Shown here: piece after piece, positions 1-64,000 of the stretch
Numbering within the stretch: the first letter of the stretch is position 1
How the letters are laid out: the number at the start of each line of letters is the position of its first letter
Origin: Alphaproteobacteria bacterium
GTDB lineage: Bacteria > Pseudomonadota > Alphaproteobacteria > JANQMY01
Assembly (NCBI GenBank): GCA_028289425.1
Contig: JANQPL010000016.1
Location: 124,001 to 188,000, forward strand
Length of the DNA: 64,000 nt
Direction of reading: 5' to 3'
Notes under the pieces: generated by a model
The model's database searches: none
Seen by the model: only the letters and a program-made list of their open reading frames with translations
Told to the model about the DNA's origin: nothing
Translations under genes and position numbers: made by a program

Positions 1-593
1 AAGGCCGGCGTCAGCGTGATCATCCGATGAAGCCGCGGCGATACTTCAAATCCGTTTTCGGACAGAAGGATCGCCGGCTCAAAAAGTTCCGCCCAAGGCA
101 AACGCCCATGCTCCTGATGGGCCTGCCACAACATGGCGATGGCGCCGGGCACCCCGACCGATCGGCCACTTTTGACGGCGGTCAGAAAATCAAAAGGTTG
201 GCCGTTGTCGTCCAGAAACAGTTCCGGCGTTGCCGCCGCCGGTGCCGTTTCCCGCCCGTCATAGGCAATCACTTTTTCCGTCTTGGGCGACCAATGCATG
301 AGGAACGCGCCGCCGCCAATGCCGGACGATTGTGGTTCCACCAGGGTCAGGACGGCTTGGATCGCAATGGCGGCATCTACCGCCGACCCGCCCTTTTTGA
401 GGATGTCGATGCCGGCTTGGCTTGCCAACGGATTGGCGGAACTGACCATTTGCGGCCCGTCGCCTTTCGGGGCGGCCGACGCCCCCTGAAACGGAACCCA
501 ATCTGGAATACCGCGGCCGTTGCTGCAGGCGGTAATGGCAAAAGCAATGAGCAGCGCCGCCAAAAGCCGAATCGAACTGTTGAGTTTGGTCAT
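1..593 (-). CDS. ggt: Gamma-glutamyltransferase, N-terminal part (runs off the window)
   Basis: Only the first 197 or so codons are inside the window; the gene continues past base 1. It starts at the ATG complementary to 591-593. The N-terminus is a hydrophobic segment ending in the lipobox I-T-A-C (Cys23), so this is probably a lipoprotein. After residue 45 the translation follows gamma-glutamyltranspeptidases closely: MVSSANPLASQAGIDILKKG, then GGSAVDAAIAIQ, LVEPQSSGIGGGAF and DGRETAPAAA. This family is made as a precursor that cleaves itself at a central Thr, which lies outside the window. It hydrolyses or transfers the gamma-glutamyl group of glutathione and related amides, normally in the periplasm. 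It is transcribed divergently from the aminopeptidase at 649. The family call is secure; substrate preference cannot be judged. Confidence 0.9.
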   Translation of the reverse strand, partial: MTKLNSSIRLLAALLIAFAITACSNGRGIPDWVPFQGASAAPKGDGPQMVSSANPLASQAGIDILKKGGSAVDAAIAIQAVLTLVEPQSSGIGGGAFLMHWSPKTEKVIAYDGRETAPAAATPELFLDDNGQPFDFLTAVKSGRSVGVPGAIAMLWQAHQEHGRLPWAELFEPAILLSENGFEVSPRLHRMITLTPA

Positions 594-648
594 GAGTGTT
601 TTTTCCGCCTGAGTTGACCGGGGCCTGCGCCCTGCCTTATATGCGCCC

Positions 649-1668
649 ATGTTTGACGTAGGACCGCGCAACCTTATCACCGATGTGAATGGGATAAAGG
701 TGGGCCATGCGCAAGACGCAAATGCGCTCACTGGCACCACCGTTCTTGCATCGGCCGGGCGCCTGGTCGCGGCTGTGGATGTGCGCGGCGGCGGGCCCGG
801 CACACGGGAGACCGATGCGCTCGACGCCAGCAATCTGGTGGACGCGCTGGATGCAATCGTGCTGTCGGGCGGCTCATCCTATGGCCTTGCCGCTGCGTCA
901 GGCGTGGCGGCCAAGCTGGGGGCTCAGGGGCAAGGCTATCAAATTCCCGGCGCACCGCTTGTGTCGCCCATCGTGCCGGCGGCAATTTTGTTTGACCTTT
1001 CTAACGGCGGAAACAAGGAGTGGGGCGAAGATCCGCCCTATGACCGGCTTGGGCGCGAGGCGTTCGACGCCTTGGCGGTCGACTTCCCTCTGGGCAATGT
1101 GGGCGCCGGATTGGGGGCCAAGGCCGGCGCCTATAAAGGGGGTGTCGGCAGCGCCTCCGCCGTCAATGACGCGGGCGTTCAGGTTGGCGCTTTGGTTGCG
1201 GTCAATCCGTTCGGCTCCCCGGTGATGCCCGGCTGTTCGGCGTTTTGGGCTTGGCCGTTTGAGCGGGATAAGGAATTCGGCGGCGCCCGCCCGCCGGCCG
1301 ATTATGACCCGGTGCAGTCGGGACTGCCCCAAGACACAAAGGCAGGGCCCATTCCCGGCGCGAACACCACCATCGGTATTGTTGCCACCAATGTGGCGCT
1401 GTCGCCGGCACAGATGAAACGGGTCGCCATGATGGCGCAGGACGGCTATGCCCGCGCCATTCGGCCGATCCACACCATGGGCGACGGTGATGTTGTGTTT
1501 TCGGTGACCACTGGCGAGTTGGTGCCCGATGACTCCCAACCGGGCATCGTCTCCCTTGTCGGATCGGTGGCGGCTGATTGCATGGCCCGCGCGATTGCAC
1601 GCGGCGTCTATGCGGCGGAAAGCATCGGTGCGATGAAAAGCTACCGCGATGTTTTTGGTGTTTCGTGA
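649..1668 (+). CDS. P1/S58-family aminopeptidase (DmpA-like)
   Basis: This 339-residue protein belongs to the DmpA/P1 (S58) N-terminal-nucleophile hydrolases. The N-terminal NLITDVNGIKVGHA block is the family hallmark, followed by VDVRGGGPGTRETDAL and the Gly-rich LSGGSSYGLAAASG. The family splits autocatalytically before a Ser or Thr nucleophile; the expected place here is the G-A-N-T-T stretch at about residues 238-241, followed by the conserved GIVATN. Members release N-terminal amino acids from peptides, amides or esters, and some act on beta-peptides or D-residues. There is no signal peptide, so it is probably cytoplasmic. It is divergent from the ggt-like gene, so the two may share a promoter region and both act on small amides, which is inference. 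Confidence 0.9.
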   Translation: MFDVGPRNLITDVNGIKVGHAQDANALTGTTVLASAGRLVAAVDVRGGGPGTRETDALDASNLVDALDAIVLSGGSSYGLAAASGVAAKLGAQGQGYQIPGAPLVSPIVPAAILFDLSNGGNKEWGEDPPYDRLGREAFDALAVDFPLGNVGAGLGAKAGAYKGGVGSASAVNDAGVQVGALVAVNPFGSPVMPGCSAFWAWPFERDKEFGGARPPADYDPVQSGLPQDTKAGPIPGANTTIGIVATNVALSPAQMKRVAMMAQDGYARAIRPIHTMGDGDVVFSVTTGELVPDDSQPGIVSLVGSVAADCMARAIARGVYAAESIGAMKSYRDVFGVS

Positions 1669-1704
1669 AAACCGCGTTGCCGATTAGAGACCGTCAACTA
1701 CTTT

Positions 1705-1806
1705 GCCGCTCATCCCGGTCGCGCATGAAATGCGCGCACCGGGATCTCGCCGTATGACAGAGTGAGGTCCCGGATCTGCGCGACCTTCGGCCGCTAGTTC
1801 GGGACG
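1705..1806. repeat. Palindromic intergenic repeat between convergent genes
   Basis: Two hairpins lie in the gap between the convergent aminopeptidase and SLC13 genes. The first is 1714-1743, in which CCCGGTCGCGCAT pairs with ATGCGCGCACCGGG with one bulge. The second has GTCCCG at 1767-1772 pairing with CGGGAC at 1800-1805. The CATCCCGG-type edge resembles the elements at 15594, 37804 and 49082. It may act as a bidirectional terminator. Confidence 0.6.
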
Positions 1807-1834
1807 AGCGGATTACTCATCACTATATCTTCAA

Positions 1835-3274
1835 TCAAAAAATAATCGGTACAAGGATCGTTGCGGCGGCGCCGATCGCCAACAGTCCCAGCAGGTTCAT
1901 GTAGATACCCGCGCGCATCATGTCGCGGATCTGCAATCGTTCTGAGCCGAACACAATCGCATTGGGTGGTGTGGCCACGGGCAGCATAAAGGCGCAACTT
2001 GCGGCCATGGCGGCCGGCGCGGCAAGGGTCAGTGGCGCGATGCCCGCACCGTCGGCGACCGCCGCGATCACGGGCAGAAAGGCCGCCGTGGTGGCGAGGT
2101 TGCTGGTGATCTCCGTCAGCAAAATGACCACGCCGGCGATCAGCAAAACGAAGATGAGGGAGGGTAGTATCGAGGCGTCGCCCAATTGGCCCCCCAGCCA
2201 GGCGGCAAGGCCCGTCTTGCTGATGGCGCCCGCAAGCGACAGGCCGCCTCCGAACAGAATCAAAACGCCCCAGGGCACTTTGCGCGTGTCGTCCCAGACC
2301 AGCAGGTTTCGGGCAGGCGCGACAGACCCGGCGGGAATGATGAACAACAGAATGCCGGCGGCGATGGCAATCCCGGGATCGGTTAAATTCGACAATCCGG
2401 GGACGGAGCTCAACAGCGGCCGCGTGATCCACAGAAGAGCGACCGACGCGAAGACAAGGCCGATGCGCCATTCCGCGGAAGATGCTTTGCCCAACGCATC
2501 GCGCGCCTCCTTCAATATCTGATGACCGGTACCCGGGTTTGCGGCCGGTGCGCTGCGATAGACAATCTGTGTCAGGACGATCCAACAGATGGGCAGCAGC
2601 ACCACGACTACCGGCATGGCCACCAGCATCCACTGGGCAAAGCCGATTTCGATATTGTAGGTCTCTTCAAAAAAACCCGACAGGAACGCATTGGGCGGTG
2701 TGCCCACCAGCGTGCCCATACCGCCGATGCTGGCGGAATAGGCAACGCCCAACAAAAGGCTTGTGGCAAATGCGCTGCGGACCGGGGCCTCGCTGTCTTT
2801 TTCACCGGTCACCACGGCGATGACCGACAAGGCGATGGGCAACATCATCATGGTGGTGGCCGTGTTGCTGATCCACATGCTCAAGAAAGCCGTTGCCAGC
2901 ATGAACCCGGCAACCAATCGGCTGGGGCTTGTCCCGGTACGAACGGCGATGTTGAGGGCAATGCGCCGGTGCAGATCCCAGCGCTGCATGGCGGCGGCAA
3001 TAAGGAATCCGCCCAGGAACAGATACACTAAGGGGTTGGCAAAGGGTGCCGCCGCTTCGCGGATAGGCATGATGTCCAGCAACGGAAATGCCGCCAGCGG
3101 AATAAGAGCCGTAGCGGAGATGGGGATGGCTTCCGTCGTCCACCACACGGCCATTAGCACGGCGACGGCCAGCGCCCGCCACGCTTCAGGCGCCAGCCCC
3201 TCCGGCGGGGGCACCAACAACACGCCAAAAAAGAGGAGGAGCCCGGCGATCAATCCGACCGGCACGTTGGCCAT
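1835..3274 (-). CDS. SLC13/DASS-family anion transporter
   Basis: This 479-residue polytopic membrane protein carries the two signatures of the divalent anion:sodium symporter family: WISNTATTMMMLP with SNT at 136-138, and a second repeat ITSNLATTAAFLP at about residue 390. These SNT loops bind Na+ and the carboxylate, phosphate or sulfate substrate in characterised members. About eleven hydrophobic segments are visible, starting at GLIAGLLLFFGVLLV. It lies 23 bp downstream of the lipoprotein gene at 3298 on the same strand, so the two are probably cotranscribed. Dicarboxylate or sulfate is the likely cargo; the sequence does not decide which. The start is the ATG at 3274. Confidence 0.88.
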   Translation of the reverse strand: MANVPVGLIAGLLLFFGVLLVPPPEGLAPEAWRALAVAVLMAVWWTTEAIPISATALIPLAAFPLLDIMPIREAAAPFANPLVYLFLGGFLIAAAMQRWDLHRRIALNIAVRTGTSPSRLVAGFMLATAFLSMWISNTATTMMMLPIALSVIAVVTGEKDSEAPVRSAFATSLLLGVAYSASIGGMGTLVGTPPNAFLSGFFEETYNIEIGFAQWMLVAMPVVVVLLPICWIVLTQIVYRSAPAANPGTGHQILKEARDALGKASSAEWRIGLVFASVALLWITRPLLSSVPGLSNLTDPGIAIAAGILLFIIPAGSVAPARNLLVWDDTRKVPWGVLILFGGGLSLAGAISKTGLAAWLGGQLGDASILPSLIFVLLIAGVVILLTEITSNLATTAAFLPVIAAVADGAGIAPLTLAAPAAMAASCAFMLPVATPPNAIVFGSERLQIRDMMRAGIYMNLLGLLAIGAAATILVPIIF

Positions 3275-3297
3275 GGCCTTGTAAATCCGCGGGCGCG

Positions 3298-4107
3298 TTA
3301 GTTGCCGCGCACCTTGGACTCAAGCTGGCGTAAATCCGTCTGCGCTTTTGAGATGAAGCGCTCTTTTTCTTCCACGAGCGGGCGGATGCGCGAGAGCATG
3401 TTTTGGATGCTCTGTTCGGTCTCATCGATATTGCCGCGTAGGATACCCAATTGCTGCGCGTCTTCCGACGCGATACCGCTCTCGAGCGGCAATTGCTCCT
3501 TTAGCGCCACCAAGTTTTTGTCTTCGCTGCGCAAGGACGATGCGGCCGCATTCAGCCCATTCAAATCCGACGTGACCTGGTTCAGGGCCGATTGGGTCGT
3601 GTTCCATTGGCCCATCAGCACGGGGTCGCCGGCAACGGCGCCCGCATCCAATTGCCCCACCAAAGCGTTTTTGGCGATCTCATATTGGGCAATGTTTTTC
3701 AGGTGCCGGTTTTGAACTTGGGAAAACTGCCGTTGGCTGATGGACGCGCGCGAGATCACCGCCTGCAAATTCTCTTGCGTGCTGGCGATGGTCAGCCCCG
3801 CCGGCGAATTGCTGGGCCGGACCGGTGCAAGCGCCACTGTTTGCTCAGCCACGTCGGAGGTTGTGTCTTGCGTTTCGGCCTCTGCCGTTTCTTCCGACGA
3901 TTTGGAGGACTCGTATTGAGGCCGATTGCGCACGGCTTCCCGGGGCCTTAAGCCCCCCACGCCCTGTTTAGAAACGCGCTTGCCCGACGTTTCTCGCGCG
4001 GATTCGCCTGTATCGCCGCGCTCGAACACGCCGGAAACGGTGTCGCAGGCGGAAAGTCCCAGGCAAAGGAGGCCGATCGTGCCCCATGTGGTGACGATTT
4101 TGTGCAT
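3298..4107 (-). CDS. Lipoprotein with coiled-coil region, unknown function
   Basis: This is a 269-residue protein of unrecognised family. A short N-terminal helix ends in the lipobox L-S-A-C (Cys21), indicating lipidation and export. Residues about 25-100 are polar, low-complexity and rich in Ser, Glu and Thr, probably a flexible tether. From about residue 105 to the end it is Gln/Glu/Lys-rich heptad-like helix (for example SQRQFSQVQNRHLKNIAQYE, and a final EKERFISKAQTDLRQLESK), predicted to be an extended coiled coil. It is adjacent to the SLC13 gene, but nothing ties the two functionally. It could be an envelope structural or scaffold lipoprotein, which is inference. Confidence 0.7.
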   Translation of the reverse strand: MHKIVTTWGTIGLLCLGLSACDTVSGVFERGDTGESARETSGKRVSKQGVGGLRPREAVRNRPQYESSKSSEETAEAETQDTTSDVAEQTVALAPVRPSNSPAGLTIASTQENLQAVISRASISQRQFSQVQNRHLKNIAQYEIAKNALVGQLDAGAVAGDPVLMGQWNTTQSALNQVTSDLNGLNAAASSLRSEDKNLVALKEQLPLESGIASEDAQQLGILRGNIDETEQSIQNMLSRIRPLVEEKERFISKAQTDLRQLESKVRGN

Positions 4108-4327
4108 GGCCGCGCTCTACCCCCGATATTTCACCGAAATGCTGAAAACTGCCGCCAGATCTTACAGGCCCCCGACAAAGACGCAAATTGGGCAATTCGG
4201 CGCAAAGCCGGCGTGCGTGCCAGGCCGTGCTTGCCTTCGGCAGGGCTTCCCGTTAATGTCGCGCGCTTTCAAAGCAGCCCCTAAAGGCTCAGGCCGCGGC
4301 CGGTCGTCGACCGGCCAGGCAAATCAG

Positions 4328-4404
4328 GCACCGGTAGCTCAGCTGGATAGAGCACTAGACTACGAATCTAGGGGTCGGGAGTTCGAATCTTCCCCGGTGC
4401 GCCA
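4328..4404 (+). tRNA. tRNA-Arg (anticodon ACG)
   Basis: A full cloverleaf can be folded. The acceptor stem GCACCGG pairs with CCGGTGC, the D arm is GCTC/GAGC, the anticodon stem CTAGA/TCTAG encloses loop CTACGAA with anticodon ACG, and the T arm is GGGAG-TTCGAAT-CTTCC with one G-U pair. The CCA tail is encoded at 4402-4404. It reads CGN arginine codons after A-to-I editing of the wobble base. The sequence just downstream changes to lower GC and unknown genes, so this tRNA may mark an integration site. Confidence 0.97.
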
Positions 4405-5000
4405 CTAGCGTTTCTTGGCGAGCGTAGCGAGCACTAGAAATGCTTGTGTCCGCCGAAGCTTTAGCGAAGGCGGACCGGTTTCGTAACCTCTACAAGTTGG
4501 CCCACCATTCCGGACACATAGGTGACAGTCCAGCCTACGCTAAAGCTTCGGTTTGGCGGGTTGTACCGGAGACACGGGTAACACATTTGGATTGACACAC
4601 CGCGCAAGCGCTGGCGCTGCGGGATGGGTTAGCCGGGGTTCGAGTCTTCTGGTTTGATCATCAGAATATCCAAGATCGTATTGCATAAAACTGACGAGCC
4701 AGATTTGGTCGTCGGCTTGCTCGACGCCGACCTATTGGCCGGCTTCCATTCTCCATAGCTGGCACGTTTAATAAGAGGGCGAAACAAAGATTGAGCTGAA
4801 GATCATCTGGCAATAGCTGTGTTATAGCGATTTTGTTCGACCGTATACTGTGGAATTGACATAGGAGAAGACTCAGCTTCTAAGGAAAAATGGACTTGAT
4901 GAGTTTGAGCGCGCTTATGACCTCGCTGCGAGCTGTGCCGACATGCTCAGTGTTTTAAAGCCGGAGCTTAATCACCAGCGGATCAAAAAGGCTGCAAGCA
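4405..5000. other. Gene-poor stretch after the tRNA with palindromes and IS-like end motifs
   Basis: No convincing complete gene is visible here. A hairpin GTCCGCC (4448-4454) / GGCGGAC (4469-4475) lies near the start. The 14-mer CCGAAGCTTTAGCG at 4453-4466 recurs as its exact reverse complement at 4538-4551. On the minus strand two related 18-mers, TGTCACCTATGTGTCCGG (4510-4527) and TGTTACCCGTGTCTCCGG (4566-4583), match at 14 of 18 positions and are 56 bp apart. From memory, such motifs resemble sequence at the ends of IS481-family elements, but no transposase remains. A stretch around 4638-4652 loosely resembles a tRNA T-arm. Confidence 0.5.
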
Positions 5001-5011
5001 ATGCCGTATGA
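4865..5011 (+). pseudogene. Possible 5'-damaged small gene upstream of the 262-residue protein
   Basis: After the in-frame TAG at 4862-4864, an open frame runs to TGA at 5009-5011 and reads like protein: KNGLDEFERAYDLAASC, ADMLSVLKPELNHQR, then IKKAASNAV. The only ATG in this frame lies two thirds of the way in. A well-placed AGGAG sits at 4863-4867, and an ATG at 4890 is in another frame that stops after 22 codons. A single-base frameshift near 4885-4892 would join that ATG to the good frame. The end overlaps the next start by 11 bp, as in a coupled gene pair. It may be a degraded first gene of a two-gene unit; function unknown. Confidence 0.35.
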
Positions 5012-5789
5012 TTTTCATGACCTACATGGAGAGTACACAGATCTCTATCAGGCGGTGATGTATTCCAATTCTACTTTCTTCGAAGAAAATCTACGTCGAT
5101 TTCTTGAGTTTATTGATGAACAGGCACCATACGCCGACGTAGCGGTCGAACTACAAAAGCTTGCTGACTTTCCGCCCTGGTACGAGACCCAAAAACAATC
5201 CAAGGGCAGTATGGTTGGTTCAGGGCGCTTAGAATGGCCCAAAAAACTTGATGCCAAGCTCGGGATGCAGATCGCCCTTTTTAAGCATTTTTCTGAGAAA
5301 AACGAGGCTTACATAGATTTTGGTCATCATTTTCTTGGGAGCAGCACGCATTTTGATGACATGGTGTCAGAAATTGGCTCGCAACTAATCGATACATTCT
5401 CGCGGGATTTTGAGCGTCTTGTCAGGCGGCGCCATGAGGCGATTTCGCAAGGGCGGGACATCCAATATGCCCCGGCTTCAGATCGCATTGTTCGTCTGGA
5501 CCACAATTCTCAAACCTATCAAGAAGCTATCGAATCTCTGAACGAACTCGTTCAAGAAGTTGCGAAAAGCAACTCGCTTGGTGGAGATCCTGAGGAGAAA
5601 GAGCGAACCCTAGCAGAGTTAAAGGCCGTACAGAGTTTGCTATCTGCTGTGAGTATCCGTGTAAGTCCTGTCATGACCACACTAAGGCCGGCGATTGGTT
5701 GGGTTGTGGGAACGGCCGGTGCAGGCATTATTGGAACACTTGCATACAACGCTTGGGAAAAGATCATGTTGCTGCTGGGGATTAGTTGA
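5001..5789 (+). CDS. Hypothetical protein with C-terminal membrane segment
   Basis: This is a 262-residue protein of no family I can name. The N-terminal two thirds is mixed, charged and aromatic (for example DFPPWYETQKQ and HHFLGSSTHFDDMVSEIGSQ). A C-terminal module of about 90 residues starts at LDHNSQTYQEAIESLNEL, continues with a Gly-Asp-Pro-Glu-Glu-Lys acidic turn and helix, and ends in the single hydrophobic helix IGWVVGTAGAGIIGTLAYNA. I recall similar L-D-H-N-S...EKE...L modules at the C-termini of other unannotated bacterial proteins, as a membrane-anchoring tail. Codon use is AT-richer than the flanking core genes, consistent with acquisition. It begins inside the end of the damaged frame at 4865. 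Confidence 0.65.
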   Translation: MPYDFHDLHGEYTDLYQAVMYSNSTFFEENLRRFLEFIDEQAPYADVAVELQKLADFPPWYETQKQSKGSMVGSGRLEWPKKLDAKLGMQIALFKHFSEKNEAYIDFGHHFLGSSTHFDDMVSEIGSQLIDTFSRDFERLVRRRHEAISQGRDIQYAPASDRIVRLDHNSQTYQEAIESLNELVQEVAKSNSLGGDPEEKERTLAELKAVQSLLSAVSIRVSPVMTTLRPAIGWVVGTAGAGIIGTLAYNAWEKIMLLLGIS

Positions 5790-6042
5790 CTTGAACCGCT
5801 TGTGTCTGAGTAAAACACCGGATAGGGACCAGTGGATTCAAGATATTGGCATGTCTGCCCTATGAGGTACGATATATTGTTGGTTTGGCGGCGGAATCAG
5901 CGTAATATTCCTTACACCAACTTTGTCAACTAATACTCTTGCGCAGAGAACCAATTTGGTTTACGACAATTTCCTCGGTACTGGGACTCCTCAATTTTCC
6001 GACTTGTAGAAAATTAAAGGAGTCCCAGCCCTTGGGGGCATG
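5790..6042. other. Non-coding gap with a long hairpin
   Basis: No gene is visible. A strong hairpin lies at 5981-6028: CTGGGACTCCT pairs perfectly with AGGAGTCCCAG (11 bp), and after a small internal mismatch AATTTTC (5993-5999) pairs with GAAAATT (6009-6015), leaving a 9-nt loop. It sits between the plus-strand gene ending at 5789 and the minus-strand small gene ending at 6043, where a shared terminator would be expected, but no T-tract follows on either strand. Confidence 0.55.
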
Positions 6043-6156
6043 CTAGTGGATACTCAAGGCCGTTGCCCATCCGAACGCTGCAACAGCAGTTAGGGTAACA
6101 ACGAAAGTAGCCACAACCCACTTAACCCACCAAGGATCATGCTTACCATTATCCAT
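6043..6156 (-). CDS. 37-residue single-pass membrane protein
   Basis: This small gene reads MDNGKHDPWWVKWVV followed by a hydrophobic helix ATFVVTLTAVAAFGWATAL and ends S-I-H. The short charged N-terminus followed by W-W-V-K-W and one transmembrane segment is typical of small bacterial membrane proteins. The start is backed by a textbook ribosome site: ACGGAGG lies 5 bases before the ATG complementary to 6154-6156. Its leader contains an inverted repeat, GCCAGCG/CGCTGGC, around 6194-6222. No family is recognised. It may be a toxin-like or regulatory small membrane protein, but no antitoxin partner is evident. Confidence 0.6.
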   Translation of the reverse strand: MDNGKHDPWWVKWVVATFVVTLTAVAAFGWATALSIH

Positions 6157-6332
6157 GGTAGCCTCCGTAGGTTAAATTCGGAAACCACATCAAGCCAGCG
6201 GAGATCTGGACTCTTCGCTGGCTCGTTTGTTTCCAATTCAAGGTTAACACATGAATCCTGGCGTTGGGAGTCGAATGACCCAAACTCGACTTCGAAGTTA
6301 GTGTCTAGGGTTATCGTTAGGTCGTTCGAAGA

Positions 6333-6803
6333 GTGGCAAAGAAACGGGTTCCAGAACCGAGCGAGACTGGAGCGAAACGGGTACCTAACTCGTTGAGAGA
6401 AGTGCTCTTTCTTATTCTCAATGATCAGTATGGTGGCACTGCCACCAAGTTGAGACCATTTTTGGAAGCCGCATACGTGAAGTACCACCCCACCGGTAAA
6501 AATGTGCCGCAGAAACTCGAGCACGATTACATATCGAGAATAGAAGACGGATTGAGTGATCTGCCTTATTGGCAGATCGAAGCATTTGCGGCGGCGTCCG
6601 GCTTGCCTGCAGGTGTATTGCTGTTGTTCTCCCGCTTTCGGTCAAACGTGCGCCCATCGCCAGATCGAGAAAGAAATGTGGAAGAAAACCAAAAGATCAT
6701 CTTCGCCCTGAGAGAGATTCTTGACAGTCTAAATCCCGAAGCAGACTTCGATGAAACTTTGCTAAGAGATTGGACTGATCAGTTTCGGAAAAACGGTCTG
6801 TGA
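6333..6803 (+). CDS. Hypothetical protein, possible XRE-like helix-turn-helix
   Basis: This 156-residue protein appears to start at GTG 6333; the Shine-Dalgarno match is weak, so the start is uncertain. The central part, EHDYISRIEDGLSDLPYWQI followed by EAFAAASGLPAGVLLLFSRF, resembles the second half of an XRE/Cro-type HTH, where I-S-R-I-E-x-G is the recognition-helix end and L-A...G-V-P follows. The N-terminal part, LREVLFLILNDQYGGTATKL, could supply the first helix. The C-terminus is acidic and helical. It is a lone plus-strand gene in the low-GC stretch, divergent from the 37-residue gene, which it might control. This is inference. Confidence 0.55.
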   Translation: MAKKRVPEPSETGAKRVPNSLREVLFLILNDQYGGTATKLRPFLEAAYVKYHPTGKNVPQKLEHDYISRIEDGLSDLPYWQIEAFAAASGLPAGVLLLFSRFRSNVRPSPDRERNVEENQKIIFALREILDSLNPEADFDETLLRDWTDQFRKNGL

Positions 6804-6930
6804 AAATTGGTAACTGGCTTGTTAGGACCTGTCAGTCTTTCCTCCTTTAGATTCACAAACGAATTGAAACTACGGATCAACGCGTGATGCTGAAGCGCCG
6901 GGCGGGGCGTGGTGATGGAGACTGTTGCCC

Positions 6931-7878
6931 ATGCCCGCATCGCTGAACGCCATATTGCCGGTGATCGGTTTGATCGCCGTCGGTTTCTTCGCCGTGCGCC
7001 GCGGTGTGTTTGCCGAAAAACAAACGGACATTCTCAACCGGTTCGTGTTCGTCATTGCAGCGCCCGCTTTGTTGTTCCGCAACACGGCGCTCACCGAAAT
7101 TCCGGACGTGATCCCTTGGGGGCTTTGGCTCTCCTATTACGGCAGCATGTTTTCTGCGATGGCGGTGGGGGTCGCGGTCAGCTACCTGTTCTCGCCGGAG
7201 CGCAACTTCGCGGAACGCACGATCATCGGTTTCGGCAGCGGCTTTTCCAATACGGTAATGCTGGGCATCCCTGTGCTGCTCACGGCCTTCGGGAAGGACG
7301 CCGGCACACCGCTGTTCTTGATCCTGGCCTTTCATGGGCTTCTATTCTTCACGGTCACGACCATCCTACTTGAACTGGCCACTCAGCACGCACCCACCTT
7401 GCGGGACATGGTGCCAGCGGTTTTGAGGTCTCTGTCCGGCCAGCAGGTGATGATCGCCTTGCTTGCCGGCGTGATTTGGAGCACCACGGGGCTGGGGCTT
7501 GCCGCCCCCATCGACCGCTTTCTCGAGTTGTTGGGCATGTCCGCCATTCCGGTCGCGCTGGTGGCGGTGGGCGGCACGCTCGCCACCGTGGAAGTGCGGC
7601 GCAGTGTCAATGTGGCGACCTATGTGAGCGCCATCAAATTGGTCGTGCATCCGTTGATTGCCTATGCGCTGGCGGCTTGGGTGTTCGGATTGCCGGGCCT
7701 ATGGGTGGCCGTGGTGACCGTGCTGGCGGCCATGCCCACCGGTGTGTTCACCAGCGTGTTCGCAACACGCTATGACGCGGCCCCTGGCGCCGCCTCCAGC
7801 ACCATCATGATTGCAACGCTTGGCGGGGCGGTGACGGTGGCGGTGTGGCTGAGCGTTTTCGGCGAGTATCTTCAGTAG
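6931..7878 (+). CDS. AEC-family (auxin efflux carrier type) permease
   Basis: This is a ten-helix membrane protein of about 315 residues. It opens MPASLNAILPVIGLIAVGFF and continues with the A-V-R-R-G motif after the first helix, the usual AEC pattern; later segments such as ALLAGVIWSTTGLGL and MPTGVFTSVFATRYD also fit. Bacterial AEC proteins export or import small organic acids (malate or malonate-like) by secondary transport; the substrate here is unknown. The ATG at 6931 is preferred because GGAG ends 10 bases before it; an in-frame TTG at 6925 is possible. The 3' end overlaps the convergent gene at 7805 by 74 bp. Confidence 0.85.
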   Translation: MPASLNAILPVIGLIAVGFFAVRRGVFAEKQTDILNRFVFVIAAPALLFRNTALTEIPDVIPWGLWLSYYGSMFSAMAVGVAVSYLFSPERNFAERTIIGFGSGFSNTVMLGIPVLLTAFGKDAGTPLFLILAFHGLLFFTVTTILLELATQHAPTLRDMVPAVLRSLSGQQVMIALLAGVIWSTTGLGLAAPIDRFLELLGMSAIPVALVAVGGTLATVEVRRSVNVATYVSAIKLVVHPLIAYALAAWVFGLPGLWVAVVTVLAAMPTGVFTSVFATRYDAAPGAASSTIMIATLGGAVTVAVWLSVFGEYLQ

Positions 7879-9490
7879 CCACCGGCACCAGGAAGCCCCG
7901 ATAGCGCACGATCAGTCCGCCCGTGAGCGGTGCCGACAGCGTCACGTCGAAATGGAATTGGCGGTTTTCCACATATTCGCGGGCGTCGCTTTTCGGCAGC
8001 AGAAACCGGGGCCAAGGCATGCCCAACAGCCAGCCGCGGCCGACCGGCAAATGCAGGACACTGTCCTCAACACGCAGCGGGAGGTCAAAGTCGAACGGCC
8101 AGAACTGTTCCCGCACGGATGACGCCGAAGAGGAGGGCCGCAGGTGAGAACGAAACCGATGATCTCCGAATTGCCGTTCCCAGACCTCGCCCTCGGCTGT
8201 CCGTTGCTTCCGAACCGTCACCGGTATGCCGGCTGCTGCTCTCGGAAACCGAAACAGAAGGGCGATGAGACGTCCGATGACGTCCGATCCCCGTTCCACA
8301 TCCGCCGCGCCCGTGAATTCCTCCATTTGCCCGAATTGGTGAAGCCGATGAATTTCCGCCGGCAGCCGCGCCCATTGATCGCCGAGTGCGTCTTTAAACA
8401 AAGGCGTTGGTGTCGATTGCCGCGTGGTCGTTTCAATGTCCAAATCCGCCATGGCGTCAATCACGTCGCAAAGCTTTAGGTCGTCGAGACAGGGGCGGGC
8501 ACCGGGCAGGATTTGGTCGGGCTTTCGTAACAGCGCGCGGATGGGGATGACAGGCACGAAGGGGCCGTCGCCGGTCTCAGCCAAGAGCCACCAGGTTTTT
8601 GTCACTTTGTCGGCATTACTCGGCCCACTGACGGTCACGCACATGCCGCCTTTTTGCGATCCGAGCGGCTTGAGCATCTGATACCCCCATGTGGCCAAGC
8701 TTTCGACCCAGGCCGTGGGGCGGAACAGACCGGCGCGGCGCAAAGCGGCCAACATAGCCAGTGTCCTGTTCATGAACGCCAGTTCCGTTCCCGCCCGAAA
8801 GAGTACTGTTTTGGCGTAGAAATGATCAGGGAACAGCGCCGGATCGGGGGCGCCGATTAATCGGGCCGTCCGGTGCAACCGGCCCGGCAAGGCGCAATCG
8901 AGCGGTTCGGACCAGCCGGTCACGGTCTGCCATCGCCCACCCCGCCATATGGTCAAAGGGGCGCCGATCTGCGCCAGCACGCTGGCCACAACCGAACGTC
9001 CTCTCGGGGCGTTGTTGCCCGGGACAATCGCTGTGTCGATGCATTCAATCTCCGTCATGTCACGGGCGAGGTCCGTGACCACAGCGGCGGACAAGGCAGG
9101 CACGCTGGAGGCGCCGGACAAAGCGAAGCAGCCGGTGGATTTTGCCAAACCGTCGAGGTCGGATATGCGGGTTGTGAATGCTGCGTCGTCGGACAGATCC
9201 AGATAATGGATGTGGTTGTGCATGCAAAATTCGGCGATCCTCAGAGGCGCGTCACCGTAATGCTGAAACGGTCCCGCCGCATCCACCACCACATCCGGAT
9301 GGGCGCTGGCGATGGGCGTAAGATCGCCGCGCATATCGATCTGAAAGGGCGTCCCGCCAATCTGCATGCAGAGCGTTTGTGCCTTTTGCAGTGAACGGCC
9401 GGCGATAATTACATCGTGGCCGTCTCTGAGGAGAAGCTGGGCAAGCCGGCTTCCGAATACGCCATAGCCACCCAGGATCAGAACCTTCAT
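7805..9490 (-). CDS. Saccharopine dehydrogenase-like protein with C-terminal DUF4166-type domain
   Basis: This is a 561-residue two-part protein. Residues 1-350 form a Rossmann NAD(P)-binding domain of the saccharopine-dehydrogenase-like type, opening MKVLILGGYGVFGSRLAQLL and continuing with VVDAAGPFQHYGDAPLRIAE. From about residue 390 a separate domain (LGDQWARLPAEIHRLHQF, then VRKQRTAEGEVWERQFGDHR and GRGWLLGMPWPRFLLPKSDA) matches the DUF4166 pattern often fused to this enzyme. Function is unknown; family members are oxidoreductase-like. The ATG at 9490 overlaps the stop of the DCC-family gene upstream by 4 bp (ATGA), so translation is coupled. The last 24 codons are antisense to the AEC gene. 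Confidence 0.85.
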   Translation of the reverse strand: MKVLILGGYGVFGSRLAQLLLRDGHDVIIAGRSLQKAQTLCMQIGGTPFQIDMRGDLTPIASAHPDVVVDAAGPFQHYGDAPLRIAEFCMHNHIHYLDLSDDAAFTTRISDLDGLAKSTGCFALSGASSVPALSAAVVTDLARDMTEIECIDTAIVPGNNAPRGRSVVASVLAQIGAPLTIWRGGRWQTVTGWSEPLDCALPGRLHRTARLIGAPDPALFPDHFYAKTVLFRAGTELAFMNRTLAMLAALRRAGLFRPTAWVESLATWGYQMLKPLGSQKGGMCVTVSGPSNADKVTKTWWLLAETGDGPFVPVIPIRALLRKPDQILPGARPCLDDLKLCDVIDAMADLDIETTTRQSTPTPLFKDALGDQWARLPAEIHRLHQFGQMEEFTGAADVERGSDVIGRLIALLFRFPRAAAGIPVTVRKQRTAEGEVWERQFGDHRFRSHLRPSSSASSVREQFWPFDFDLPLRVEDSVLHLPVGRGWLLGMPWPRFLLPKSDAREYVENRQFHFDVTLSAPLTGGLIVRYRGFLVPVATEDTRRKRSATPPPSPPRQALQS

Positions 9491-9942
9491 TCCATCAGCC
9501 GTGCTTTGAGGTTGGCATCGGGCACCTCGCACATCTGCGTGCGGCCGAACAGCCAATAGCGGTTGCGGGCAAGGCGCCGGTAGAGCCAATCTTGCACCGG
9601 CCGGGGAAAGATACGGAACAGGTTCATTACGCGGCCAACGCCACCGAGCCGATTGCCTACGCGGATCATGGCATCGAGCGAGCCATAGGGCAGCCCGTCG
9701 TCCAAGAAAAGCCACGTATCCGGATCATCCGGGTCCAAACCATAATGGCGCAGCACAGCGCGGCCGAGGGTGCTTTGGGTTGGACAAATGCGAAACTCTT
9801 GGCGCTGATCAAGGCGGGAGATGATGCGGGCCCCGCGCGTGCAGATGGCGCATTCGCCATCCATGAACAGGATGGGGCCGTTGTCGTCGAAGTCTGGCAC
9901 CGACGGATCGGAACGGTATGTGTAGGGCGCTGTGCTCATCAC
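9487..9942 (-). CDS. DCC-family thiol-disulfide oxidoreductase-like protein
   Basis: This 151-residue protein carries the defining motif D-G-E-C-A-I-C (Asp28, Cys31, Cys34) of the DCC (DUF393) family, followed by the usual RICPTQSTLGRAVLRHYGL and the conserved W-L-F-L-D-D-G. The family is thioredoxin-like and predicted to act on disulfides, though direct biochemistry is sparse. It is common next to DUF4166/saccharopine-dehydrogenase-like genes, as here. There is no signal peptide. It overlaps the downstream gene by ATGA and lies 85 bp after the glycosyltransferase on the same strand. Confidence 0.88.
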   Translation of the reverse strand: MMSTAPYTYRSDPSVPDFDDNGPILFMDGECAICTRGARIISRLDQRQEFRICPTQSTLGRAVLRHYGLDPDDPDTWLFLDDGLPYGSLDAMIRVGNRLGGVGRVMNLFRIFPRPVQDWLYRRLARNRYWLFGRTQMCEVPDANLKARLME

Positions 9943-10027
9943 GCATCATAACTGGCAAGCCACCACGAAATATATGGGCACTGTGGGGGTAAGATCAGGA
10001 CTGGGGTGACGCGCATATGGTCGCAAC

Positions 10028-10924
10028 TCAACGGGCAGCGGTGGCCGCGGGTTTTGTGGTAATTGGCGCCAAATGCGGCCGGCTGCGGGGATGCAGCAGG
10101 AAAGAGCGGGCCAACGCCAAGGCACCGCCGAGGCGGTCGCCGGCCCGCAACAAGGTGGCGCCGCGTTCGAACATCAAATAGGCGCGCATAACGGCAATGT
10201 CGCTCGGGTTCAGGCCGGCCGCTGTGTGTTTGGCATCTATTTGGTTGAGGGCCCGTAGCACTTTGTCTTTCGCCACGCTGTTGCTCGGGTCGATGTCGGC
10301 CAAAACCTCCGGAACCACAAAAAGCTTTCCGCCGGCGCGCCCAAAACGGGCATACCAATCATAGTCTTCCAACCGGGCGAGGGCGGCATCGAAGGGCCCC
10401 ACCACGTCGAACACGTGGCGCGGCAGAAATGAGGTGGTGCCTGGCGAATGACGGCAGCCTTTTAGGAAGTCGGCAGGCGCGGTGATGTCCACGGGGATGA
10501 GGTCTTCCCATTGTTGGGTGCGGCTGCGTTTGATATGGAACCCGGTGGCCAGCGCCCAAACGCCGTCCGTGTCCAGTGTTTTCGCTTTCGCCAATTGGCG
10601 TATCAGTTTTTGCGGCCGCCAGATGTCGTCCGAATCAAGAAACGCTAGATAGTTTCCGGTGGCCAGCGACACGCCGGTATTGCGCGCCGCAGAGGGGCCT
10701 TGGTTTTCGTCGTGGCGCTCGATTCTGCCGGACAGGCCTTCAAAGGACAGGTCTTGGCCCTGGGGCGTGGGCGATGCATCGTCGATGATCAGCAATTCAA
10801 TATGGAAAGCGTCGCCCAAGCCTTCCTGCGCTTTGACCGACGCAACCGCCGCCGTCAACGTGGCCTGCCGCTCAAAAGCGGGAATGATCACCGAAATTAA
10901 GGGTTTTTCCAGGGCGGCGCCCAT
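10028..10924 (-). CDS. Family 2 glycosyltransferase
   Basis: This 298-residue GT-A enzyme opens KPLISVIIPAFERQATLTAA, the standard GT2 start. The nucleotide-binding Asp is in LLIIDDASPTP and the D-x-D equivalent is in YLAFLDSDDIWRP (DSDD), followed by DYDWYARFGRAGG, where the catalytic acidic residue is expected. It probably transfers a sugar from a nucleotide-sugar donor to a surface glycan in the cytoplasm. It is divergent from manC (11128), which makes GDP-mannose; a shared role in a mannose-containing glycan is plausible but inferred. Acceptor and donor cannot be read from the sequence. Confidence 0.9.
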   Translation of the reverse strand: MGAALEKPLISVIIPAFERQATLTAAVASVKAQEGLGDAFHIELLIIDDASPTPQGQDLSFEGLSGRIERHDENQGPSAARNTGVSLATGNYLAFLDSDDIWRPQKLIRQLAKAKTLDTDGVWALATGFHIKRSRTQQWEDLIPVDITAPADFLKGCRHSPGTTSFLPRHVFDVVGPFDAALARLEDYDWYARFGRAGGKLFVVPEVLADIDPSNSVAKDKVLRALNQIDAKHTAAGLNPSDIAVMRAYLMFERGATLLRAGDRLGGALALARSFLLHPRSRPHLAPITTKPAATAAR

Positions 10925-11001
10925 AGAATGTCGTATCCTTAAGCGCGATCAGGTGAAGTGGACACCGGTTCACCGCCAGGATCGCGCGCAAATTAGAGAA
11001 T

Positions 11002-11037
11002 CTAGAGCAAGGTCGAACTAGGCCGACCTTGCTCTAG
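11002..11037. promoter_or_regulatory. 14-bp perfect inverted repeat in divergent promoter region
   Basis: CTAGAGCAAGGTCG at 11002-11015 is the exact reverse complement of CGACCTTGCTCTAG at 11024-11037, with an 8-nt spacer. It lies between the start of the glycosyltransferase (10924, leftward) and manC (11128, rightward). A terminator is not expected between divergent genes, so an operator or an intergenic repeat is more likely. Confidence 0.5.
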
Positions 11038-11127
11038 GTGTCGCCACTTCGTTAGAAATTTGTATCAGCGGAGTCGCGAAGATGCGATATCTCTGCGCGG
11101 TAACACTCGATTCGACTTGTTTGGTCT

Positions 11128-12228
11128 ATGGCAACTCTCATTCCAGTCATTTTGTCTGGCGGCAGCGGGACGCGATTGTGGCCCTTGTCGACCACCCACA
11201 AGCCGAAGCAGTTTCACGCGCTGGGAGGAGATCTTTCTCTGTTTCAGGAAACTCTCGATCGGCTGCCGGAAACGTTCGATACGAAAAACCTGCTTGTGGT
11301 GGCAAACGCTAAACAGCGATTTTTGATCGCCCAGCAATGTGAGCATGTTCTGGGGCATGTGCCGGCGATTGCTCTCGAGCCTCAAGGGCGCAATACGGCG
11401 CCGGCGGCGGTGGTCGCCGCGCTCTATGCGCGGGAGATCGATCCCGACGCCCTTCTCCTTATTCTGCCTGCGGACCACCTCATTCGCGATTTGGCTGAGT
11501 TCCACACCGTCTTGGAACACGCGCGCAAGCAGGCGGTGCAAGGACATCCAGCGACATTCGGCATTGTGCCCACGGCGCCGGAGACCGGCTATGGCTATAT
11601 CGAAAAGGGGGCAGCGGTCGGCGAGGGTGGCAAGGCGTTCGGCATAAAAGCGTTTAAGGAAAAGCCGGATCAAAAAACGGCAGAGACCTATTTTTCCTCC
11701 GGCAATTTTTATTGGAACAGCGGCATGTTCCTGTTTCCTGCAAAGCGGTTCTTGAGCGATATCGGTGAACATGCACCTGAAATGCTCAAAGCGGCGACTG
11801 CGGCGTGGCAGAACGCCGAACGCGAACACGACTTTATCTGGCTCGATGAAAAAAGCTTCACCGCTTGTCCGTCCGACTCCATCGACTATGCCGTCATGGA
11901 ACGTATTTCGGACGGTGTTGTCGTGCCGTCTGATATCGGTTGGAGCGATGTGGGGGCGTGGAATGCTTTGTGGGAAGCGTTGGACAAATCGGCGGGCGAT
12001 AATGTGCATACGGGGCCCATACATGCCGTCGATACGGAACGCACCATCATTCACAGCGATGGGCATTTTGTTGCCGCTGTCGGTGTGAAGGATGTGGTGA
12101 TCGTGGCGACCGAGCATGCGGTGCTGGTGATGGATCAATCACGGGCGCAAGAGGTAAAGGACGTGGTTGCCCATCTGAAGGACACGGACCAGCTGCATTT
12201 GGTGGATGGTCCGGAAGCGGACGATTAG
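11128..12228 (+). CDS. manC: Mannose-1-phosphate guanylyltransferase
   Basis: This 366-residue protein begins MATLIPVILSGGSGTRLWPL and continues STTHKPKQFHAL, the nucleotidyltransferase signature that binds GTP and Mg2+. Further family blocks are VLEPQGRNTAPAAVVAAL, LLILPADHLI and the F-K-E-K-P loop, then SGMFLFPAKRFL. It makes GDP-mannose from mannose-1-phosphate and GTP. The length is that of the monofunctional form with a short left-handed beta-helix tail; the C-terminal phosphomannose isomerase domain of long ManC/AlgA proteins is absent. The following gene may supply that activity. It is 5 bp upstream of the isomerase gene, so the two form an operon. Confidence 0.93.
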   Translation: MATLIPVILSGGSGTRLWPLSTTHKPKQFHALGGDLSLFQETLDRLPETFDTKNLLVVANAKQRFLIAQQCEHVLGHVPAIALEPQGRNTAPAAVVAALYAREIDPDALLLILPADHLIRDLAEFHTVLEHARKQAVQGHPATFGIVPTAPETGYGYIEKGAAVGEGGKAFGIKAFKEKPDQKTAETYFSSGNFYWNSGMFLFPAKRFLSDIGEHAPEMLKAATAAWQNAEREHDFIWLDEKSFTACPSDSIDYAVMERISDGVVVPSDIGWSDVGAWNALWEALDKSAGDNVHTGPIHAVDTERTIIHSDGHFVAAVGVKDVVIVATEHAVLVMDQSRAQEVKDVVAHLKDTDQLHLVDGPEADD

Positions 12229-12233
12229 GCTCC

Positions 12234-13403
12234 ATGAAGCCCAATCTTGCCCACGGTTTTGGAACGGATCATCCGACCGCGCAAAGGATTGTCAATTGGT
12301 TGCGGGATGACGCCTTGCCCCTATGGTCCTCCGAGGCGGGCTGGGATCAAACCCATGGCGGCTGCGTGGAAAGCCTGGATTTGTCGGGCGCCGCAAACCT
12401 CGAGGTGAATAAACGCGTCCGTGTGCAGGCCCGTCAGCTCTATGTGTATTCACACGCGCAGCTCTTGGGCTTTGATGGGGCGGACACGGAAACCGATCGC
12501 ATCCTGACGTATCTCCTGTCCCATGCAAGCGACCATGCGCGCGGTGGCTGGGTGCATCTGTTGTCACCCGACGGTACGGTGGCCGATGCCAGACGCGATA
12601 TGTATGACCAAGCGTTCGTGCTGCATGGGCTGGCCTGGGCGGTACGGGCGACGGGTAATGATCAGATCAAAGAACATATCGACGCGACCCTGATGTTCGT
12701 CGATGCCCAATTGCGTCACAACAGCCAGGGCGGGTATGTCGAATCCGATCTTCAAGAACTGCCGCGCCGGCAGAATCCGCACATGCATTGGCTGGAGGCC
12801 TTGCTTGCGCTTTATGAAGCGACCGGCGACGATCATCTGATCGGCCGCGCCGATTCCATTGTGGATTTGTTCCGCACATTTTTCTTTGACAATGCGACAG
12901 GCACGCTTGGGGAATACTTCCAAGACGACTGGCAGGTGGTGCCCGGACCGGAGGGCCAAGTGGTCGAGCCGGGTCACCATTTCGAATGGGTATGGCTCTT
13001 GCACAAATACAGACGTTTGGGCGGGCGGCATTCGGTGAAGGAACACGCGAAGCGGCTTTATGACTTTGCGTGTGCCCGTGGGCTTGACCCGAAGACCGGC
13101 TTTGCCGTCGACGAAGTCAATCGGGCGGGCCGGGTTGTGCGCGCATCGCGCCGGTGCTGGCCGCAGACCGAAGCGCTTAAAGCGCACATCACCGCCGCGC
13201 GTTGGTGGGACGCGGAGACGTCCGACAAAGTGGAAGGGCTGGTGGCGGGGCTGTTCGACACATATCTGAACGTCACGCCCCCGGGCGGCTGGCAAGACCA
13301 ATTCGACGAGAGCGGCGCCCCCATGGCCACCTCTATGCCCGCCAGCAGCCTTTATCATTTGATGCTGGCCTTCGCGGAAACCTTAGATTTCTGCGATTCT
13401 TAG
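12234..13403 (+). CDS. AGE-family epimerase/isomerase, probably mannose-6-phosphate isomerase type
   Basis: This 389-residue protein belongs to the N-acylglucosamine 2-epimerase / YihS family, an (alpha/alpha)6 barrel. Characteristic pieces are the early Trp/His-rich SEAGWDQTHGGCVESLD, R-V-R-V-Q-A-R-Q-L-Y, DMYDQAFVLHGLAWA, QNPHMHWLEALLALYEATGD, and VVEPGHHFEWVWLLHKY, which contains a catalytic His. Family members interconvert aldose and ketose sugars (mannose/fructose, mannose-6-P/fructose-6-P) or epimerise GlcNAc. Placement directly after manC points to supplying mannose-6-phosphate for GDP-mannose synthesis; this is inference from context. Confidence 0.87.
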   Translation: MKPNLAHGFGTDHPTAQRIVNWLRDDALPLWSSEAGWDQTHGGCVESLDLSGAANLEVNKRVRVQARQLYVYSHAQLLGFDGADTETDRILTYLLSHASDHARGGWVHLLSPDGTVADARRDMYDQAFVLHGLAWAVRATGNDQIKEHIDATLMFVDAQLRHNSQGGYVESDLQELPRRQNPHMHWLEALLALYEATGDDHLIGRADSIVDLFRTFFFDNATGTLGEYFQDDWQVVPGPEGQVVEPGHHFEWVWLLHKYRRLGGRHSVKEHAKRLYDFACARGLDPKTGFAVDEVNRAGRVVRASRRCWPQTEALKAHITAARWWDAETSDKVEGLVAGLFDTYLNVTPPGGWQDQFDESGAPMATSMPASSLYHLMLAFAETLDFCDS

Positions 13404-13520
13404 CGGCTCGTTCCCGCTTTGCGTTAACAAAGATTAAGGCTAATCCGGGCTTAAATGCGCATTGCAGGGCTGTGCCAGAGCTCTCATATTATCGGTACGT
13501 TGAACCAGGCGAGAACCAAA

Positions 13521-15584
13521 GTGTCCACCAGCGCCAGCAAAGGCCCGTTTAATTGTTTGTACCGGCACGGTTTTGTCCGTGTGGCCACCTGCGCGCCTGA
13601 AATCTTTGTGGCGGACCCAGCCAGCAATTTGGCCGAAACCGTGGTACTGGCCAAAGAAGCTCACGAGCGCAAAGTGGCGCTGACGATTTTTCCGGAGCTG
13701 GGGCTTTCGGGCTATGCGCTGGATGACCTCCACCATCAAGACGCGCTGCTCGATGATGTGCGTTCGGCGATTGGCGCGCTTGTGAAGGAAAGCCGTAATC
13801 TGATGCCGGTGCTGATAGTCGGTGCACCGATCAAGGTGGGGTATTCGGTCTACAATGCGGCTGTGGTGATCCACAACGGCATCATTCTGGGTGTGGTGCC
13901 GAAAGTTTTCCTGCCCAATTACCGCGAGTTCTACGAGAAGCGTTACTTCGCCTCCGGCGCCTATGCTGCGGAAGAAACGATAGAGCTTTGTGGGCAGACG
14001 GTTCCGTTCGGCCCCAGCCTTTTGTTCGAAGCGGACGATCTTCCCAATTTCTCATTTGGGGCCGAGATTTGCGAAGATATGTGGGGGCCCGTGCCGCCCA
14101 GCACGGTAGTGGCGTTCGCCGGCGGCAACATTCTGTGCAATCTGTCCGCAAGCAACATCACCATCGGCAAGGCGGAAGACCGCAATGTACTGAGCGACGC
14201 GCAATCGCGCCGCTGCGTGGCTGCTTATCTGTATTCAGCGGCCGGCCAAGGCGAAAGCACCACGGATTTGGCCTGGGACGGGCATTTGGCAATTTTCGAG
14301 AACGGCAGGCGGCTTGCCCAGTCGGACCGTTTCTCCATGACTTCCACCTTACTCACCGCCGACATAGACTTGGACCGGCTGGTGCAGGAGCGGGTTCGGT
14401 TTGGCACGTTCCGCGATACCGCCCACATGTTTCCGGCGGAGGTCAAGTCGGTCCGGCGCATTCCGTTCACGTTCAATCCGCCGCTTGATGCGGGCATTCC
14501 GCTGGAGCGCGACGTACAGCGCTTTCCCTATGTGCCGTCGGATCCGGCGCGCCTCGATCAAGATTGTTACGAGGCTTACAACATCCAAGTTCACGGGCTT
14601 GCCACGCGGCTTAAGGCGTCGGGCATTAAGCGGGTTGTGATCGGCATTTCCGGTGGCTTGGATTCGACTCACGCTTTGCTGGTGTCCACCAAGGCGATGG
14701 ATCTGCTCAGCCTGCCGCGCAAGAATGTGGTAGCGATTACCATGCCGGGCTTCGCCACCAGCAGTCACACCAAAAGCAACGCTTGGGATTTGATGAAGGG
14801 CCTGGGCGTGGACGCGCGCGAGATCGACATTCGCCCGGCGGCCAATCAGATGTTTGCCGACATGGGCCATTCCGCGTCCACCAACAATCCGGTCTACGAT
14901 GTGGCCTTTGAAAATGTGCAGGCCGGTCTGCGTACGGATTACCTGTTCCGCATTGCTAATCACGAAAACGGGCTGGTGGTGGGCACCGGTGATTTGTCGG
15001 AACTGGCGCTTGGCTGGTGTACCTATGGCGTGGGCGATCACATGTCCCACTACAACGTAAATGCATCGGTGCCGAAAACGCTGATCCAGCATTTGATCCG
15101 CTGGGTGATCAAAACGTCTCAGTATAGCGATGATCTGTCGCAAACCCTGATCTCGATCCTGGATACGGAAATCACGCCGGAACTGGTGCCCGCGGATGAT
15201 GCGGGCAATCTGCAAAGCACCCAGGAAAAGATCGGCCCGTATAATCTGCAGGACTTCACGCTCTACTACATCACCCGCTACGGCTTTCGCCCCAGCAAGA
15301 TCGCCTTCCTCGCCCAGCATGCTTGGAGCGACAAAGATTCGGGCACTTGGCCAGTAAATCTGCGGGAAGAAGAAAAAGTGGCGTACAGCTTGGGCGACAT
15401 CAAAAAGTGGATGGAAGTATTTTTGTTCCGCTTTTTTGCCATCAGCCAGTTCAAGCGTTCCTGCGTGCCCAATGCGCCCAAGATCAGCTCCGGCGGCTCA
15501 TTAAGCCCGCGTGGCGATTGGCGCGCCCCCAGCGATAGCCGCCCCGAACCGTGGCTCAAAGAGCTGCGGGATAACGTGCCTTGA
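13521..15584 (+). CDS. nadE: Glutamine-dependent NAD(+) synthetase
   Basis: This is a two-domain enzyme of about 687 residues. The N-terminal nitrilase-type glutaminase domain has the catalytic triad Glu59 (FPELGLSGY), Lys128 (VVPKVFLPNY) and Cys184 (GAEICEDMWG) and releases ammonia from glutamine. The C-terminal synthetase has the ATP-pyrophosphatase loop S-G-G-L-D-S-T (377-383) and GTGDLSELALGWCTYG, and amidates deamido-NAD in the last step of NAD synthesis. The start is placed at GTG 13521 because homologous proteins begin shortly before L-Y-R-H-G-F; an in-frame ATG at 13455 would add 22 residues with no family match. It is preceded by the AGE isomerase gene on the same strand. Confidence 0.93.
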   Translation: MSTSASKGPFNCLYRHGFVRVATCAPEIFVADPASNLAETVVLAKEAHERKVALTIFPELGLSGYALDDLHHQDALLDDVRSAIGALVKESRNLMPVLIVGAPIKVGYSVYNAAVVIHNGIILGVVPKVFLPNYREFYEKRYFASGAYAAEETIELCGQTVPFGPSLLFEADDLPNFSFGAEICEDMWGPVPPSTVVAFAGGNILCNLSASNITIGKAEDRNVLSDAQSRRCVAAYLYSAAGQGESTTDLAWDGHLAIFENGRRLAQSDRFSMTSTLLTADIDLDRLVQERVRFGTFRDTAHMFPAEVKSVRRIPFTFNPPLDAGIPLERDVQRFPYVPSDPARLDQDCYEAYNIQVHGLATRLKASGIKRVVIGISGGLDSTHALLVSTKAMDLLSLPRKNVVAITMPGFATSSHTKSNAWDLMKGLGVDAREIDIRPAANQMFADMGHSASTNNPVYDVAFENVQAGLRTDYLFRIANHENGLVVGTGDLSELALGWCTYGVGDHMSHYNVNASVPKTLIQHLIRWVIKTSQYSDDLSQTLISILDTEITPELVPADDAGNLQSTQEKIGPYNLQDFTLYYITRYGFRPSKIAFLAQHAWSDKDSGTWPVNLREEEKVAYSLGDIKKWMEVFLFRFFAISQFKRSCVPNAPKISSGGSLSPRGDWRAPSDSRPEPWLKELRDNVP

Positions 15585-15593
15585 TTCCGAACT

Positions 15594-15701
15594 GTCGTCC
15601 CCGTGAAAACGGGGACCCAGTATCTCGTGTCCCATCAGTTCTGCTGAAGCGTCAAAGCAACCTTAGTGGTTACTGGATCCTCGCATGGGCGAGGATGACG
15701 G
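15594..15701. repeat. Palindromic intergenic repeat
   Basis: The element starts with GTCGTCCCCGTGAAAACGGG (stem CCCCGT/ACGGGG) followed by ACCCAGTA, and ends TACTGGATCCTCGCATGGGC with the stem CCTCGC/GCGAGG before ATGAC. The outer C-C-A-G-T-A and T-A-C-T-G-G parts also pair with each other. It is the same mirrored layout as the elements at 37804 and 49082, and resembles REP-type repeats common in alphaproteobacteria. Confidence 0.7.
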
Positions 15702-15756
15702 TATCAATGGCTTGCCGACGCATTGCTACTTGATGTGTCCGCGGCAGCCCCCCATC

Positions 15757-16815
15757 ATGGCCTCCATGAATTTTGCCAGTGACAACACAAGCGGTGCCGC
15801 GCCGGAAATTCTTGAGGCGATCGCTCAGGCCAATGACGGACAGGTGCCGAGTTACGGCGCCGATGATTTGACCGCATCCGTCACCGATCGTTTCAAAGAC
15901 GTTTTCGAAACGGATCTTGCCGCCTATCTGGTGGCCACGGGCACAGCGGGCAATTCCCTCAGCCTTGCCTGTGCGGTCCCGCCCTTTGGTGCGGTCATTG
16001 CCCATGAAGCTTCCCACATTGCCTATGACGAGTGCAATGCGCCCGAATTCTACATGTCCGGCGCGAAACTGACCGGGATCGCCGGCGCCCACGGCAAGCT
16101 GTCCGCGGAAGATGTGAACCGTGTGCTGACAAAATACGGCAAAGGCATTGTGCACCGGGCCCAGCCCGCCGCCTTGTCCGTGGCCCAGGCAACGGAAGCG
16201 GGCACCGTGTATTCGCGTGACGACCTTAGCGCTCTGTCAGAGGTTTGCCGCACGCACGAGATCGTCTTCCACATGGATGGGGCGCGCATTGCCAATGCGG
16301 TGGCCCAGCTCGGCCGTTCGCCTGCCGAGCTCACCTGGCGCGCCGGAGTTGATATCCTCGTTTTTGGAGCGACCAAGAACGGAGCGCTGGGCGTCGAAGC
16401 GGTCATCTTTTTCAAGAAGGAACTGGCAGCAGAGTTCGAATTCCGGCGCAAACGCGGCGGGCATTTGTTTTCGAAAAGCCGGTTCTTGGCGGTCCAAATG
16501 CTGGCCTATCTGAAAGACGATTTGTGGCTGCGGCTGGCCCATCAGGCCAATGAAACGGCCCAACGTTTGGCGCGGGGGCTTGCCGATATCGACGGGGTCG
16601 AAATCTGCCATCCGGTAGATGCCAATCTGGTCTTTGCTATCCTGCCGCGCGGGGTCGACAAGGCGTTGAAGGCCGCCGGTGCGCAGTATCATCCCTGGAT
16701 GGTGCCGGGCGATGCAGCAAACGGCAAAATGATCCGCCTGGTGACGAACTTCTCCACAACGCCGGAGGATGTGGATCGTTTTCTGAGCGTTGCGCGGGAT
16801 GCCGTCGATGTATGA
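15757..16815 (+). CDS. ltaE: Low-specificity L-threonine aldolase (beta-eliminating lyase family)
   Basis: This fold-type I PLP enzyme of about 352 residues opens MNFASDNTSGAAPEILEAIA, the usual threonine aldolase N-terminus. Other family blocks are VATGTAGNSLSLACAVPPFG, IVFHMDGARIANA (the Asp that contacts PLP) and DILVFGATKNGALG, in which Lys of A-T-K-N-G forms the Schiff base. It splits L-threonine or L-allo-threonine to glycine and acetaldehyde. ATG 15757 is chosen over 15766 or an upstream ATG at 15685, whose extra residues derive from the intergenic repeat; no clear ribosome site decides. The stop overlaps the next start by 8 bp. Confidence 0.88.
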   Translation: MASMNFASDNTSGAAPEILEAIAQANDGQVPSYGADDLTASVTDRFKDVFETDLAAYLVATGTAGNSLSLACAVPPFGAVIAHEASHIAYDECNAPEFYMSGAKLTGIAGAHGKLSAEDVNRVLTKYGKGIVHRAQPAALSVAQATEAGTVYSRDDLSALSEVCRTHEIVFHMDGARIANAVAQLGRSPAELTWRAGVDILVFGATKNGALGVEAVIFFKKELAAEFEFRRKRGGHLFSKSRFLAVQMLAYLKDDLWLRLAHQANETAQRLARGLADIDGVEICHPVDANLVFAILPRGVDKALKAAGAQYHPWMVPGDAANGKMIRLVTNFSTTPEDVDRFLSVARDAVDV

Positions 16816-18139
16816 CCCCAAACAGATCAGCCATTGGCATGCGAGCATCGACCCGTCGCCCCGCCGCCCAGCGTTAGAAGGGGACATGACCGCAGATGTG
16901 GTGATCGTCGGCGCCGGCTATACGGGGCTGTGGACGGCCTATTACCTGATGGAGCAATCGCCCGATCTCAAAATCATCGTGCTGGAAGCAAACTTCGTCG
17001 GCTTCGGCGCGTCGGGACGCAATGGCGGTTGGTGCTCGCCGGCGCTGGCGGGCCTGGACGAATGGCTTGAAAATCCGACACACCACGACCGCGCCCTCCA
17101 TTTGCAGCATTTGATGTTCGATGCGGTGGACGAGGTGGGGCGTGTCGCCCAGCGGGAAAACATCGATTTCGACTATGCCAAGGACGGTGAACTCAACGTG
17201 GCCACCACGGCTGCCCAGGAAAAGAAGCTGAAGAAGGAATATGACTTTGTTGTCGAGCAAGGGCTCGGGGACAGCGTTCAATGGCTGGACGAAAGCGCCA
17301 CAAAAGAATTCATCAACATTCAAGGAAGCCGCGGGGCGCTCTACACGCCCCAATGCGCTGTCATTCATCCAGCCAAATTGGTGACGGGCGTCGCGGCAAC
17401 GGTCGAGAAGAAAGGCGTCCGCATCTATGAACAAAGCCCGGTCACACATGTTGAGGCTGGCCGTGTACGGACGGGTCAAGGGTCGGTCACCGCAGCCCAA
17501 GTGGTGATCGCGACGGAAGCCTACAGTGCCAAGATCGACGGCTTGTCGCGGCGCCTGGTGCCGGTTCATTCGCAACTCATCGTCACGGAACCGCTCAGTG
17601 ATGAACTCATGGCGCGGACCGGGCTGAAGAACCGCGTTGTGTTTGGCGACGGGCGCGGCTTGGTCACCTATGGTCAGCGTACGGCAGATAACCGGATCGC
17701 CTTTGGCTATCGCGCGTCTTATATATTCGGCTCGGGCATCAAAGATGTGTTTGATGCGGACGACCCGTCTTTCGACGGTATTTACCAGATTCTGCTCTCG
17801 TTCTTCCCTTTCTTGAAAGATGTGCAAGTCGACCAATGCTGGGGCGGGGCGCTGGGCGTTGCCCGGGATATGTCCGCCTTCGTTCACTACGACGCGGAAA
17901 CGAAATTGGGTTGGGCGGGCGGTTACACCGGCAACGGGGTTGCGGCCAGCAATCTTGCCGGGCGCACCATGGCCGATCTGTTGTTGGGGCAGGACACGGA
18001 ACGACTGGACACCCCATGGGTGCGCACCTCTGGCAGCCCGCTGACTAAATTTCCCCATTGGGAGCCGGAGCCGTTACGATGGATGGGGGTCCAGGGGGTC
18101 AGAACCATGTTGCGCCTGTCCGATTGGCTTGGGGTCTGA
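16808..18139 (+). CDS. FAD-dependent amine/amino-acid oxidoreductase (DAO family)
   Basis: This 443-residue protein has an N-terminal FAD-binding dinucleotide fold with DVVIVGAGYTGLWTAYYL followed by IVLEANFVGFGASGRNGGW, the G-A-S-G-R-N-G-G block typical of D-amino-acid-oxidase-family enzymes such as gamma-glutamylputrescine oxidoreductase. The C-terminus has GWAGGYTGNGVAASNLAGRT, which closes the FAD site. It oxidises an amine or N-methyl amino acid; the substrate is not evident. The ATG at 16808 overlaps the end of ltaE as ATGTATGA, so the genes are translationally coupled. A role in amine or amino-acid nitrogen recovery next to the urease operon is inferred. Confidence 0.88.
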   Translation: MYDPKQISHWHASIDPSPRRPALEGDMTADVVIVGAGYTGLWTAYYLMEQSPDLKIIVLEANFVGFGASGRNGGWCSPALAGLDEWLENPTHHDRALHLQHLMFDAVDEVGRVAQRENIDFDYAKDGELNVATTAAQEKKLKKEYDFVVEQGLGDSVQWLDESATKEFINIQGSRGALYTPQCAVIHPAKLVTGVAATVEKKGVRIYEQSPVTHVEAGRVRTGQGSVTAAQVVIATEAYSAKIDGLSRRLVPVHSQLIVTEPLSDELMARTGLKNRVVFGDGRGLVTYGQRTADNRIAFGYRASYIFGSGIKDVFDADDPSFDGIYQILLSFFPFLKDVQVDQCWGGALGVARDMSAFVHYDAETKLGWAGGYTGNGVAASNLAGRTMADLLLGQDTERLDTPWVRTSGSPLTKFPHWEPEPLRWMGVQGVRTMLRLSDWLGV

Positions 18140-18161
18140 GCATTGAATAAGCGAAACTAGA

Positions 18162-18983
18162 GTGGTGTTGGCGCCCGCACTCCAGCGCACCTATGGCAAG
18201 CTTTGCCTAAACTTCAGGCATCGGCTGACCGGTCCTTATGCACACAGGCTGTATCAGGAAGGGGCCGCAAAAGTCCGCATGCCGAAAGTCGATACAGCGA
18301 CCGCGCCCGAAGCGGTCCTTATCAATACGGCGGGTGGGATCACCGGCGGGGATGAATTTCACTACCACCTCCATTGCGAGTCACGGGCCCGGGCAACCGT
18401 CACCACACAGGCTTCCGAGAAGATCTACCGGTCATTGGGGGACGACGCCGTCATTGAGACAACGTTGCGCATCGATGCCCACGCCGCGCTGGAATGGCTT
18501 CCCCAAGAAACCATCCTGTTCAACGGCGGCCGGCTGAGCCGCCGTACCACGGTGAATCTTGCGAAAAGCGCCCGGTTTCTGGGGCTTGAAGCGACGGTTT
18601 TCGGCCGCACAGCCATGGGCGAAACGGTCCGCGAGGGCGCTCTTCACGACCGATGGCGCGTGTATCACAAGGGTCGGCTTCTGTTTGCAGATGACACGCG
18701 GCTCGAGGGTCAGATCGCGGAACAGCTCTCGCGTCCTTTTCTGGCGAATGGTCATCGGGCTGTCGCAACCCTCATCTATGTGAACGACGATGCCCAAGAC
18801 ATGGCCACCGCCATTCAGTCTCTCAAAGCGTCCGCCGCCGGAACATTCGGGGCCTCGGCCTGGGACGACATCATGGTGGCGCGCTTCTTGAATGTGACTG
18901 GCCAAAAGCTGCGGGCTGATCTAACGTTTGTTCTGGACACGATCCGTTCGGGTCGTGCTCTTCCCAAGGTTTGGTCGGTTTAG
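18162..18983 (+). CDS. ureD: Urease accessory protein UreD
   Basis: This 273-residue protein is recognised as UreD by LINTAGGITGGDEFHYHLHC, VTTQASEKIYRS, LEWLPQETILFNGGRLSRRT and FLGLEATVFGRTAMGETVREG. UreD binds apo-urease and, with UreF and UreG, forms the scaffold and tunnel that delivers Ni2+ to the active site. The start is the GTG at 18162 (GTG-GTG-TTG), placing it 22 bp after the oxidoreductase gene. It is the first gene of the urease operon, the usual alphaproteobacterial position. Confidence 0.95.
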   Translation: MVLAPALQRTYGKLCLNFRHRLTGPYAHRLYQEGAAKVRMPKVDTATAPEAVLINTAGGITGGDEFHYHLHCESRARATVTTQASEKIYRSLGDDAVIETTLRIDAHAALEWLPQETILFNGGRLSRRTTVNLAKSARFLGLEATVFGRTAMGETVREGALHDRWRVYHKGRLLFADDTRLEGQIAEQLSRPFLANGHRAVATLIYVNDDAQDMATAIQSLKASAAGTFGASAWDDIMVARFLNVTGQKLRADLTFVLDTIRSGRALPKVWSV

Positions 18984-19001
18984 AGTTCCGAGGACGCGCT
19001 T

Positions 19002-19304
19002 ATGAATCTAACGCCGCGCGAGAAAGACAAGCTGCTCATTGCAACTGCTGCAATGGTGGCTCGCCGCCGATTGGAACGCGGGGTGAAGCTCAATCATCCG
19101 GAGGCCATCGCGCTCATTTCCGATTTTGTTGTGGAAGGCGCCCGCGACGGCCGCTCGGTTGCCGATCTGATGGAAGCGGGCGCCCACGTAATCACACGCG
19201 CGCAGGTGATGGAAGGCATTCCCGAAATGATTCACGACGTTCAGGTGGAAGCCACGTTTCCAGATGGCGTCAAGCTTGTTACTGTCCATAATCCAATTCG
19301 TTAG
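19002..19304 (+). CDS. ureA: Urease gamma subunit
   Basis: This 100-residue protein matches UreA throughout: [20 protein letters not shown], then [24 protein letters not shown]-equivalent [20 protein letters not shown] and the final [18 protein letters not shown]. Length is standard. It is a structural subunit of urease, which hydrolyses urea to ammonia and carbamate in the cytoplasm. It starts 18 bp after ureD and is followed after 12 bp by the small gene at 19317. Confidence 0.97.
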
Positions 19305-19316
19305 AAAGAGGGTGTC

Positions 19317-19538
19317 ATGGTGTTGAAGCGTATGTTTGTATCCAGCGTACTGACGATTGTGGCGGCGCAGACCGCCTTGGCACACCAATCCCTCACACCT
19401 CACGTGCACCCGGTGGAGGGGGCGTTTTACGTCTCTTGGCTTGAAATCGCCGCGGGCCTTACGGCGGCCGCATTGGCGATTGCCTATTTTCGATACCGCC
19501 AGGCACAATTCAAAAAAGAAAAGGTGCGGCGCAGATGA
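19317..19538 (+). CDS. Small exported/membrane protein inside the urease operon, unknown
   Basis: This 73-residue protein has an N-terminal hydrophobic segment ([16 protein letters not shown]) that looks like a signal peptide ending A-L-A-H, then a short exposed stretch [13 protein letters not shown] with four His, then a transmembrane helix ([18 protein letters not shown]) and a basic tail KKEKVRRR. A predicted layout is a His-bearing periplasmic loop with a membrane anchor. Its stop overlaps the ureB start by 4 bp (ATGA), which argues strongly that it is a real, co-translated gene. The His cluster next to a nickel enzyme suggests metal handling, but that is inference; no family is recognised. 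Confidence 0.8.
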
Positions 19539-19840
19539 TCCCAGGCGAGGTTTTTCCCGCCGCGGGAGACATTGAACTCAATGCCGGCGCGACCGTCCTG
19601 ACACTAACGGTGGAAAATACCGGCGACCGTCCCGTCCAAGTGGGCAGCCATTACCACTTCTTCGAAACCAACCCTGCTTTGAAATTCGACCGCGCCAAAG
19701 CGCGCGGGCATCGTCTCGACATTCCCGCCGGAACGGCCATCCGCTTCGAGCCCGGCCAGTCGCGCGATGTCACGCTGGTTCCTTATGGCGGCAAACGCAC
19801 CGTGTTCGGTTTTCGCCAACAGGTGATGGGCCCGCTCTAG
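19535..19840 (+). CDS. ureB: Urease beta subunit
   Basis: This 101-residue protein is Ure[21 protein letters not shown], the conserved [40 protein letters not shown] and [19 protein letters not shown]. It is a structural subunit packing with UreA and UreC in the (alpha-beta-gamma)3 urease trimer. It is translationally coupled to the small gene upstream by ATGA and followed 16 bp later by ureC. Length is standard for a separate beta subunit. Confidence 0.97.
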
Positions 19841-19855
19841 ACTTCAGGAGTTTTC

Positions 19856-21568
<1,713 letters not shown>

Positions 21569-21569
21569 C

Positions 21570-22031
21570 ATGCTGCGGGCGGGCACAATTGTCAACAACG
21601 GCGATTGGGACGCCGCCGAAGCGGCCGATACGGTGGTGCTCGATCTCGATCACCGGCGCAAACGGCGCTTGAAGATGGAAGGCAAGAACGGTCTGTCGTT
21701 TTTGCTGGATTTGCCGGACGTGCCGTCCTTGCAGTCTGGAGACGGCCTTCAACTGGAAGACGGAAGATGCGTGGCGGTGGAAGCAGCGCCGGAAGCGCTT
21801 GTGGAGATCACGTGTCATTCGCCCCACGAATTCACGCGGGTCGCGTGGCATTTGGGCAACCGCCATCTGCCGACTCAAATTTTGGACGGCGCCTTACGCA
21901 TTCGGGAAGATCATGTGATTGTCGACATGGTCGAACGGTTGGGGGCGCACGTCAAACGGATCAACGCACCGTTCGAACCGGAAGGCGGCGCATATGGTCA
22001 CGGATCCGTTATGGGGCATAGCCATGACTGA
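21570..22031 (+). CDS. ureE: Urease accessory protein UreE (nickel metallochaperone)
   Basis: This 153-residue protein has VVLDLDHRRKRRLKMEGKNG and FLLDLPDVPSLQSGDGLQLE of the UreE N-terminal domain, followed by AWHLGNRHLPTQI, which holds the His conserved at the metal-binding dimer interface, and HVIVDMVERLGAHVKRINAP. The C-terminus carries only a few His ([13 protein letters not shown]) rather than the long His tail of Klebsiella UreE, so nickel storage capacity is probably small. It donates Ni2+ to the UreDFG complex. ATG 21570 is one base after the ureC stop; the end overlaps ureF by 8 bp. Confidence 0.94.
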   Translation: MLRAGTIVNNGDWDAAEAADTVVLDLDHRRKRRLKMEGKNGLSFLLDLPDVPSLQSGDGLQLEDGRCVAVEAAPEALVEITCHSPHEFTRVAWHLGNRHLPTQILDGALRIREDHVIVDMVERLGAHVKRINAPFEPEGGAYGHGSVMGHSHD

Positions 22032-22707
22032 CATGACCACCTTTCTGCGGCTGCTCACCTGGACGTCACCGTCTTTTCCGGTTGGCGCCTTCAGCTATTC
22101 CCACGGTCTGGAATGGTGTGTCGAAACGGGAGATGTGTCAGACGCGGACCGTTTGTACGCTTACGTGGTGGATGTGGTTTCTCATGGCGCGGCGCAAATG
22201 GATGCTTGCTTGCTGGCACACGCCCATCGCGCTGCGGCGGCGCGGGATGCATCGCTCATGCGCCACGTGGCCGAATTGGCCATTGCCTATGGGGCGACAA
22301 AGGAGTTGCGCCAGGAAACGGTCCTGCAAGGCCAAGCCTTTTTCGACACCACCAAAGAGGTGTGGCCCTGCGATGCCATTGAGTGGTTTCCACGCGTCTG
22401 GCGGGACAAGGTGGCTTATCCGGTCGCCGTTGGGGTGGCCGCCGGTGGACACCATTTGGCTTTGGATCAATCGGTACTAGCGTATCTCCACGCCATTGCG
22501 GCCAATCTTGTGTCCGCCGGTGTGCGCCTCATTCCGCTTGGTCAAACCGACGGCCAGCGGGTGCTGGCGCGCTGTGAACCGGAACTTCTTATCGCTTCGG
22601 AAAAAGCGATCACACAAGAGCTTGATGATATGGGGGCGGCGGCGTTCATGGTCGACATTGCCTCCATGCATCATGAAACACAGTACACGAGGTTGTTTCG
22701 TTCATGA
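22024..22707 (+). CDS. ureF: Urease accessory protein UreF
   Basis: This 227-residue protein is UreF by the N-terminal [22 protein letters not shown] block (split here), followed by [25 protein letters not shown] and the C-terminal [13 protein letters not shown] and [15 protein letters not shown]. UreF binds UreD and acts as the activator/gatekeeper for UreG GTPase during nickel insertion. The start is taken at ATG 22024, inside the end of ureE (ATGACTGA overlap); an ATG three codons later is also possible. An upstream in-frame ATG at 21919 lies inside ureE and has no family match. The stop overlaps ureG by 4 bp. Confidence 0.94.
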
Positions 22708-23321
22708 CATCACCGAATGGACCTTTGAGAGTGGGCATCGGCGGACCGGTCGGGTCCGGAAAAACCGCGCTCATGGATGCGTTGTGCAAGGGCTTGCGCG
22801 ACCGTTATGACATCGCCGCCATCACCAACGACATTTACACGAAGGAAGATGCGCAGTTTCTGCTGCGCTCCGGCGCGCTGGACGATGACCGCATTGTCGG
22901 CGTTGAAACCGGCGGCTGTCCCCACACGGCGATCCGCGAAGATGCGTCGATCAATCTGGCGGCGGTTGCAGACCTCAACACCAAGTTTCCAAAGCTTGAT
23001 GTGATCCTGATCGAATCCGGCGGCGACAATTTGGCGGCTACCTTCAGTCCGGAATTGGCGGACATCACCATTTATGTGATCGATGTGTCCGCCGGTGACA
23101 AAATTCCCCGCAAGGGTGGGCCCGGCATCACGCGGTCGGACTTGCTTGTCATCAACAAGATCGATCTGGCGCCCCTGGTGGGTGCGGACCTGGGTGTGAT
23201 GGACCGGGACGCTAAAAAGATGCGCGGCGACCGGCCCTTCCTGTTCACAAACGTGAAAGAAGGCATCGGCGTGCAACAAGTGATCGAGACGATTCAGGAA
23301 AAAGGCGGTCTGGCGGCCTAG
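22704..23321 (+). CDS. ureG: Urease accessory GTPase UreG
   Basis: This 205-residue SIMIBI GTPase has the P-loop GPVGSGKT at residues 14-21, the conserved [29 protein letters not shown] with the C-P-H nickel-binding motif, [20 protein letters not shown]-type switch region, and the guanine-specificity motif NKID. GTP hydrolysis drives nickel transfer into apo-urease. It is the last gene of the operon (ATGA overlap with ureF); no nickel permease or urea transporter follows. A palindromic repeat at 23335 separates it from the convergent monooxygenase gene. Confidence 0.97.
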
Positions 23322-23334
23322 TCTCTAATGATTC

Positions 23335-23437
23335 CGTCATTGCGAGGAGCGCGTGCGCGACGAAGCAATCCAGGGCGAATTGCTCGGTGACAGCCGCTCC
23401 TGGATCGCCGCGCCCGCTTCGCGGGCTCGCGATGACG
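23335..23437. repeat. REP-like palindromic repeat, possible bidirectional terminator
   Basis: The outer ends CGTCATTGCGAG (23335) and CTCGCGATGACG (ending 23437) are inverted with 11 of 12 pairs. Inside are AATCCAG and CTGGAT, also inverted. The cgtcattgcgagg...gaagcaatccag pattern is a well-known intergenic palindrome in alphaproteobacteria. It fills the gap between convergent ureG and the monooxygenase. Confidence 0.8.
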
Positions 23438-23438
23438 A

Positions 23439-25007
23439 TTAAGCGTAGACGAGAGCCTTCTCTTCAGTTGCCGGGATGCAGTTGGCAATCTCTTCCTCGC
23501 GCATCAGCCGATACTCTCCAAAGTTTGGCGCGTGCATGTCTTCCAAATACTTCGTCGGTAGAAACGGATAAAGATTGGGCGTGCCGGATTTATCGATATA
23601 CCAGCTATCGCAGCCTCCGCTCGCCCAAATGGTTTCCGGAACACGTTCCTGCATTTGCTGGTTATAGGCGGCAAAGGCCTCTTGCCTTGGCGCAATTGCG
23701 GCCAATCCCTCATCGCGCATTTTATCCAGCATGCTGATGATGTAGTCGATCTGGTACTCACTGATGGTGATCAACGACAGATTGCCGACAGGTCCGGTGG
23801 GGCCTTCCACCATCCAGAAATTCGGGAAGCCCGGCATGCTGACGGCGCGGTGTGCGCGGGGGGCACCATTCCAAAAGGTACCCAGATCCGCGCCGTTTTC
23901 GCCGGTGACTTTGGTTGGCAATATGAAGGCGGTGGGATCGAAGCCCGTCGCGAGAATCAAGGCGTCGAGCTCGTGCACCTTACCGTCTTCCGTCTCGATG
24001 TCGGTCGGCGTAATGCGTGCGATGCGGTCCGTGATCAGATGTGCGTTGGGACGGGTGATCGCCGGATAGAATGTCGAGCAAAAGATCAGCCGCTTACATC
24101 CGGCCTTGTAATCCGGCGTGAGCTTGGCACGCAATTCCGGATCGGCCACGCCCTTCTTTAAGTGTCTCAGGCAAATCTGTTGGATGCGCGCCAGCTTCTT
24201 CTGGTTGCCGACGGTCGCGGCCGAAAAGTGATTGACCATGGCATCAAAATAAAATTGATACGCCCGCCGCTGCAGGAATGGCAGTTTGCGCATGAGCCAT
24301 TTCCACGCCGCTTTGTATTTCGTTTGCGGCAAGGGCACCATCCATCGCGGGGTGCGCTGGAACACGTGCATGGCGCCGACCTTGTCGGTGATGTCGCCGA
24401 TGATTTGCGCTGCGGTGGAGCCGGTGCCGATGATGCCGACGCGTTTGCCTTTCAGATCTACGGAATGATCCCAGCGCGCGGTATGGAACATGTGACCTTT
24501 GAAGGTTTCAAGGCCGTCAATGTTCGGATGGGCCGGTTTGTGCAGAACGCCGGTTGCAGAGATGACGATGTCGTAATGGGTTATGTCACCATTTTCGGTC
24601 GTGAGCCGCCATTTCGGGCCTTCATAGGTGAGATCGACGACCGGTGTGTTGAACTTCACAATGTTGGTGACGCCGAAGTCGTTTGCGGTCTTTTCCATAT
24701 AGGCTTGGATTTCGGGCCCGTAGGAATAGCGGTAATTCCAATCGGGATTGAGCGCGAAGGAAAACGAATACCAGCGCGAGGGGACGTCGCAGGACAGGCC
24801 CGGATATTGGTTTTCCCGCCAGGTGCCGCCGACGCGGTCCGCTTTTTCATACACCGTCAAATTGGCGTAGCCGGCCTTGCGCAGTTTCACCACCGCCGCG
24901 ATGCCGGACATGCCTGCCCCGATAATTGCGATGGAAGGCTGCTTTCCAGACTTAGCCCAGCCCGTCTGCTGGGGAAGGGAGAATGGGGTCCTATCGTGGG
25001 CGTTCAT
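23439..25007 (-). CDS. Flavin-containing (Baeyer-Villiger type) monooxygenase
   Basis: This 522-residue protein has an FAD-binding motif IAIIGAGMSGIAAVVKLRKA, then VGGTWRENQYPGLSCDVPSR typical of BVMO/FMO enzymes, the fingerprint-like region F-K-G-H-M-F-H-T-A-R-W-D and an NADPH-binding GIIGTGSTAAQIIGDI. It inserts oxygen next to a ketone or oxidises soft heteroatoms using NADPH and O2. The ATG at 25007 is chosen; a TTG five codons upstream is possible. It is divergent from a TetR gene across a 166-bp region with three operator-like palindromes, so the regulator probably controls this enzyme. Confidence 0.88.
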   Translation of the reverse strand: MNAHDRTPFSLPQQTGWAKSGKQPSIAIIGAGMSGIAAVVKLRKAGYANLTVYEKADRVGGTWRENQYPGLSCDVPSRWYSFSFALNPDWNYRYSYGPEIQAYMEKTANDFGVTNIVKFNTPVVDLTYEGPKWRLTTENGDITHYDIVISATGVLHKPAHPNIDGLETFKGHMFHTARWDHSVDLKGKRVGIIGTGSTAAQIIGDITDKVGAMHVFQRTPRWMVPLPQTKYKAAWKWLMRKLPFLQRRAYQFYFDAMVNHFSAATVGNQKKLARIQQICLRHLKKGVADPELRAKLTPDYKAGCKRLIFCSTFYPAITRPNAHLITDRIARITPTDIETEDGKVHELDALILATGFDPTAFILPTKVTGENGADLGTFWNGAPRAHRAVSMPGFPNFWMVEGPTGPVGNLSLITISEYQIDYIISMLDKMRDEGLAAIAPRQEAFAAYNQQMQERVPETIWASGGCDSWYIDKSGTPNLYPFLPTKYLEDMHAPNFGEYRLMREEEIANCIPATEEKALVYA

Positions 25008-25048
25008 GATCCTCGTCTCCAAGATTTGTTGCGGTTTCTTCCGCTCTT

Positions 25049-25106
25049 ATTGACACAGTGTCATTTACTATTGACGCATTGTCAATAATATTGACGGCGT
25101 GTCAAT
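25049..25106. promoter_or_regulatory. Three operator-like palindromes between divergent monooxygenase and tetR
   Basis: Three similar 17-bp palindromes are visible: ATTGACACAGTGTCATT (25049-25065), ATTGACGCATTGTCAAT (25070-25086) and ATTGACGGCGTGTCAAT (25090-25106). Their centres, 25057, 25078 and 25098, are 21 and 20 bp apart, two helical turns each, so bound dimers would line up on one DNA face. The half-site is ATTGAC(A/G)C. The likely binder is the TetR protein encoded at 25174. Confidence 0.75.
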
Positions 25107-25173
25107 AGTAAAATAGACTCAAAATCACGACTCTCTAAGAAACGGCAGAAACTAAAGAAAAATAGGCACTCTC

Positions 25174-25785
25174 ATGCCCGCCAAAGCACAAAGAATTCGC
25201 CGCAGTCCAGAAGCGGCGCGGGAAGAAATCATCGATGCAACGGAATCCGCGCTTAACGATATGAGTTTTGGTGAGCTTACGGTCGATCTGATTATGCAGC
25301 GCACCGACATGACCCGGTCGTCCTTCTATCATTACTTCAGCGGTCTCGATGAGCTTGTGCTCGGCTTTCTCGACCGAGTCGAAAAAGAAATTCACGGCGC
25401 CGTGGATGAGCTGCTTGATGGCGACGGCACAGAAGATTATCGCGGCGCCACGCAACGTCATTTGACGGACATGTTCGTGTTGACGGAAAAGCATTACACG
25501 GCGTTCCGGGCGCTTGCCCAAGCCTCCAACAAGAACCAGATCGTGCAGGAACAATGGCGGGCGCGCCTGATCGACAATTTCTCCCACATGACGGCGGCCT
25601 TTATTCGCCGTCAGTGCGCACTGGGCCGTTCACGCGTCACCGATCCCGATCGACTAGCGCGCGCGCTGAACCTTCTGAACAACGCGCTCATGAATGACAA
25701 CATCCAGCGCGCGGAGCCTGACGACCCCATCGAAGTCGGTCAGGTGTCGGCGGAGATCTGGAACAAAATGATCTTCGACAACTAA
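25174..25785 (+). CDS. TetR-family transcriptional regulator
   Basis: This 203-residue protein has the TetR N-terminal HTH: REEIIDATESALNDMSFGEL, VDLIMQRTDMTRSSFYHYFS, then GLDELVLGFLDRV. The recognition helix is the T-R-S-S-F-Y-H-Y-F segment (about residues 48-56). The C-terminal ligand/dimer domain is diverse, so the ligand is unknown. It is divergent from the monooxygenase, and the three palindromes in the shared promoter are its probable operators. It is likely a repressor released by a substrate of the monooxygenase, which is inference from this common arrangement. Confidence 0.9.
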   Translation: MPAKAQRIRRSPEAAREEIIDATESALNDMSFGELTVDLIMQRTDMTRSSFYHYFSGLDELVLGFLDRVEKEIHGAVDELLDGDGTEDYRGATQRHLTDMFVLTEKHYTAFRALAQASNKNQIVQEQWRARLIDNFSHMTAAFIRRQCALGRSRVTDPDRLARALNLLNNALMNDNIQRAEPDDPIEVGQVSAEIWNKMIFDN

Positions 25786-25822
25786 GAAATCGGAGTAATC
25801 GCTTCGTGGCGCCAGAATTCTG

Positions 25823-26125
25823 CTAGGGGTTTGAGCGGCCCGACAACTCGTCCAACAAAGTCCAGGCGTAACTCTCCTGCAGGGCGATGCGGTCCAGTGC
25901 TTTTTTGTGCGCCGCATCGGTCAAGGTTGGGTCATGACGCATGCGGAGCTTCACCGCATTCAACTGGTCGATGGCCAGACGCGCGAGATCGCGCAAGGCA
26001 CGGGAGTCGAGCGACATATGCGATTGCGGGTCGGGCACCGACTTAGCGGCAATCGGGGCGTCGATCGGGGGAAATTCGGCCGCATCTACATCGACAACGA
26101 AACTGGCTGGGGTGTGGGAGTTCAC
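25823..26125 (-). CDS. Hypothetical 100-residue protein
   Basis: No family is recognised. It starts at GTG complementary to 26123-26125, supported by a strong AAGGAGG five bases upstream, which makes it very likely to be translated. Residues 1-35 are acidic and proline-containing (DVDAAEFPPIDAPIAAK); the rest is helical and charged (LRDLARLAIDQLNAVKLRMR, then ALDRIALQESYAWTLLDELS). There is no signal peptide or membrane segment. It lies convergent to the TetR gene and downstream of paiB on the same strand. Confidence 0.7.
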   Translation of the reverse strand: MNSHTPASFVVDVDAAEFPPIDAPIAAKSVPDPQSHMSLDSRALRDLARLAIDQLNAVKLRMRHDPTLTDAAHKKALDRIALQESYAWTLLDELSGRSNP

Positions 26126-26189
26126 GGGGGGCCTCCTTAATTGCGTCCGCTACATCCCACAGAATTCTGACAAGCCCGTGACGGTTTGC

Positions 26190-26834
26190 CTATTTGTTTG
26201 ACAGGTAGTGTTCCATGGCGTCGGCGAGTGTGCGGTCGTGCGCATGTGATGAGTTGCGCAAGCAGCCGACAACTTTCTGCTGCGTCTTTTCCGGCTTGTT
26301 CTGACTCATCTTCGCCTTCATTTCGATGCGTGTGATATCGATCTCAAACGGAACGATCGCCGCCATCATTTTGTCAATGAATTGTGGATCTTCGTTCTCC
26401 ATGCGCCACGGATTGGCAGCGCCTCCCTCGTGAAACGCCGCGAGCGTTTCCAGGTGATGACGAAACTCAGTTGTGTCGGCCGGCAAAGACGGCACCCCGT
26501 ACACATGAGCGGTTTCGTAGTTCCATGTGGGTACGGCGGCACCGGGTTCGTAATATCGCGGCGACACATAACCATGTGCCCCGAAGAAAATAACGAGCGC
26601 TTCTTCCACCCTGTCATGCATGTCCTGCAGGACCCGCCAATGGGGATTGGCGCGGGCCATGTGGGCACAGAGGCGGCCATTCGGTCCGTGCGACCAATCG
26701 AACAGGAAGGGCAAATGCGTGCCGGTGGGGGCTTCGCCCTGCCGCGCCGTGATCAGTACGCCAAAACTGTTCTTCGCGAGGAATGTGTGAATGAGGGTTT
26801 GATCCGTGATCTCGAATGCCGGCGGCGTGTACAT
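26190..26834 (-). CDS. PaiB-family FMN-binding protein
   Basis: This 214-residue protein opens MYTPPAFEITDQTLIHTFLA, the standard PaiB start, then GVLITARQGEAPTGTHLPFL, ARANPHWRVL, EALVIFFGAHGYVSPRYYEP and VPTWNYETAHVYG, which are signature blocks of the FMN-binding split-barrel PaiB family. In Bacillus PaiB is linked to control of sporulation and protease genes; in most bacteria the role is unclear. The start at 26834 is set by homology; GAGG lies 11 bases upstream. Its leader contains a 28-bp hairpin element (26856-26927). Confidence 0.9.
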   Translation of the reverse strand: MYTPPAFEITDQTLIHTFLAKNSFGVLITARQGEAPTGTHLPFLFDWSHGPNGRLCAHMARANPHWRVLQDMHDRVEEALVIFFGAHGYVSPRYYEPGAAVPTWNYETAHVYGVPSLPADTTEFRHHLETLAAFHEGGAANPWRMENEDPQFIDKMMAAIVPFEIDITRIEMKAKMSQNKPEKTQQKVVGCLRNSSHAHDRTLADAMEHYLSNK

Positions 26835-26855
26835 TTTGAGTTTGACCTCAGCTTG

Positions 26856-26927
26856 GCCGGCCCACTCCCCCTCCCAACCACCCGAACCAGGGTACCTTGG
26901 GGTGATTGGGAGGGGGAGTGGGCCGGC
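26856..26927. repeat. Long GC-rich hairpin element, copy 1
   Basis: The left arm 26856-26883 and right arm 26900-26927 are inverted repeats matching at 27 of 28 positions (outer GCCGGCCCACTCCCCCTCCC pairing with GGGAGGGGGAGTGGGCCGGC). The 16-nt loop holds CCAGGGTACCTTGG, itself nearly palindromic. A clear relative lies at 53374-53449 with the same arms and loop. Here it sits 22 bases upstream of the paiB start, inside its probable 5' leader. Confidence 0.8.
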
Positions 26928-27067
26928 TAGGTAGTCACCTAACAATGACAAAGGGCGGCGACCAAATCAGAGTTTGGACATCCACACAAGATGCGATAAG
27001 TCAGACGGGCCCTGCCGTCCACGCATGGCCGGCAAATTCACCCCATAAAAATGCAGGAGAGACGTCC

Positions 27068-28066
27068 ATGGCCCCCACCCAAAAAATTGCCGTCACGCTA
27101 CCCGCCGGCCCGCGCGTGCAGGACACGATCAAGCGTGTGAAATGGGCGGAAGCCAACGGCATTCCAGACGCCTGGTTTGGCGATTCCGGGGCCCCCGACT
27201 CGCTGACCACGGCGGGCATTTTGGCGGCGCACACGAAATTGATCCGCATCGGCGTCGCCGTCACGCCGGTTTATACGCGAACGCCCGCCGTTCTGGCGGC
27301 CACCGCCAACACGCTGGGACAGGTACTGCCGGGGCGCTTCGTTATGGGGTTGGGGTCTTCCAGCCAAACCATGATGGATGGCTGGCACGGCGTGCCGCTC
27401 GATAAGCCGGTCACCCGGGTCAAGGAAACGGCAATCATGGTCAAGTCCATGCTGGCGGGCGAAAAATCGAACTTCGACCTCTCCACATTGCGCAGCCGCG
27501 GTTATCGCCAAGCGCCCATGGAACAGCCCGTGCCGGTCTATCTGGCGGCCCTGCGGGCCAAGATGATTGAGATGGCGGCGGAAGTGGGCGACGGCGTGAT
27601 CTTCAATCTTTGGCCCAAAGGCGCGCTTCCCAAAATGATGGAGCATGTGAAGATCGGGGCCGAGCGTGCAGGCAAAAAGTTCGAAGATGTGGAAGTGGTC
27701 AACCGGGCCATGGTGCTGGTGACGGACGATAAGGAAGGGGCGCGCAATCTGTTCCGGGCCGCTTTTGCGCCTTATTACGCAACGCCTGTCTACAACAACT
27801 TCCTTGCTTGGGCAGGCTACGAGGATGTGGCCAATGTGATCACCGAAGGGTGGGCCGCCAAAGACCGCGCCAAAACCACCGGCGCCATCAGCGACGAATT
27901 GGTGGACGAAATCGCCATCATTGGGCCGGCTGAAGAATGCCGGGAACGCATCCAGGAATGCGCCGCGGGTGGTATCCACACCCACATCATCGCGCCCATG
28001 GCCGCCAGCGCAGAAGACGTTCAGCGTACGTTTGACGCCTTCACGCCGGATAAGCTGTCGCTGTAG
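27068..28066 (+). CDS. LLM-class (F420/FMN-dependent luciferase-like) oxidoreductase
   Basis: This 332-residue TIM-barrel protein of the luciferase-like family is of the methylene-tetrahydromethanopterin-reductase-like subgroup. Blocks include RVQDTIKRVKWAEANGIPDA, TAAGIL-like TTAGILAAHTKLIRIGVAVT, RTPAVLAATANTL and GRFVMGLGSSSQTMMDGWHG. Family members use F420 or FMN; which is used here cannot be told. ATG 27068 is preceded by AGGAGAG. An upstream in-frame extension to 26906 runs through the hairpin element and is rejected. It is probably cotranscribed with the methyltransferase at 28093. Confidence 0.87.
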   Translation: MAPTQKIAVTLPAGPRVQDTIKRVKWAEANGIPDAWFGDSGAPDSLTTAGILAAHTKLIRIGVAVTPVYTRTPAVLAATANTLGQVLPGRFVMGLGSSSQTMMDGWHGVPLDKPVTRVKETAIMVKSMLAGEKSNFDLSTLRSRGYRQAPMEQPVPVYLAALRAKMIEMAAEVGDGVIFNLWPKGALPKMMEHVKIGAERAGKKFEDVEVVNRAMVLVTDDKEGARNLFRAAFAPYYATPVYNNFLAWAGYEDVANVITEGWAAKDRAKTTGAISDELVDEIAIIGPAEECRERIQECAAGGIHTHIIAPMAASAEDVQRTFDAFTPDKLSL

Positions 28067-28092
28067 ACGGGACCTGACGGTGTGGGGCCCAC

Positions 28093-28854
28093 ATGGACTT
28101 CGATGATCCAAAACAACGGTCCGTGTTCTTCGATGTCCACACGGACCTTCCGCGCGAGGGACCGGGAAATTTCGACAGCACAAAACAGGCACTGACGCTG
28201 GCGGGCGAGCTTCCGTCGTCGCCGCGCGTATTAGACATTGCCTGCGGACCAGGCATGCAAACCATCGACCTGGCGAAGTTGCTCCCAACAGCAATCATTA
28301 CCGCGGTCGATTTTCACGCGCCCTACGTGAAAGAAGTTGAACGGCGCGCGGCCGCGCAGGGCGCTACGGACAGAGTTGTGGCGATGGTGGGTGATATGGC
28401 GGACTTGCCGTTCGCCCCCGCGAGCTTCGATCTTATTTGGTGCGAAGGGGCTGCCTACATCATGGGTGTCGAAAACGCCTTGCGCGCGTGGAAACCGCTG
28501 CTCCGCGCAAACGGTAAGCTCGCGATCACCGAAGCGGTATGGCTCCGCGGCGACCCGCCGTCGCGCGTCCGTCGGTGTTGGCTGGAATATCCCGCAATGA
28601 AAGATGTCGCGTTTAACAGGCAACTCGTTGCGACCTGCGGCTACAAGCTGATCGGTGATTTCCTGCTGCCGAAGAGCGCATGGCTCGACGACTATTATGG
28701 ACCCATGCAGAAGCGCCTCGACACGATCAAGGACCGGTATCGGGGCGATCGCGCGGCTCAAGATGTTTTGGCGGAAAGCCAGGAAGAAATTGATGTCTAC
28801 CGCACCTATTCGGACTACTACGGTTATGTGTTCTTGGTGATGGCGGCGGCCTAG
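28093..28854 (+). CDS. Class I SAM-dependent methyltransferase
   Basis: This 253-residue protein carries the Rossmann methyltransferase motifs: motif I VLDIACGPGMQTIDLAKLLP, the acidic loop ITAVDFHAPYVKEVERRAAA, motif II/III VGDMADLPFAPASFDLIWCE and the post-motif G-A-A-Y-I-M-G-V-E-N-A-L. It resembles small-molecule methyltransferases. It starts 26 bp after the LLM oxidoreductase gene. The substrate is unknown; the C-terminal Tyr/Asp-rich DYYGPMQKRL region may form the acceptor site. Confidence 0.87.
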   Translation: MDFDDPKQRSVFFDVHTDLPREGPGNFDSTKQALTLAGELPSSPRVLDIACGPGMQTIDLAKLLPTAIITAVDFHAPYVKEVERRAAAQGATDRVVAMVGDMADLPFAPASFDLIWCEGAAYIMGVENALRAWKPLLRANGKLAITEAVWLRGDPPSRVRRCWLEYPAMKDVAFNRQLVATCGYKLIGDFLLPKSAWLDDYYGPMQKRLDTIKDRYRGDRAAQDVLAESQEEIDVYRTYSDYYGYVFLVMAAA

Positions 28855-28945
28855 CTCAGTTTTGCTCTAGCGAATTGTGCAATTGCGAAGTGCGATTCTT
28901 ACAAGCGGTTGTGCGACTGTTGGCACCACGGAAAATCACCATCCG

Positions 28946-28967
28946 TCGCGCATTCGCAGGGACGCGC
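28946..28967. repeat. 22-nt repeat motif, copy 1
   Basis: The 22 bases at 28946-28967, from TCGCGCATTC to GACGCGC, match 32458-32479 at 20 of 22 positions. Both copies lie 57-95 bp upstream of the start of an exported or membrane protein gene (29041 and 32536). The motif has GCGC near both ends. The rest of the gap 28855-29040 shows no gene. Confidence 0.4.
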
Positions 28968-29040
28968 GCCTTTTAGATGTGGCAATTGAAGCGCGAATTT
29001 GTAAACATGTCGCCCTGGGTTGATGCGCTGGGGGGCGGCT

Positions 29041-32000
29041 ATGAAACAGGCTGGGCGATCGGCATACCTGTTTGCATTTCTTCTTTTTCTTTTTGAGGCC
29101 GCGGCCTCTCCGGCAAACGCAGACGAGAGCTGGTTTCGGCAAGCGGCAATATCGCCTTCCGGGGACAGTATTGCATTCAGCTACCGGGGCGATATTTGGA
29201 CTGTTCCGGCGGCGGGCGGAACGGCACGATTGTTGACCACGAGCCATTCCTATGACGGATTTCCGACCTGGAGTTCCGATGGATCGCAACTGGTATTTGC
29301 ATCAGACCGGCACGGTGATTTCGATATATTCGTTATGCCTGCCCAAGGGGGACCCGCAACCCGCCTTACATTCCATTCCACAGATGACATTCCGTATACG
29401 GTCACCACCGGCGGAGTGGTTTTGTTTGGATCGCGACGCCTGGATCACCCAGACAATGCCCAATTCCCCACCAGCTTGCTGCCCGAGTTATACGCTGTGT
29501 CGCTGGAAGGTGGGAAAAGGCCCAAACAATTCCTGACGACGCCCGCCATTGACGTTGACATTGCTTCAGACGGAAATCGACTGCTCTACCATGACCGTAA
29601 AGGATACGAAGATCCGTTTCGCAAACATCACGTATCGGCAATTGCCAGCGACATTTGGCTTTTGGATAAAGGGACGGGTGACCATACCAAGCTTTCCACC
29701 TTTGCGGGGGAAGACCGAAACCCTGTATGGGGCAACGGAGATGCGTACTACTTTCTTTCAGAGAAAAGCGGTTCGTTCAACATCTGGCGTGGCAGCACGG
29801 CGGATCCATCCGTACAAGAACAGATAACCGAATTCGATACCCACCCAATCCGCCATTTGAGCCGGGCAAACGATGGAACTCTTGCTTTCACGTTTCACGG
29901 ATCGATCTTTACTCTGAAGAATGGCGGCGATCCGGAATTATGTGATGTTCGGATATCTGTGGATCATCGGGGGAAAGGTCCGGTGGCTTTCGGGCTGGGA
30001 GACGGTATTGCCGAGATGGCTTTGTCGCCGGACGAAATGGAGATCGCTTTTGTTTACCGCGGCGAAGTTTTCGTAACCTCTGTGGATCATGATTCGACCA
30101 AGCGGATTACAAATACGCCCGAGCAAGAAAGATCCGTTTCATATTTGTCAGATGGACGGACTCTGGTGTACGCGTCTGAGCGCGACGGAAGTTGGGGCAT
30201 TTATGCGACATCGCTTGTCGACGAAAACGAGCTTCGGTTCTCTCGGTCTACGCTGTTGCAGGAGCAGGCGCTTGTAACGACCGAGGCCGACGAGTTTCAA
30301 CCGGTCCCATCGCCAATGGACGATGCGGTTGCCTATCTTCACAATCGAAATGAAATCCGGGTGGTGGACTTGGAAAGTGGCAAGACGCGTACCGTCGTGG
30401 CCGCAAAACACAATAATTCGTACCAAGACGGCGATATTCTGTTCAATTGGTCTGATGATGGGCGGTGGATCGCGACCCAATTTCTCGCTCGCGGTCGTTG
30501 GCGCACCAATATCGGGTTGGTGCCGGCGAAAACCGGCGGAACACCGGTCGATATTTCGCTCACCGGTTATGAGGAACTTAACCCCAAATGGGCGATGGAC
30601 GGCAGCGCCGTGCTTTGGACGACACGGCGATACGGCGAACGGTCCCACGGAAGTTGGGGCGGCGAAGTGGATGTCATGGCGGCCTTCTTAGATCGGGCCA
30701 CGTATGAAAAGTTCACGGAAACGAAAGAAGACCGGGAATATCGCAAAGAACAGGAAGAGAATGGATCGGGCCGACATGGCGGCATCGGAAATAATGCCTC
30801 ACCTCGTGGGCAGGTATCGGTTCACCCTCATCCAACCGGCTTGATCGCCGACGATGAGTCAGTTGTCGAATGGAGCGGATTTGAGGACCGTCGTTTGCGA
30901 CTGACCATGCACAGTTCCGACCTTGCCGATTTTGCGCTGACGGAAGATGGCACCAGTCTTTACTACCTGAGCAGGTTTGAAAATGACTACGATCTTTGGC
31001 GACACGATTTCCTCTCCGGTAGCACCAGCTTTGTGAAATCTATTGGCGCAGGCGACAGCGACCCAATTCAGCTGACACTGAGTGAAGACGGTAAGACGGC
31101 CTACATCCTTGCGAACGGAGCGATCTACAAGTTGGACCTGTCCAACAAGGAAATTGCCAAAGTGGGCAATGACGGGATCATCTTAATTGATCGGCACAAG
31201 GAACGCCTTCATTCGTTCGAACATGTGGCACGCCAAGTGCGGCAAAAGTTCTACAAGACGGACATGCATGGCGTTGACTGGGATTTTTTTGTGGAGGCCT
31301 ATCGAAAGAAGCTTCCGGAAATTGAAAACTCCCGCGATTTTGCGGTGCTGCTTTCGGAAATGTTAGGTGAACTAAATGCGTCGCACACGGGCGCCCGGTT
31401 TCACTCGACAGACGGTAACGCGGACTCCACATCGTCACTCGGCGCCTTCTACGACGATACGTTTGGCCGAAAAGGGGTCAAAATAAAAGAAGTTATCGAA
31501 GGCGGACCGCTGTCGCGCTCGGACGTTGCCGTGCCTGACGGCGCCATCATATTGGCCGTCAACGGCCAGCGATTGGATCGGGAAGCGAACATCTATGCCC
31601 TTTTAAATCATCAGCAGAACAGAATTGTGCGCGTGACGGTGGCCGACCATGCCGGGGCGCTTGAGCGCGATGTCTTTGTGCGTCCGATTTCGTTGAGCGA
31701 TGAAGCGGAGCTGCTTTATCGGCGATGGGTGAAGAAAAGGCGAGACATCGTCCAAAACGCATCAAACGGTCGGCTTGGATATGTGCATGTGCGCAGCATG
31801 GATGATGAAAGTTATCGGGAGGCGTTCTCGGAAACTTTCGGGAGAAACATCGACAAAGAAGGCCTGGTGGTCGATACGCGCTTTAATACCGGCGGCTGGT
31901 TACACGACGACCTGATCGTCATGTTGAACGGACGACCTTACATGTACTTTGTCGCGCGCGGTCAAGAACTGCGCGAAGAGCCGGAGGAGCGTTGGCACAA

Positions 32001-32325
32001 ACCGTCGATTCTTGTTGTCAGCGAAGGCAACTATTCCGACGCGCACATGTTCCCCTATGCCTATCGGCACCTTGGCTTAGGCGACATTGTGGGCATGCCC
32101 ATTCCCGGAACCGGAACGGCGGTTTGGTGGGAGACGCTGCACACGGGAGACATTACGTTCGGTATCCCTCAGATTGGAATGCGGATCGATGACGGCACAT
32201 ATCTCGAAAATCAACAGCTGGAGCCGGACCACTTAGTGAATTTGGACCCCAAATCGGCCGCCTTGGGAAGTGACACCCAGCTTCTAATGGCCGTTACTAA
32301 ATTGCTGCAACAGCTCGACAATTAG
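29041..32325 (+). CDS. Secreted tricorn-like protease (peptidase S41)
   Basis: This is a protein of about 1094 residues. A signal peptide (YLFAFLLFLFEAAASPANA) is cleaved after about residue 27. It is followed by six- and seven-bladed beta-propellers to about residue 700, with WD40-like repeats such as DGFPTWSSDGSQLVFASDRH and SPDEMEIAFVYRGEVFVTSV. Next come a helical domain, a PDZ domain (about 800-895, VIEGGPLSRSDVAVPDGAII) and the S41 catalytic domain. Tricorn catalytic residues are present: His782 in ASHTGA and Ser999-Asp1000 in EGNYSDAHMFP. Tricorn in archaea trims proteasome peptides in the cytosol; here export points to periplasmic peptide degradation. ATG 29041 is preferred over ATG 29023 and TTG 29020 because the signal peptide then starts normally. 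Confidence 0.88.
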   Translation: MKQAGRSAYLFAFLLFLFEAAASPANADESWFRQAAISPSGDSIAFSYRGDIWTVPAAGGTARLLTTSHSYDGFPTWSSDGSQLVFASDRHGDFDIFVMPAQGGPATRLTFHSTDDIPYTVTTGGVVLFGSRRLDHPDNAQFPTSLLPELYAVSLEGGKRPKQFLTTPAIDVDIASDGNRLLYHDRKGYEDPFRKHHVSAIASDIWLLDKGTGDHTKLSTFAGEDRNPVWGNGDAYYFLSEKSGSFNIWRGSTADPSVQEQITEFDTHPIRHLSRANDGTLAFTFHGSIFTLKNGGDPELCDVRISVDHRGKGPVAFGLGDGIAEMALSPDEMEIAFVYRGEVFVTSVDHDSTKRITNTPEQERSVSYLSDGRTLVYASERDGSWGIYATSLVDENELRFSRSTLLQEQALVTTEADEFQPVPSPMDDAVAYLHNRNEIRVVDLESGKTRTVVAAKHNNSYQDGDILFNWSDDGRWIATQFLARGRWRTNIGLVPAKTGGTPVDISLTGYEELNPKWAMDGSAVLWTTRRYGERSHGSWGGEVDVMAAFLDRATYEKFTETKEDREYRKEQEENGSGRHGGIGNNASPRGQVSVHPHPTGLIADDESVVEWSGFEDRRLRLTMHSSDLADFALTEDGTSLYYLSRFENDYDLWRHDFLSGSTSFVKSIGAGDSDPIQLTLSEDGKTAYILANGAIYKLDLSNKEIAKVGNDGIILIDRHKERLHSFEHVARQVRQKFYKTDMHGVDWDFFVEAYRKKLPEIENSRDFAVLLSEMLGELNASHTGARFHSTDGNADSTSSLGAFYDDTFGRKGVKIKEVIEGGPLSRSDVAVPDGAIILAVNGQRLDREANIYALLNHQQNRIVRVTVADHAGALERDVFVRPISLSDEAELLYRRWVKKRRDIVQNASNGRLGYVHVRSMDDESYREAFSETFGRNIDKEGLVVDTRFNTGGWLHDDLIVMLNGRPYMYFVARGQELREEPEERWHKPSILVVSEGNYSDAHMFPYAYRHLGLGDIVGMPIPGTGTAVWWETLHTGDITFGIPQIGMRIDDGTYLENQQLEPDHLVNLDPKSAALGSDTQLLMAVTKLLQQLDN

Positions 32326-32457
32326 TCGATGCCATTTCCGAAAGAAAAGCTGGTTTTTTGTTGTGTTGCACTGCGGCGAGTTCATAGGGCTGTTGCCCGC
32401 CGGAACGACTGTAGCCCGGTGGCGCTGCGCACCGTATCGCGAAGATTTCGCTATTCA

Positions 32458-32479
32458 TCGCGCATTCACAGCGACGCGC
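32458..32479. repeat. 22-nt repeat motif, copy 2
   Basis: This is the second copy of the motif at 28946 (20 of 22 matches), 57 bp before the gene at 32536. It may be an operator or a small intergenic repeat. Apart from it, the gap 32326-32535 holds only an AGGAGGGGG ribosome site near 32524 for the next gene. Confidence 0.4.
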
Positions 32480-32535
32480 TCATGAATTAATATGCCGGAA
32501 GGGAATGCAGGATCCCGCACTTCAGGAGGGGGCGT

Positions 32536-33078
32536 ATGAGTGCACTGATTAGAATTTTCTGTCTTCCGATCGTGCTGGCCACGATCGCGGTCAACATGTT
32601 CGCGCTGGCGGGTTTGCTCGAAGGCGTGGGTTTTGCCGACACCGAGTGGCGGTCGCCGATCAGCGACTTCGGCAATCTTTATTCGGAACTGGCGGCCGCC
32701 GGATTTGCCGTTGCCAATTCTTTCGTCAGCGGTCAGTTCGGTTTCGACCTGCCCGAATGGAGCACCCACGCCTTCGTCCTATATGCCTCGACCGCCTTGG
32801 CGGTGGCTGCATCGGGCATGGGTGTTACGCAACGCCAAACATTTCTGGGCGGTTTGGGCGCAGGCAGCGTGTCGCTGTCCTGGCCGTTGAGTGTGTGGGG
32901 ATTTGTCACGCAAGCATTTCGCGGCCGCACGGTCAGCACGTTCGCGCGCGACCATTCGGTCATCTTCTGGCTTTACATGCTGACGGTAGCCGCCGGTTAT
33001 GGCGGGGCACGGTATTACAACGCCAACTACCTGCCGGCTCCGGAAGAGGTTGCGCTGCTGCAAATGTTCTTCGGCTGA
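32536..33078 (+). CDS. Hypothetical membrane protein, 180 residues
   Basis: No family is recognised. The N-terminal segment LIRIFCLPIVLATIAVNMFA is a signal anchor, and further hydrophobic helices are at about residues 82-95 (FVLYASTALAVAASG), 100-128 (GLGAGSVSLSWPLSVWGFVT) and 140-158 (VIFWLYMLTVAAGYGGARY). The start has a strong ribosome site (AGGAGGGGGCGT, 5-6 bases before the ATG). It follows the tricorn-like protease with a 210-bp gap, so a separate promoter is likely. Confidence 0.7.
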   Translation: MSALIRIFCLPIVLATIAVNMFALAGLLEGVGFADTEWRSPISDFGNLYSELAAAGFAVANSFVSGQFGFDLPEWSTHAFVLYASTALAVAASGMGVTQRQTFLGGLGAGSVSLSWPLSVWGFVTQAFRGRTVSTFARDHSVIFWLYMLTVAAGYGGARYYNANYLPAPEEVALLQMFFG

Positions 33079-33134
33079 TCGCAACACCCGACGTTCTTGT
33101 TCAATCTTCGATGCTTTCCTTAGCGGAAGCGTCG

Positions 33135-34940
33135 TCACGCCCACGCTTCCGCCTGTTTGACGGCCTTTCGGAAGGGGCCGAGACACAGAGATAGGCATAT
33201 GGCCGCCGTGGGATAGAACAGTGCTGCAAGCAATGCCAGCGCATAACGAAGCCCTTCATCGTTTGGCTGACCGGTCGAGAATATGTCAGACATAAACCCG
33301 ACCAGCCACGGTCCCATGGCGTATCCGATGAAATTAACAAAAATCAAGTAGAACGCGATCATCTGTGCACGAAGTTCGTTTGGCGCAATCACTTGCAAAG
33401 CGGACGTAGCCAGTCCGGCCGGCATCGCCATGATGAAGGTAATCGGGCACAACAATATGATCGTGATCAGCCAGTTGCCCCAAAGCAGCATTGCGACGGC
33501 CGGCACCACCACAACAATTGCAGCCCAACGGATAACGCGCAGCGTTGCATCAGGCACGTTGCGTGCCATCAACATGCTGGCAAGCCAGCCGGCGAATACG
33601 CTGCCGGTGATGCCAAAGAAGAATGAAATTAGCCCATAGGTCATGCCTGCATCGGCCTTGGTCATGCCATGGACACGGACCAGGAACTCAATGTTCCAAG
33701 ACAGAAGGCCCCAGCCGAACGTCGCCAAGCACAAAAGACCGCTAAAGTGGAAAAGGAAGACCGGCCAGCGCTCTAGCATGAAGCCTATTACTTCGCGCAT
33801 GGGGACCGCGCCCTTGCCACCATCATTGGAGAATTGACCGGAGCGGCCCAATCGTTTCGGTTCCGCGACCGTGAACATCATCAGCGCCAACAAAACCCCG
33901 GGTAAGCCGACGATGATAAACAGGGCCTGCCAACTCTTGAGCTCACCCACAATGGGAAGCGCCATCGGGGTTGCTTCCAGGTGCTGAATAACCTGCCCGC
34001 CGACAATCGATGCCAGGGCCACGCCCACAAAGGGCGCACTGGAGACAATCCCCAACGCTAGCGGCAAGCGGTGTTTGGGAAAATAATCGGTCAGCATGGA
34101 TGTGGTGGCCGGCCCCAAAGTCGCTTCGCCCACGCCGACGCCGGCGCGCAAGAAAGCCAGCTGCCAGAAGGTTTTCGCAAAGCCGCTCGCCGCCGTAATC
34201 ACACTCCAACTGAATATGCCGATCGCCATGATGAGCCGTCGGCTGTGGCGGTCCGCATAGCGCGCCATGGGCAGAGTGACCAGTGTGTAAGACCCCACGA
34301 AAATCAGGCCCATCAAAAGGCCGACCTGTCCATCGGTGATGCCCAAATCGCGTTTCAATGGCCCCACCATCAGCGCGATAATCTGGCGGTCGATGATGGA
34401 GAAGGTGCTGGCGATGGTCAGAAAAAACAGGACGTACCAGCGGTACCACGGGCTGCCTTGGCCGCCGCCGGTCAATGCCGCTACATCGTCATCGTCTTCG
34501 AAGGTGACCAATTCGGGGATGTTAAACTGATCGCGCACTTGTTTCGTGTCGCGATAGACCTGCCATTCGGCCACAAGACCACGCTGGATCTTTGCCCGCC
34601 AAATGGCCGGCCCCTGAAACTCTTCGCCGTTAACTGCCTTCTTGCCGGCTTTTTCGAGCATCTCCCGCCCAAAGTCCGACAGCGATCCTGTCGACATGCC
34701 CACTAAGATGATGTCGTTGCCTGCAAAATGGGTTTCGAAAATGTCGATCTGATAATCCGGGAACAGCTTGAAATAACCTTCCCAGTTGCCCCGCATCTTG
34801 TCACGGCCTTGGGAGCGCCCGTCGGCCATATCGACGAACACGTGATCGTCCGTCATCAGAGCGGTCAGCCCGTCAATATTGCCCTCATTGATTTCGTCAA
34901 TGAACGCTTGGGCAACGGCGATGGGGTTCCCGCGGTTCAT
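33135..34940 (-). CDS. Fusion of an NTF2/SnoaL-like domain to an MFS transporter
   Basis: This 601-residue protein has two parts. Residues 1-140 form an NTF2-like (SnoaL-type) domain: AVAQAFIDEINEGNIDGLTA, MTDDHVFVDMADG, FPDYQIDIFETHFAGNDIIL and AIWRAKIQRGLVAEWQVYRD. From about residue 165 a spinster-type MFS domain with twelve helices follows: FLTIASTFSIIDRQIIALMV, then the motif-A-like MARYADRHSRRLIM. NTF2-like domains bind small hydrophobic ligands or act as cyclases/isomerases, so this may couple ligand binding with export or import. The frame is open through the joint. The ATG at 34940 follows the amidase stop with one base between, so the genes are coupled. Confidence 0.85.
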   Translation of the reverse strand: MNRGNPIAVAQAFIDEINEGNIDGLTALMTDDHVFVDMADGRSQGRDKMRGNWEGYFKLFPDYQIDIFETHFAGNDIILVGMSTGSLSDFGREMLEKAGKKAVNGEEFQGPAIWRAKIQRGLVAEWQVYRDTKQVRDQFNIPELVTFEDDDDVAALTGGGQGSPWYRWYVLFFLTIASTFSIIDRQIIALMVGPLKRDLGITDGQVGLLMGLIFVGSYTLVTLPMARYADRHSRRLIMAIGIFSWSVITAASGFAKTFWQLAFLRAGVGVGEATLGPATTSMLTDYFPKHRLPLALGIVSSAPFVGVALASIVGGQVIQHLEATPMALPIVGELKSWQALFIIVGLPGVLLALMMFTVAEPKRLGRSGQFSNDGGKGAVPMREVIGFMLERWPVFLFHFSGLLCLATFGWGLLSWNIEFLVRVHGMTKADAGMTYGLISFFFGITGSVFAGWLASMLMARNVPDATLRVIRWAAIVVVVPAVAMLLWGNWLITIILLCPITFIMAMPAGLATSALQVIAPNELRAQMIAFYLIFVNFIGYAMGPWLVGFMSDIFSTGQPNDEGLRYALALLAALFYPTAAICLSLCLGPFRKAVKQAEAWA

Positions 34941-34941
34941 G

Positions 34942-36354
34942 CTAGACGCGCGCCCACAATTGTTCGACCAATATGCCGGCGCGCGCTTCCACCGCTTGGG
35001 CTGCATCAAGGCACAGATCTTCCCGATAGCGGCCGCCCACAAATTGCACGCCGATGGGCAGGCCTTCATTCATCAGGACAGGAACGATCGAGGCGGGCAG
35101 GCCCAATAAATTCATGCTGGAAATGTAGGTGAGCGCCTCGAACACCTTGCGGGCGCTGTCATCATCCTCCAAATCTGCGTTTACGGGGAAAGGCGGTTGC
35201 AGGGAAGCCGGGCATAAGACCAGCGGATACTTCTCCAGGAATACGGTCCATTGGCGCAGCAGCCGCGTGCGTTCCGCAAGCCCGCGCATATAGCCTTCGT
35301 GATCGCGCACATCGGCCCAGCGGTAATAGGCGGCCACCACTTGTTTCATGTCGGCGCCGGCATATTCGTCGATGATTTTTCCCATCATCACATGCATTTC
35401 CGTGAAGATGAGATCCCGCCACAAGGTCAGCACGTCTTCCACATCGGGGGGATCTATTTCTTCAAGCACGTATCCGGCGTCTTCCAGATATTTGGCTGCG
35501 GTGTCGATCGCTTGCGTGACGGCAGGGTGCATGGGGAAGCCAAACGCATTGGTGGTTTTGGCAACGCGGATGGGTTCCGCAGGCCGCGGGCCCTCCAACG
35601 GTGCCGGCACCCACCAGGGATCGTTCGGATCGCCCTGCGCCATGACCGATAGAGCCAGCCGTGAATCGCGCACTTCTCGTGTGATTGGTCCCTGCACGGA
35701 CATGATTTGCATGAGCGGCGGCCGTTCTTCCGGTGCGCTGGGGTTGTAGGCCGGCACGCGGCCGAGCGTCGGTTTGATGGTCGTCACCCCATTGCAATAG
35801 GCGGGAATCCGCAAGGACCCGCCAATATCATTGCCGTGGCCGATGGCGCCGATGCCGGCCGCCACACTGGAGCCCGCCCCACCGGACGAGCCGCCACAGG
35901 TGATTGTCTCATCCCAGGGGTTTTTGGTAAGGCCCCGCAAGGGGTTGTCGGTGAAAGCGCGGAAGGAAAATTCCGGCGTATTCGTCCGTCCAATGATGAT
36001 CGCGCCGGCTTCCTTCAAATGCCGGGTAATGGGGGAGTCTGCCGGTGCGATCAGGTTTTCAAACGCCTTCACCCCGTTGGGGGTGGCCTGACCTTTTACA
36101 TCCACGTTTTCCTTGATGGTGATGGGCACCCCATGCAGCGGGCCTAGAGCTACGTTGCTCGCGGCAATGGCATCCGCTTTTTTGGCGTCTTCGATGGCCT
36201 GGTCGCCCGAATCGACGGTCACCGCATTAAGCGGCGGGTTGGCATCGCGCATGTGCGCAACAGCGGCTTGGGTTACCTCCACACAGGACAGATCCTTCGT
36301 GCGTATGGCGGCGGCCAGGTCGCAGGCGCTCCATTGCCACAGTGGCTTTGCCAT
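34942..36354 (-). CDS. Amidase-signature family amidase
   Basis: This 470-residue amidase has the complete Ser-cisSer-Lys catalytic set: Lys in GVPITIKENVDVKG, the Gly/Ser-rich TCGGSSGGAGSSVAAGIGAI with the cis-Ser, and the nucleophilic Ser in GNDIGGSLRIPA. It hydrolyses carboxamides to acid and ammonia; substrate unknown. The start at 36354 is supported by GGAGG seven bases upstream. It is followed directly by the NTF2-MFS gene and preceded 28 bp upstream by the 36383 gene, forming a three-gene minus-strand operon. Confidence 0.92.
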   Translation of the reverse strand: MAKPLWQWSACDLAAAIRTKDLSCVEVTQAAVAHMRDANPPLNAVTVDSGDQAIEDAKKADAIAASNVALGPLHGVPITIKENVDVKGQATPNGVKAFENLIAPADSPITRHLKEAGAIIIGRTNTPEFSFRAFTDNPLRGLTKNPWDETITCGGSSGGAGSSVAAGIGAIGHGNDIGGSLRIPAYCNGVTTIKPTLGRVPAYNPSAPEERPPLMQIMSVQGPITREVRDSRLALSVMAQGDPNDPWWVPAPLEGPRPAEPIRVAKTTNAFGFPMHPAVTQAIDTAAKYLEDAGYVLEEIDPPDVEDVLTLWRDLIFTEMHVMMGKIIDEYAGADMKQVVAAYYRWADVRDHEGYMRGLAERTRLLRQWTVFLEKYPLVLCPASLQPPFPVNADLEDDDSARKVFEALTYISSMNLLGLPASIVPVLMNEGLPIGVQFVGGRYREDLCLDAAQAVEARAGILVEQLWARV

Positions 36355-36382
36355 GTTGGTCCTCCCCCCGAGGCCACGCGCC

Positions 36383-37621
36383 CTACGCGGCCGACTTGCT
36401 GGTTTCCTCCGACAGCACTTCGAACACAATACCGGACTTGTTCAAGCGTTCTTCCAACGCCATGCCTGTTGCCATCACCGGCGTCAGCACACCTGCCGTC
36501 TGCGGCGTCTTGCGCCCATCTTCCACAAGGCACAACGCGGTTTCCGCCAGCATTTTTGATGTGTCGCCATAGCCCGGATCGCCGCCCGAGATTTGCGTGA
36601 TCACTTCCTTGCCCCCGCCGCGGCCCAGGAAGGTGGTTTTGAACATGTTGTCGCGCCGTGTTTCCGCATCTGGTCCGTCTCCGGACGATTTGAGCGACAA
36701 CAGGAACGATCGTGTCATGGGAATTTGAGCCGCCATGAACAATCCGCCCATCCCCATGGCCCCAGCGGGCAACAACGGCAAATAGGAGCTTGGAATCTCC
36801 GCATGATGACCATAGGTGAAATCAGGACCGTAACGCTCGTTGGCCGCGGCCGACCGCAACACAATTTCCACATCGATGATCGGCAACGGAATGCCCCAAT
36901 ACCCGGCATTGGGGCTGCGCCGCAAAATGGGCGCCGCTGCGCGCAGCCGGCGGTCGGACCCCGCCATGAAATTCGCGCGCGCAATGGCGCGGCGCGCCCG
37001 CAACGGTTCGGAAAAATTCATAAAGCCGATGGCCGACGCCCAAGTGCCGCCGGAAATGGAATTGAACGGGTTGGAGAAACGTCCGGACTTCGACCCGAAC
37101 GTCGCAAAACTGTAAACCTCGATTGGTCCGTCAGCCGGCAATTGTTCCACCGTCAGCCGTGTGCCCAGATCCGCCGGGATGCTGTCATAGCCACAGCAAT
37201 TGACGATGCGCGCGCCGGTATCCATGGCCTCTTCGTTGTATTCGGTGGCCATGTCGTCGACGAAGCCGCCTTCGCCGGTCAGGTCGATGTAATCGGTCCC
37301 ATTCTCCACACAGGCTTCCACCAGTGGCGGGCCGTACTGCATGTAGGGACCGACGGTGGAGATAACCACGCGTGTTGCGCGGGCCATTTCATCGAGCTGA
37401 GAGGGTAGGGACGAGTCCGCGACGATCACATCGACATTGACGCCGTAATGTTCGTCCAGATCGTCTTTCAGCGCGTGCAGCTTCTCGTAATTGCGTCCCG
37501 CGATGGCCCAGGCGAAGTCGTGCACTTCCTGGCGCTTCGCAAGTTCCCGCGCCGTCAATTCGCCGGTAAACCCGGTCGCACCGTAAAGTACGATATCGTA
37601 TGCACGTGGAGACCCCGCCAT
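36383..37621 (-). CDS. Saccharopine-dehydrogenase / trans-acting enoyl reductase-like protein
   Basis: This 412-residue Rossmann protein opens YDIVLYGATGFTGELTAREL followed by W-A-I-A-G-R, the pattern of the saccharopine dehydrogenase-like family that includes mycobacterial trans-acting enoyl reductase. Later blocks are TRVVISTVGPYMQYGPPLVE, YIDLTGEGGFVDDM and NCCGYDSIPADLGT. Mycobacterial members reduce enoyl groups in lipid synthesis; here the role is unknown. It is the first gene of the operon with the amidase and the NTF2-MFS fusion. Confidence 0.86.
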   Translation of the reverse strand: MAGSPRAYDIVLYGATGFTGELTARELAKRQEVHDFAWAIAGRNYEKLHALKDDLDEHYGVNVDVIVADSSLPSQLDEMARATRVVISTVGPYMQYGPPLVEACVENGTDYIDLTGEGGFVDDMATEYNEEAMDTGARIVNCCGYDSIPADLGTRLTVEQLPADGPIEVYSFATFGSKSGRFSNPFNSISGGTWASAIGFMNFSEPLRARRAIARANFMAGSDRRLRAAAPILRRSPNAGYWGIPLPIIDVEIVLRSAAANERYGPDFTYGHHAEIPSSYLPLLPAGAMGMGGLFMAAQIPMTRSFLLSLKSSGDGPDAETRRDNMFKTTFLGRGGGKEVITQISGGDPGYGDTSKMLAETALCLVEDGRKTPQTAGVLTPVMATGMALEERLNKSGIVFEVLSEETSKSAA

Positions 37622-37803
37622 ATGACGCCTTTCTGTTGTTGTCTGGAACTTACTGTCCCCGACCGGCCGAAACTTGGCAAGCCTTATGGGCTGATGAGGC
37701 GTCGGAAAGGTCCCATTAAATGCCTTCTTTTTGCATCAACGGCGGACACGATGCATGGTTTTCCGCCGGCGCATCTCGCCAAAGTACGTTAACTATTACT
37801 CTT

Positions 37804-37904
37804 GTCATTCCCGAAGGCGCGAAAGCGCCTATCGGGAATCCAGTATCCTCAAAAGTCAGTAAGCTGGCGCTGGGATTACTAGATCCTCGCTTCTGCGAGG
37901 ACGA
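37804..37904. repeat. Palindromic intergenic repeat
   Basis: The left part has stem CCCGAAGGCGC/GCGCCTATCGGG (one mismatch) after GTCATT; the right part has CCTCGC/GCGAGG before ACGAC. The outer GTC and GAC ends are inverted. The layout is the same as the element at 15594. It occupies the gap between 37622 and 37924. Confidence 0.7.
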
Positions 37905-37924
37905 CATCATGAGTCAAATGATGG

Positions 37925-38920
37925 CTATGGATAAATCACCAGGCACCGCACTTCGATGCTCCAGCGGTCGGGGGCATCATCCGGCGTGTGCGGGTCCTCG
38001 AATGCACTGTGGAAACTGAAGCTGCAGGGGGCAGTGGGATCGCTTGCATCGCTGGACGCACCGTTGGAAGCGGCCATGGTGCCTGCCGAATCCCATTGTT
38101 TTATGAGGATCGCTTCATCGCGCGTTACCTGCGGGAAATAATACCATCGATGATCCGGCGAGAACTTTGCAAAATAGTTTTCGCCGATTCGATCCGCATA
38201 ATGAATTTCAAATACCACCAGATCGTCGGGCACGACGCTTTGACCATCACAAAACGCCATGGGGTGGGTGGCCACGGGTTCTTGCGCAATATTGCGCCAT
38301 ACATTGATGATGGCGAACCGTCCGCCGTCGGTGAGCGCCCGCTTTACCTTTGCCGCATCGATCAGCGTCTCGCCGTCTTTTAAGGTCAGGCGATAGGTGT
38401 CGTTTACGCTGGGCGGGTTTGACAGATCGCGCATCCGCTGTGGCGCGCTGGTGAGTGTGTAGTCGCCATGCACCAAATGGGCAGGGCCTTGCACCTCTTG
38501 GCCGCCCTTAATCTGTTTTTTGTCTTCCTTGCCGGTCGCCGAGCGCACATTGTGGTCAAAGGCGAAGGCCTGCGCACCGGTCGCCGCTTCGACCGCCCGA
38601 ACGCATTGCGGATAGTAGTTCCGCACCACTTGCTCGTGATTGAGAAAATCGAGGGCCGGGTCCGACAAGGGCGCGTCGATCAATTCGAAGCCGTTTTTCT
38701 CAACGGTGCGCTTGTTGCCGTTTTCCATTGCCCGGGCATCGGCAATGGGAAGTGTTTTGTCTTCCAGAACGATGCCCTTGGAGTCGCTGTCGCTGCCTTC
38801 CGTGTTGCGGTGGATGAGCACCGCACCGTTGCGAAAGAGAGATGATGACACCTCTGGCGCGAGATAATTCAGCTTGCCGGTTGTGTCGTTGGCCGGCATA
38901 GCCACATCGCGCATCGCCAT
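37925..38920 (-). CDS. CmcJ/NvfI-family oxygenase-like protein
   Basis: This 331-residue protein resembles the CmcJ/NvfI/GA4-desaturase-like group of Fe(II)/2-oxoglutarate enzymes by architecture: PLSDPALDFLNHEQVVRNYY, the buried AFAFDHNVRS, VHGDYTLTSAPQRMRDL with an H-x-D pair, FAIINVWRNIAQEPVATHPM, FEIHYADRIGENYFAKFSPD HRWYYFP (split), and CSFSFHSAFEDP with a distal His. Members hydroxylate or methylate secondary metabolites in bacteria and fungi. The ATG at 38920 follows the stop of the deacylase gene with a single base between, so the two are coupled. Substrate unknown. Confidence 0.75.
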   Translation of the reverse strand: MAMRDVAMPANDTTGKLNYLAPEVSSSLFRNGAVLIHRNTEGSDSDSKGIVLEDKTLPIADARAMENGNKRTVEKNGFELIDAPLSDPALDFLNHEQVVRNYYPQCVRAVEAATGAQAFAFDHNVRSATGKEDKKQIKGGQEVQGPAHLVHGDYTLTSAPQRMRDLSNPPSVNDTYRLTLKDGETLIDAAKVKRALTDGGRFAIINVWRNIAQEPVATHPMAFCDGQSVVPDDLVVFEIHYADRIGENYFAKFSPDHRWYYFPQVTRDEAILIKQWDSAGTMAASNGASSDASDPTAPCSFSFHSAFEDPHTPDDAPDRWSIEVRCLVIYP

Positions 38921-38921
38921 A

Positions 38922-40652
38922 TTAATGCGCCGGCGCCTCTTGCATGCCGCGCAGCAATTTGCCGGGCAAGGCGCCGGTGGCTTCACCCTTCTGGTAAATC
39001 ATCTGGCCGGAGACGAAAGTGGCTTCGATGCCATCGGCATTTTGCAGGAAGCGGTTGCCGCCGCCGGGCAGGTCGCTGACAATATGCGGCGTCTTAAGGG
39101 CGAGCCTGTCGAAATCGATAATGTTGATGTCGGCCTTCATGCCGGGCTTCAGCAGGCCCCGGTCTTTCAATGAGAAAAACTCGGCGGGTTCCCGCGTGAT
39201 CATGCGGACGGCCTTGGCGTAGTCGAACAGGCCTTCGTCTTTGACCCATTTGGTCAGCAGATAAATGTTCGCGCTGGTATCGCAAATCGATCCCACATGG
39301 GCGCCGCCGTCACCCAGTGCCGTCACCGTGTACGGATGTTTTAGCAGTTCCGAGATAATCGGTTTCGATTTGCTGGTGGCCGGGATGTAGATGAGATTAT
39401 TGCCGTTATTCTCCAGGAAATAATCGTAAAGCCAGTCAAGCGGCTCCCGGCCGGCCTGTTCGGCTTGCGCGGCCACGCAATTGTTCGAGTCCGGAAGATA
39501 ATTGATGGGTTCTTCCATGGGGTACATGGCGCTGAAATTCTTCGACAGGAGCTGCACGAAGATGTGCGGATTGTCGTTGTCTTCCTTCAGGATCTGCGCC
39601 TTGACTTCAGGCTCTTTCAGCTTGGCGATCCGCTGGTCCCAAGGCAGGTCGGCATATTTTAGGAAAGTGGGGCGCCGGTAGAAGGGGCTCATGGTGGCCG
39701 GGTGCCCCATCAAAATGCCGATGGGCCGGGTGATGACCTGACCGCGAATGTCCAGTCCATCCGCTTGCGCCGCCTCGATCCGTTCCAGATGTTCTTTCCA
39801 AAGTTGCTTGTTCGGATTCATGCCTTGCGATGGGCTGCTGATGGGCACCAAAGTGAACGTGCCTTTCGCGCCGGTTTTTTGGCTTGTGTCGCGCAGGATG
39901 CTGAACTCTTCCTCGGCGTTTTCGAAGTCGGAGATGAACTGCATCACCTGGCCTTTGTCGCCGGACAGGGCCTCGCCGAGTTGTTTCATTTCATTGGCGG
40001 CGGCCTGGAAGGTGGGCACATGATCGCCGCTGCTGCTCAAATGCACCAGGGTGCGCGAGCTGGACAGGCCGATGGCGCCCGCATCCACGCCTTCCTTGAG
40101 CAAGACTTTCATTTGTTCGATGTCTTCGGGGGTGGCGGTTTCGCGGTTCACCCCGCGCTCGCCCATCACGTAAACCCGCAACGGTCCGTGGGGCAGGAAC
40201 ACCGCCACATCGATGTCGCGCTCTTTTGCGTCCAGTGCGTCCATATATTCGGGGAAGCTTTCCCAGTTCCACGGAATGCCGGCGGCAAGGGCGGTGCCCG
40301 GAATTTCCTCAACCCCTTCCATGAGTTGGACAAGCACGTCCCTGTCTTCCGGCCGGCAGGGCGCAAAACCCACGCCGCAATTGCCCATCACCACCGTGGT
40401 GGTACCCAGATTGGACGATGGGGTGAGGTGCTGATCCCATGACGCTTGACCGTCATAATGGGTGTGCACATCCACAAAGCCTGGTGTGACGGCTTTGCCG
40501 CCTGCGTCCACTTCTTCCGCAGCGGAACCGTCGATTTTTTCCGCGACCACTGCGATGCGCCCGTCTTTGACCGCGACATCGCCGTGAAAGGATTGGCTGC
40601 CGCTGCCGTCATGGATGTGACCGTTGCGGATGATGAGATCGAAATCAGACAT
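38922..40652 (-). CDS. N-acyl-D-amino-acid deacylase / D-aminoacylase family amidohydrolase
   Basis: This 576-residue metal-dependent amidohydrolase has DLIIRNGHIHDGSG at the start, the H-x-H metal motif in VTPGFVDVHTHYDGQASWDQ, NCGVGFAPCRPEDRDVLVQL (conserved Cys ligand region of D-aminoacylases), and the late catalytic Asp region TALGDGGAHVGSICDTSAN. The family hydrolyses N-acyl-D-amino acids or related amides. It is translationally coupled to the CmcJ-like gene and divergent from the enoyl-CoA hydratase at 40779. The start MSDFDL is set by homology; an upstream extension has no match. Confidence 0.9.
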   Translation of the reverse strand: MSDFDLIIRNGHIHDGSGSQSFHGDVAVKDGRIAVVAEKIDGSAAEEVDAGGKAVTPGFVDVHTHYDGQASWDQHLTPSSNLGTTTVVMGNCGVGFAPCRPEDRDVLVQLMEGVEEIPGTALAAGIPWNWESFPEYMDALDAKERDIDVAVFLPHGPLRVYVMGERGVNRETATPEDIEQMKVLLKEGVDAGAIGLSSSRTLVHLSSSGDHVPTFQAAANEMKQLGEALSGDKGQVMQFISDFENAEEEFSILRDTSQKTGAKGTFTLVPISSPSQGMNPNKQLWKEHLERIEAAQADGLDIRGQVITRPIGILMGHPATMSPFYRRPTFLKYADLPWDQRIAKLKEPEVKAQILKEDNDNPHIFVQLLSKNFSAMYPMEEPINYLPDSNNCVAAQAEQAGREPLDWLYDYFLENNGNNLIYIPATSKSKPIISELLKHPYTVTALGDGGAHVGSICDTSANIYLLTKWVKDEGLFDYAKAVRMITREPAEFFSLKDRGLLKPGMKADINIIDFDRLALKTPHIVSDLPGGGNRFLQNADGIEATFVSGQMIYQKGEATGALPGKLLRGMQEAPAH

Positions 40653-40778
40653 GGGCGCTCCTACCGTGCAACTTGCGTGTGCATAAATAAGGTTTGGCCC
40701 GAGTTTACATCGCCTGAAGATGCCAATAAAGATCCCGGCATATGGGGCCCTGCGCCTGTGCAAAAAGGAGCAAACCGC

Positions 40779-41501
40779 GTGATCGAGCTGGAAAAACAGG
40801 GAAACGTCTTCACTCTCACCATGAATGCGGGTGAAAACCGCTGGAACACCACATTCGTGCGGGAAATCGCCAAGGCGCTGGACGAAGTGGAGGCCTCGAG
40901 CGGTCCCGCTGCCCTGATCACCCGGTCGGCCAATGAAAAGTTCTTTTCCAACGGGCTCGATTTAGATTGGGTACAGGCGCCCGACGATCATCCGGAAGGC
41001 GGCGACCGCATGGTCTTCGGCAATGAATTCATGGGGCTGATGGGCCGCATCATCACCCTGCCGGTGCCGACCATCTGCGCGATCAACGGTCATGCCTTCG
41101 GGGCGGGGTTCATGACGGCTTTGTGTCACGATGTGCGCATCCAACGGATCGATCGGGGCTTTGTGTGCGCCAATGAAATGCAGCTTGGCATGGCGATCCC
41201 GCTGCCGGAACTGGCGCTCTTCCGGCACAAGCTGCCCGCCAATGTATTTTACGAAACGGTGCAGTTGGCGCGCCGCTGGACCGGGGAAGATGCGCTTGGC
41301 GCCGGCATTGTTCAGCATGCGGTGGACCTCGACAAGATTCTTCCCTTGGCGGAAAAACTGGCCGAGGAGTTGGCGCCGCTTGCCGCTAATCGCGAGGTGT
41401 TTGGCGGCCAAAAAGAAAAACTGTTCGGCAAGGGCGCGATCCTGAACGCCGAACACGGCGCGGCCCACCTGTTGAAGAACGCCGACAAATATCGGGGCTA
41501 G
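40779..41501 (+). CDS. Enoyl-CoA hydratase/isomerase family protein
   Basis: This 240-residue crotonase-fold protein starts at GTG 40779, eight bases after AAAAGGAG. It shows FFSNGLDLDWV (the first oxyanion-hole segment), TICAINGHAFGAGFMTALCH (second oxyanion hole) and the substrate region NEMQLGMAIPLPEL. The usual hydratase Glu pair is not clearly present, so isomerase-like activity as in ECI/peroxisomal DCI homologues is as likely as hydratase. Its last 101 bases recur at 44030-44130, on the far side of a three-gene insert. It is divergent from the deacylase gene. Confidence 0.87.
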   Translation: MIELEKQGNVFTLTMNAGENRWNTTFVREIAKALDEVEASSGPAALITRSANEKFFSNGLDLDWVQAPDDHPEGGDRMVFGNEFMGLMGRIITLPVPTICAINGHAFGAGFMTALCHDVRIQRIDRGFVCANEMQLGMAIPLPELALFRHKLPANVFYETVQLARRWTGEDALGAGIVQHAVDLDKILPLAEKLAEELAPLAANREVFGGQKEKLFGKGAILNAEHGAAHLLKNADKYRG

Positions 41502-41525
41502 AAAGTGTCGGCCGGTGAAGCACTT

Positions 41526-41873
41526 TTATTCAAGGGCAATCAGTTTATTGGGAGTGATGGATTGTGAGCCCGTTAGGTCATCCATCTTCACGTTGTAGTT
41601 GCCGTTGTTGTATTTTCTGACAATGCGCGCTGGCCAGATTCGAGGCTTTGCGTTTTCGTCGCTGGACAGAAACGCCACTTTTTGTCCCGGTGTAAATGCA
41701 ATTTCTGCCGCATGACATTCTTCGGGTGACTTGCGCAGCAGGCTGCACAGGACGAGTACGGCGGTCCCTTCAACGGAGATCAAACAATCCGGTCCGGACT
41801 GGTCCTCGAACGTGGCGGCGACCGCACTGTCGGAATGGCAGAGATATACTGTTTCACCTGGCTGAAATGGCAT
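41526..41873 (-). CDS. Small protein with tandem SH3/Tudor-like repeats, unknown
   Basis: This 115-residue protein is built of two related halves. Residues about 3-15 FQPGETVYLCHSD and about 59-71 FTPGQKVAFLSSD share the pattern F-x-P-G-x-x-V-x-x-L-x-S-D. The second half continues PARIVRKYNNGNYNVKMDD, which reads like a Tudor/agenet or SH3-like barrel. The ATG at 41873 has GAGGGAGT upstream. There is no signal peptide, although both neighbours in the unit are lipoproteins. No exact family is recognised. It is the last gene of the three-gene minus-strand insert between the 101-bp repeats. Confidence 0.7.
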   Translation of the reverse strand: MPFQPGETVYLCHSDSAVAATFEDQSGPDCLISVEGTAVLVLCSLLRKSPEECHAAEIAFTPGQKVAFLSSDENAKPRIWPARIVRKYNNGNYNVKMDDLTGSQSITPNKLIALE

Positions 41874-41887
41874 TTGCAGATACTCCC

Positions 41888-43180
41888 TCAGTCACCAGCG
41901 ATTGCCTTCAGCTGCCGTTCGTTTGCGTCAAACACTGCTTTTGCGGTTTCCCGCGCTGCCTTCAGGTTGGCAGCATTGTCCTCTAACTCCGCGGCCTCCG
42001 CTGAAGCGAGTACAGCGCTGGCGATCCGTCGTAAGGCAGCGCGAAAATGGGTCCGGCTGAGTTCCTCCGTGTGAATTGTATTTCGGGCTTCGACAATTCT
42101 GCGATTGTCGTCTAACACTTTGCCGGAAGTTTGCCCCCCGCCTTCCGAGCTACCTGCCGGCTTATTGTCCGAGGAAATTGCAGTGATCGGAACGCCTGAC
42201 CCTGAAGCGAGTAATTGCAGCGCGGAAATAGTTAGTTTGCGTGCAGTGAGGGCTGTTGCTCTTGCATCAAAAACCAGTCCCTTCACAGAGAAATCGGCGG
42301 TACTGTTGAGCTTCACGACCATGTCGGTCGAGCCGCCAAACCCTAATCCCCTCGCGACGTTGTATTTCTTTTCCCAGTGCTCTCGTTTGGCATCCGCTGC
42401 TGCAAAGGCAAGGTCTGATTGAGCGAGTGTTCGCCCGTCGACGCCAAGAAATCCTCGCCCCTCGGCTGCAGCCAACGCCAACCCTCGAATCGATTGGGCA
42501 GTCGACAAACTTAGCTGCTTTCGCATCAACAAAGATTTGGCGTCTTTGTCGGCTTTGGCGAATGGCGCCTTGTAAGCCTCAAAAACAGCTGTTGCTTGAT
42601 CTGTTAGTCCCTCCCCCACTCGACGTTCGAAAGCGATCAACGCACCTTGATACTTAGCGATAGCTGCTAGACGGCGCTGTTCGAAATCGTGAGTGTTATC
42701 GGAGCATTCACCATCAGGACAGGCTATATTTTGGAATCGATTCACAAGTTCCGTCAATGTGCCAAAGCTGTGTTTAGATCCATCGGCGCAGTCTTTCAAA
42801 ACATCGCCGGATTCGATCACATTTTGGATTTGTTCACGCGACTCCTTCGAAGCACTTATCGCAGTTTTTATGGGTCGTGCTTGCTCATCTTCGGCAGTCT
42901 TTATCTCGCGCTCAGCCAAGTCTATTGCGATTGTGTAAAATCTGACGCGGCCCGCATGATAGTTCCTGCAAATGTTGTCGACCACTGAAATGACCGACGA
43001 CTGATCCCCGGCTTCCGCCAGTGCCACTATTCGGCCTAGCGCGATGTCCTCTTGTATCTTCATGAAGTACTGAGGATTCAGGACGTCAACTTCCACATTA
43101 AGCCGGGCGCACGCCGCAATGCCCAACGAGGTAAGCACTGATAGATGACAAAGAATCCTCAGTTTACGGTGGAGAACCAT
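41888..43180 (-). CDS. Lipoprotein of unknown function, helical
   Basis: This 430-residue protein has the lipobox I-A-A-C (Cys24), so it should be a lipoprotein. The mature part is almost entirely charged helix: residues 35-120 (MKIQEDIALGRIVALAEAGD, AEREIKTAEDEQARPIKTAI), a Cys-bearing loop about residues 150-160 (IACPDGEC), then AIAKYQGALIAFERRVGEGL. A beta-like segment MVVKLNSTADFSVKGLVFDA precedes a Ser/Gly linker (SDNKPAGSSEGGGQTSGK) and a final Ala/Arg/Glu coiled-coil-like helix. No family is recognised. It overlaps the upstream lipoprotein gene by 22 bp and has AAGGAAG before its ATG, so the two are coupled. Confidence 0.72.
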   Translation of the reverse strand: MVLHRKLRILCHLSVLTSLGIAACARLNVEVDVLNPQYFMKIQEDIALGRIVALAEAGDQSSVISVVDNICRNYHAGRVRFYTIAIDLAEREIKTAEDEQARPIKTAISASKESREQIQNVIESGDVLKDCADGSKHSFGTLTELVNRFQNIACPDGECSDNTHDFEQRRLAAIAKYQGALIAFERRVGEGLTDQATAVFEAYKAPFAKADKDAKSLLMRKQLSLSTAQSIRGLALAAAEGRGFLGVDGRTLAQSDLAFAAADAKREHWEKKYNVARGLGFGGSTDMVVKLNSTADFSVKGLVFDARATALTARKLTISALQLLASGSGVPITAISSDNKPAGSSEGGGQTSGKVLDDNRRIVEARNTIHTEELSRTHFRAALRRIASAVLASAEAAELEDNAANLKAARETAKAVFDANERQLKAIAGD

Positions 43181-43935
43181 GCATCCGCTTCCTTCGTAGT
43201 GTCGAATGATATTTGCTTGTCTGGTTCCAGTGCGATGGCAATCGCGCGCAAGATTGCCATTTCACTTCGGCTATTTGGCGATTCATCGCTTTCAAGCTTT
43301 GCGAAGCGGGCCGTCAAATCCTCAACGAGCGCATTTCGTTCCCTGTTAAGTAGCGCCTTTTCGGCCTTGAAACGTTCTGCCGACTCAAACGTATCTTTGT
43401 TGATGAGATAATTGACACTTTGAATTGCCACTTCGCTTTCGGCGATCGCACCAATTGTTTCAGCAATGGCGTTCGCATTTGTACTCAGTATGATGACAAA
43501 GGCACTAAAGTCATCATCCGGAGTATTCGGGGACAATGGGATGACCTTGATAGCCTGCTGGTAGGCCTCCTTGCATTCATCTTTTTCGGTGTTCGAATCG
43601 TCCTTCGTGGGACACGTTAGGGGGAAGATCTTGTCGGGTCCGAAACCAAGACCGCCGGATGGTTTGTAATCTTCAGATTTCACTTCGTTGAAAAAGAAAT
43701 CGACAGCGCGTTCGTCATATGTGCCCGCAATGTAACGAGCATTCGCTAAGCCGGTTTTGGCGTTTACCTTTAACCTGAAGATATTGACAATTCCGGCAGG
43801 GTTTTCCGCCGTCGGTCTGCCAACTGCTGCAAAATAGTGCTTTTCGTCGACAGAAGCGGCGCACCCTGTCAGCAAGATCACTGAACTTACCCAAATGGAG
43901 ATGGTGCCAAACAGCCAATTTCCGGATGTTGCCAT
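43159..43935 (-). CDS. Lipoprotein of unknown function
   Basis: This 258-residue protein has a hydrophobic N-terminus and lipobox L-T-G-C (Cys25). Residues 35-75 are beta-like and contain IVNIFRLKVNAKTGLANARY; a Cys pair lies in FPLTCPTKDDSNTEKDECKE; then a hydrophobic beta stretch FSAFVIILSTNANAIAETIG; then a long charged helix SAERFKAEKALLNRERNALV. No family is recognised. It is the first gene of the three-gene unit, lying just inside the right-hand repeat copy. It and the 430-residue lipoprotein probably work together at the same membrane; this is inference from coupling. Confidence 0.7.
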   Translation of the reverse strand: MATSGNWLFGTISIWVSSVILLTGCAASVDEKHYFAAVGRPTAENPAGIVNIFRLKVNAKTGLANARYIAGTYDERAVDFFFNEVKSEDYKPSGGLGFGPDKIFPLTCPTKDDSNTEKDECKEAYQQAIKVIPLSPNTPDDDFSAFVIILSTNANAIAETIGAIAESEVAIQSVNYLINKDTFESAERFKAEKALLNRERNALVEDLTARFAKLESDESPNSRSEMAILRAIAIALEPDKQISFDTTKEADAWFSTVN

Positions 43936-44029
43936 CGCCCATATCCCCCCTCTAATAATAAAACCCTACAGAACTCTTATAGGTAGAGTCAATGATTTGC
44001 TCTCGCAAAGGGCGAGCGGGCTAACAACC

Positions 44030-44130
44030 TTGGCGGCCAAAAAGAAAAACTGTTCGGCAAGGGCGCGATCCTGAACGCCGAACACGGCGCGGCTCACTTG
44101 TTGAAGAACGCCGACAAATATCGCGGCTGA
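44030..44130 (+). pseudogene. Detached 3'-end copy of the enoyl-CoA hydratase gene (direct repeat)
   Basis: These 101 bases match 41401-41501, the end of the hydratase gene, at 96 positions. The frame is kept: the copy encodes the same final 33 residues and ends TGA instead of TAG. Every other difference is silent (GCC/GCT, CTG/TTG, CGG/CGC). Similarity stops exactly at the stop codon and again just before the leucine/phenylalanine codon at the left edge. There is no start codon or upstream gene body. It is best explained as a target-gene end carried or left by an insertion of the 2.5 kb between the copies. Confidence 0.85.
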
Positions 44131-44220
44131 CCGCCACCGTACCCTTTGCGGTTTCTCACCGGAGGCGTTTGCGATTACCCTTCATGCTGTTGGATATGAC
44201 GGCAGCGGAAGGATTAGCTC

Positions 44221-45396
44221 ATGAAACCTCTCGACGGTGTGAAGGTTATCGACATGACGCATGTCCTGGCGGGACCCTATTGCGGGTACCAGCTTGGGCT
44301 GCTGGGTGCGGATGTGATCAAGGTCGAATCCCCTTATGGCGATATGATCCGGCTTTGGGGGGACGACCCGGCCCAGCTGGAGCAGGGGATCACGAACAAT
44401 TTCGCGGCGCAGAATGCAGGCAAGCGAAGCCTGTGTGTCGACATCAAAAAGCCGGCGGGTGCGGAAATCGTCCGTAAGCTTGCGGATCAAGCGGATGTCT
44501 TCATCGAAAACTTCCGTCCGGGAACGATGAAGAAATTCGATCTGGATTACGACACAGTCATGAGCCGGAACGGCCGGATCATTTACGTGTCCATTTCCGC
44601 ATTCGGCCAGGATGGCCCCCATGGCCACCGGCCCGGCTTCGATGATGTGATCCAAGCAACGTCCGGCTTCATGTCGATCAATGTGCGCGGCGACGGGCCG
44701 ATCCGCACGGGCGGGCCGGTGCTCGACTATTCCACCGGCATGCAGGCGGCAGCGGCCACCATGGCGGCGCTGTTGCTGCGCGACAAGACGGGCGAGAGCC
44801 AACGTGTGGACATTGCCATGCAAGACGTGGCCATGCTGTTGATGAACCGCAATACCAGCGCCGCGGCCACCACGGGCAGCGCCTTGCCGCCGCCGGGCAA
44901 TCGTGAAGGCACCATGCTGGGCCGCTTCAAGACCAAGGATGGGTATGTGATGTTGGCAGGCTATTTGCCGCACCACTGTAAGTCGATTTGCAAAGCGATC
45001 GGCTTGGACGATCTGGCGGCACTCGACACTGCCACTTTTTATCAGAGGGCAGAGGAAGTTGAACGGCGCGTTGAAGAACGTCTGCTCGAAAAATCCTCCG
45101 AGGAGTGGGACGGGATCTTCAGCAGGGCCGGCGTGGTGGCCGGCGGCGTGCGGGACCTCGTGGAAGTTTTTGAGACCGGCCAGCCGAATGCGCGAGGCCT
45201 TGTCAGCGACGTCGGCAGTGCCGCAGGCCCTTTCAAAGTGACGACCGCGGGTTATCGCATCAACAATCAGGTCTTTGCGGCGGATAGGGACTTAGGGGTA
45301 CCGAAGCTGGGCGAGCAGACCGGCGCCATATTGGCCGATCTGGGCTATGAGGACGGCGATATCCGCGAGTTTTTGGAGGCCGGCGTAGTGAAGTAA
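44221..45396 (+). CDS. CaiB/BaiF-family CoA-transferase
   Basis: This 391-residue family III CoA-transferase opens MKPLDGVKVIDMTHVLAGPY followed by C-G-Y-Q-L-G, then GADVIKVESPYGDMIRLWGD, QNAGKRSLCVDIKKPAG, VFIENFRPGTMKKF and the catalytic-region PGFDDVIQATSGFMS, in which Asp forms the CoA-anhydride intermediate. It moves CoA between organic acids. GGAAGGA precedes the ATG. It was probably the direct neighbour of the enoyl-CoA hydratase before the insertion, together suggesting an acyl-CoA pathway. Confidence 0.92.
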   Translation: MKPLDGVKVIDMTHVLAGPYCGYQLGLLGADVIKVESPYGDMIRLWGDDPAQLEQGITNNFAAQNAGKRSLCVDIKKPAGAEIVRKLADQADVFIENFRPGTMKKFDLDYDTVMSRNGRIIYVSISAFGQDGPHGHRPGFDDVIQATSGFMSINVRGDGPIRTGGPVLDYSTGMQAAAATMAALLLRDKTGESQRVDIAMQDVAMLLMNRNTSAAATTGSALPPPGNREGTMLGRFKTKDGYVMLAGYLPHHCKSICKAIGLDDLAALDTATFYQRAEEVERRVEERLLEKSSEEWDGIFSRAGVVAGGVRDLVEVFETGQPNARGLVSDVGSAAGPFKVTTAGYRINNQVFAADRDLGVPKLGEQTGAILADLGYEDGDIREFLEAGVVK

Positions 45397-45434
45397 GCCT
45401 GGCTGCTTGGTGACAGTCAGCTCACGAAATTTCG

Positions 45435-45472
45435 TTGACGGTGATATAATATATCGATATATCTCGATATAT
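45435..45472 (+). promoter_or_regulatory. Promoter and operator-like palindrome upstream of arsR
   Basis: A perfect 14-bp palindrome ATATATCGATATAT lies at 45449-45462, followed by CTCGATATATGG running into the start codon. TTGACG at 45435-45440 with TATATC at 45458-45463 (17-bp spacing) is a plausible sigma-70 promoter. The palindrome overlaps it, as expected for autorepression by ArsR. A second palindrome, CGAAATTTCG, lies just upstream at 45425-45434. Confidence 0.6.
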
Positions 45473-45803
45473 GGAAAAGATAAAAGCAATCGATGCCCTC
45501 TCCGCGCTTGCCCAAGACACCAGGCTTGACGTTTTCCGCCTGCTGGTGCGGGCTGGGCCGGACGGCATGGCCGCCGGTGACATCGCGGACGCCTTGGCGG
45601 TTCGGCAAAACACCATGTCCAGCAATCTGGCCATCCTGACCCGTGCCGGCTTGTTGAAGAGCGAACGGCGTGGGCGCAGCGTTCTTTACTTTGCAGATTT
45701 CGATGGCATGCGCGGGCTGCTCGGCTTCTTGATGGAAGATTGTTGCGGCGGCCAACCGGAACGGTGTGCGCCGGTGCTTGATGAACTTATCTGCGCAGCT
45801 TGA
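45471..45803 (+). CDS. arsR: ArsR-family metalloregulator, arsenic type
   Basis: This 110-residue winged-helix protein has the ArsR core: AQDTRLDVFRLLVRAGPDGM, IADALAVRQNTMSSNLAILT, then RAGLLKSERRGRSVLYFA. The usual E-L-C-V-C-D site in the recognition helix is missing. Instead Cys91-Cys92 and Cys99 sit in a C-terminal C-C-G-G-Q-P-E-R-C motif, like the C-terminal As(III) site of Acidithiobacillus ferrooxidans ArsR. It probably represses itself and the aquaporin gene until arsenite or antimonite binds. The following gene starts 11 bp after its stop. Confidence 0.9.
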   Translation: MEKIKAIDALSALAQDTRLDVFRLLVRAGPDGMAAGDIADALAVRQNTMSSNLAILTRAGLLKSERRGRSVLYFADFDGMRGLLGFLMEDCCGGQPERCAPVLDELICAA

Positions 45804-45814
45804 AGAGGGGCTTC

Positions 45815-46543
45815 ATGGATCAGACAGCCATTCCACTCGACCGCCGCCTGGGGGCGGAGTTTCTTGGCACGGCCTTGTTGCTCGCCACTGTGGTGGGGTC
45901 GGGCATGATGGCGGAGAACCTGGCGGGCGGAAATGTGGCGCTTGCGCTGCTCGCCAACGCCATTGCAACGGGCGCGATCCTGGTGGTGTTGATCACCATG
46001 CTGGCGCCCATTTCAGGCGCACATTTCAATCCGGCCGTCACGCTCGTCTTTATGCTGACGAAAGAGCTGCCCGTTGCAATTGCCTGCGCCTATGTGGTTG
46101 CCCAAATTGCCGGGGGCGTCGCGGGCGCCTTTCTGGCCCATATCATGTTCGACGATGAGTTGATGCAGGTGTCGCAGACGGTACGCGCCGGCCCCGCCCA
46201 ATGGACATCGGAAATCGTCGCCACGTTCGGTCTGGTGTTCACGATCCTTGCCACCTTGCGCGCCCGCGCCGACACGGTCGCGGCCTCGGTGGGCCTCTAC
46301 ATCACGGCCGCTTATTGGTTCACCGCCTCCACCTCGTTTGCCAATCCGGCGGTGACTGTCGCGCGGACGTTGACCGACACGTTTTCCGGCATCCGGCCCA
46401 TGGACATGCCGCCCTTCATCGCGGCGCAGATCATTGGCGCCGTCCTCGCCTTAGGTGTGTGCCGTTGGTTGTTTGGCGTGATGCAAACCACGCAACCGGC
46501 AGCGTCTTCGGCCGAAAAGGGCAAGGCCTATGAAACCGTTTGA
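45815..46543 (+). CDS. aqpS: MIP-family aquaglyceroporin, probable arsenite channel (AqpS-like)
   Basis: This 242-residue six-helix channel has the two N-P-A boxes, SGAHFNPAVTLVFML and TSFANPAVTVARTL, the latter ending in the conserved pore Arg region. The N-terminus is LGAEFLGTALLLATVVGSGM. Sinorhizobium AqpS, encoded next to arsR, lets As(III) out after arsenate reduction. Here the arsR neighbour and tight spacing support the same job. No arsC, arsH or arsB is next to it, so an arsenate reductase would have to be elsewhere. ATG 45815 is chosen after GAAGAGGGG. Confidence 0.88.
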   Translation: MDQTAIPLDRRLGAEFLGTALLLATVVGSGMMAENLAGGNVALALLANAIATGAILVVLITMLAPISGAHFNPAVTLVFMLTKELPVAIACAYVVAQIAGGVAGAFLAHIMFDDELMQVSQTVRAGPAQWTSEIVATFGLVFTILATLRARADTVAASVGLYITAAYWFTASTSFANPAVTVARTLTDTFSGIRPMDMPPFIAAQIIGAVLALGVCRWLFGVMQTTQPAASSAEKGKAYETV

Positions 46544-46607
46544 GTCTCTGCCCGATCTTTAAAGCAGCAGCATGGTCTTGGGCGATGGCCCCGGAACTTG
46601 CTCCGTC

Positions 46608-46621
46608 TTGACCTAGGTCAA
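46608..46621. promoter_or_regulatory. FNR/FixK-type box upstream of the antiporter gene
   Basis: TTGACCTAGGTCAA is a perfect 14-bp palindrome that fits the Crp/Fnr-family consensus TTGAY-N4-RTCAA used by FnrL, FixK and Dnr in alphaproteobacteria. It lies 128 bp before the antiporter start at 46749, suggesting oxygen- or redox-linked control. A GC-rich hairpin (CGGCGCG/CGCGCCG, 46676-46698) lies between box and gene. Confidence 0.65.
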
Positions 46622-46748
46622 TGGCGCAGCGGGGCAATGCGCCACTATGCGAGCGGTGTGTCCGGACGGTTTCGGCGGCGCGTGTTTTTGGCGCGCCGTG
46701 TCGGAAGTTGGTGCCACATGGCGGTCTGGCTGCACGTAAGTGGCCGTC

Positions 46749-48020
46749 ATGGAAACAGCGCAATTTTTTATTCAGCTTGCGGGCATACTGATCGCAGCGC
46801 GGATTGCCGGAGAAATCGCCGGCCGATTTGGCGCGCCGTCGGTTATCGGCGAACTGTGCGCCGGCATTATTCTTGGGCCAAGCCTGTTGGGCTGGGTGCA
46901 CCCCACCGAAACCATCCACCTGCTGGCGGAAATCGGCATCATTCTGCTGCTGTTTGAAGTGGGGCTTGAGACCGACATTAGCCGCCTTGCGAAAACGGGC
47001 GGCCGGTCGGTGGCGGCGGCGCTTGGCGGCTTCGTCATTCCCTTCATCTTGGGCTTTGGGGTAAGCCGCCTTCTTTTCGATCACGATCTATTGCTCGCGC
47101 TCTTCATCGGCGGCACGCTCACAGCCACCAGCATTGGCGTCACGGTCCGCATCCTTCGGGACGTGGGGCGGCAAAACAGTGCCGAGGGCCAGATCGTTCT
47201 GGGCGCCGCGGTCATCGACGACATTTTGGGCGTGTTGCTGCTGGCCATGCTCTATGAATTTTCGCGCACAGGCGATTTGAGCGGCACCAATGTGGTGCGG
47301 TTGGCGGCCTTCATCGGAATCTTTTTTGTGCTCGCGCCGGTGGCCGCAAAGGCGGTTTCGTTCATCATCGGCCACTACCACAAAGCATCCCAATTGCCGG
47401 GGCTGGTGGCCACATCGATCGTCTCGCTCGTTTTGGTGTTCGCTTGGCTCGCCCATGTGGTGGGGGCGCCGGAATTACTGGGCGGGTTTTCCGCGGGGCT
47501 TGCGCTGTCCCGGCGGTTCTTCCTGCCCTTCGGTGCGGCACTGGCCCGCGATCGTCAGTTTTCGGATGAAGTCGAACGGGATATGAAGCCGATCGTGCAA
47601 CTCTTCACGCCCATCTTCTTTGTCACGGTGGGGCTGTCCCTCGACTTGAGGGAGGTTGAGTGGACCTCTGCCTACATCTGGGTGTTTTCTCTGTCGATGG
47701 GGTTTGTTGCCATCGCGGGCAAGATCGCCGGTGGCTTCTGCCTCACGGGCGAACATTGGCTTGTCCGCAATGCGGTGGGCATGGCCATGGTGCCCCGCGG
47801 TGAAGTGGGCCTAATCTTTGCCGAACTGGGACGGGCCGCCGGGATCTTCGATGGGGCCACTTATGCCGGGATGGTTTTGGTCATCGCCTATACGACCTTG
47901 TTATCTCCCTTCTGGATCAAGCTCTATTACCGAATGTTTGGCGACCGGCCGGCATTGGTTGAGGCCCGCGATGTGGAAGGGGACGAAATGCCTGTTAAAC
48001 CACGCACTAAGCCAACTTAG
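46749..48020 (+). CDS. Kef-type / CPA2 cation:proton antiporter
   Basis: This membrane protein of about 423 residues opens METAQFFIQLAGILIAARIA followed by RFGAPSVIGELCAGIILGPS, the first conserved block of CPA2 antiporters. Others are EIGIILLLFEVGLETDISRL, GGTLTATSIGVTVRILRDVG, VLGAAVIDDILGVLLLAML (the Asp pair that carries ions) and MVPRGEVGLIFAELGRAAG. It exchanges Na+ or K+ for H+. There is no RCK/TrkA-N nucleotide-binding domain, so it is not a full KefB/C. ATG 46749 is used; GTG 46740 is possible. An FNR-like palindrome lies upstream. Confidence 0.88.
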   Translation: METAQFFIQLAGILIAARIAGEIAGRFGAPSVIGELCAGIILGPSLLGWVHPTETIHLLAEIGIILLLFEVGLETDISRLAKTGGRSVAAALGGFVIPFILGFGVSRLLFDHDLLLALFIGGTLTATSIGVTVRILRDVGRQNSAEGQIVLGAAVIDDILGVLLLAMLYEFSRTGDLSGTNVVRLAAFIGIFFVLAPVAAKAVSFIIGHYHKASQLPGLVATSIVSLVLVFAWLAHVVGAPELLGGFSAGLALSRRFFLPFGAALARDRQFSDEVERDMKPIVQLFTPIFFVTVGLSLDLREVEWTSAYIWVFSLSMGFVAIAGKIAGGFCLTGEHWLVRNAVGMAMVPRGEVGLIFAELGRAAGIFDGATYAGMVLVIAYTTLLSPFWIKLYYRMFGDRPALVEARDVEGDEMPVKPRTKPT

Positions 48021-48141
48021 ATATCTTCTTTCGCGGCCCGATCTCGTCGGTGCGCAAGGCGAAGTGCCATTCCGTCAGCGTGCCTGGTTTTTCAAGATGT
48101 GATCTGCCACAAGAAAGACCTTGGCTTTGGGAGGTGAACGT

Positions 48142-49068
48142 ATGCCCCGAAACTCACTCTTTGGCGCGGCCCTTTGGGCTGCATGGATATCGGTCATGTG
48201 GCCGGCAAGCGTTTGGGCGGAAGAGGTCCCGTTGCCGTCCGGCGTCCATGAGATCCAGTTGAATGGTGCGGGCACGGCGAGAAGCTATCAGGTCTTCGTG
48301 CCGGAGAAGACAGGGGGGCAAAAACCATCCCCCATGCTCATCGTCCTTCACGGTACGGGCTCCAATGGCACACAAATGTTGGCGTTGGGCGGCTTTCAGG
48401 ACCATGCAGCCGAGCAGGGCTATATTCTTGTTGCCCCAAACTCCCTGGGCCTTGCGTTCAATGAAGGCTCGGGGCGCGGCGGGCCGGACGTGAAAGGCGT
48501 GGATGATGTGGCGTTTATCGAGGCGGTCGCCGACCACATCCGCGCGCGCGCCAATATCGATGGCGACAGAATGTTCCTCGCCGGGTTTTCAAGCGGCGGT
48601 GCCATGGCCCAGCGCATGGCGCTGCAGAGCGATTATCCGTGGGCGGCAATAACGGCCGTTGCCGGTCATCTGTGGGTGCCGGCCGAAGGGGCGAAGCGGC
48701 CCACCGATCTGCTGCTGGTTTGGGGAATGGCGGACCCGCTCAATCCCAAAGACGGTGGGCCGGTGGAGTATGCCCGAAGCGGGGTTACCCTCGATAAACC
48801 GTCGCCCAGCGCCACGCACCTGAAATGGGCGGACCTTTTGGAATGTTATGAGGGGGAGTTTACGGAAAGCGCGCCTTTCCAGAACACCCAGAAGCTCAGC
48901 ATCGACACCTGTTACGAGGGCAAGCGGCTTGACGCCTATTTTATCGACGGGTTCGGACACCATTGGCCTGGCGCCGGCGCTTTGCCCCTGCCGCCGGAAG
49001 TCGTTGGTCCGTACACGGAGACGTTTCAGCTCACTAAAGTCATGTGGGAATTCTTTGAGGGGTATTGA
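48142..49068 (+). CDS. Secreted polyhydroxybutyrate-depolymerase-like esterase (LpqC family)
   Basis: This 308-residue protein has a signal peptide (LFGAALWAAWISVMWPASVWA, cut here as 20+1 around residues 6-26) and an alpha/beta-hydrolase body of the PHB depolymerase/LpqC family. Blocks are MLIVLHGTGSNGTQM, VAPNSLGLAF, and the nucleophile elbow G-F-S-S-G-G (residues 148-153, Ser150), plus late GFGHHWPGAG with the catalytic His. It cleaves esters, possibly of feruloyl or hydroxyalkanoate type, outside the cytoplasm. ATG 48142 has GGGAGG seven bases upstream; an in-frame TTG at 48121 is less likely. Confidence 0.85.
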   Translation: MPRNSLFGAALWAAWISVMWPASVWAEEVPLPSGVHEIQLNGAGTARSYQVFVPEKTGGQKPSPMLIVLHGTGSNGTQMLALGGFQDHAAEQGYILVAPNSLGLAFNEGSGRGGPDVKGVDDVAFIEAVADHIRARANIDGDRMFLAGFSSGGAMAQRMALQSDYPWAAITAVAGHLWVPAEGAKRPTDLLLVWGMADPLNPKDGGPVEYARSGVTLDKPSPSATHLKWADLLECYEGEFTESAPFQNTQKLSIDTCYEGKRLDAYFIDGFGHHWPGAGALPLPPEVVGPYTETFQLTKVMWEFFEGY

Positions 49069-49081
49069 AGCTCTCAGTGCG

Positions 49082-49218
49082 CGTCATCCCGGACACACCG
49101 CGGCATCTTTGATGATGCGGTGTAGAGCCGGGATCCCGTTCCTTCTCCCAAAAGCACACTGATTACTGGATCCCGTATCTGCGACGCAGCATTACATGCC
49201 GCATCGCGTACGGGATGA
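49082..49218. repeat. Palindromic intergenic repeat
   Basis: The ends CGTCATCCCG (49082) and CGGGATGACA (ending near 49219) are inverted. Inside are GGATCCCG and CGGGATCC-type segments and ACCGC...GCGGT, so several stems can form. It is related in layout to the elements at 1705, 15594 and 37804. It fills the gap between convergent genes ending at 49068 and 49240, and a T-tract follows at 49223. Confidence 0.65.
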
Positions 49219-49239
49219 CATCATTTTTTTGGCAATCGC

Positions 49240-50172
49240 CTACAAGAACGCACCGATCTTCTCGGTCAGTTCCGCCACATGCATTGCGCGATACTCTTGA
49301 TAGACACACGACGAATGGGGCATGACGAGAACCTTGGGGTGATCCCACAACGGGGATGTGGCCGGCAGGGGTTCCACTTCCGTCACGTCGAGACCTGCGC
49401 CGGCCACGGGCCCGTGGTCCAGCGCCCACAGCACATCGTCGGTGAGCGTGGTCGTGCCCCGGCCGAAATTGTAGAGGATGCTGCCGGGTTTCATGGCGCC
49501 GAGTTTTTCACGGGTCATGAACCCACGTGTCTCATCGCCGCCCGGCAGCAGCACAATTACGTGGTCGGCCAAGCCCAGTTCTTCCATCAGTGTACGGTCG
49601 GTGATGTAGGTAGTACCGGTCTCGGGATCAATGCCCTCTTGGATCTTGCGCTGATAGCCTGCCACTTCCATTCCCAAACCGGCCAGTTGTTTCGCGCACA
49701 CCTTGCCGATGCTGCCATAACCCACAATCACCGCCCGCTGATTGGCGAGCAAGCGGCCGCTGGCTTGCAGGCCTGAGTCCCAAACGTGCAGCTTCTGATT
49801 CTCCAAGATCCTCGGCATCATCCGATTGAAATAGAGCATGGTGCCCAGCAGGCTTTCGGCGATCATAGGTCCGTGAAAGGTCCCGAAGATCGTCCGCACA
49901 CGGCCGGTGGCGTCTTCCGCCACCCAATCCTTGCCCGCCGCCGGCGTAAACACTGCTTTCAAGTGGGGCGCTAAATCAAACCACTCCGGTTTGAATTGCC
50001 AGCAATCGACGATGTCCGCCCGTGTGAGCCCCTCGATAAAGCTTGCTTGGGATTCGTGAAATACGATGTCCAGGTTGGGCTTAGCGCTGCGCAGCGGCGC
50101 GAAGTCGTCCTCTTCGAAATCGAAGCCCGGATTGGGGCTTTTCAGCAGGATGTGGAGTGAGGTCATTGGCAT
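49240..50172 (-). CDS. D-2-hydroxyacid dehydrogenase
   Basis: This 310-residue protein is of the D-isomer-specific 2-hydroxyacid dehydrogenase family. It has the NAD-binding block AVIVGYGSIGKVCAKQLAGL followed by M-E-V-A-G-Y, the catalytic-region DHVIVLLPGGDETRGFM with the usual Arg replaced by context to be checked, and GSILYNFGRGTTTLTDDVLW, then AGAGLDVTEVEPLPATSPLW with the catalytic Glu and the late PHSS. It reduces 2-keto acids or oxidises 2-hydroxy acids. The start could be ATG 50172 or 50166; no ribosome site decides. Confidence 0.88.
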   Translation of the reverse strand: MPMTSLHILLKSPNPGFDFEEDDFAPLRSAKPNLDIVFHESQASFIEGLTRADIVDCWQFKPEWFDLAPHLKAVFTPAAGKDWVAEDATGRVRTIFGTFHGPMIAESLLGTMLYFNRMMPRILENQKLHVWDSGLQASGRLLANQRAVIVGYGSIGKVCAKQLAGLGMEVAGYQRKIQEGIDPETGTTYITDRTLMEELGLADHVIVLLPGGDETRGFMTREKLGAMKPGSILYNFGRGTTTLTDDVLWALDHGPVAGAGLDVTEVEPLPATSPLWDHPKVLVMPHSSCVYQEYRAMHVAELTEKIGAFL

Positions 50173-50190
50173 TTTGGATCAAGTTATGCG

Positions 50191-50607
50191 TCAGCCGGAT
50201 TTTTTGGCGATGCGGATTTGCTTGCGCTCGTCCTGCGCTTTCCGGCGCCAGAAATCAAGATCCTTGAGGACATTGGGCGGTGTGGGGAAGGGTTTGAAGG
50301 GCACGTATTCAAGGGTATCTTCATCGAGGGCGACCCAATGGCCCAGCTTGTTGGTGATGGCACCCATCAGGTGTGCGAGCGATGGGGATACGTCGCCCTG
50401 TCCCCAAACCAGCTGCCTTACCGCAACGCCCTCTGACGCACGTTTACACAAAGCCGGCACGGCGAATTCCGTGCCCGCCGTCTAGCCCGCGAGAAAGCAG
50501 TCTTCCGATACTGTGCTCATCAAATCGCCGACGAGAAGAATCCTGTCTTCGCGCGAGATGCGCTTCAGCGATTTATGCTGAAGGCCTCGGGATATCTCAT
50601 TAATCAT
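50191..50607 (-). pseudogene. Possibly interrupted gene (two in-frame pieces split by TAG)
   Basis: Two coding-like stretches share one frame. The first runs from ATG 50607 (overlapping the end of the 50600 gene) and reads MINEISRGLQHKSLKRISRE, then DRILLVGDLMSTVSEDCFLA-G, ending at TAG 50482-50484. After it the frame continues T-A-G-T-E-F-A, then from GTG 50460 runs 89 codons: VSPSLAHLMGAITNKLGHWV, ALDEDTLEYVPFKPF, PTPPNVLKDLDFWRRKA. Either this is one small gene broken by a nonsense mutation, or two small genes. No family is recognised. It sits upstream of the hydroxyacid dehydrogenase on the same strand. Confidence 0.45.
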
Positions 50608-51145
50608 CGGCTGTGATTTGGCTGTACTCGCCCGTTTCGATCCACGTTTCGAGGTCAATGGGCAGAGATTTGCTTTTGATCAGTTCCGAAACAGCGTCCG
50701 TCCGAAGCATTGGGCGAAGTGCGCGGCAAGGGCCAGCCCAATAGGGAGGTGCGCCTTTTTGCATGAAAAAGTAATCGCGACCGAATGAAAAGCGGGCAGC
50801 GGAGTCTGTCGTTGCTTTTGTTGGTCTTACGAAGGTAACGGATGTTGCACTCGGTCCACGAAACGTGACGCGCACATCAAATACATAACAAACATGTTCG
50901 ACGCTTAGATCCACAGGTGTTTCCGGGACGTCCCAATCGTTTGCAATTTGAGTCCAACCGTTTTCGGAGGGTGTGCAGAGTTCAGCTCTTGATAGTCGGC
51001 CGACGAAAATTCGGTCCGCATGCTCATATTGTTTATCCAGATTTAAGCAGCGAGCAGCCAGCGCGGTGTCATCCGATATCCCCACCACGAGCAGCACCGG
51101 CAACCAAGTGGCGACGACTCGAAGTTTCAAGTTGGAAAGGTCCAA
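50600..51145 (-). CDS. Secreted protein, diverged paralogue of the TIMP-like neighbour
   Basis: This protein is 181 residues from TTG 51145, chosen because GGAG lies seven bases before it; a longer frame to 51247 would overlap the neighbour. It has an N-terminal signal-like helix (VVATWLPVLLVVGISDD) followed by A-A-R-C at the mature start. Blocks align with the neighbour at 51165: HADRIFVGRLSRAELC versus AESVFVGQVLSTEKC, VCYVFDVRVTFRG versus TCYRVAVVDRLRG, and YFFMQKGAPPYWAGPC versus ILFLERGSGPYWANMC. It is therefore a tandem duplicate that has diverged. Function unknown; an NTR/TIMP-like fold is inferred through the neighbour. Confidence 0.65.
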   Translation of the reverse strand: MDLSNLKLRVVATWLPVLLVVGISDDTALAARCLNLDKQYEHADRIFVGRLSRAELCTPSENGWTQIANDWDVPETPVDLSVEHVCYVFDVRVTFRGPSATSVTFVRPTKATTDSAARFSFGRDYFFMQKGAPPYWAGPCRALRPMLRTDAVSELIKSKSLPIDLETWIETGEYSQITADD

Positions 51146-51164
51146 GCTTGTTCTCCGGGCAGCT

Positions 51165-51701
51165 TTAGCTCCCCTCATCCGCCGCCGGGGCGGTTTCGGT
51201 TTTGTAGATGCCTTCGATGTCGAAGGAAACGCCATGGGCGGCCTCAAGATCTTTCAGCAAGGCGTCGTCCTTGCCCACGCCAAAGGACGAGCACATGTTA
51301 GCCCAATAGGGTCCGCTACCCCGCTCAAGAAACAGAATGTGCTGGCCCACCATATAGCCGACTTCACAGGCGGCGCCCTCCGGATTGGTTTTGCCGACCA
51401 CTTCGATGCGCTCGCCGATCTCGCCGCGCAGCCGGTCCACCACGGCCACCCGATAGCAGGTGTAACTCTTAAACATGTTGCCGGTGATGCGCCGGAAGAA
51501 CCCGCGGTCGCTTTGCGGCGTTTCCAGACCGTGCTTTTTGGGATTGCATTTCTCTGTCGACAGCACCTGGCCCACAAACACGGACTCGGCATCGGGAAAG
51601 GCTTCCACCGGCGCCAAGCATGAACAAGCCTGCGCTTGGCTGACTCCCATGGACCCTACTGCGAACGCGGCTAAAGCAAACAAAACTGGACGAAAACGCA
51701 T
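51165..51701 (-). CDS. Secreted TIMP/NTR-like protein
   Basis: This 178-residue protein has a signal peptide ending A-Q-A, directly followed by C-S-C (Cys26, Cys28). A mature N-terminus of C-x-C is the hallmark of TIMP/NTR-type proteins, where it inserts into metalloprotease active sites; the following PVEAFPDAESVFVGQVLSTE also matches the first strands of that OB fold. Four further Cys (in EKCNPK, YTCYRV, AACEVG, ANMCSS) could form disulfides. Bacterial members exist but are poorly studied. It is 20 bp upstream of its diverged paralogue at 50600. Whether it inhibits a protease is unknown. Confidence 0.72.
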   Translation of the reverse strand: MRFRPVLFALAAFAVGSMGVSQAQACSCLAPVEAFPDAESVFVGQVLSTEKCNPKKHGLETPQSDRGFFRRITGNMFKSYTCYRVAVVDRLRGEIGERIEVVGKTNPEGAACEVGYMVGQHILFLERGSGPYWANMCSSFGVGKDDALLKDLEAAHGVSFDIEGIYKTETAPAADEGS

Positions 51702-51816
51702 CCTACTCTCCCCTAATGATGTCCCTTGCGGCGCACGCTACCACGGGATGAATGTGAGGTTAAGCGGTACGGAAACGTCAAACGAATTTGATCTTTGGTC
51801 AATTAGTAGCGCTGAA

Positions 51817-52263
51817 TCAGAGGCAGAGGTTGTAAAAACCGCATCCCAGCAATGCGACGACTAAGAAAGTCCAGGCGGCAAGAATCGGAAAGAGGGCAAT
51901 TGACCCAAGAACATATGTCCAGTCCCGAACGCCGCTCAACACGACAAATCCCACCGTCGTCAGAGCATATGCCAGAAGCAGCGGCTGATGCAGTTGCATG
52001 AGCACATCAATCGAGACCTCCCAACCGTCCGATCCGTCCAAAACAATTCCCGCTTTTTCACGTTTGACCGGACTTCGATAGTGTTCGGGAATAACCTTCG
52101 AGGCGAAGTTTGCCACAAGGAACGGAATGAGAAAGTACACGCCTGTTGCCACCCAAGCGCCAAAAACAACGTGCTTTCCGAAGAGGTGTCGGAAGGCAAG
52201 CGGAACCACGAGGGCAATTGCCGCCGCAACGACCAAGCTGACTATTGTTACGTCGGCGTCCAT
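51817..52263 (-). CDS. Hypothetical four-helix membrane protein
   Basis: This 148-residue protein has four hydrophobic segments: about 5-22 (TIVSLVVAAAIALVVPLA), 33-50 (VVFGAWVATGVYFLIPFL), 93-110 (LLLAYALTTVGFVVLSG) and 118-142 (LGSIALFPILAAWTFLVVAL). A charged loop SPVKREKAGIVLDGSDG lies between helices two and three. No family is recognised. The ATG at 52263 follows AAGGTAACC and is preferred over an ATG 15 codons upstream. Base composition is lower in GC than its neighbours. Confidence 0.65.
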   Translation of the reverse strand: MDADVTIVSLVVAAAIALVVPLAFRHLFGKHVVFGAWVATGVYFLIPFLVANFASKVIPEHYRSPVKREKAGIVLDGSDGWEVSIDVLMQLHQPLLLAYALTTVGFVVLSGVRDWTYVLGSIALFPILAAWTFLVVALLGCGFYNLCL

Positions 52264-52342
52264 CTTGGTTACCTTGGACGTTAACCAAGGCGATTCAAGA
52301 CAAGTCAAACCAAATTAGCCTGACAGTGTTTCCATGTTGTTC

Positions 52343-53149
52343 TTACAGGTCGAAAACCCGCCGGGCATTGCCGGACAAAAACAGGTCTTGCGCTTCCGGG
52401 TCGAGGCCTAAGCCGCCCAGATCTTGGAGTGCCGCGGCGGGGGTGATCATGGGATAGTTGGTGCCAAACAGTACTTTGCCGCGACCGTGTGCCTTCATAT
52501 ACGCGACTAGCGCTTCCGGATAGCGTTTCGCGGTATAGGCTGATGTGTCGATATAGACATTTTCGTGTTTGGTGGCGACGGCGATGGCTTCCTCCGTCCA
52601 CGGATAGCCGATATGGCCCCCGACAATCCTAAGTTCGGGAAAGTCGAGCGCCACCTGGTCGAGATAGATGGGCCGCCCCACTTCCGACGGCATCAGGGGT
52701 CCGGTATGGCCGATTTGGGTGCAAAACGGCACGCCCACATCGCAACAGGCGGTGTAGACAGGATAGAAGCGCCGGTCGGTGGGGGGTGATTCCCACAACC
52801 ACGGCAGCACCCGGATTGCCTTGAAGCCGAGTTCGTTGACACAGCGGCGGATCTCGCGCACCGCCTCCATGGGTTTGGAGATGTCGACGGACCCCACGCC
52901 GATCAGACGGTCCGGATGGGCAGCCACGAAATCGGCCACTTCATCGTTGGAGATCATCACATTGCGCGGTGCCACCCACGCGGAAAGGAGGCTCTTGTCG
53001 ACACTGGCCTGATCCATCAACGCAACCGTTGCGTCAACCGGCGGGGCTTCCTGCGGGATCTGCCCCTTCGTCCAGCGCCGCAAGGACTCGAAGATAGGGT
53101 CTTGGATATGGCGCAGGGTGGGGTGCTGAGCCCAGGCATCGATGATCAT
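52343..53149 (-). CDS. Amidohydrolase-2 (ACMSD-like) family protein
   Basis: This 268-residue TIM-barrel protein is of the amidohydrolase-2 family. It begins MIIDAWAQHPTLRHIQDPIF; the usual D-x-H-x-H metal motif reads D-A-W-A-Q-H here, so the first metal ligand pair is altered. Later blocks are conserved: GFKAIRVLPWLWESPPTDRR, VPFCTQIGHTGPLMPSEVGR, PELRIVGGHIGYPW with a His ligand, VYIDTSAY and VLFGTNYPMIT with the catalytic Asp replaced by Asn. These substitutions resemble members with relaxed metal use, so decarboxylase or hydrolase activity is uncertain. Confidence 0.82.
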   Translation of the reverse strand: MIIDAWAQHPTLRHIQDPIFESLRRWTKGQIPQEAPPVDATVALMDQASVDKSLLSAWVAPRNVMISNDEVADFVAAHPDRLIGVGSVDISKPMEAVREIRRCVNELGFKAIRVLPWLWESPPTDRRFYPVYTACCDVGVPFCTQIGHTGPLMPSEVGRPIYLDQVALDFPELRIVGGHIGYPWTEEAIAVATKHENVYIDTSAYTAKRYPEALVAYMKAHGRGKVLFGTNYPMITPAAALQDLGGLGLDPEAQDLFLSGNARRVFDL

Positions 53150-53525
53150 GGGGGGTCTCGCAAAAAGCCTACTTTACCCCTTCGTACGGAGGAGGCTAAT
53201 CCTGATTTGTGATACACTGCCCAGAAGGGGAGGTCTTGGTGCAGGAGCAGGCCATGGCCGCATTCATCAATCTGTCCCCGTCATCCCGAAATGGCACAGC
53301 GCTCACGCACGATTGCGGAGGGGGTCTCACAAAATTGTGGATCAACCCCATGCACCCATTGTCTATTGCACCCGGCCAGCCCACTCCCCCTGCCCAACCA
53401 CCCGAACCAGGGTACCCTTGGGGTGGTTGGGCAGGGGGAGTGGGTGGCCTGGACCGTCAACATCGCATCAACCCCATGCACCCATCTCGTCAAGGGGTTA
53501 AAACGATAAAAACCAAGGGGGTGGC
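53150..53525. repeat. Long hairpin element, copy 2, flanked by 19-bp direct repeats
   Basis: This is a gene-free gap. The left arm starts at 53374 (GGCCAGCCCACTCCCCCTGC) and the right arm ends at 53449; 24 inner pairs are perfect (CCCACTCCCCCTGCCC...), with a loop of 17 nt, gaaccagggtacccttg. Arms and loop match the element at 26856. Outside it, ATCAACCCCATGCACCCAT occurs exactly twice, at 53341-53359 and 53467-53485, as direct repeats bracketing the hairpin. Left of this the gap shows nothing recognisable. Confidence 0.75.
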
Positions 53526-54902
53526 GTGGCTGTAGATCAATCCGAACCAGTGGGCTTTTCCGGCCAGGAGAGGCAGGCCGCGGCGGGTGCGTATCCCGGC
53601 GCCTTTGCCGCCTGGTACATGGTCGCCGTTTTGGTGCTGGCCTACACCTTCTCTTTCATCGACCGGCAGATCCTGACCCTGCTGGTGCATGACATCCAGC
53701 ACGATCTGCATGTGAACGACACGGCCATGGGGATCCTGCATGGCTTCACCTTCGCGGTGTTTTATTCGATTGCCGGATTGCCGATTGCCCGCGCCATCGA
53801 TGTGGGGCCGCGCCGGGCCATATTGGCCGTGGGCATTTTCGCGTGGAGTTTGACGACCGCCTTGTGTGGCATTGCTTTTCGTTATTGGCAGCTTCTGCTC
53901 TTGCGCATCGGCGTCGCGGTGGGCGAGGCCACTCTATTGCCGGCCATGAATTCCATGATCGGTGATGCGTTTCCGCCGGAACGCAGGGGCCTTGCAACGG
54001 CGCTGTTCAATGTGGGTCTGCCCATTGGCATCGGCCTGTCGGTTTTGTTCGGCGGTGTGCTGATCAATTCCTTCGAAGGCGTCACATTGGAAGTACCGGG
54101 CGTGGGTATCCTCAAACCCTGGCAGCTCGTGTTCTTGTCCGTCGGTATTCCCGGCCTGTTCGTCGCCGTGCTGGCCATGACCATGATCGATCCGCCCCGC
54201 AAGCAAACAACGCAAGACGGCGACAGCGTTCCGATCCGCGATGTGTTGCGTCATATGGGCCGCTACCGGTGGGCCTTTGGTTTGCATTTCGGTGCCGTCT
54301 GTTTTGCCTCCATGGTGGGCTATGGCTATGTGGCCTGGATCCCCGCCATGTATATGCGCAATTTCGAGATCTCGTCAGGCGATATGGGTATTGTCTATGG
54401 GCTGCTGACCCTGGTTTTCGGCGTCACGTCCATCATCATTGCCGGCTGGTTTTCCGATTACTGGGACGGTCGGGGCAATTCGGACGGCAAGATGCGCGCG
54501 CCGCTCATTGCCATTACCGGCTCTCTGATACCTGCGCTCGTCTTTCCGCTGGTGACCGATATTTACTGGTCCTTCTTCTTCCTGAGTATTTTCCTTTTCT
54601 TTTCCTATGCCATTTGGTCCACCGGCGCCGCGGTTATTCAAGATTTGTCGCCGGGTCCCATGCGCGCGCAGATTACCGCCATCTATACCGGCATCCTCAA
54701 CTTGGTGGGGCTCGGCTTTGGCCCGGTGGGTATTGCTCTGCTTACGGACTATGCTTTTGGAGATCCGAAGGCGGTCAAATATTCGATGGTGATTTTTGCG
54801 GCGGTTGGCACCTCTTTGGCCATCGCCGCGTGGGTCTTGTGCCTGCGTCCTTATGGCGTTTACGCGAGACGCTTGCGCAAATGGAAAGCAGTCCCCGGAT
54901 AA
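53526..54902 (+). CDS. MFS transporter, spinster-like
   Basis: This 458-residue twelve-helix transporter starts at GTG 53526 after AAGGGGG. It has the first-helix block VLAYTFSFIDRQILTLLVHD, shared in type with the MFS half at 33135, then GILHGFTFAVFYSIAGLPIA and LLLRIGVAVGEATLLPAMNS. The cargo is unknown; this subfamily is common in alphaproteobacterial catabolic regions. It is followed by the GST gene after 17 bp, so the two form an operon. Confidence 0.88.
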   Translation: MAVDQSEPVGFSGQERQAAAGAYPGAFAAWYMVAVLVLAYTFSFIDRQILTLLVHDIQHDLHVNDTAMGILHGFTFAVFYSIAGLPIARAIDVGPRRAILAVGIFAWSLTTALCGIAFRYWQLLLLRIGVAVGEATLLPAMNSMIGDAFPPERRGLATALFNVGLPIGIGLSVLFGGVLINSFEGVTLEVPGVGILKPWQLVFLSVGIPGLFVAVLAMTMIDPPRKQTTQDGDSVPIRDVLRHMGRYRWAFGLHFGAVCFASMVGYGYVAWIPAMYMRNFEISSGDMGIVYGLLTLVFGVTSIIIAGWFSDYWDGRGNSDGKMRAPLIAITGSLIPALVFPLVTDIYWSFFFLSIFLFFSYAIWSTGAAVIQDLSPGPMRAQITAIYTGILNLVGLGFGPVGIALLTDYAFGDPKAVKYSMVIFAAVGTSLAIAAWVLCLRPYGVYARRLRKWKAVPG

Positions 54903-54919
54903 CTCAAAGGATGGATCCG

Positions 54920-55717
54920 ATGCTCGAACTCTATCATGCCCCCATCTCCACATGTTCTCAGAAAGTGCGCATGGCGTTGTGCGAAAAAGGACTGGGCTGG
55001 CAGGACAATCTGGTGAACTTGCAAAGCGGCGAGCAATTCTCGCCGGACTATTTGAAACTCAATCCCAATGCGGTGGTGCCGACGCTTGTGGATGACGGCA
55101 CGGTGCTCATCGAGTCCACCCTCATCAATGAATATTTGGACGACAAATATGATGCCGGATCATTGAAGCCGGACGGTGCGGACGGGCGTCATGGCATGCG
55201 GCTGTTTACGAAGCAGACGGACGATACAGCGCAACCGGCCATCGCCGTTCTCACTTACGCGATCGGGGCGCGGCCTATGCTGCTGGCACAGCCCAAGGAC
55301 GAGGTCATGGCTATGTTTGCCAAGATACCGCTTGAAGCAAAGCGCAAGGCGCGGACCAGCGTCTATGAGCACGGCGTGAAGGCGCCGGAAGTGGCCGCCG
55401 CCATCAAGACGTTCATCGCCGTTTTTAAGGGCATGGAAGACCGGCTTCAGAACCACACCTGGCTTGCGGGCCCCGACCTGAGCCTCGCGGATATTGCGGC
55501 CATGCCCTATGTGCTGCGCATCGATCATCTGGGACTGATGCCGTTGCTTGAAAGCCCGGACCTGCCCCTGTTGGCGGCTTGGTATGAGCGGATCAAGGCG
55601 CGGCCGTCCTTTGAAGAAGGGGTGATCAAATATGCGCCGCCCGCTGTGGTCGAAGCGTTTCGCGGCGAGGGCGGCAACGTGTTGCCGGAAATCGAAAAAT
55701 TGATTACCGCGGCCTAA
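54920..55717 (+). CDS. Glutathione S-transferase family protein
   Basis: This 265-residue protein has the thioredoxin-like GST N-terminal domain: MLELYHAPISTCSQKVRMAL, where the S-T-C-S stretch holds the likely catalytic Ser or Cys, and NPNAVVPTLVDDGTVLIEST with the conserved cis-Pro and E-S for glutathione contact. The C-terminal helical domain has WLAGPDLSLADIAAMPYVLR. It conjugates or reduces electrophiles with glutathione. ATG 54920 is preferred by distance from AAAGG; ATG 54911 adds three residues. A terminator-like hairpin follows at 55747. Confidence 0.9.
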   Translation: MLELYHAPISTCSQKVRMALCEKGLGWQDNLVNLQSGEQFSPDYLKLNPNAVVPTLVDDGTVLIESTLINEYLDDKYDAGSLKPDGADGRHGMRLFTKQTDDTAQPAIAVLTYAIGARPMLLAQPKDEVMAMFAKIPLEAKRKARTSVYEHGVKAPEVAAAIKTFIAVFKGMEDRLQNHTWLAGPDLSLADIAAMPYVLRIDHLGLMPLLESPDLPLLAAWYERIKARPSFEEGVIKYAPPAVVEAFRGEGGNVLPEIEKLITAA

Positions 55718-55746
55718 GGATGGGCATAAGACTGCCATCAAGGAAA

Positions 55747-55783
55747 GCATCTTAAAATAAGATGCATTTATTACCATTTTTTT
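55747..55783 (+). terminator. Rho-independent terminator after the GST gene
   Basis: GCATCTTA (55747-55754) and TAAGATGC (55758-55765) form a perfect 8-bp stem with a three-A loop. An AT-rich spacer and a run of seven T (55777-55783) follow. It closes the MFS-GST operon. The remaining gap to 55998 is AT-rich and probably holds the korA promoter. Confidence 0.7.
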
Positions 55784-55998
55784 ATGTGGAATATAACAAT
55801 TATCGAAAAAATACTGGTAATTAGATCGGTAGTCCCTTATGTGTCATCGCGACAGGCGTATTGGCGAAGGTACTTTTCGAGGATTGCTGGCATCGGCCGC
55901 TGGGATCGATTAAAAAGAAGAACACCTGTGCAAAAAATTAATACGGACATAAGCATCGCGTCCAACAAGGCTGAGAGCTCTTACAACGACAGGGACAT

Positions 55999-57885
55999 AT
56001 GATGAGCGTTACCGACGTCGCAACCCGCGCGGACGAAGGTCCCGCGGCGGAAGTTAAGCGCCAAGAAATCGACGAAGTGACCGTGCGCTTTGCCGGCGAC
56101 TCCGGCGATGGGGTGCAGCTCACGGGCGGACGATTTACCGAAGCGACTGCCCTTGCCGGCAACGACCTGGCCACCTTTCCGGACTTTCCGGCAGAAATCA
56201 GAGCGCCTGTGGGCACGACGTTTGGCGTTTCCGCGTTTCAGATTCACTTCGGCGCGCGCCGCATCTATACACCGGGGGACGCTCCCGACGTGCTGGTGGT
56301 GTTCAATCCGGCGGCGCTGAAAGTCAACTTACCGGACCTGGTAAAGGGCGGGCTGGTCATTCTGGATTCAGGCACGTTCAACAAACGCAACTTGGCCAAA
56401 GCAGGTTTTGACCAAGATCCGCGCGAAGACGGCAGCCTGGATGGCTATCGCGTGCTCGAAATCGACATCACCGCCCAAACTCACAATGCGGTTGAGGGGT
56501 TGGGCATCACCAACAAGGAAGCCGGACGCTGCAAAAACTTTTGGACACTGGGATTTGTCTATTGGCTGTATGGCCGGGACCGTGCCGCGACTGTTGATTG
56601 GATCAATGGAAAGTTTGGACAAAAGCGCCCCGAAATTGCGGCGGCAAATATTGCTGCCTTAAATGCGGGGCACGCCGCCGCTGAAACGGCAGAACTCGGT
56701 GCCGATATCAGCGCGGTGCATGTGTCGCCGGCGCCATTGGAACAAGGACTTTATCGGAACATCACGGGGGCTGAGGCCTTGTCCATCGGATTGGTGGCCG
56801 GCGCACAGCTCGCGGATCTTCCCATGAAGTTCTGTTCTTATCCGATCACGCCGGCCTCTTCGCTGCTGCACGAACTTGCGAAGCTGAAATCGTTCGGCGT
56901 CACCACATTTCAAGCGGAAGACGAAATTGCCGCTGTATGCGCCGCCATTGGGGCGTCTTACGCGGGCGGCCTTGGCGTTACCTCAAGCTCCGGGCCGGGC
57001 ATTGCCCTCAAGACGGAGGCCATCGGGCTTGCCATCGGCGTGGAACTCCCCCTGGTCATCGTCAATGCTCAACGGGCCGGTCCATCGACGGGCATGCCCA
57101 CCAAAACGGAACAGTCGGACCTTTATCAATCCGTCTTCGGACGAAATGCCGATGCGCCGCTGATTGTGTTGGCCGCACGTTCGCCGGCCGATTGTTTCGA
57201 TACGGCCATCGAAGCGGTCAAGCTGTCCACCAAATACATGGTGCCCGTCATTTTGTTGAGCGATGGCTTCATCGCCAATGCGTCCGAGCCGTGGCAAGTG
57301 CCCGACTTCAACGACTACGCACCGTTCCCAGTGAAGTTCCGCGACGATCCCGAAGGCTTCCAGCCGTTTGGCCGGAATGCGGATACGCTTGCCCGCCCAT
57401 GGGCAAAACCGGGCACGCCGGGGTTGGAACACAGAATTGGCGGTATCGAGCGTGCCGAGGACAGCGGGAACATTTCCTACGAACCGGAAAACCACGAACG
57501 CATGACAAAAATTCGTGCACAGAAGGTTTTGAATGCGGCGCAGGATATTCCCGATCAGATCGTCGACTCCGGCCCGCCGACCGGCAAGATCGCGTTTGTA
57601 AGCTGGGGATCTACCTATGGATCCATCAGCAGCGGCGTGAAGCGGGCATTGGCCGACGGCCTGGAAGCCTCGCACATTCATTTGCGTCACATCTGGCCGC
57701 TGCCGCGAAATTTGGGCGACTTGCTTTCGGGCTTCGAGCGGGTGATCGTGCCGGAAATGAACAACGGTCAGCTCGTGACCTTGTTGCGCAGCGAGTACGC
57801 CATTGATGCGGAGCCGCTTACCCAAATCACCGGTCGGCCGTTTAAGGCAGACCGCATTTATCGCCTCATAAAAGACGCCTCTTAA
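55999..57885 (+). CDS. korA: 2-oxoacid:acceptor oxidoreductase, fused gamma/alpha subunit
   Basis: This 628-residue protein begins with a gamma domain (VRFAGDSGDGVQLTGGRFTE, then A-P-V-G-T-T-F-G-V) joined to an alpha domain starting near residue 250 (FCSYPITPASSLLHELAKLK, FQAEDEIAAVCAAIGASYAG, VTSSSGPGIALKTEAIGLA). This gamma-alpha fusion with a separate beta subunit is the KorA layout of 2-oxoglutarate (or related 2-oxoacid):ferredoxin oxidoreductase, which decarboxylates the 2-oxoacid to acyl-CoA while reducing ferredoxin. A run of AGGGACAT precedes ATG 55999. korB follows after 18 bp. Confidence 0.93.
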   Translation: MMSVTDVATRADEGPAAEVKRQEIDEVTVRFAGDSGDGVQLTGGRFTEATALAGNDLATFPDFPAEIRAPVGTTFGVSAFQIHFGARRIYTPGDAPDVLVVFNPAALKVNLPDLVKGGLVILDSGTFNKRNLAKAGFDQDPREDGSLDGYRVLEIDITAQTHNAVEGLGITNKEAGRCKNFWTLGFVYWLYGRDRAATVDWINGKFGQKRPEIAAANIAALNAGHAAAETAELGADISAVHVSPAPLEQGLYRNITGAEALSIGLVAGAQLADLPMKFCSYPITPASSLLHELAKLKSFGVTTFQAEDEIAAVCAAIGASYAGGLGVTSSSGPGIALKTEAIGLAIGVELPLVIVNAQRAGPSTGMPTKTEQSDLYQSVFGRNADAPLIVLAARSPADCFDTAIEAVKLSTKYMVPVILLSDGFIANASEPWQVPDFNDYAPFPVKFRDDPEGFQPFGRNADTLARPWAKPGTPGLEHRIGGIERAEDSGNISYEPENHERMTKIRAQKVLNAAQDIPDQIVDSGPPTGKIAFVSWGSTYGSISSGVKRALADGLEASHIHLRHIWPLPRNLGDLLSGFERVIVPEMNNGQLVTLLRSEYAIDAEPLTQITGRPFKADRIYRLIKDAS

Positions 57886-57903
57886 AGGCTTGGGAATCCC
57901 AAC

Positions 57904-58926
57904 ATGAACGTCGCGCCTGACCCCAAGAATTTCACCGCAAAAGATTTCACCACCGACCAAGAAGTGCGTTGGTGCCCCGGCTGCGGCGATTACGCCATCC
58001 TGAAAGCCGTGCGCGCGACGCTTGCCGACATCGGCACGCCGCCGGAAGATGTGGTGTTTGTTTCCGGCATCGGCTGTGCGGCGCGTTTCCCCTATTACAT
58101 TTCAAGTTACGGCTTTCACACCATTCACGGCCGCGCGCCTGCGATTGCTACCGGCGTGAAACTGCAAAACCCGGATCTGGATGTGTGGGTCGTGGGCGGC
58201 GATGGCGACATGTTGTCGATCGGCGGTAATCACACCATGCATGCGTTGCGCCGCAATGTTGATCTGAACATTCTGCTCTTCAACAATGAAATCTACGGGC
58301 TGACCAAAGGCCAGTACTCGCCTACGTCGCGGGTTGGAACGCGATCACCTTCCACGCCGGACGGATCCGTGGACAGGCCCTTGTCGGCGTTGGAATTCGC
58401 GCTTGGCGCCGGTGCGCGCTTTGTGGCGCGGTCGATCGATACGGCCCAAAAACACCTGCCGGGCGTGCTCAAGCGAGCCCATGCCCACAAAGGAGCGTCG
58501 ATCGTCGAAATCTTTCAGAACTGCATTGTCTACAATGACGGGGTTTTCGACCACTTCACCGAAAAGAAGTCGGCCGCCGACACCCAGCTTCATGTGGAAC
58601 ATGGCGAGCCGCTTTTGTTCGGCAAGGACAAAGAAAAAGGCATCCGGTTCAATCCGCAGAGCTTCAGTCTGGAAGTGGTGACGGTCGGCGAAGGGGGTGC
58701 GGCATTGTCAGACATCGTCGTGCATGACGAAACCAACAAGATGCTGGCGCAAATGCTGGCCGCGTTTCAGCCGCCGGACTTTCCGGTTGTCATTGGTGTG
58801 CTCTACTGCGATCCTGATTTGGAATACGTGTCGGAAGTGACCAAGCAAACAGAGGCGGAAAAAGAAAAAGCCGGTCCCGCCGACATAAATGCGCTTCTGC
58901 GCAAGGGTAATACCTGGACGGTTTAG
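57904..58926 (+). CDS. korB: 2-oxoacid:acceptor oxidoreductase, beta subunit
   Basis: This 340-residue thiamine-diphosphate subunit has EVRWCPGCGDYAILKAVRAT at the N-terminus, the TPP-binding GGDGDMLSIGGNHTMHALRR followed by N-V-D-L-N-I-L-L-F-N-N-E-I-Y-G-L-T-K-G-Q, and YSPTSRVGTR. It partners KorA; the beta subunit carries TPP and the Cys of C-P-G-C is thought to bind the iron-sulfur cluster. The gene lies between korA and an enoyl-CoA hydratase in one operon. Confidence 0.93.
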   Translation: MNVAPDPKNFTAKDFTTDQEVRWCPGCGDYAILKAVRATLADIGTPPEDVVFVSGIGCAARFPYYISSYGFHTIHGRAPAIATGVKLQNPDLDVWVVGGDGDMLSIGGNHTMHALRRNVDLNILLFNNEIYGLTKGQYSPTSRVGTRSPSTPDGSVDRPLSALEFALGAGARFVARSIDTAQKHLPGVLKRAHAHKGASIVEIFQNCIVYNDGVFDHFTEKKSAADTQLHVEHGEPLLFGKDKEKGIRFNPQSFSLEVVTVGEGGAALSDIVVHDETNKMLAQMLAAFQPPDFPVVIGVLYCDPDLEYVSEVTKQTEAEKEKAGPADINALLRKGNTWTV

Positions 58927-58956
58927 TCAGGCAATACGCAGTCTGAGGAGGCGCGC

Positions 58957-59778
58957 ATGTCGAAGGAACTGGAAGGCATCACGCCTCCGTACGAAACTTT
59001 TCTCGTTGAAAAAGACGGGCCCATCGACTGGGTGACCCTCAACCGTCCGGACCGGCTCAATGCCATCAGTACGCGCATGATGCTGGAGATGCAGCATTAC
59101 TTCGGAAATCTTTATACCGATCATGACGTGCGGGTCGTGATCCTGAAGGGGGCGGGCCGCGCCTTTTGTGCAGGCCTGGACCTGAAAGACCGTGGCGGCA
59201 CGGAGGCGAATTCCTCGGCGAACGGCATGCGCGGACAGCGCCGGGTCAGCGAGGTCGTATTGCGGATGCGGCGCTGCCCTCAGCCCATTATTTCTTTGGT
59301 CCATGGGGCGGCAAGCGGCGGCGGCTTCGCTTTTGCGCTTGCGTCCGATGTGCGGATCGCGGGAGAAAGCGCCCGCATGAACGTGGCGATGGCGCGCATC
59401 GGTCTATCCGGATGCGATGTGGGGATCAGTTACTTTCTGCCGCGGGCCGTGGGGCGTTCGACCGCCATGGAACTCATGATGACGGGCCGCTTTATCGATT
59501 CGGAACGGGCGCTGCAGACGGGTCTTGTTTCTCAAGTGGTGCCGGACGGCGATCTTGACAAAGTGGGCAAGGAATTGGCCGAAGACATGTTGATGTTGAG
59601 CCCTTTGGGCTTAAGGCTCACCAAAGAGGGGGCGACGATGGCCGCCGATGCGGACAGTTTGGAAGCTGCCGTCGCTATCGAAGATCGCCAGCAGATACTG
59701 TGCACCACCAGTGGCGATTTCCGAGAGGGGATCATGGCATTTCTGGAAAAGCGCAAGCCCAACTATCAGGACGCCTGA
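58957..59778 (+). CDS. Enoyl-CoA hydratase/isomerase family protein
   Basis: This 273-residue crotonase-fold protein has WVTLNRPDRLNAISTRMMLE, the oxyanion segments RAFCAGLDLKDRGG and PIISLVHGAASGGGFAFALA, and ARIGLSGCDVGISYFLPRAV. The position of the typical second catalytic Glu reads Asp/Gly here (S-G-C-D-V-G), so dienoyl-CoA isomerase-like chemistry is possible. TGAGGAGG precedes the ATG. It follows korB by 30 bp and ends 13 bp inside the convergent TetR gene. Confidence 0.89.
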   Translation: MSKELEGITPPYETFLVEKDGPIDWVTLNRPDRLNAISTRMMLEMQHYFGNLYTDHDVRVVILKGAGRAFCAGLDLKDRGGTEANSSANGMRGQRRVSEVVLRMRRCPQPIISLVHGAASGGGFAFALASDVRIAGESARMNVAMARIGLSGCDVGISYFLPRAVGRSTAMELMMTGRFIDSERALQTGLVSQVVPDGDLDKVGKELAEDMLMLSPLGLRLTKEGATMAADADSLEAAVAIEDRQQILCTTSGDFREGIMAFLEKRKPNYQDA

Positions 59779-60362
59779 GCTTGGCTGGCCAAGCCATCGA
59801 TCAGTGTGCAGATGTTTTCATAAACGCTTTCAAGCGTCGCCGCATCGTTATCGCCGGCAAAAAGCGTCATGATCCCTTCGTTAAGCGCTCCGGACAGCAG
59901 CGCTGCCATGATTTCAACTGACGGCACTTTCATCGCGCCATTTTCTACCGCGTATTGAAGCCCCTCCACCAGGGACTGAATGCCCGTCTTTCGCTCGATG
60001 GCGCGCCAGTCGTTGAAGCCCAGCACGGCCGGCCCATCCATCATCACGATGCGGACGAATTCGGCTTTGGACGCTTCCTCCAGAAATGCCCGCGAGCCCA
60101 GTTTTAACCCCTCGACCGGATCATTGGCCGCCACGGCCCGTTCCTCGATGGCGTTGAGCACCTCGGTCTGGATCGTCTCCACCACCGCCCGGAACAGGGC
60201 CTTCTTATCCTCGTAATGGTGATAAAGCGCCCCCCGGCTGATGCCGGTCGCCTTGGCCAGGGCAGGGGTCGACGTCGCAGCATAGCCATTTTCCGCAAAT
60301 TCCCGCCTCCCCGCCGCGATGAGGGTCGATTGGGTGGCGTTGGATCGGTCCTGCTGGCGCAT
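59766..60362 (-). CDS. TetR-family transcriptional regulator
   Basis: This 198-residue regulator has the HTH region SNATQSTLIAAGRREFAENG, YAATSTPALAKATGISRGAL, then YHHYEDKKALFRAVV, an AcrR-type start. ATG 60362 is chosen after GGGAG; a longer frame up to 60590 runs through the operator region and is rejected. It is divergent from the VOC gene at 60474 across two 17-bp palindromes. The C-terminal domain (helical, about 60-198) would bind a small ligand. It probably represses itself and the VOC gene. Confidence 0.9.
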   Translation of the reverse strand: MRQQDRSNATQSTLIAAGRREFAENGYAATSTPALAKATGISRGALYHHYEDKKALFRAVVETIQTEVLNAIEERAVAANDPVEGLKLGSRAFLEEASKAEFVRIVMMDGPAVLGFNDWRAIERKTGIQSLVEGLQYAVENGAMKVPSVEIMAALLSGALNEGIMTLFAGDNDAATLESVYENICTLIDGLASQAQAS

Positions 60363-60384
60363 GGGAGTCTCCCGGTCTTGACAA

Positions 60385-60427
60385 ACAAACAGACTGTTTG
60401 TATTTAATAAACATACAGTCTGTTTGT
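60385..60427. promoter_or_regulatory. Paired TetR operator-like palindromes
   Basis: ACAAACAGACTGTTTGT (60385-60401) is a perfect 17-bp palindrome around a central A. ACATACAGTCTGTTTGT (60411-60427) is the same with one mismatch. Centres are 26 bp apart. Together they cover the promoters of the TetR gene (start 60362) and of the VOC gene (start 60474). Confidence 0.75.
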
Positions 60428-60473
60428 AAACATTATGACCTTGTTGATCAAGGTCGGGCAAAAGGAGTGTGAC

Positions 60474-60899
60474 ATGAACATTTCGAGCTACTATCCGGTG
60501 CTTCGGGTGTCTGACGTTGCGTCGACAGCGGCGTTCTACGAAACCCATTTCGGCTTCAAGAAGGGGTTCGATTCCGGTTGGTATGTGCATTTAGTCATGC
60601 CCGAACAATCCGCTGTAAACCTGGCAATCATGGAGTCGTCCCATGAATCTCTGCCGGCAGGCCGGGGCGAGAATGTGCAAGGGCTATTGCTCAATTTTGA
60701 ACTAGACGACGTGGATGCGGTTTACGCCCGTATGCAAGCGTCCGATGTGGAAATCTTGTTGCCCTTGAGGGATGAACCTTGGGGGCAGCGCCATTTCATC
60801 ATGCGGGACCCTGCGGGCGTTCTCATAGATGTGATCAAGCTCATTCCGCCGTCAGCGGAATATGCGGCGCAATATGACGAGGATTCCGTGCCGAGTTAA
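60474..60899 (+). CDS. VOC-superfamily (glyoxalase/bleomycin-resistance-like) protein
   Basis: This 141-residue protein has the beta-alpha-beta-beta-beta fold pattern of VOC proteins: [35 protein letters not shown], and the second half [20 protein letters not shown], then [20 protein letters not shown] with a metal-type Asp/His set. Members resist drugs, split aromatic rings or isomerise; the substrate is unknown. AAAGGAG lies six bases before ATG 60474. It is under the paired palindromes with the TetR gene and is the likely target of its control. Confidence 0.85.
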
Positions 60900-60995
60900 A
60901 AGTCGACAGGTGCCATGGGCGAAATGGCTTGAAACCGCTCCGGGACTTCTCGTTCAGCACGGCAAGCGGTAGACTCTCCTCTGCGGAGAGGCTTT

Positions 60996-62444
60996 ATGGA
61001 TTTCATTTCGCCCATCACCAACTGGATCGTCGAAAACGAAGGCCTTCTGTCGGGCTTGGCGGCGATGATTGTGTTGGGTGGCGTCATCGTATCTCCGTTC
61101 GGTGCTCACTTTCGCTCGCTTATCGGCAAGCTGCGCCCGAGCGGGACCGATACTGCGGTCGATTCATCTGGCGTGCCTATTGTGGGATCGGCTGGCGATA
61201 AGGCGGCCAGTCCCAAACGCCAACGGCCGTCAATCGCAATCTTGCCGCTCAACAATATGAGTGGAGATGAGTCGCAAGAATATCTCGCCGACGGGCTTAC
61301 AGAAGACCTCATCACGCTTGTGTCGCGGATTGAAGGGTTCGACGTCATCGCCCGCAATTCAACCTTTGCCTTTAAAGGTCAGCATCCTGATGTTCGGGAG
61401 GTTGGACGGCGCTTAAACGCGAGTTATGTGGTGGAAGGCAGTTTGCGGCAGATGGGCCAACAGCTCCGTGTGACCGTTCAGTTGATTGATGCGGAAAACG
61501 GCAATCATGTCTGGGCGGAAAAGTATGACCGGCCTATCGACGAGTTCTTCGACCTGCAAGATGAAGTTGTCGCTGCAATCGCCGCTCAATTGCTGCCCCA
61601 TTTGGACACGGCGGCGATTGCGCGGCACATGAATCATTCAGACGATACGCTCAAAGCGTGGGCGCTGACACGGCGCGCCTACACGATTTTGCGGTCTGAG
61701 CGAAACAATCAAGAGAACCTTGAAAAAGCAGTGAAGCTGTCGGAACAAGCGCTCGCCATCGATCCCAGTTATGCGGACGCTTACGGAACGCTGGCACGCG
61801 CCCACTCACTGGCCGTCTTCTACAACGAGGCGGCCGATCCGGAAAACTCGAAACAAAGAGCGCAAGAGGCCATCGACACGTTGCGCCGTTTAGCCCCCAA
61901 CGAAGCAGTCACTTATCACGCCATCGGTCAACACGCGCTTGCCACGGAGGGATCGGAAAAAGCGGTTCCGGCATTGGAAGAAGCGGTAAAGCGAAATCCA
62001 AACGACGTGCTGATCCTTGCAGCACTTGGATACCACATGGTGCAAGTGGGCCGGGCCGAAGAAGGGCTCGCAAAGCTTCAGCGCGCCCTCGACTTATCAC
62101 CGCATGATCCAGGCCGGCATCGGTTGCATTTCCTAATGTCCATGGCCCAGCTTAATCAGCAGCGATTGGAAGAAGCGTTAGATCACGCTCGATCGTCCGT
62201 ACAGCTCTTCGATCAGTTCCCAGCGGCGTTGGCTCTTTATGCGGGGTTACTGTTCGCACACGGAGAGAAAGAGGCGGCGAAAGCCCAGCTCGCAAGACTG
62301 CAGTCGCTCAACCCGAATATGACGCGCAAGCTTTTGTCCATGAGAATTGGCTACAGTCTTGGCCTCAAGATCGAGCAAGAAAATAGTTTCAATCAGCTGC
62401 TCGACGAGGCCGGGTTCTTGGACGAACCAAGCCCCGCCACCTAA
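60996..62444 (+). CDS. Membrane-anchored TolB-N/FlgO-like plus TPR protein
   Basis: This 482-residue protein starts with a membrane segment (LLSGLAAMIVLGGVIVSPFG), then from about residue 70 a domain with PSIAILPLNNMSGDESQEYL, DGLTEDLITLVSRIEGFDVI, ARNSTFAFKGQ and YVVEGSLRQMGQQLRVTVQL, the pattern found next to adenylate cyclases in alphaproteobacteria (TolB N-terminal/FlgO-like). Residues 220-480 are TPR-like helical repeats. It probably scaffolds a complex at the membrane; no cyclase gene is nearby. A paralogue starts at 63773. GAGAGG precedes the start. Confidence 0.82.
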   Translation: MDFISPITNWIVENEGLLSGLAAMIVLGGVIVSPFGAHFRSLIGKLRPSGTDTAVDSSGVPIVGSAGDKAASPKRQRPSIAILPLNNMSGDESQEYLADGLTEDLITLVSRIEGFDVIARNSTFAFKGQHPDVREVGRRLNASYVVEGSLRQMGQQLRVTVQLIDAENGNHVWAEKYDRPIDEFFDLQDEVVAAIAAQLLPHLDTAAIARHMNHSDDTLKAWALTRRAYTILRSERNNQENLEKAVKLSEQALAIDPSYADAYGTLARAHSLAVFYNEAADPENSKQRAQEAIDTLRRLAPNEAVTYHAIGQHALATEGSEKAVPALEEAVKRNPNDVLILAALGYHMVQVGRAEEGLAKLQRALDLSPHDPGRHRLHFLMSMAQLNQQRLEEALDHARSSVQLFDQFPAALALYAGLLFAHGEKEAAKAQLARLQSLNPNMTRKLLSMRIGYSLGLKIEQENSFNQLLDEAGFLDEPSPAT

Positions 62445-62447
62445 AGC

Positions 62448-63644
62448 CTATTCCGCGGCCGCAGTCTTTTTCTTGGCAACACCCGTCGGCGTTTGGTTGG
62501 TCCGCATGGTGTAGGGATCCGTGTCGATTTCTTCCAGTTCAATGTCGCCTGCCAAGACGGCCTTCTTCCATTCCTGGTGTTGGGGGTCCCGCTCGTGGAA
62601 TTCCGGCATCACTTCCTTGGCGAACAGCTCAAGGCTCGAACAGATGTCTTCGTGCTTGTTCTTGCCGGCCTGATTGAGCAGGATCACCTGATCCACATGC
62701 GACTCTTCGAATTTGAGCAAACGCTCGCGCACGGTCTTGGGCGACCCGATGAGGCCGCCGCCGGCACGCTTTTGGCCTTCTGGCGAGGCTTTCCACGTCT
62801 GATATTCGTCCCAAAGATTAACCGTGCCCGGCGCGACCGGTCCATGTTTGTTGTAGAAGACAAGCGCGAATTGAAAGAATGTCCAGCCCTCTGCTTTTTG
62901 TTGGGCTTCTTCATCCGTCTCGCAACACATGAAGCCGCTCACCACGGCAATGCCGGGATTGGTTTGATAGTCGCAAAGCTTGTCGAGGTGCTTAGTGTAC
63001 TGATTGTAGTAAGCATGCACCCAGGCTTGCGCAGCTTCTGAACTGACAAACTGAAATCCCAACGCACCCATGCCGCGCCTGCCGGCCATTTTGATGGTTT
63101 CCATTTGTGAGCAGGCGACCCATAAAGGCGGATGGGGTTTTTGATAGGGCTTGGGAATCACATTGCGTAGCGGAAAGTCGAAGAACTCGCCATGATACTC
63201 CCAGGCGTCGTTGTAGAACATGGGGAGGCACGCTTTCACCGCATCCTCCCATACGTCCCTTTTGTCCCTGAAGCGCCGATCGAAGGGGTGAAGTTCGGTT
63301 ACGCTCGATCCTTCTCCTATGCCCAGTTCCACCCGGCCGTCGCTCAGAAGATCAAGTGTAGAGACCCTTTCTGCAACGCGCGCCGGATGGTTGGTGGTGA
63401 GCTGAACGATCCCGTGGCCCAGCCGGATATTCTGCGTGCGCTGGCTTGCAGCCGCCAGAAATACTTCGGGTGCGGATGAATGAGAGTACTCTTCGAGAAA
63501 ATGGTGTTCGACTTCCCAGGCATAGTCAAACCCCAGTCGGTCTGCCAGTTCGATTTGGTCCAGCGAATTCTTGAGCAGCTTGTGCTCGCTTCTTTCAGTC
63601 CAGGGCCGTGGCAGTTGATGCTCATAGAAGATTCCGAATTTCAC
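62448..63644 (-). CDS. LLM-class flavin-dependent monooxygenase
   Basis: This 398-residue luciferase-like TIM barrel opens MKFGIFYEHQLPRPWTERSE, then ELADRLGFDYAWEVEHHFLE, SAPEVFLAAASQRTQNIRLG HGIVQL (split), RVELGIGEGSSVTELHPFDR and HPPLWVACSQMETIKMAGRR. It uses FMNH2 and O2 to oxidise an unknown substrate. It is a different subgroup from the LLM protein at 27068. Its stop is 3 bp from the convergent TPR gene, and its start faces the paralogue at 63773. Confidence 0.9.
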   Translation of the reverse strand: MKFGIFYEHQLPRPWTERSEHKLLKNSLDQIELADRLGFDYAWEVEHHFLEEYSHSSAPEVFLAAASQRTQNIRLGHGIVQLTTNHPARVAERVSTLDLLSDGRVELGIGEGSSVTELHPFDRRFRDKRDVWEDAVKACLPMFYNDAWEYHGEFFDFPLRNVIPKPYQKPHPPLWVACSQMETIKMAGRRGMGALGFQFVSSEAAQAWVHAYYNQYTKHLDKLCDYQTNPGIAVVSGFMCCETDEEAQQKAEGWTFFQFALVFYNKHGPVAPGTVNLWDEYQTWKASPEGQKRAGGGLIGSPKTVRERLLKFEESHVDQVILLNQAGKNKHEDICSSLELFAKEVMPEFHERDPQHQEWKKAVLAGDIELEEIDTDPYTMRTNQTPTGVAKKKTAAAE

Positions 63645-63772
63645 CGCTTTCTCCCGCTATTTCCGCAAACGCGCCTATTTGCTAGAGTATGGCCGTTTTC
63701 GGCGAGACCATACAAGGCCCGCCTATTGCGGATCCTTTGCCGCGGTGTTTGAGAGCCTGGAGTATTTAGGCC

Positions 63773-64000
63773 ATGTTTGAGTATGTAGCGGAATGGATTT
63801 CGGCCAATCGGCAGCTATTGTCCGGCCTGGCAGCCTTGGTTGCCATTTTGGGGTTTGTCTTGAGCCCCTTGGGGAAAGGTCTTCGGGGACGCGTCCTTTT
63901 TGGCAGACCCACTGCGGAGCGCAAGACGGGGGAAGCGCCCCATCGATCGTCTCGGCCAACCGTGGCGGTTTTGCCGTTCAAGAACAGCAGCGGCGAAGCC
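63773..64000 (+). CDS. TolB-N/TPR protein paralogue, 5' part (cut by window end)
   Basis: The first 76 codons are present. MFEYVAEWISANRQLLSGLA and ALVAILGFVLSPLGKGL match the membrane start of the protein at 60996 (INNER LLSGLAA and SP-G shared), and RPTVAVLPFKNSSGEA begins the same TolB-N-like domain. The gene runs off the window at 64000, so its length and repeats are unknown. Two such paralogues flanking the monooxygenase suggest duplication of the TPR gene. Confidence 0.78.
   Translation, partial: MFEYVAEWISANRQLLSGLAALVAILGFVLSPLGKGLRGRVLFGRPTAERKTGEAPHRSSRPTVAVLPFKNSSGEA

Follow-up and report, generated by a model that had tools for sequence, protein, structure and literature searches.

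Results

Organisation of the hydratase locus

In the window, which denotes the whole analysed stretch of 64,000 nucleotides, the end of an enoyl-CoA hydratase/isomerase family gene is repeated beyond an inserted segment, ahead of a CoA-transferase family III gene that was probably the direct neighbour of the hydratase gene prior to insertion (Table 1). This pair is the strongest direct repeat in the window (BLAST within the window, E 7e-41). The repeat starts abruptly inside the hydratase gene and ends with the stop codon in both copies, and no further copies of the 101 bp were detected elsewhere in the 5.4-Mb genome. Realignment confirmed what an earlier note on this DNA had described: 96 of the 101 bases match, and the mismatches are located at 41465 (C/T), 41469 (C/T), 41495 (G/C) and 41500-41501 (AG/GA). 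The last of these changes the stop codon from TAG in the left copy to TGA in the right copy, the three coding differences are all silent, and either copy is translated as GGQKEKLFGKGAILNAEHGAAHLLKNADKYRG followed by the stop.

Table 1 Features of the hydratase locus (positions are those of the window)
Feature	Position	Strand	Description
Enoyl-CoA hydratase/isomerase family host gene, 240 aa	40779-41501	+	PF00378, 2e-22; 3' end is the left copy
Left copy of the 101-bp repeat	41401-41501	+	Terminal 101 bases of the hydratase gene, ending in TAG
Inserted segment, 2,528 bp	41502-44029		G+C 0.512; without integrase or transposase
Cargo gene 3, 115-aa orphan protein	41526-41873	-	Low-confidence model with a beta-rich N-terminal part
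Cargo gene 2, 430-aa orphan predicted lipoprotein	41888-43180	-	Lipobox IAAC, from sequence
Cargo gene 1, 258-aa orphan predicted lipoprotein	43159-43935	-	Lipobox LTGC, from sequence
Right copy of the 101-bp repeat	44030-44130	+	Orphaned hydratase 3' end, stop TGA, without gene body upstream
CoA-transferase family III gene, 391 aa	44221-45396	+	PF02515, 9e-99

The insert is single-copy in the genome, and its G+C content (0.512) is lower than that of the hydratase gene (0.596) and the CoA-transferase gene (0.600). Three tightly packed minus-strand genes, described here as an operon, occupy the insert, and two of their products are predicted lipoproteins. Cargo gene 2 overlaps cargo gene 1 by 22 bp and ends 14 bp upstream of cargo gene 3. 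The three proteins yielded nothing significant in Pfam, NCBIfam, PHROGs, PADLOC, PDB, plasmids, phages and viral contigs. Individually, cargo gene 1 had no significant family or database match; cargo gene 2 had no significant relatives in 385 genomes of the class, plasmids, viral contigs and family libraries; and cargo gene 3 had no match in Pfam, NCBIfam, PADLOC, PDB, plasmids and viral contigs, and its one PHROGs match was not significant (E 0.27). Single-sequence structure models of two of the proteins, with pLDDT values of 54 (cargo gene 3) and 42, were too poor for searching. The earlier observation that the insert contains no integrase held for its open reading frames and for Pfam, PHROGs and NCBIfam searches, and no element carrying the hydratase tail was found among viral contigs.

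The hydratase locus in related genomes

Hydratase orthologues with 60-78% identity were found in 26 other genomes, the 78% value applying to genome G010 and to alphaproteobacterium Mf 1.05b.01. In none of the 26 does the gene stand beside a similar CoA-transferase, and no match to the cargo was found among these relatives of >60% identity. The closest relatives found for the CoA-transferase are 44% identical. An empty site was not found for the hydratase locus among G001, the only congener compared, and the relatives of the two genes, because G001 has no close match to either gene, its contig breaks off at the orthologue of the neighbouring amidohydrolase gene, and the relatives have no gene order in common with the locus. 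Among the collections searched, no donor genome had the three cargo genes beside a hydratase gene.

Recurrence of the scar in the genome

A total of 2.44 Mb, or 45% of the same genome, was scanned with mechanical gene calls for unique direct repeats of at least 40 bp and at least 80% identity located 0.2-40 kb apart. Eleven pairs were obtained. Six, including the hydratase pair, consist of a protein-gene 3' end, then cargo, then an orphan copy of the same end, and one has the same anatomy at the 3' end of a tRNA-Pro gene (Table 2). Cargo sizes across these scars lie between 0.7 and 4 kb. Neither an integrase nor a relic of one was detected in the seven cargos; phage-integrase domain matches number five in the genome, none of them among the scars found. 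No 5'-end case was recognised among the 11 pairs.

Table 2 Scars found in addition to the hydratase locus (host gene names were read from the sequence)
Host gene	Repeat	Identity	Cargo
199-aa membrane protein gene	155 bp	95%	ArsR and AHSA1
sdhB	58 bp	88%	Pentapeptide-repeat protein
Acyl-CoA dehydrogenase	93 bp	87%	TetR, acyl-CoA dehydrogenase, GST and others (metabolic cluster)
comM	50 bp	88%	PIN domain protein
Glycosyltransferase-like gene	69 bp	91%	AAA/OLD-like ATPase, with weak matches to several defence ATPase profiles
tRNA-Pro	47 bp	91%	One 219-aa gene

An eighth pair, with an IS200-like/Y1 transposase as cargo and a 52-bp copy of 100% identity, was left out of the count because it touches dispersed repeats; the genes flanking it are approximately 0.75 kb closer together in G001. 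Pairs of direct repeats that belong to intergenic palindromes, paralogues or repeat proteins were likewise excluded. A palindrome of the GGTGACAGTGCACT family lies beside two scars and was considered as a recombination site, and was rejected because it is a dispersed repeat and is absent from the hydratase locus.

As controls, 466 kb drawn from 41 other genomes and 850 kb of Sinorhizobium pSymB were scanned in the same way, and neither set yielded a short gene-end case. A 441-bp pair on S. meliloti pSymB, where the genes concerned appear to be paralogues, was assigned to no class. Seven cases in 2.44 Mb versus none in 1.32 Mb correspond to a conditional probability of approximately 0.05 at equal rates, which is only suggestive of an enrichment of scars in this genome relative to the controls.

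Empty site and parallel insert in a congener

In G001, the acyl-CoA dehydrogenase end is single, the sequence that flanks the orphan copy is matched 43 bp later, and the 4-kb cargo is absent. A three-way comparison of the acyl-CoA dehydrogenase ends with G001 singled out neither end as native. Only one sdhB end is present in G001 and in stretches of three more distant genomes, and the region further downstream of sdhB differs in G001. The comM gene of G001 carries an insert of its own, comprising a resolvase-family recombinase gene and a gene for an HTH protein, beyond which 561 bp of the comM end recur with 94% identity. The cargo at comM differs between the two species, and comM therefore received separate cargo in each.

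Silent differences between the repeat copies

An orphan end that had been duplicated from the recipient's own gene end would drift neutrally, and the coding differences between copies were analysed on this premise. Of the 37 coding differences pooled over these six protein-gene pairs, 28 are silent. Neutrality would predict 10.1 silent differences, and target duplication in which selection acts on the upstream copy would predict 14.9; the excess has P = 5e-6 under the latter model. In the comM pair of G001, 24 of 28 differences are silent (P = 4e-6). The silent excess indicates that both ends diverged while they were parts of working genes, and plain target duplication followed by decay is thereby rejected. 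The proposal of the earlier note that both copies evolved as coding sequence agrees with the pooled loci; at the hydratase locus alone, 3 of 3 differences are silent against 1.56 expected, which has the same direction and is not significant. On the simplest reading, one gene end would have been supplied by a relative along with the cargo.

Discussion

The hydratase insert appears to be foreign DNA that arrived with a gene end of its own, as the earlier note had supposed; this is well supported, mainly through the sister cases with their empty site and silent excess. That note had left two routes side by side, namely an element integrating into a gene end and homologous sequence arriving from a relative. 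The latter fits better, because the targets are seven different genes, the repeats vary from 47 to 155 bp (561 bp in G001) and the cargos are free of integrases. We consider it slightly more likely than not that foreign DNA was captured here without an integrase, by homologous recombination that joined it to the end of a resident gene through a single RecA-type crossover.

Under this capture model, a donor fragment from a relative would comprise the 3' end of its hydratase gene and the DNA downstream. The ends of the fragment would be trimmed and the fragment circularised, and a single RecA-type crossover within the common gene end would integrate it as a Campbell-like insertion-duplication. 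Alternatively, a linear fragment could enter by homology-facilitated illegitimate recombination and would leave a nearly identical scar. The resident gene would remain intact with a donor-derived tail, followed by the cargo, and the recipient's old 3' end would be orphaned ahead of the gene that originally lay downstream. The host gene would be spared only by fragments containing a gene 3' end, which would explain why the scars are located at 3' ends. The donor, the circularisation, the role of RecA and the order of events are what we infer; the anatomy of the scars, their recurrence at seven loci, the one empty site and the coding-constrained divergence of the copies were observed directly.

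The features predicted by the capture model were all seen: the host gene is intact, a tail is orphaned, the repeats vary in length, integrases are lacking and the scars favour 3' ends. The homology would end where the downstream sequences of donor and recipient part, and in most of the present cases it ends at the stop codon. The hydratase insert itself has border homology to the resident gene and carries no recombinase, and the copies behave as alleles of two functional genes when pooled over six loci and in comM of G001. Against the capture model, RecA is expected to be inefficient on imperfect homology of 50-100 bp, neither a donor genome nor an empty site for the hydratase locus was found among the genomes compared, and all seven scars lie at 3' ends, one of them in a tRNA gene, which is also integrase behaviour.

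An integrase-dependent mini-island, either a remnant or mobilised in trans, is a less probable source of the scars, although still the rival to be taken most seriously. Its attP would carry the hydratase 3' end, and its integrase would have been lost or supplied from elsewhere. The choice of gene 3' ends as targets agrees with such an island, one tRNA-Pro copy spans the anticodon region to beyond the 3' end in the classical extent of an attB, the host gene is rebuilt with a synonymous end as icd is, and the comM cargo of G001 includes the resolvase-family recombinase gene. However, small resolvases usually do not integrate DNA, and the 561-bp repeat far exceeds an att core. Seven different targets would also require several different integrases, every one of them lost, whereas the seven cargos hold neither an integrase nor a relic, and the five phage-integrase domain matches of the genome lie apart from the scars found.

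Duplication of the recipient's own gene end on insertion of the cargo, as described for Helicobacter pylori restriction-modification genes, looks the same, with cargo flanked by long direct repeats (PMC1643837, PMC3154945), but the silent excess, pooled and in comM of G001, rejects neutral drift of the orphan end and renders this explanation improbable. Tandem duplication of the hydratase region could also leave an orphan end once the second gene copy had decayed to its terminus. It is very improbable, given that no hydratase sequence extends past the 101 bp, the cargo is orphan and compositionally foreign, the repeat borders are abrupt and an empty site exists for the sister case at acyl-CoA dehydrogenase. 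An assembly artefact or a chimera of strain variants might be suspected in a genome of 20 contigs, and we consider it equally improbable: the seven loci lie on long contigs with repeats of differing length and 3-13% divergence, the cargo is coding, and an independent case occurs in another assembly, that of G001.

Scars without an integrase gene in at least six other places of the genome suggest that this bacterium has repeatedly captured foreign DNA by a single recombination event at its own gene ends. A wider proposal, which we put forward tentatively and consider rather doubtful, is that small inserts without integrases are a regular source of accessory genes in the lineage, each finding its way to the 3' end of an ordinary gene through the homologous tail that it carries. 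Many small accessory inserts in bacteria lack a mobility gene. If the proposal is true, a general recombinase-free route of gene capture would exist whose footprint is legible from single genomes, and the genes acquired would include toxin- and defence-like genes, metabolic clusters and orphan lipoproteins. The footprint, consisting of a gene, cargo and an orphaned tail with silent differences, distinguishes capture through homology from target duplication and lends itself to counting across genomes; with more genomes, it would also separate homology capture from integrases. If the frequency seen here, approximately three per Mb, holds in the lineage, single-crossover capture would be one of the main routes for small cargo there. 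In open papers, we found no earlier account of inserts that lack integrases, recur at the 3' ends of ordinary genes and carry tails derived from a donor.

Comparison with known systems

Integrases also select the 3' ends of genes and tRNAs, and the elements e14 and phage 21 at icd swap the 3' end of a protein gene for a synonymous version and displace the old end. At the hydratase locus, too, the gene 3' end occurs at either border in versions that differ by synonymous changes; e14 and phage 21 are larger and encode integrases, whereas the hydratase insert is integrase-free. The scars might have an integrase origin, in particular the tRNA-Pro case, which resembles a classical attachment site.

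The structural pattern itself is already known and resembles the long target duplication of H. pylori (PMC1643837, PMC3154945) and the type VI arrays of Vibrio (PMC5361080). For H. pylori restriction-modification genes, as far as Nobusato 2000 is recounted in PMC1643837, cargo likewise lies between long repeats and the insertion is polymorphic; compared with that account, the present copies show the divergence of two coding alleles, and cargo varies from scar to scar. Homology-facilitated illegitimate recombination is known in Acinetobacter, Pseudomonas stutzeri and Streptococcus pneumoniae (PMC2884548, PMC5361080), and displaced 3' ends of old genes in the type VI effector arrays of Vibrio cholerae have been explained by it (PMC5361080). 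This process shares with the present scars one homologous anchor, non-homologous cargo and displaced 3' ends, but it typically deletes recipient DNA at the far junction, whereas the recipient gene end is retained here.

An experimental precedent for the capture model comes from E. coli: with one-sided homology to the lacZ 3' end, 56 of 60 selected clones were gene-end duplications ascribed to recircularisation and a single crossover, with duplications of 109-950 bp in 14 sequenced clones, and the other 4 of 60 were deletion-type homology-facilitated illegitimate recombination (PMC3240628). The duplications resemble the present scars in that a foreign segment lies between two gene 3' ends, the length of the duplication varies and no integrase is involved. 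That system used a laboratory plasmid with cloned lacZ homology, whereas the homology here is natural, diverged and 47-155 bp long (561 bp in G001), and is distributed over many genes.

Repeat-bounded inserts and dispersed repeats

A palindromic element (GGTGACAGTGCACTtAATT...) was located immediately 3' of the stop codon in two scars, i.e. loci where a host gene is followed by foreign cargo and an orphan copy of its own 3' end, and the duplicated segment ended with this element both in the window's genome (G000) and at comM of the congeneric genome G001. Half-sites of the element were dispersed, with eight matches within 12 kb of the G001 contig C163. This contig also carried an insert of approximately 3.9 kb, which adjoined a methyltransferase gene, was bounded by two copies of a 26-bp stretch and was absent from G000.

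Two further inserts were observed in G000. An IS200-like/Y1 transposase gene (171 aa) was flanked by two identical 52-bp copies of the 3' end of the adjoining gene, and the genes on either side were approximately 0.75 kb closer together in G001. The 1-kb insert at a tRNA-Pro gene, in which no integrase was found, contained a single gene (219 aa) and was bordered by a copy of the tRNA 3' end that was 47 bp long and decayed.

Positions of the repeats and inserts
Feature	Location
Scars with palindromic element	G000:C4:18612-19989; G001 comM (L259, L260 near 1740)
Insert beside methyltransferase gene	G001:C163 (L211) ~1950-6114
Transposase gene	G000:C19:127099-128064
tRNA-Pro insert	G000:C7:248685-249801
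Hairpin clusters	G000:C3:626300-626986; G000:C4:20593-21602
Dispersed-repeat family	window 26855-26927; window 53374-53444
Short dispersed-repeat member	window ~49081-49222

Hairpin clusters were repeated on either side of single small genes, assigned by eye as GIY-YIG-like and SnoaL-like ORFs; these clusters were intergenic and did not represent gene ends. Within the window, two stretches belonged to the same dispersed-repeat family, with 15 similar places across the scanned sequence, and a third stretch, short and intergenic, was a dispersed-repeat member with about a dozen matching places in G001.
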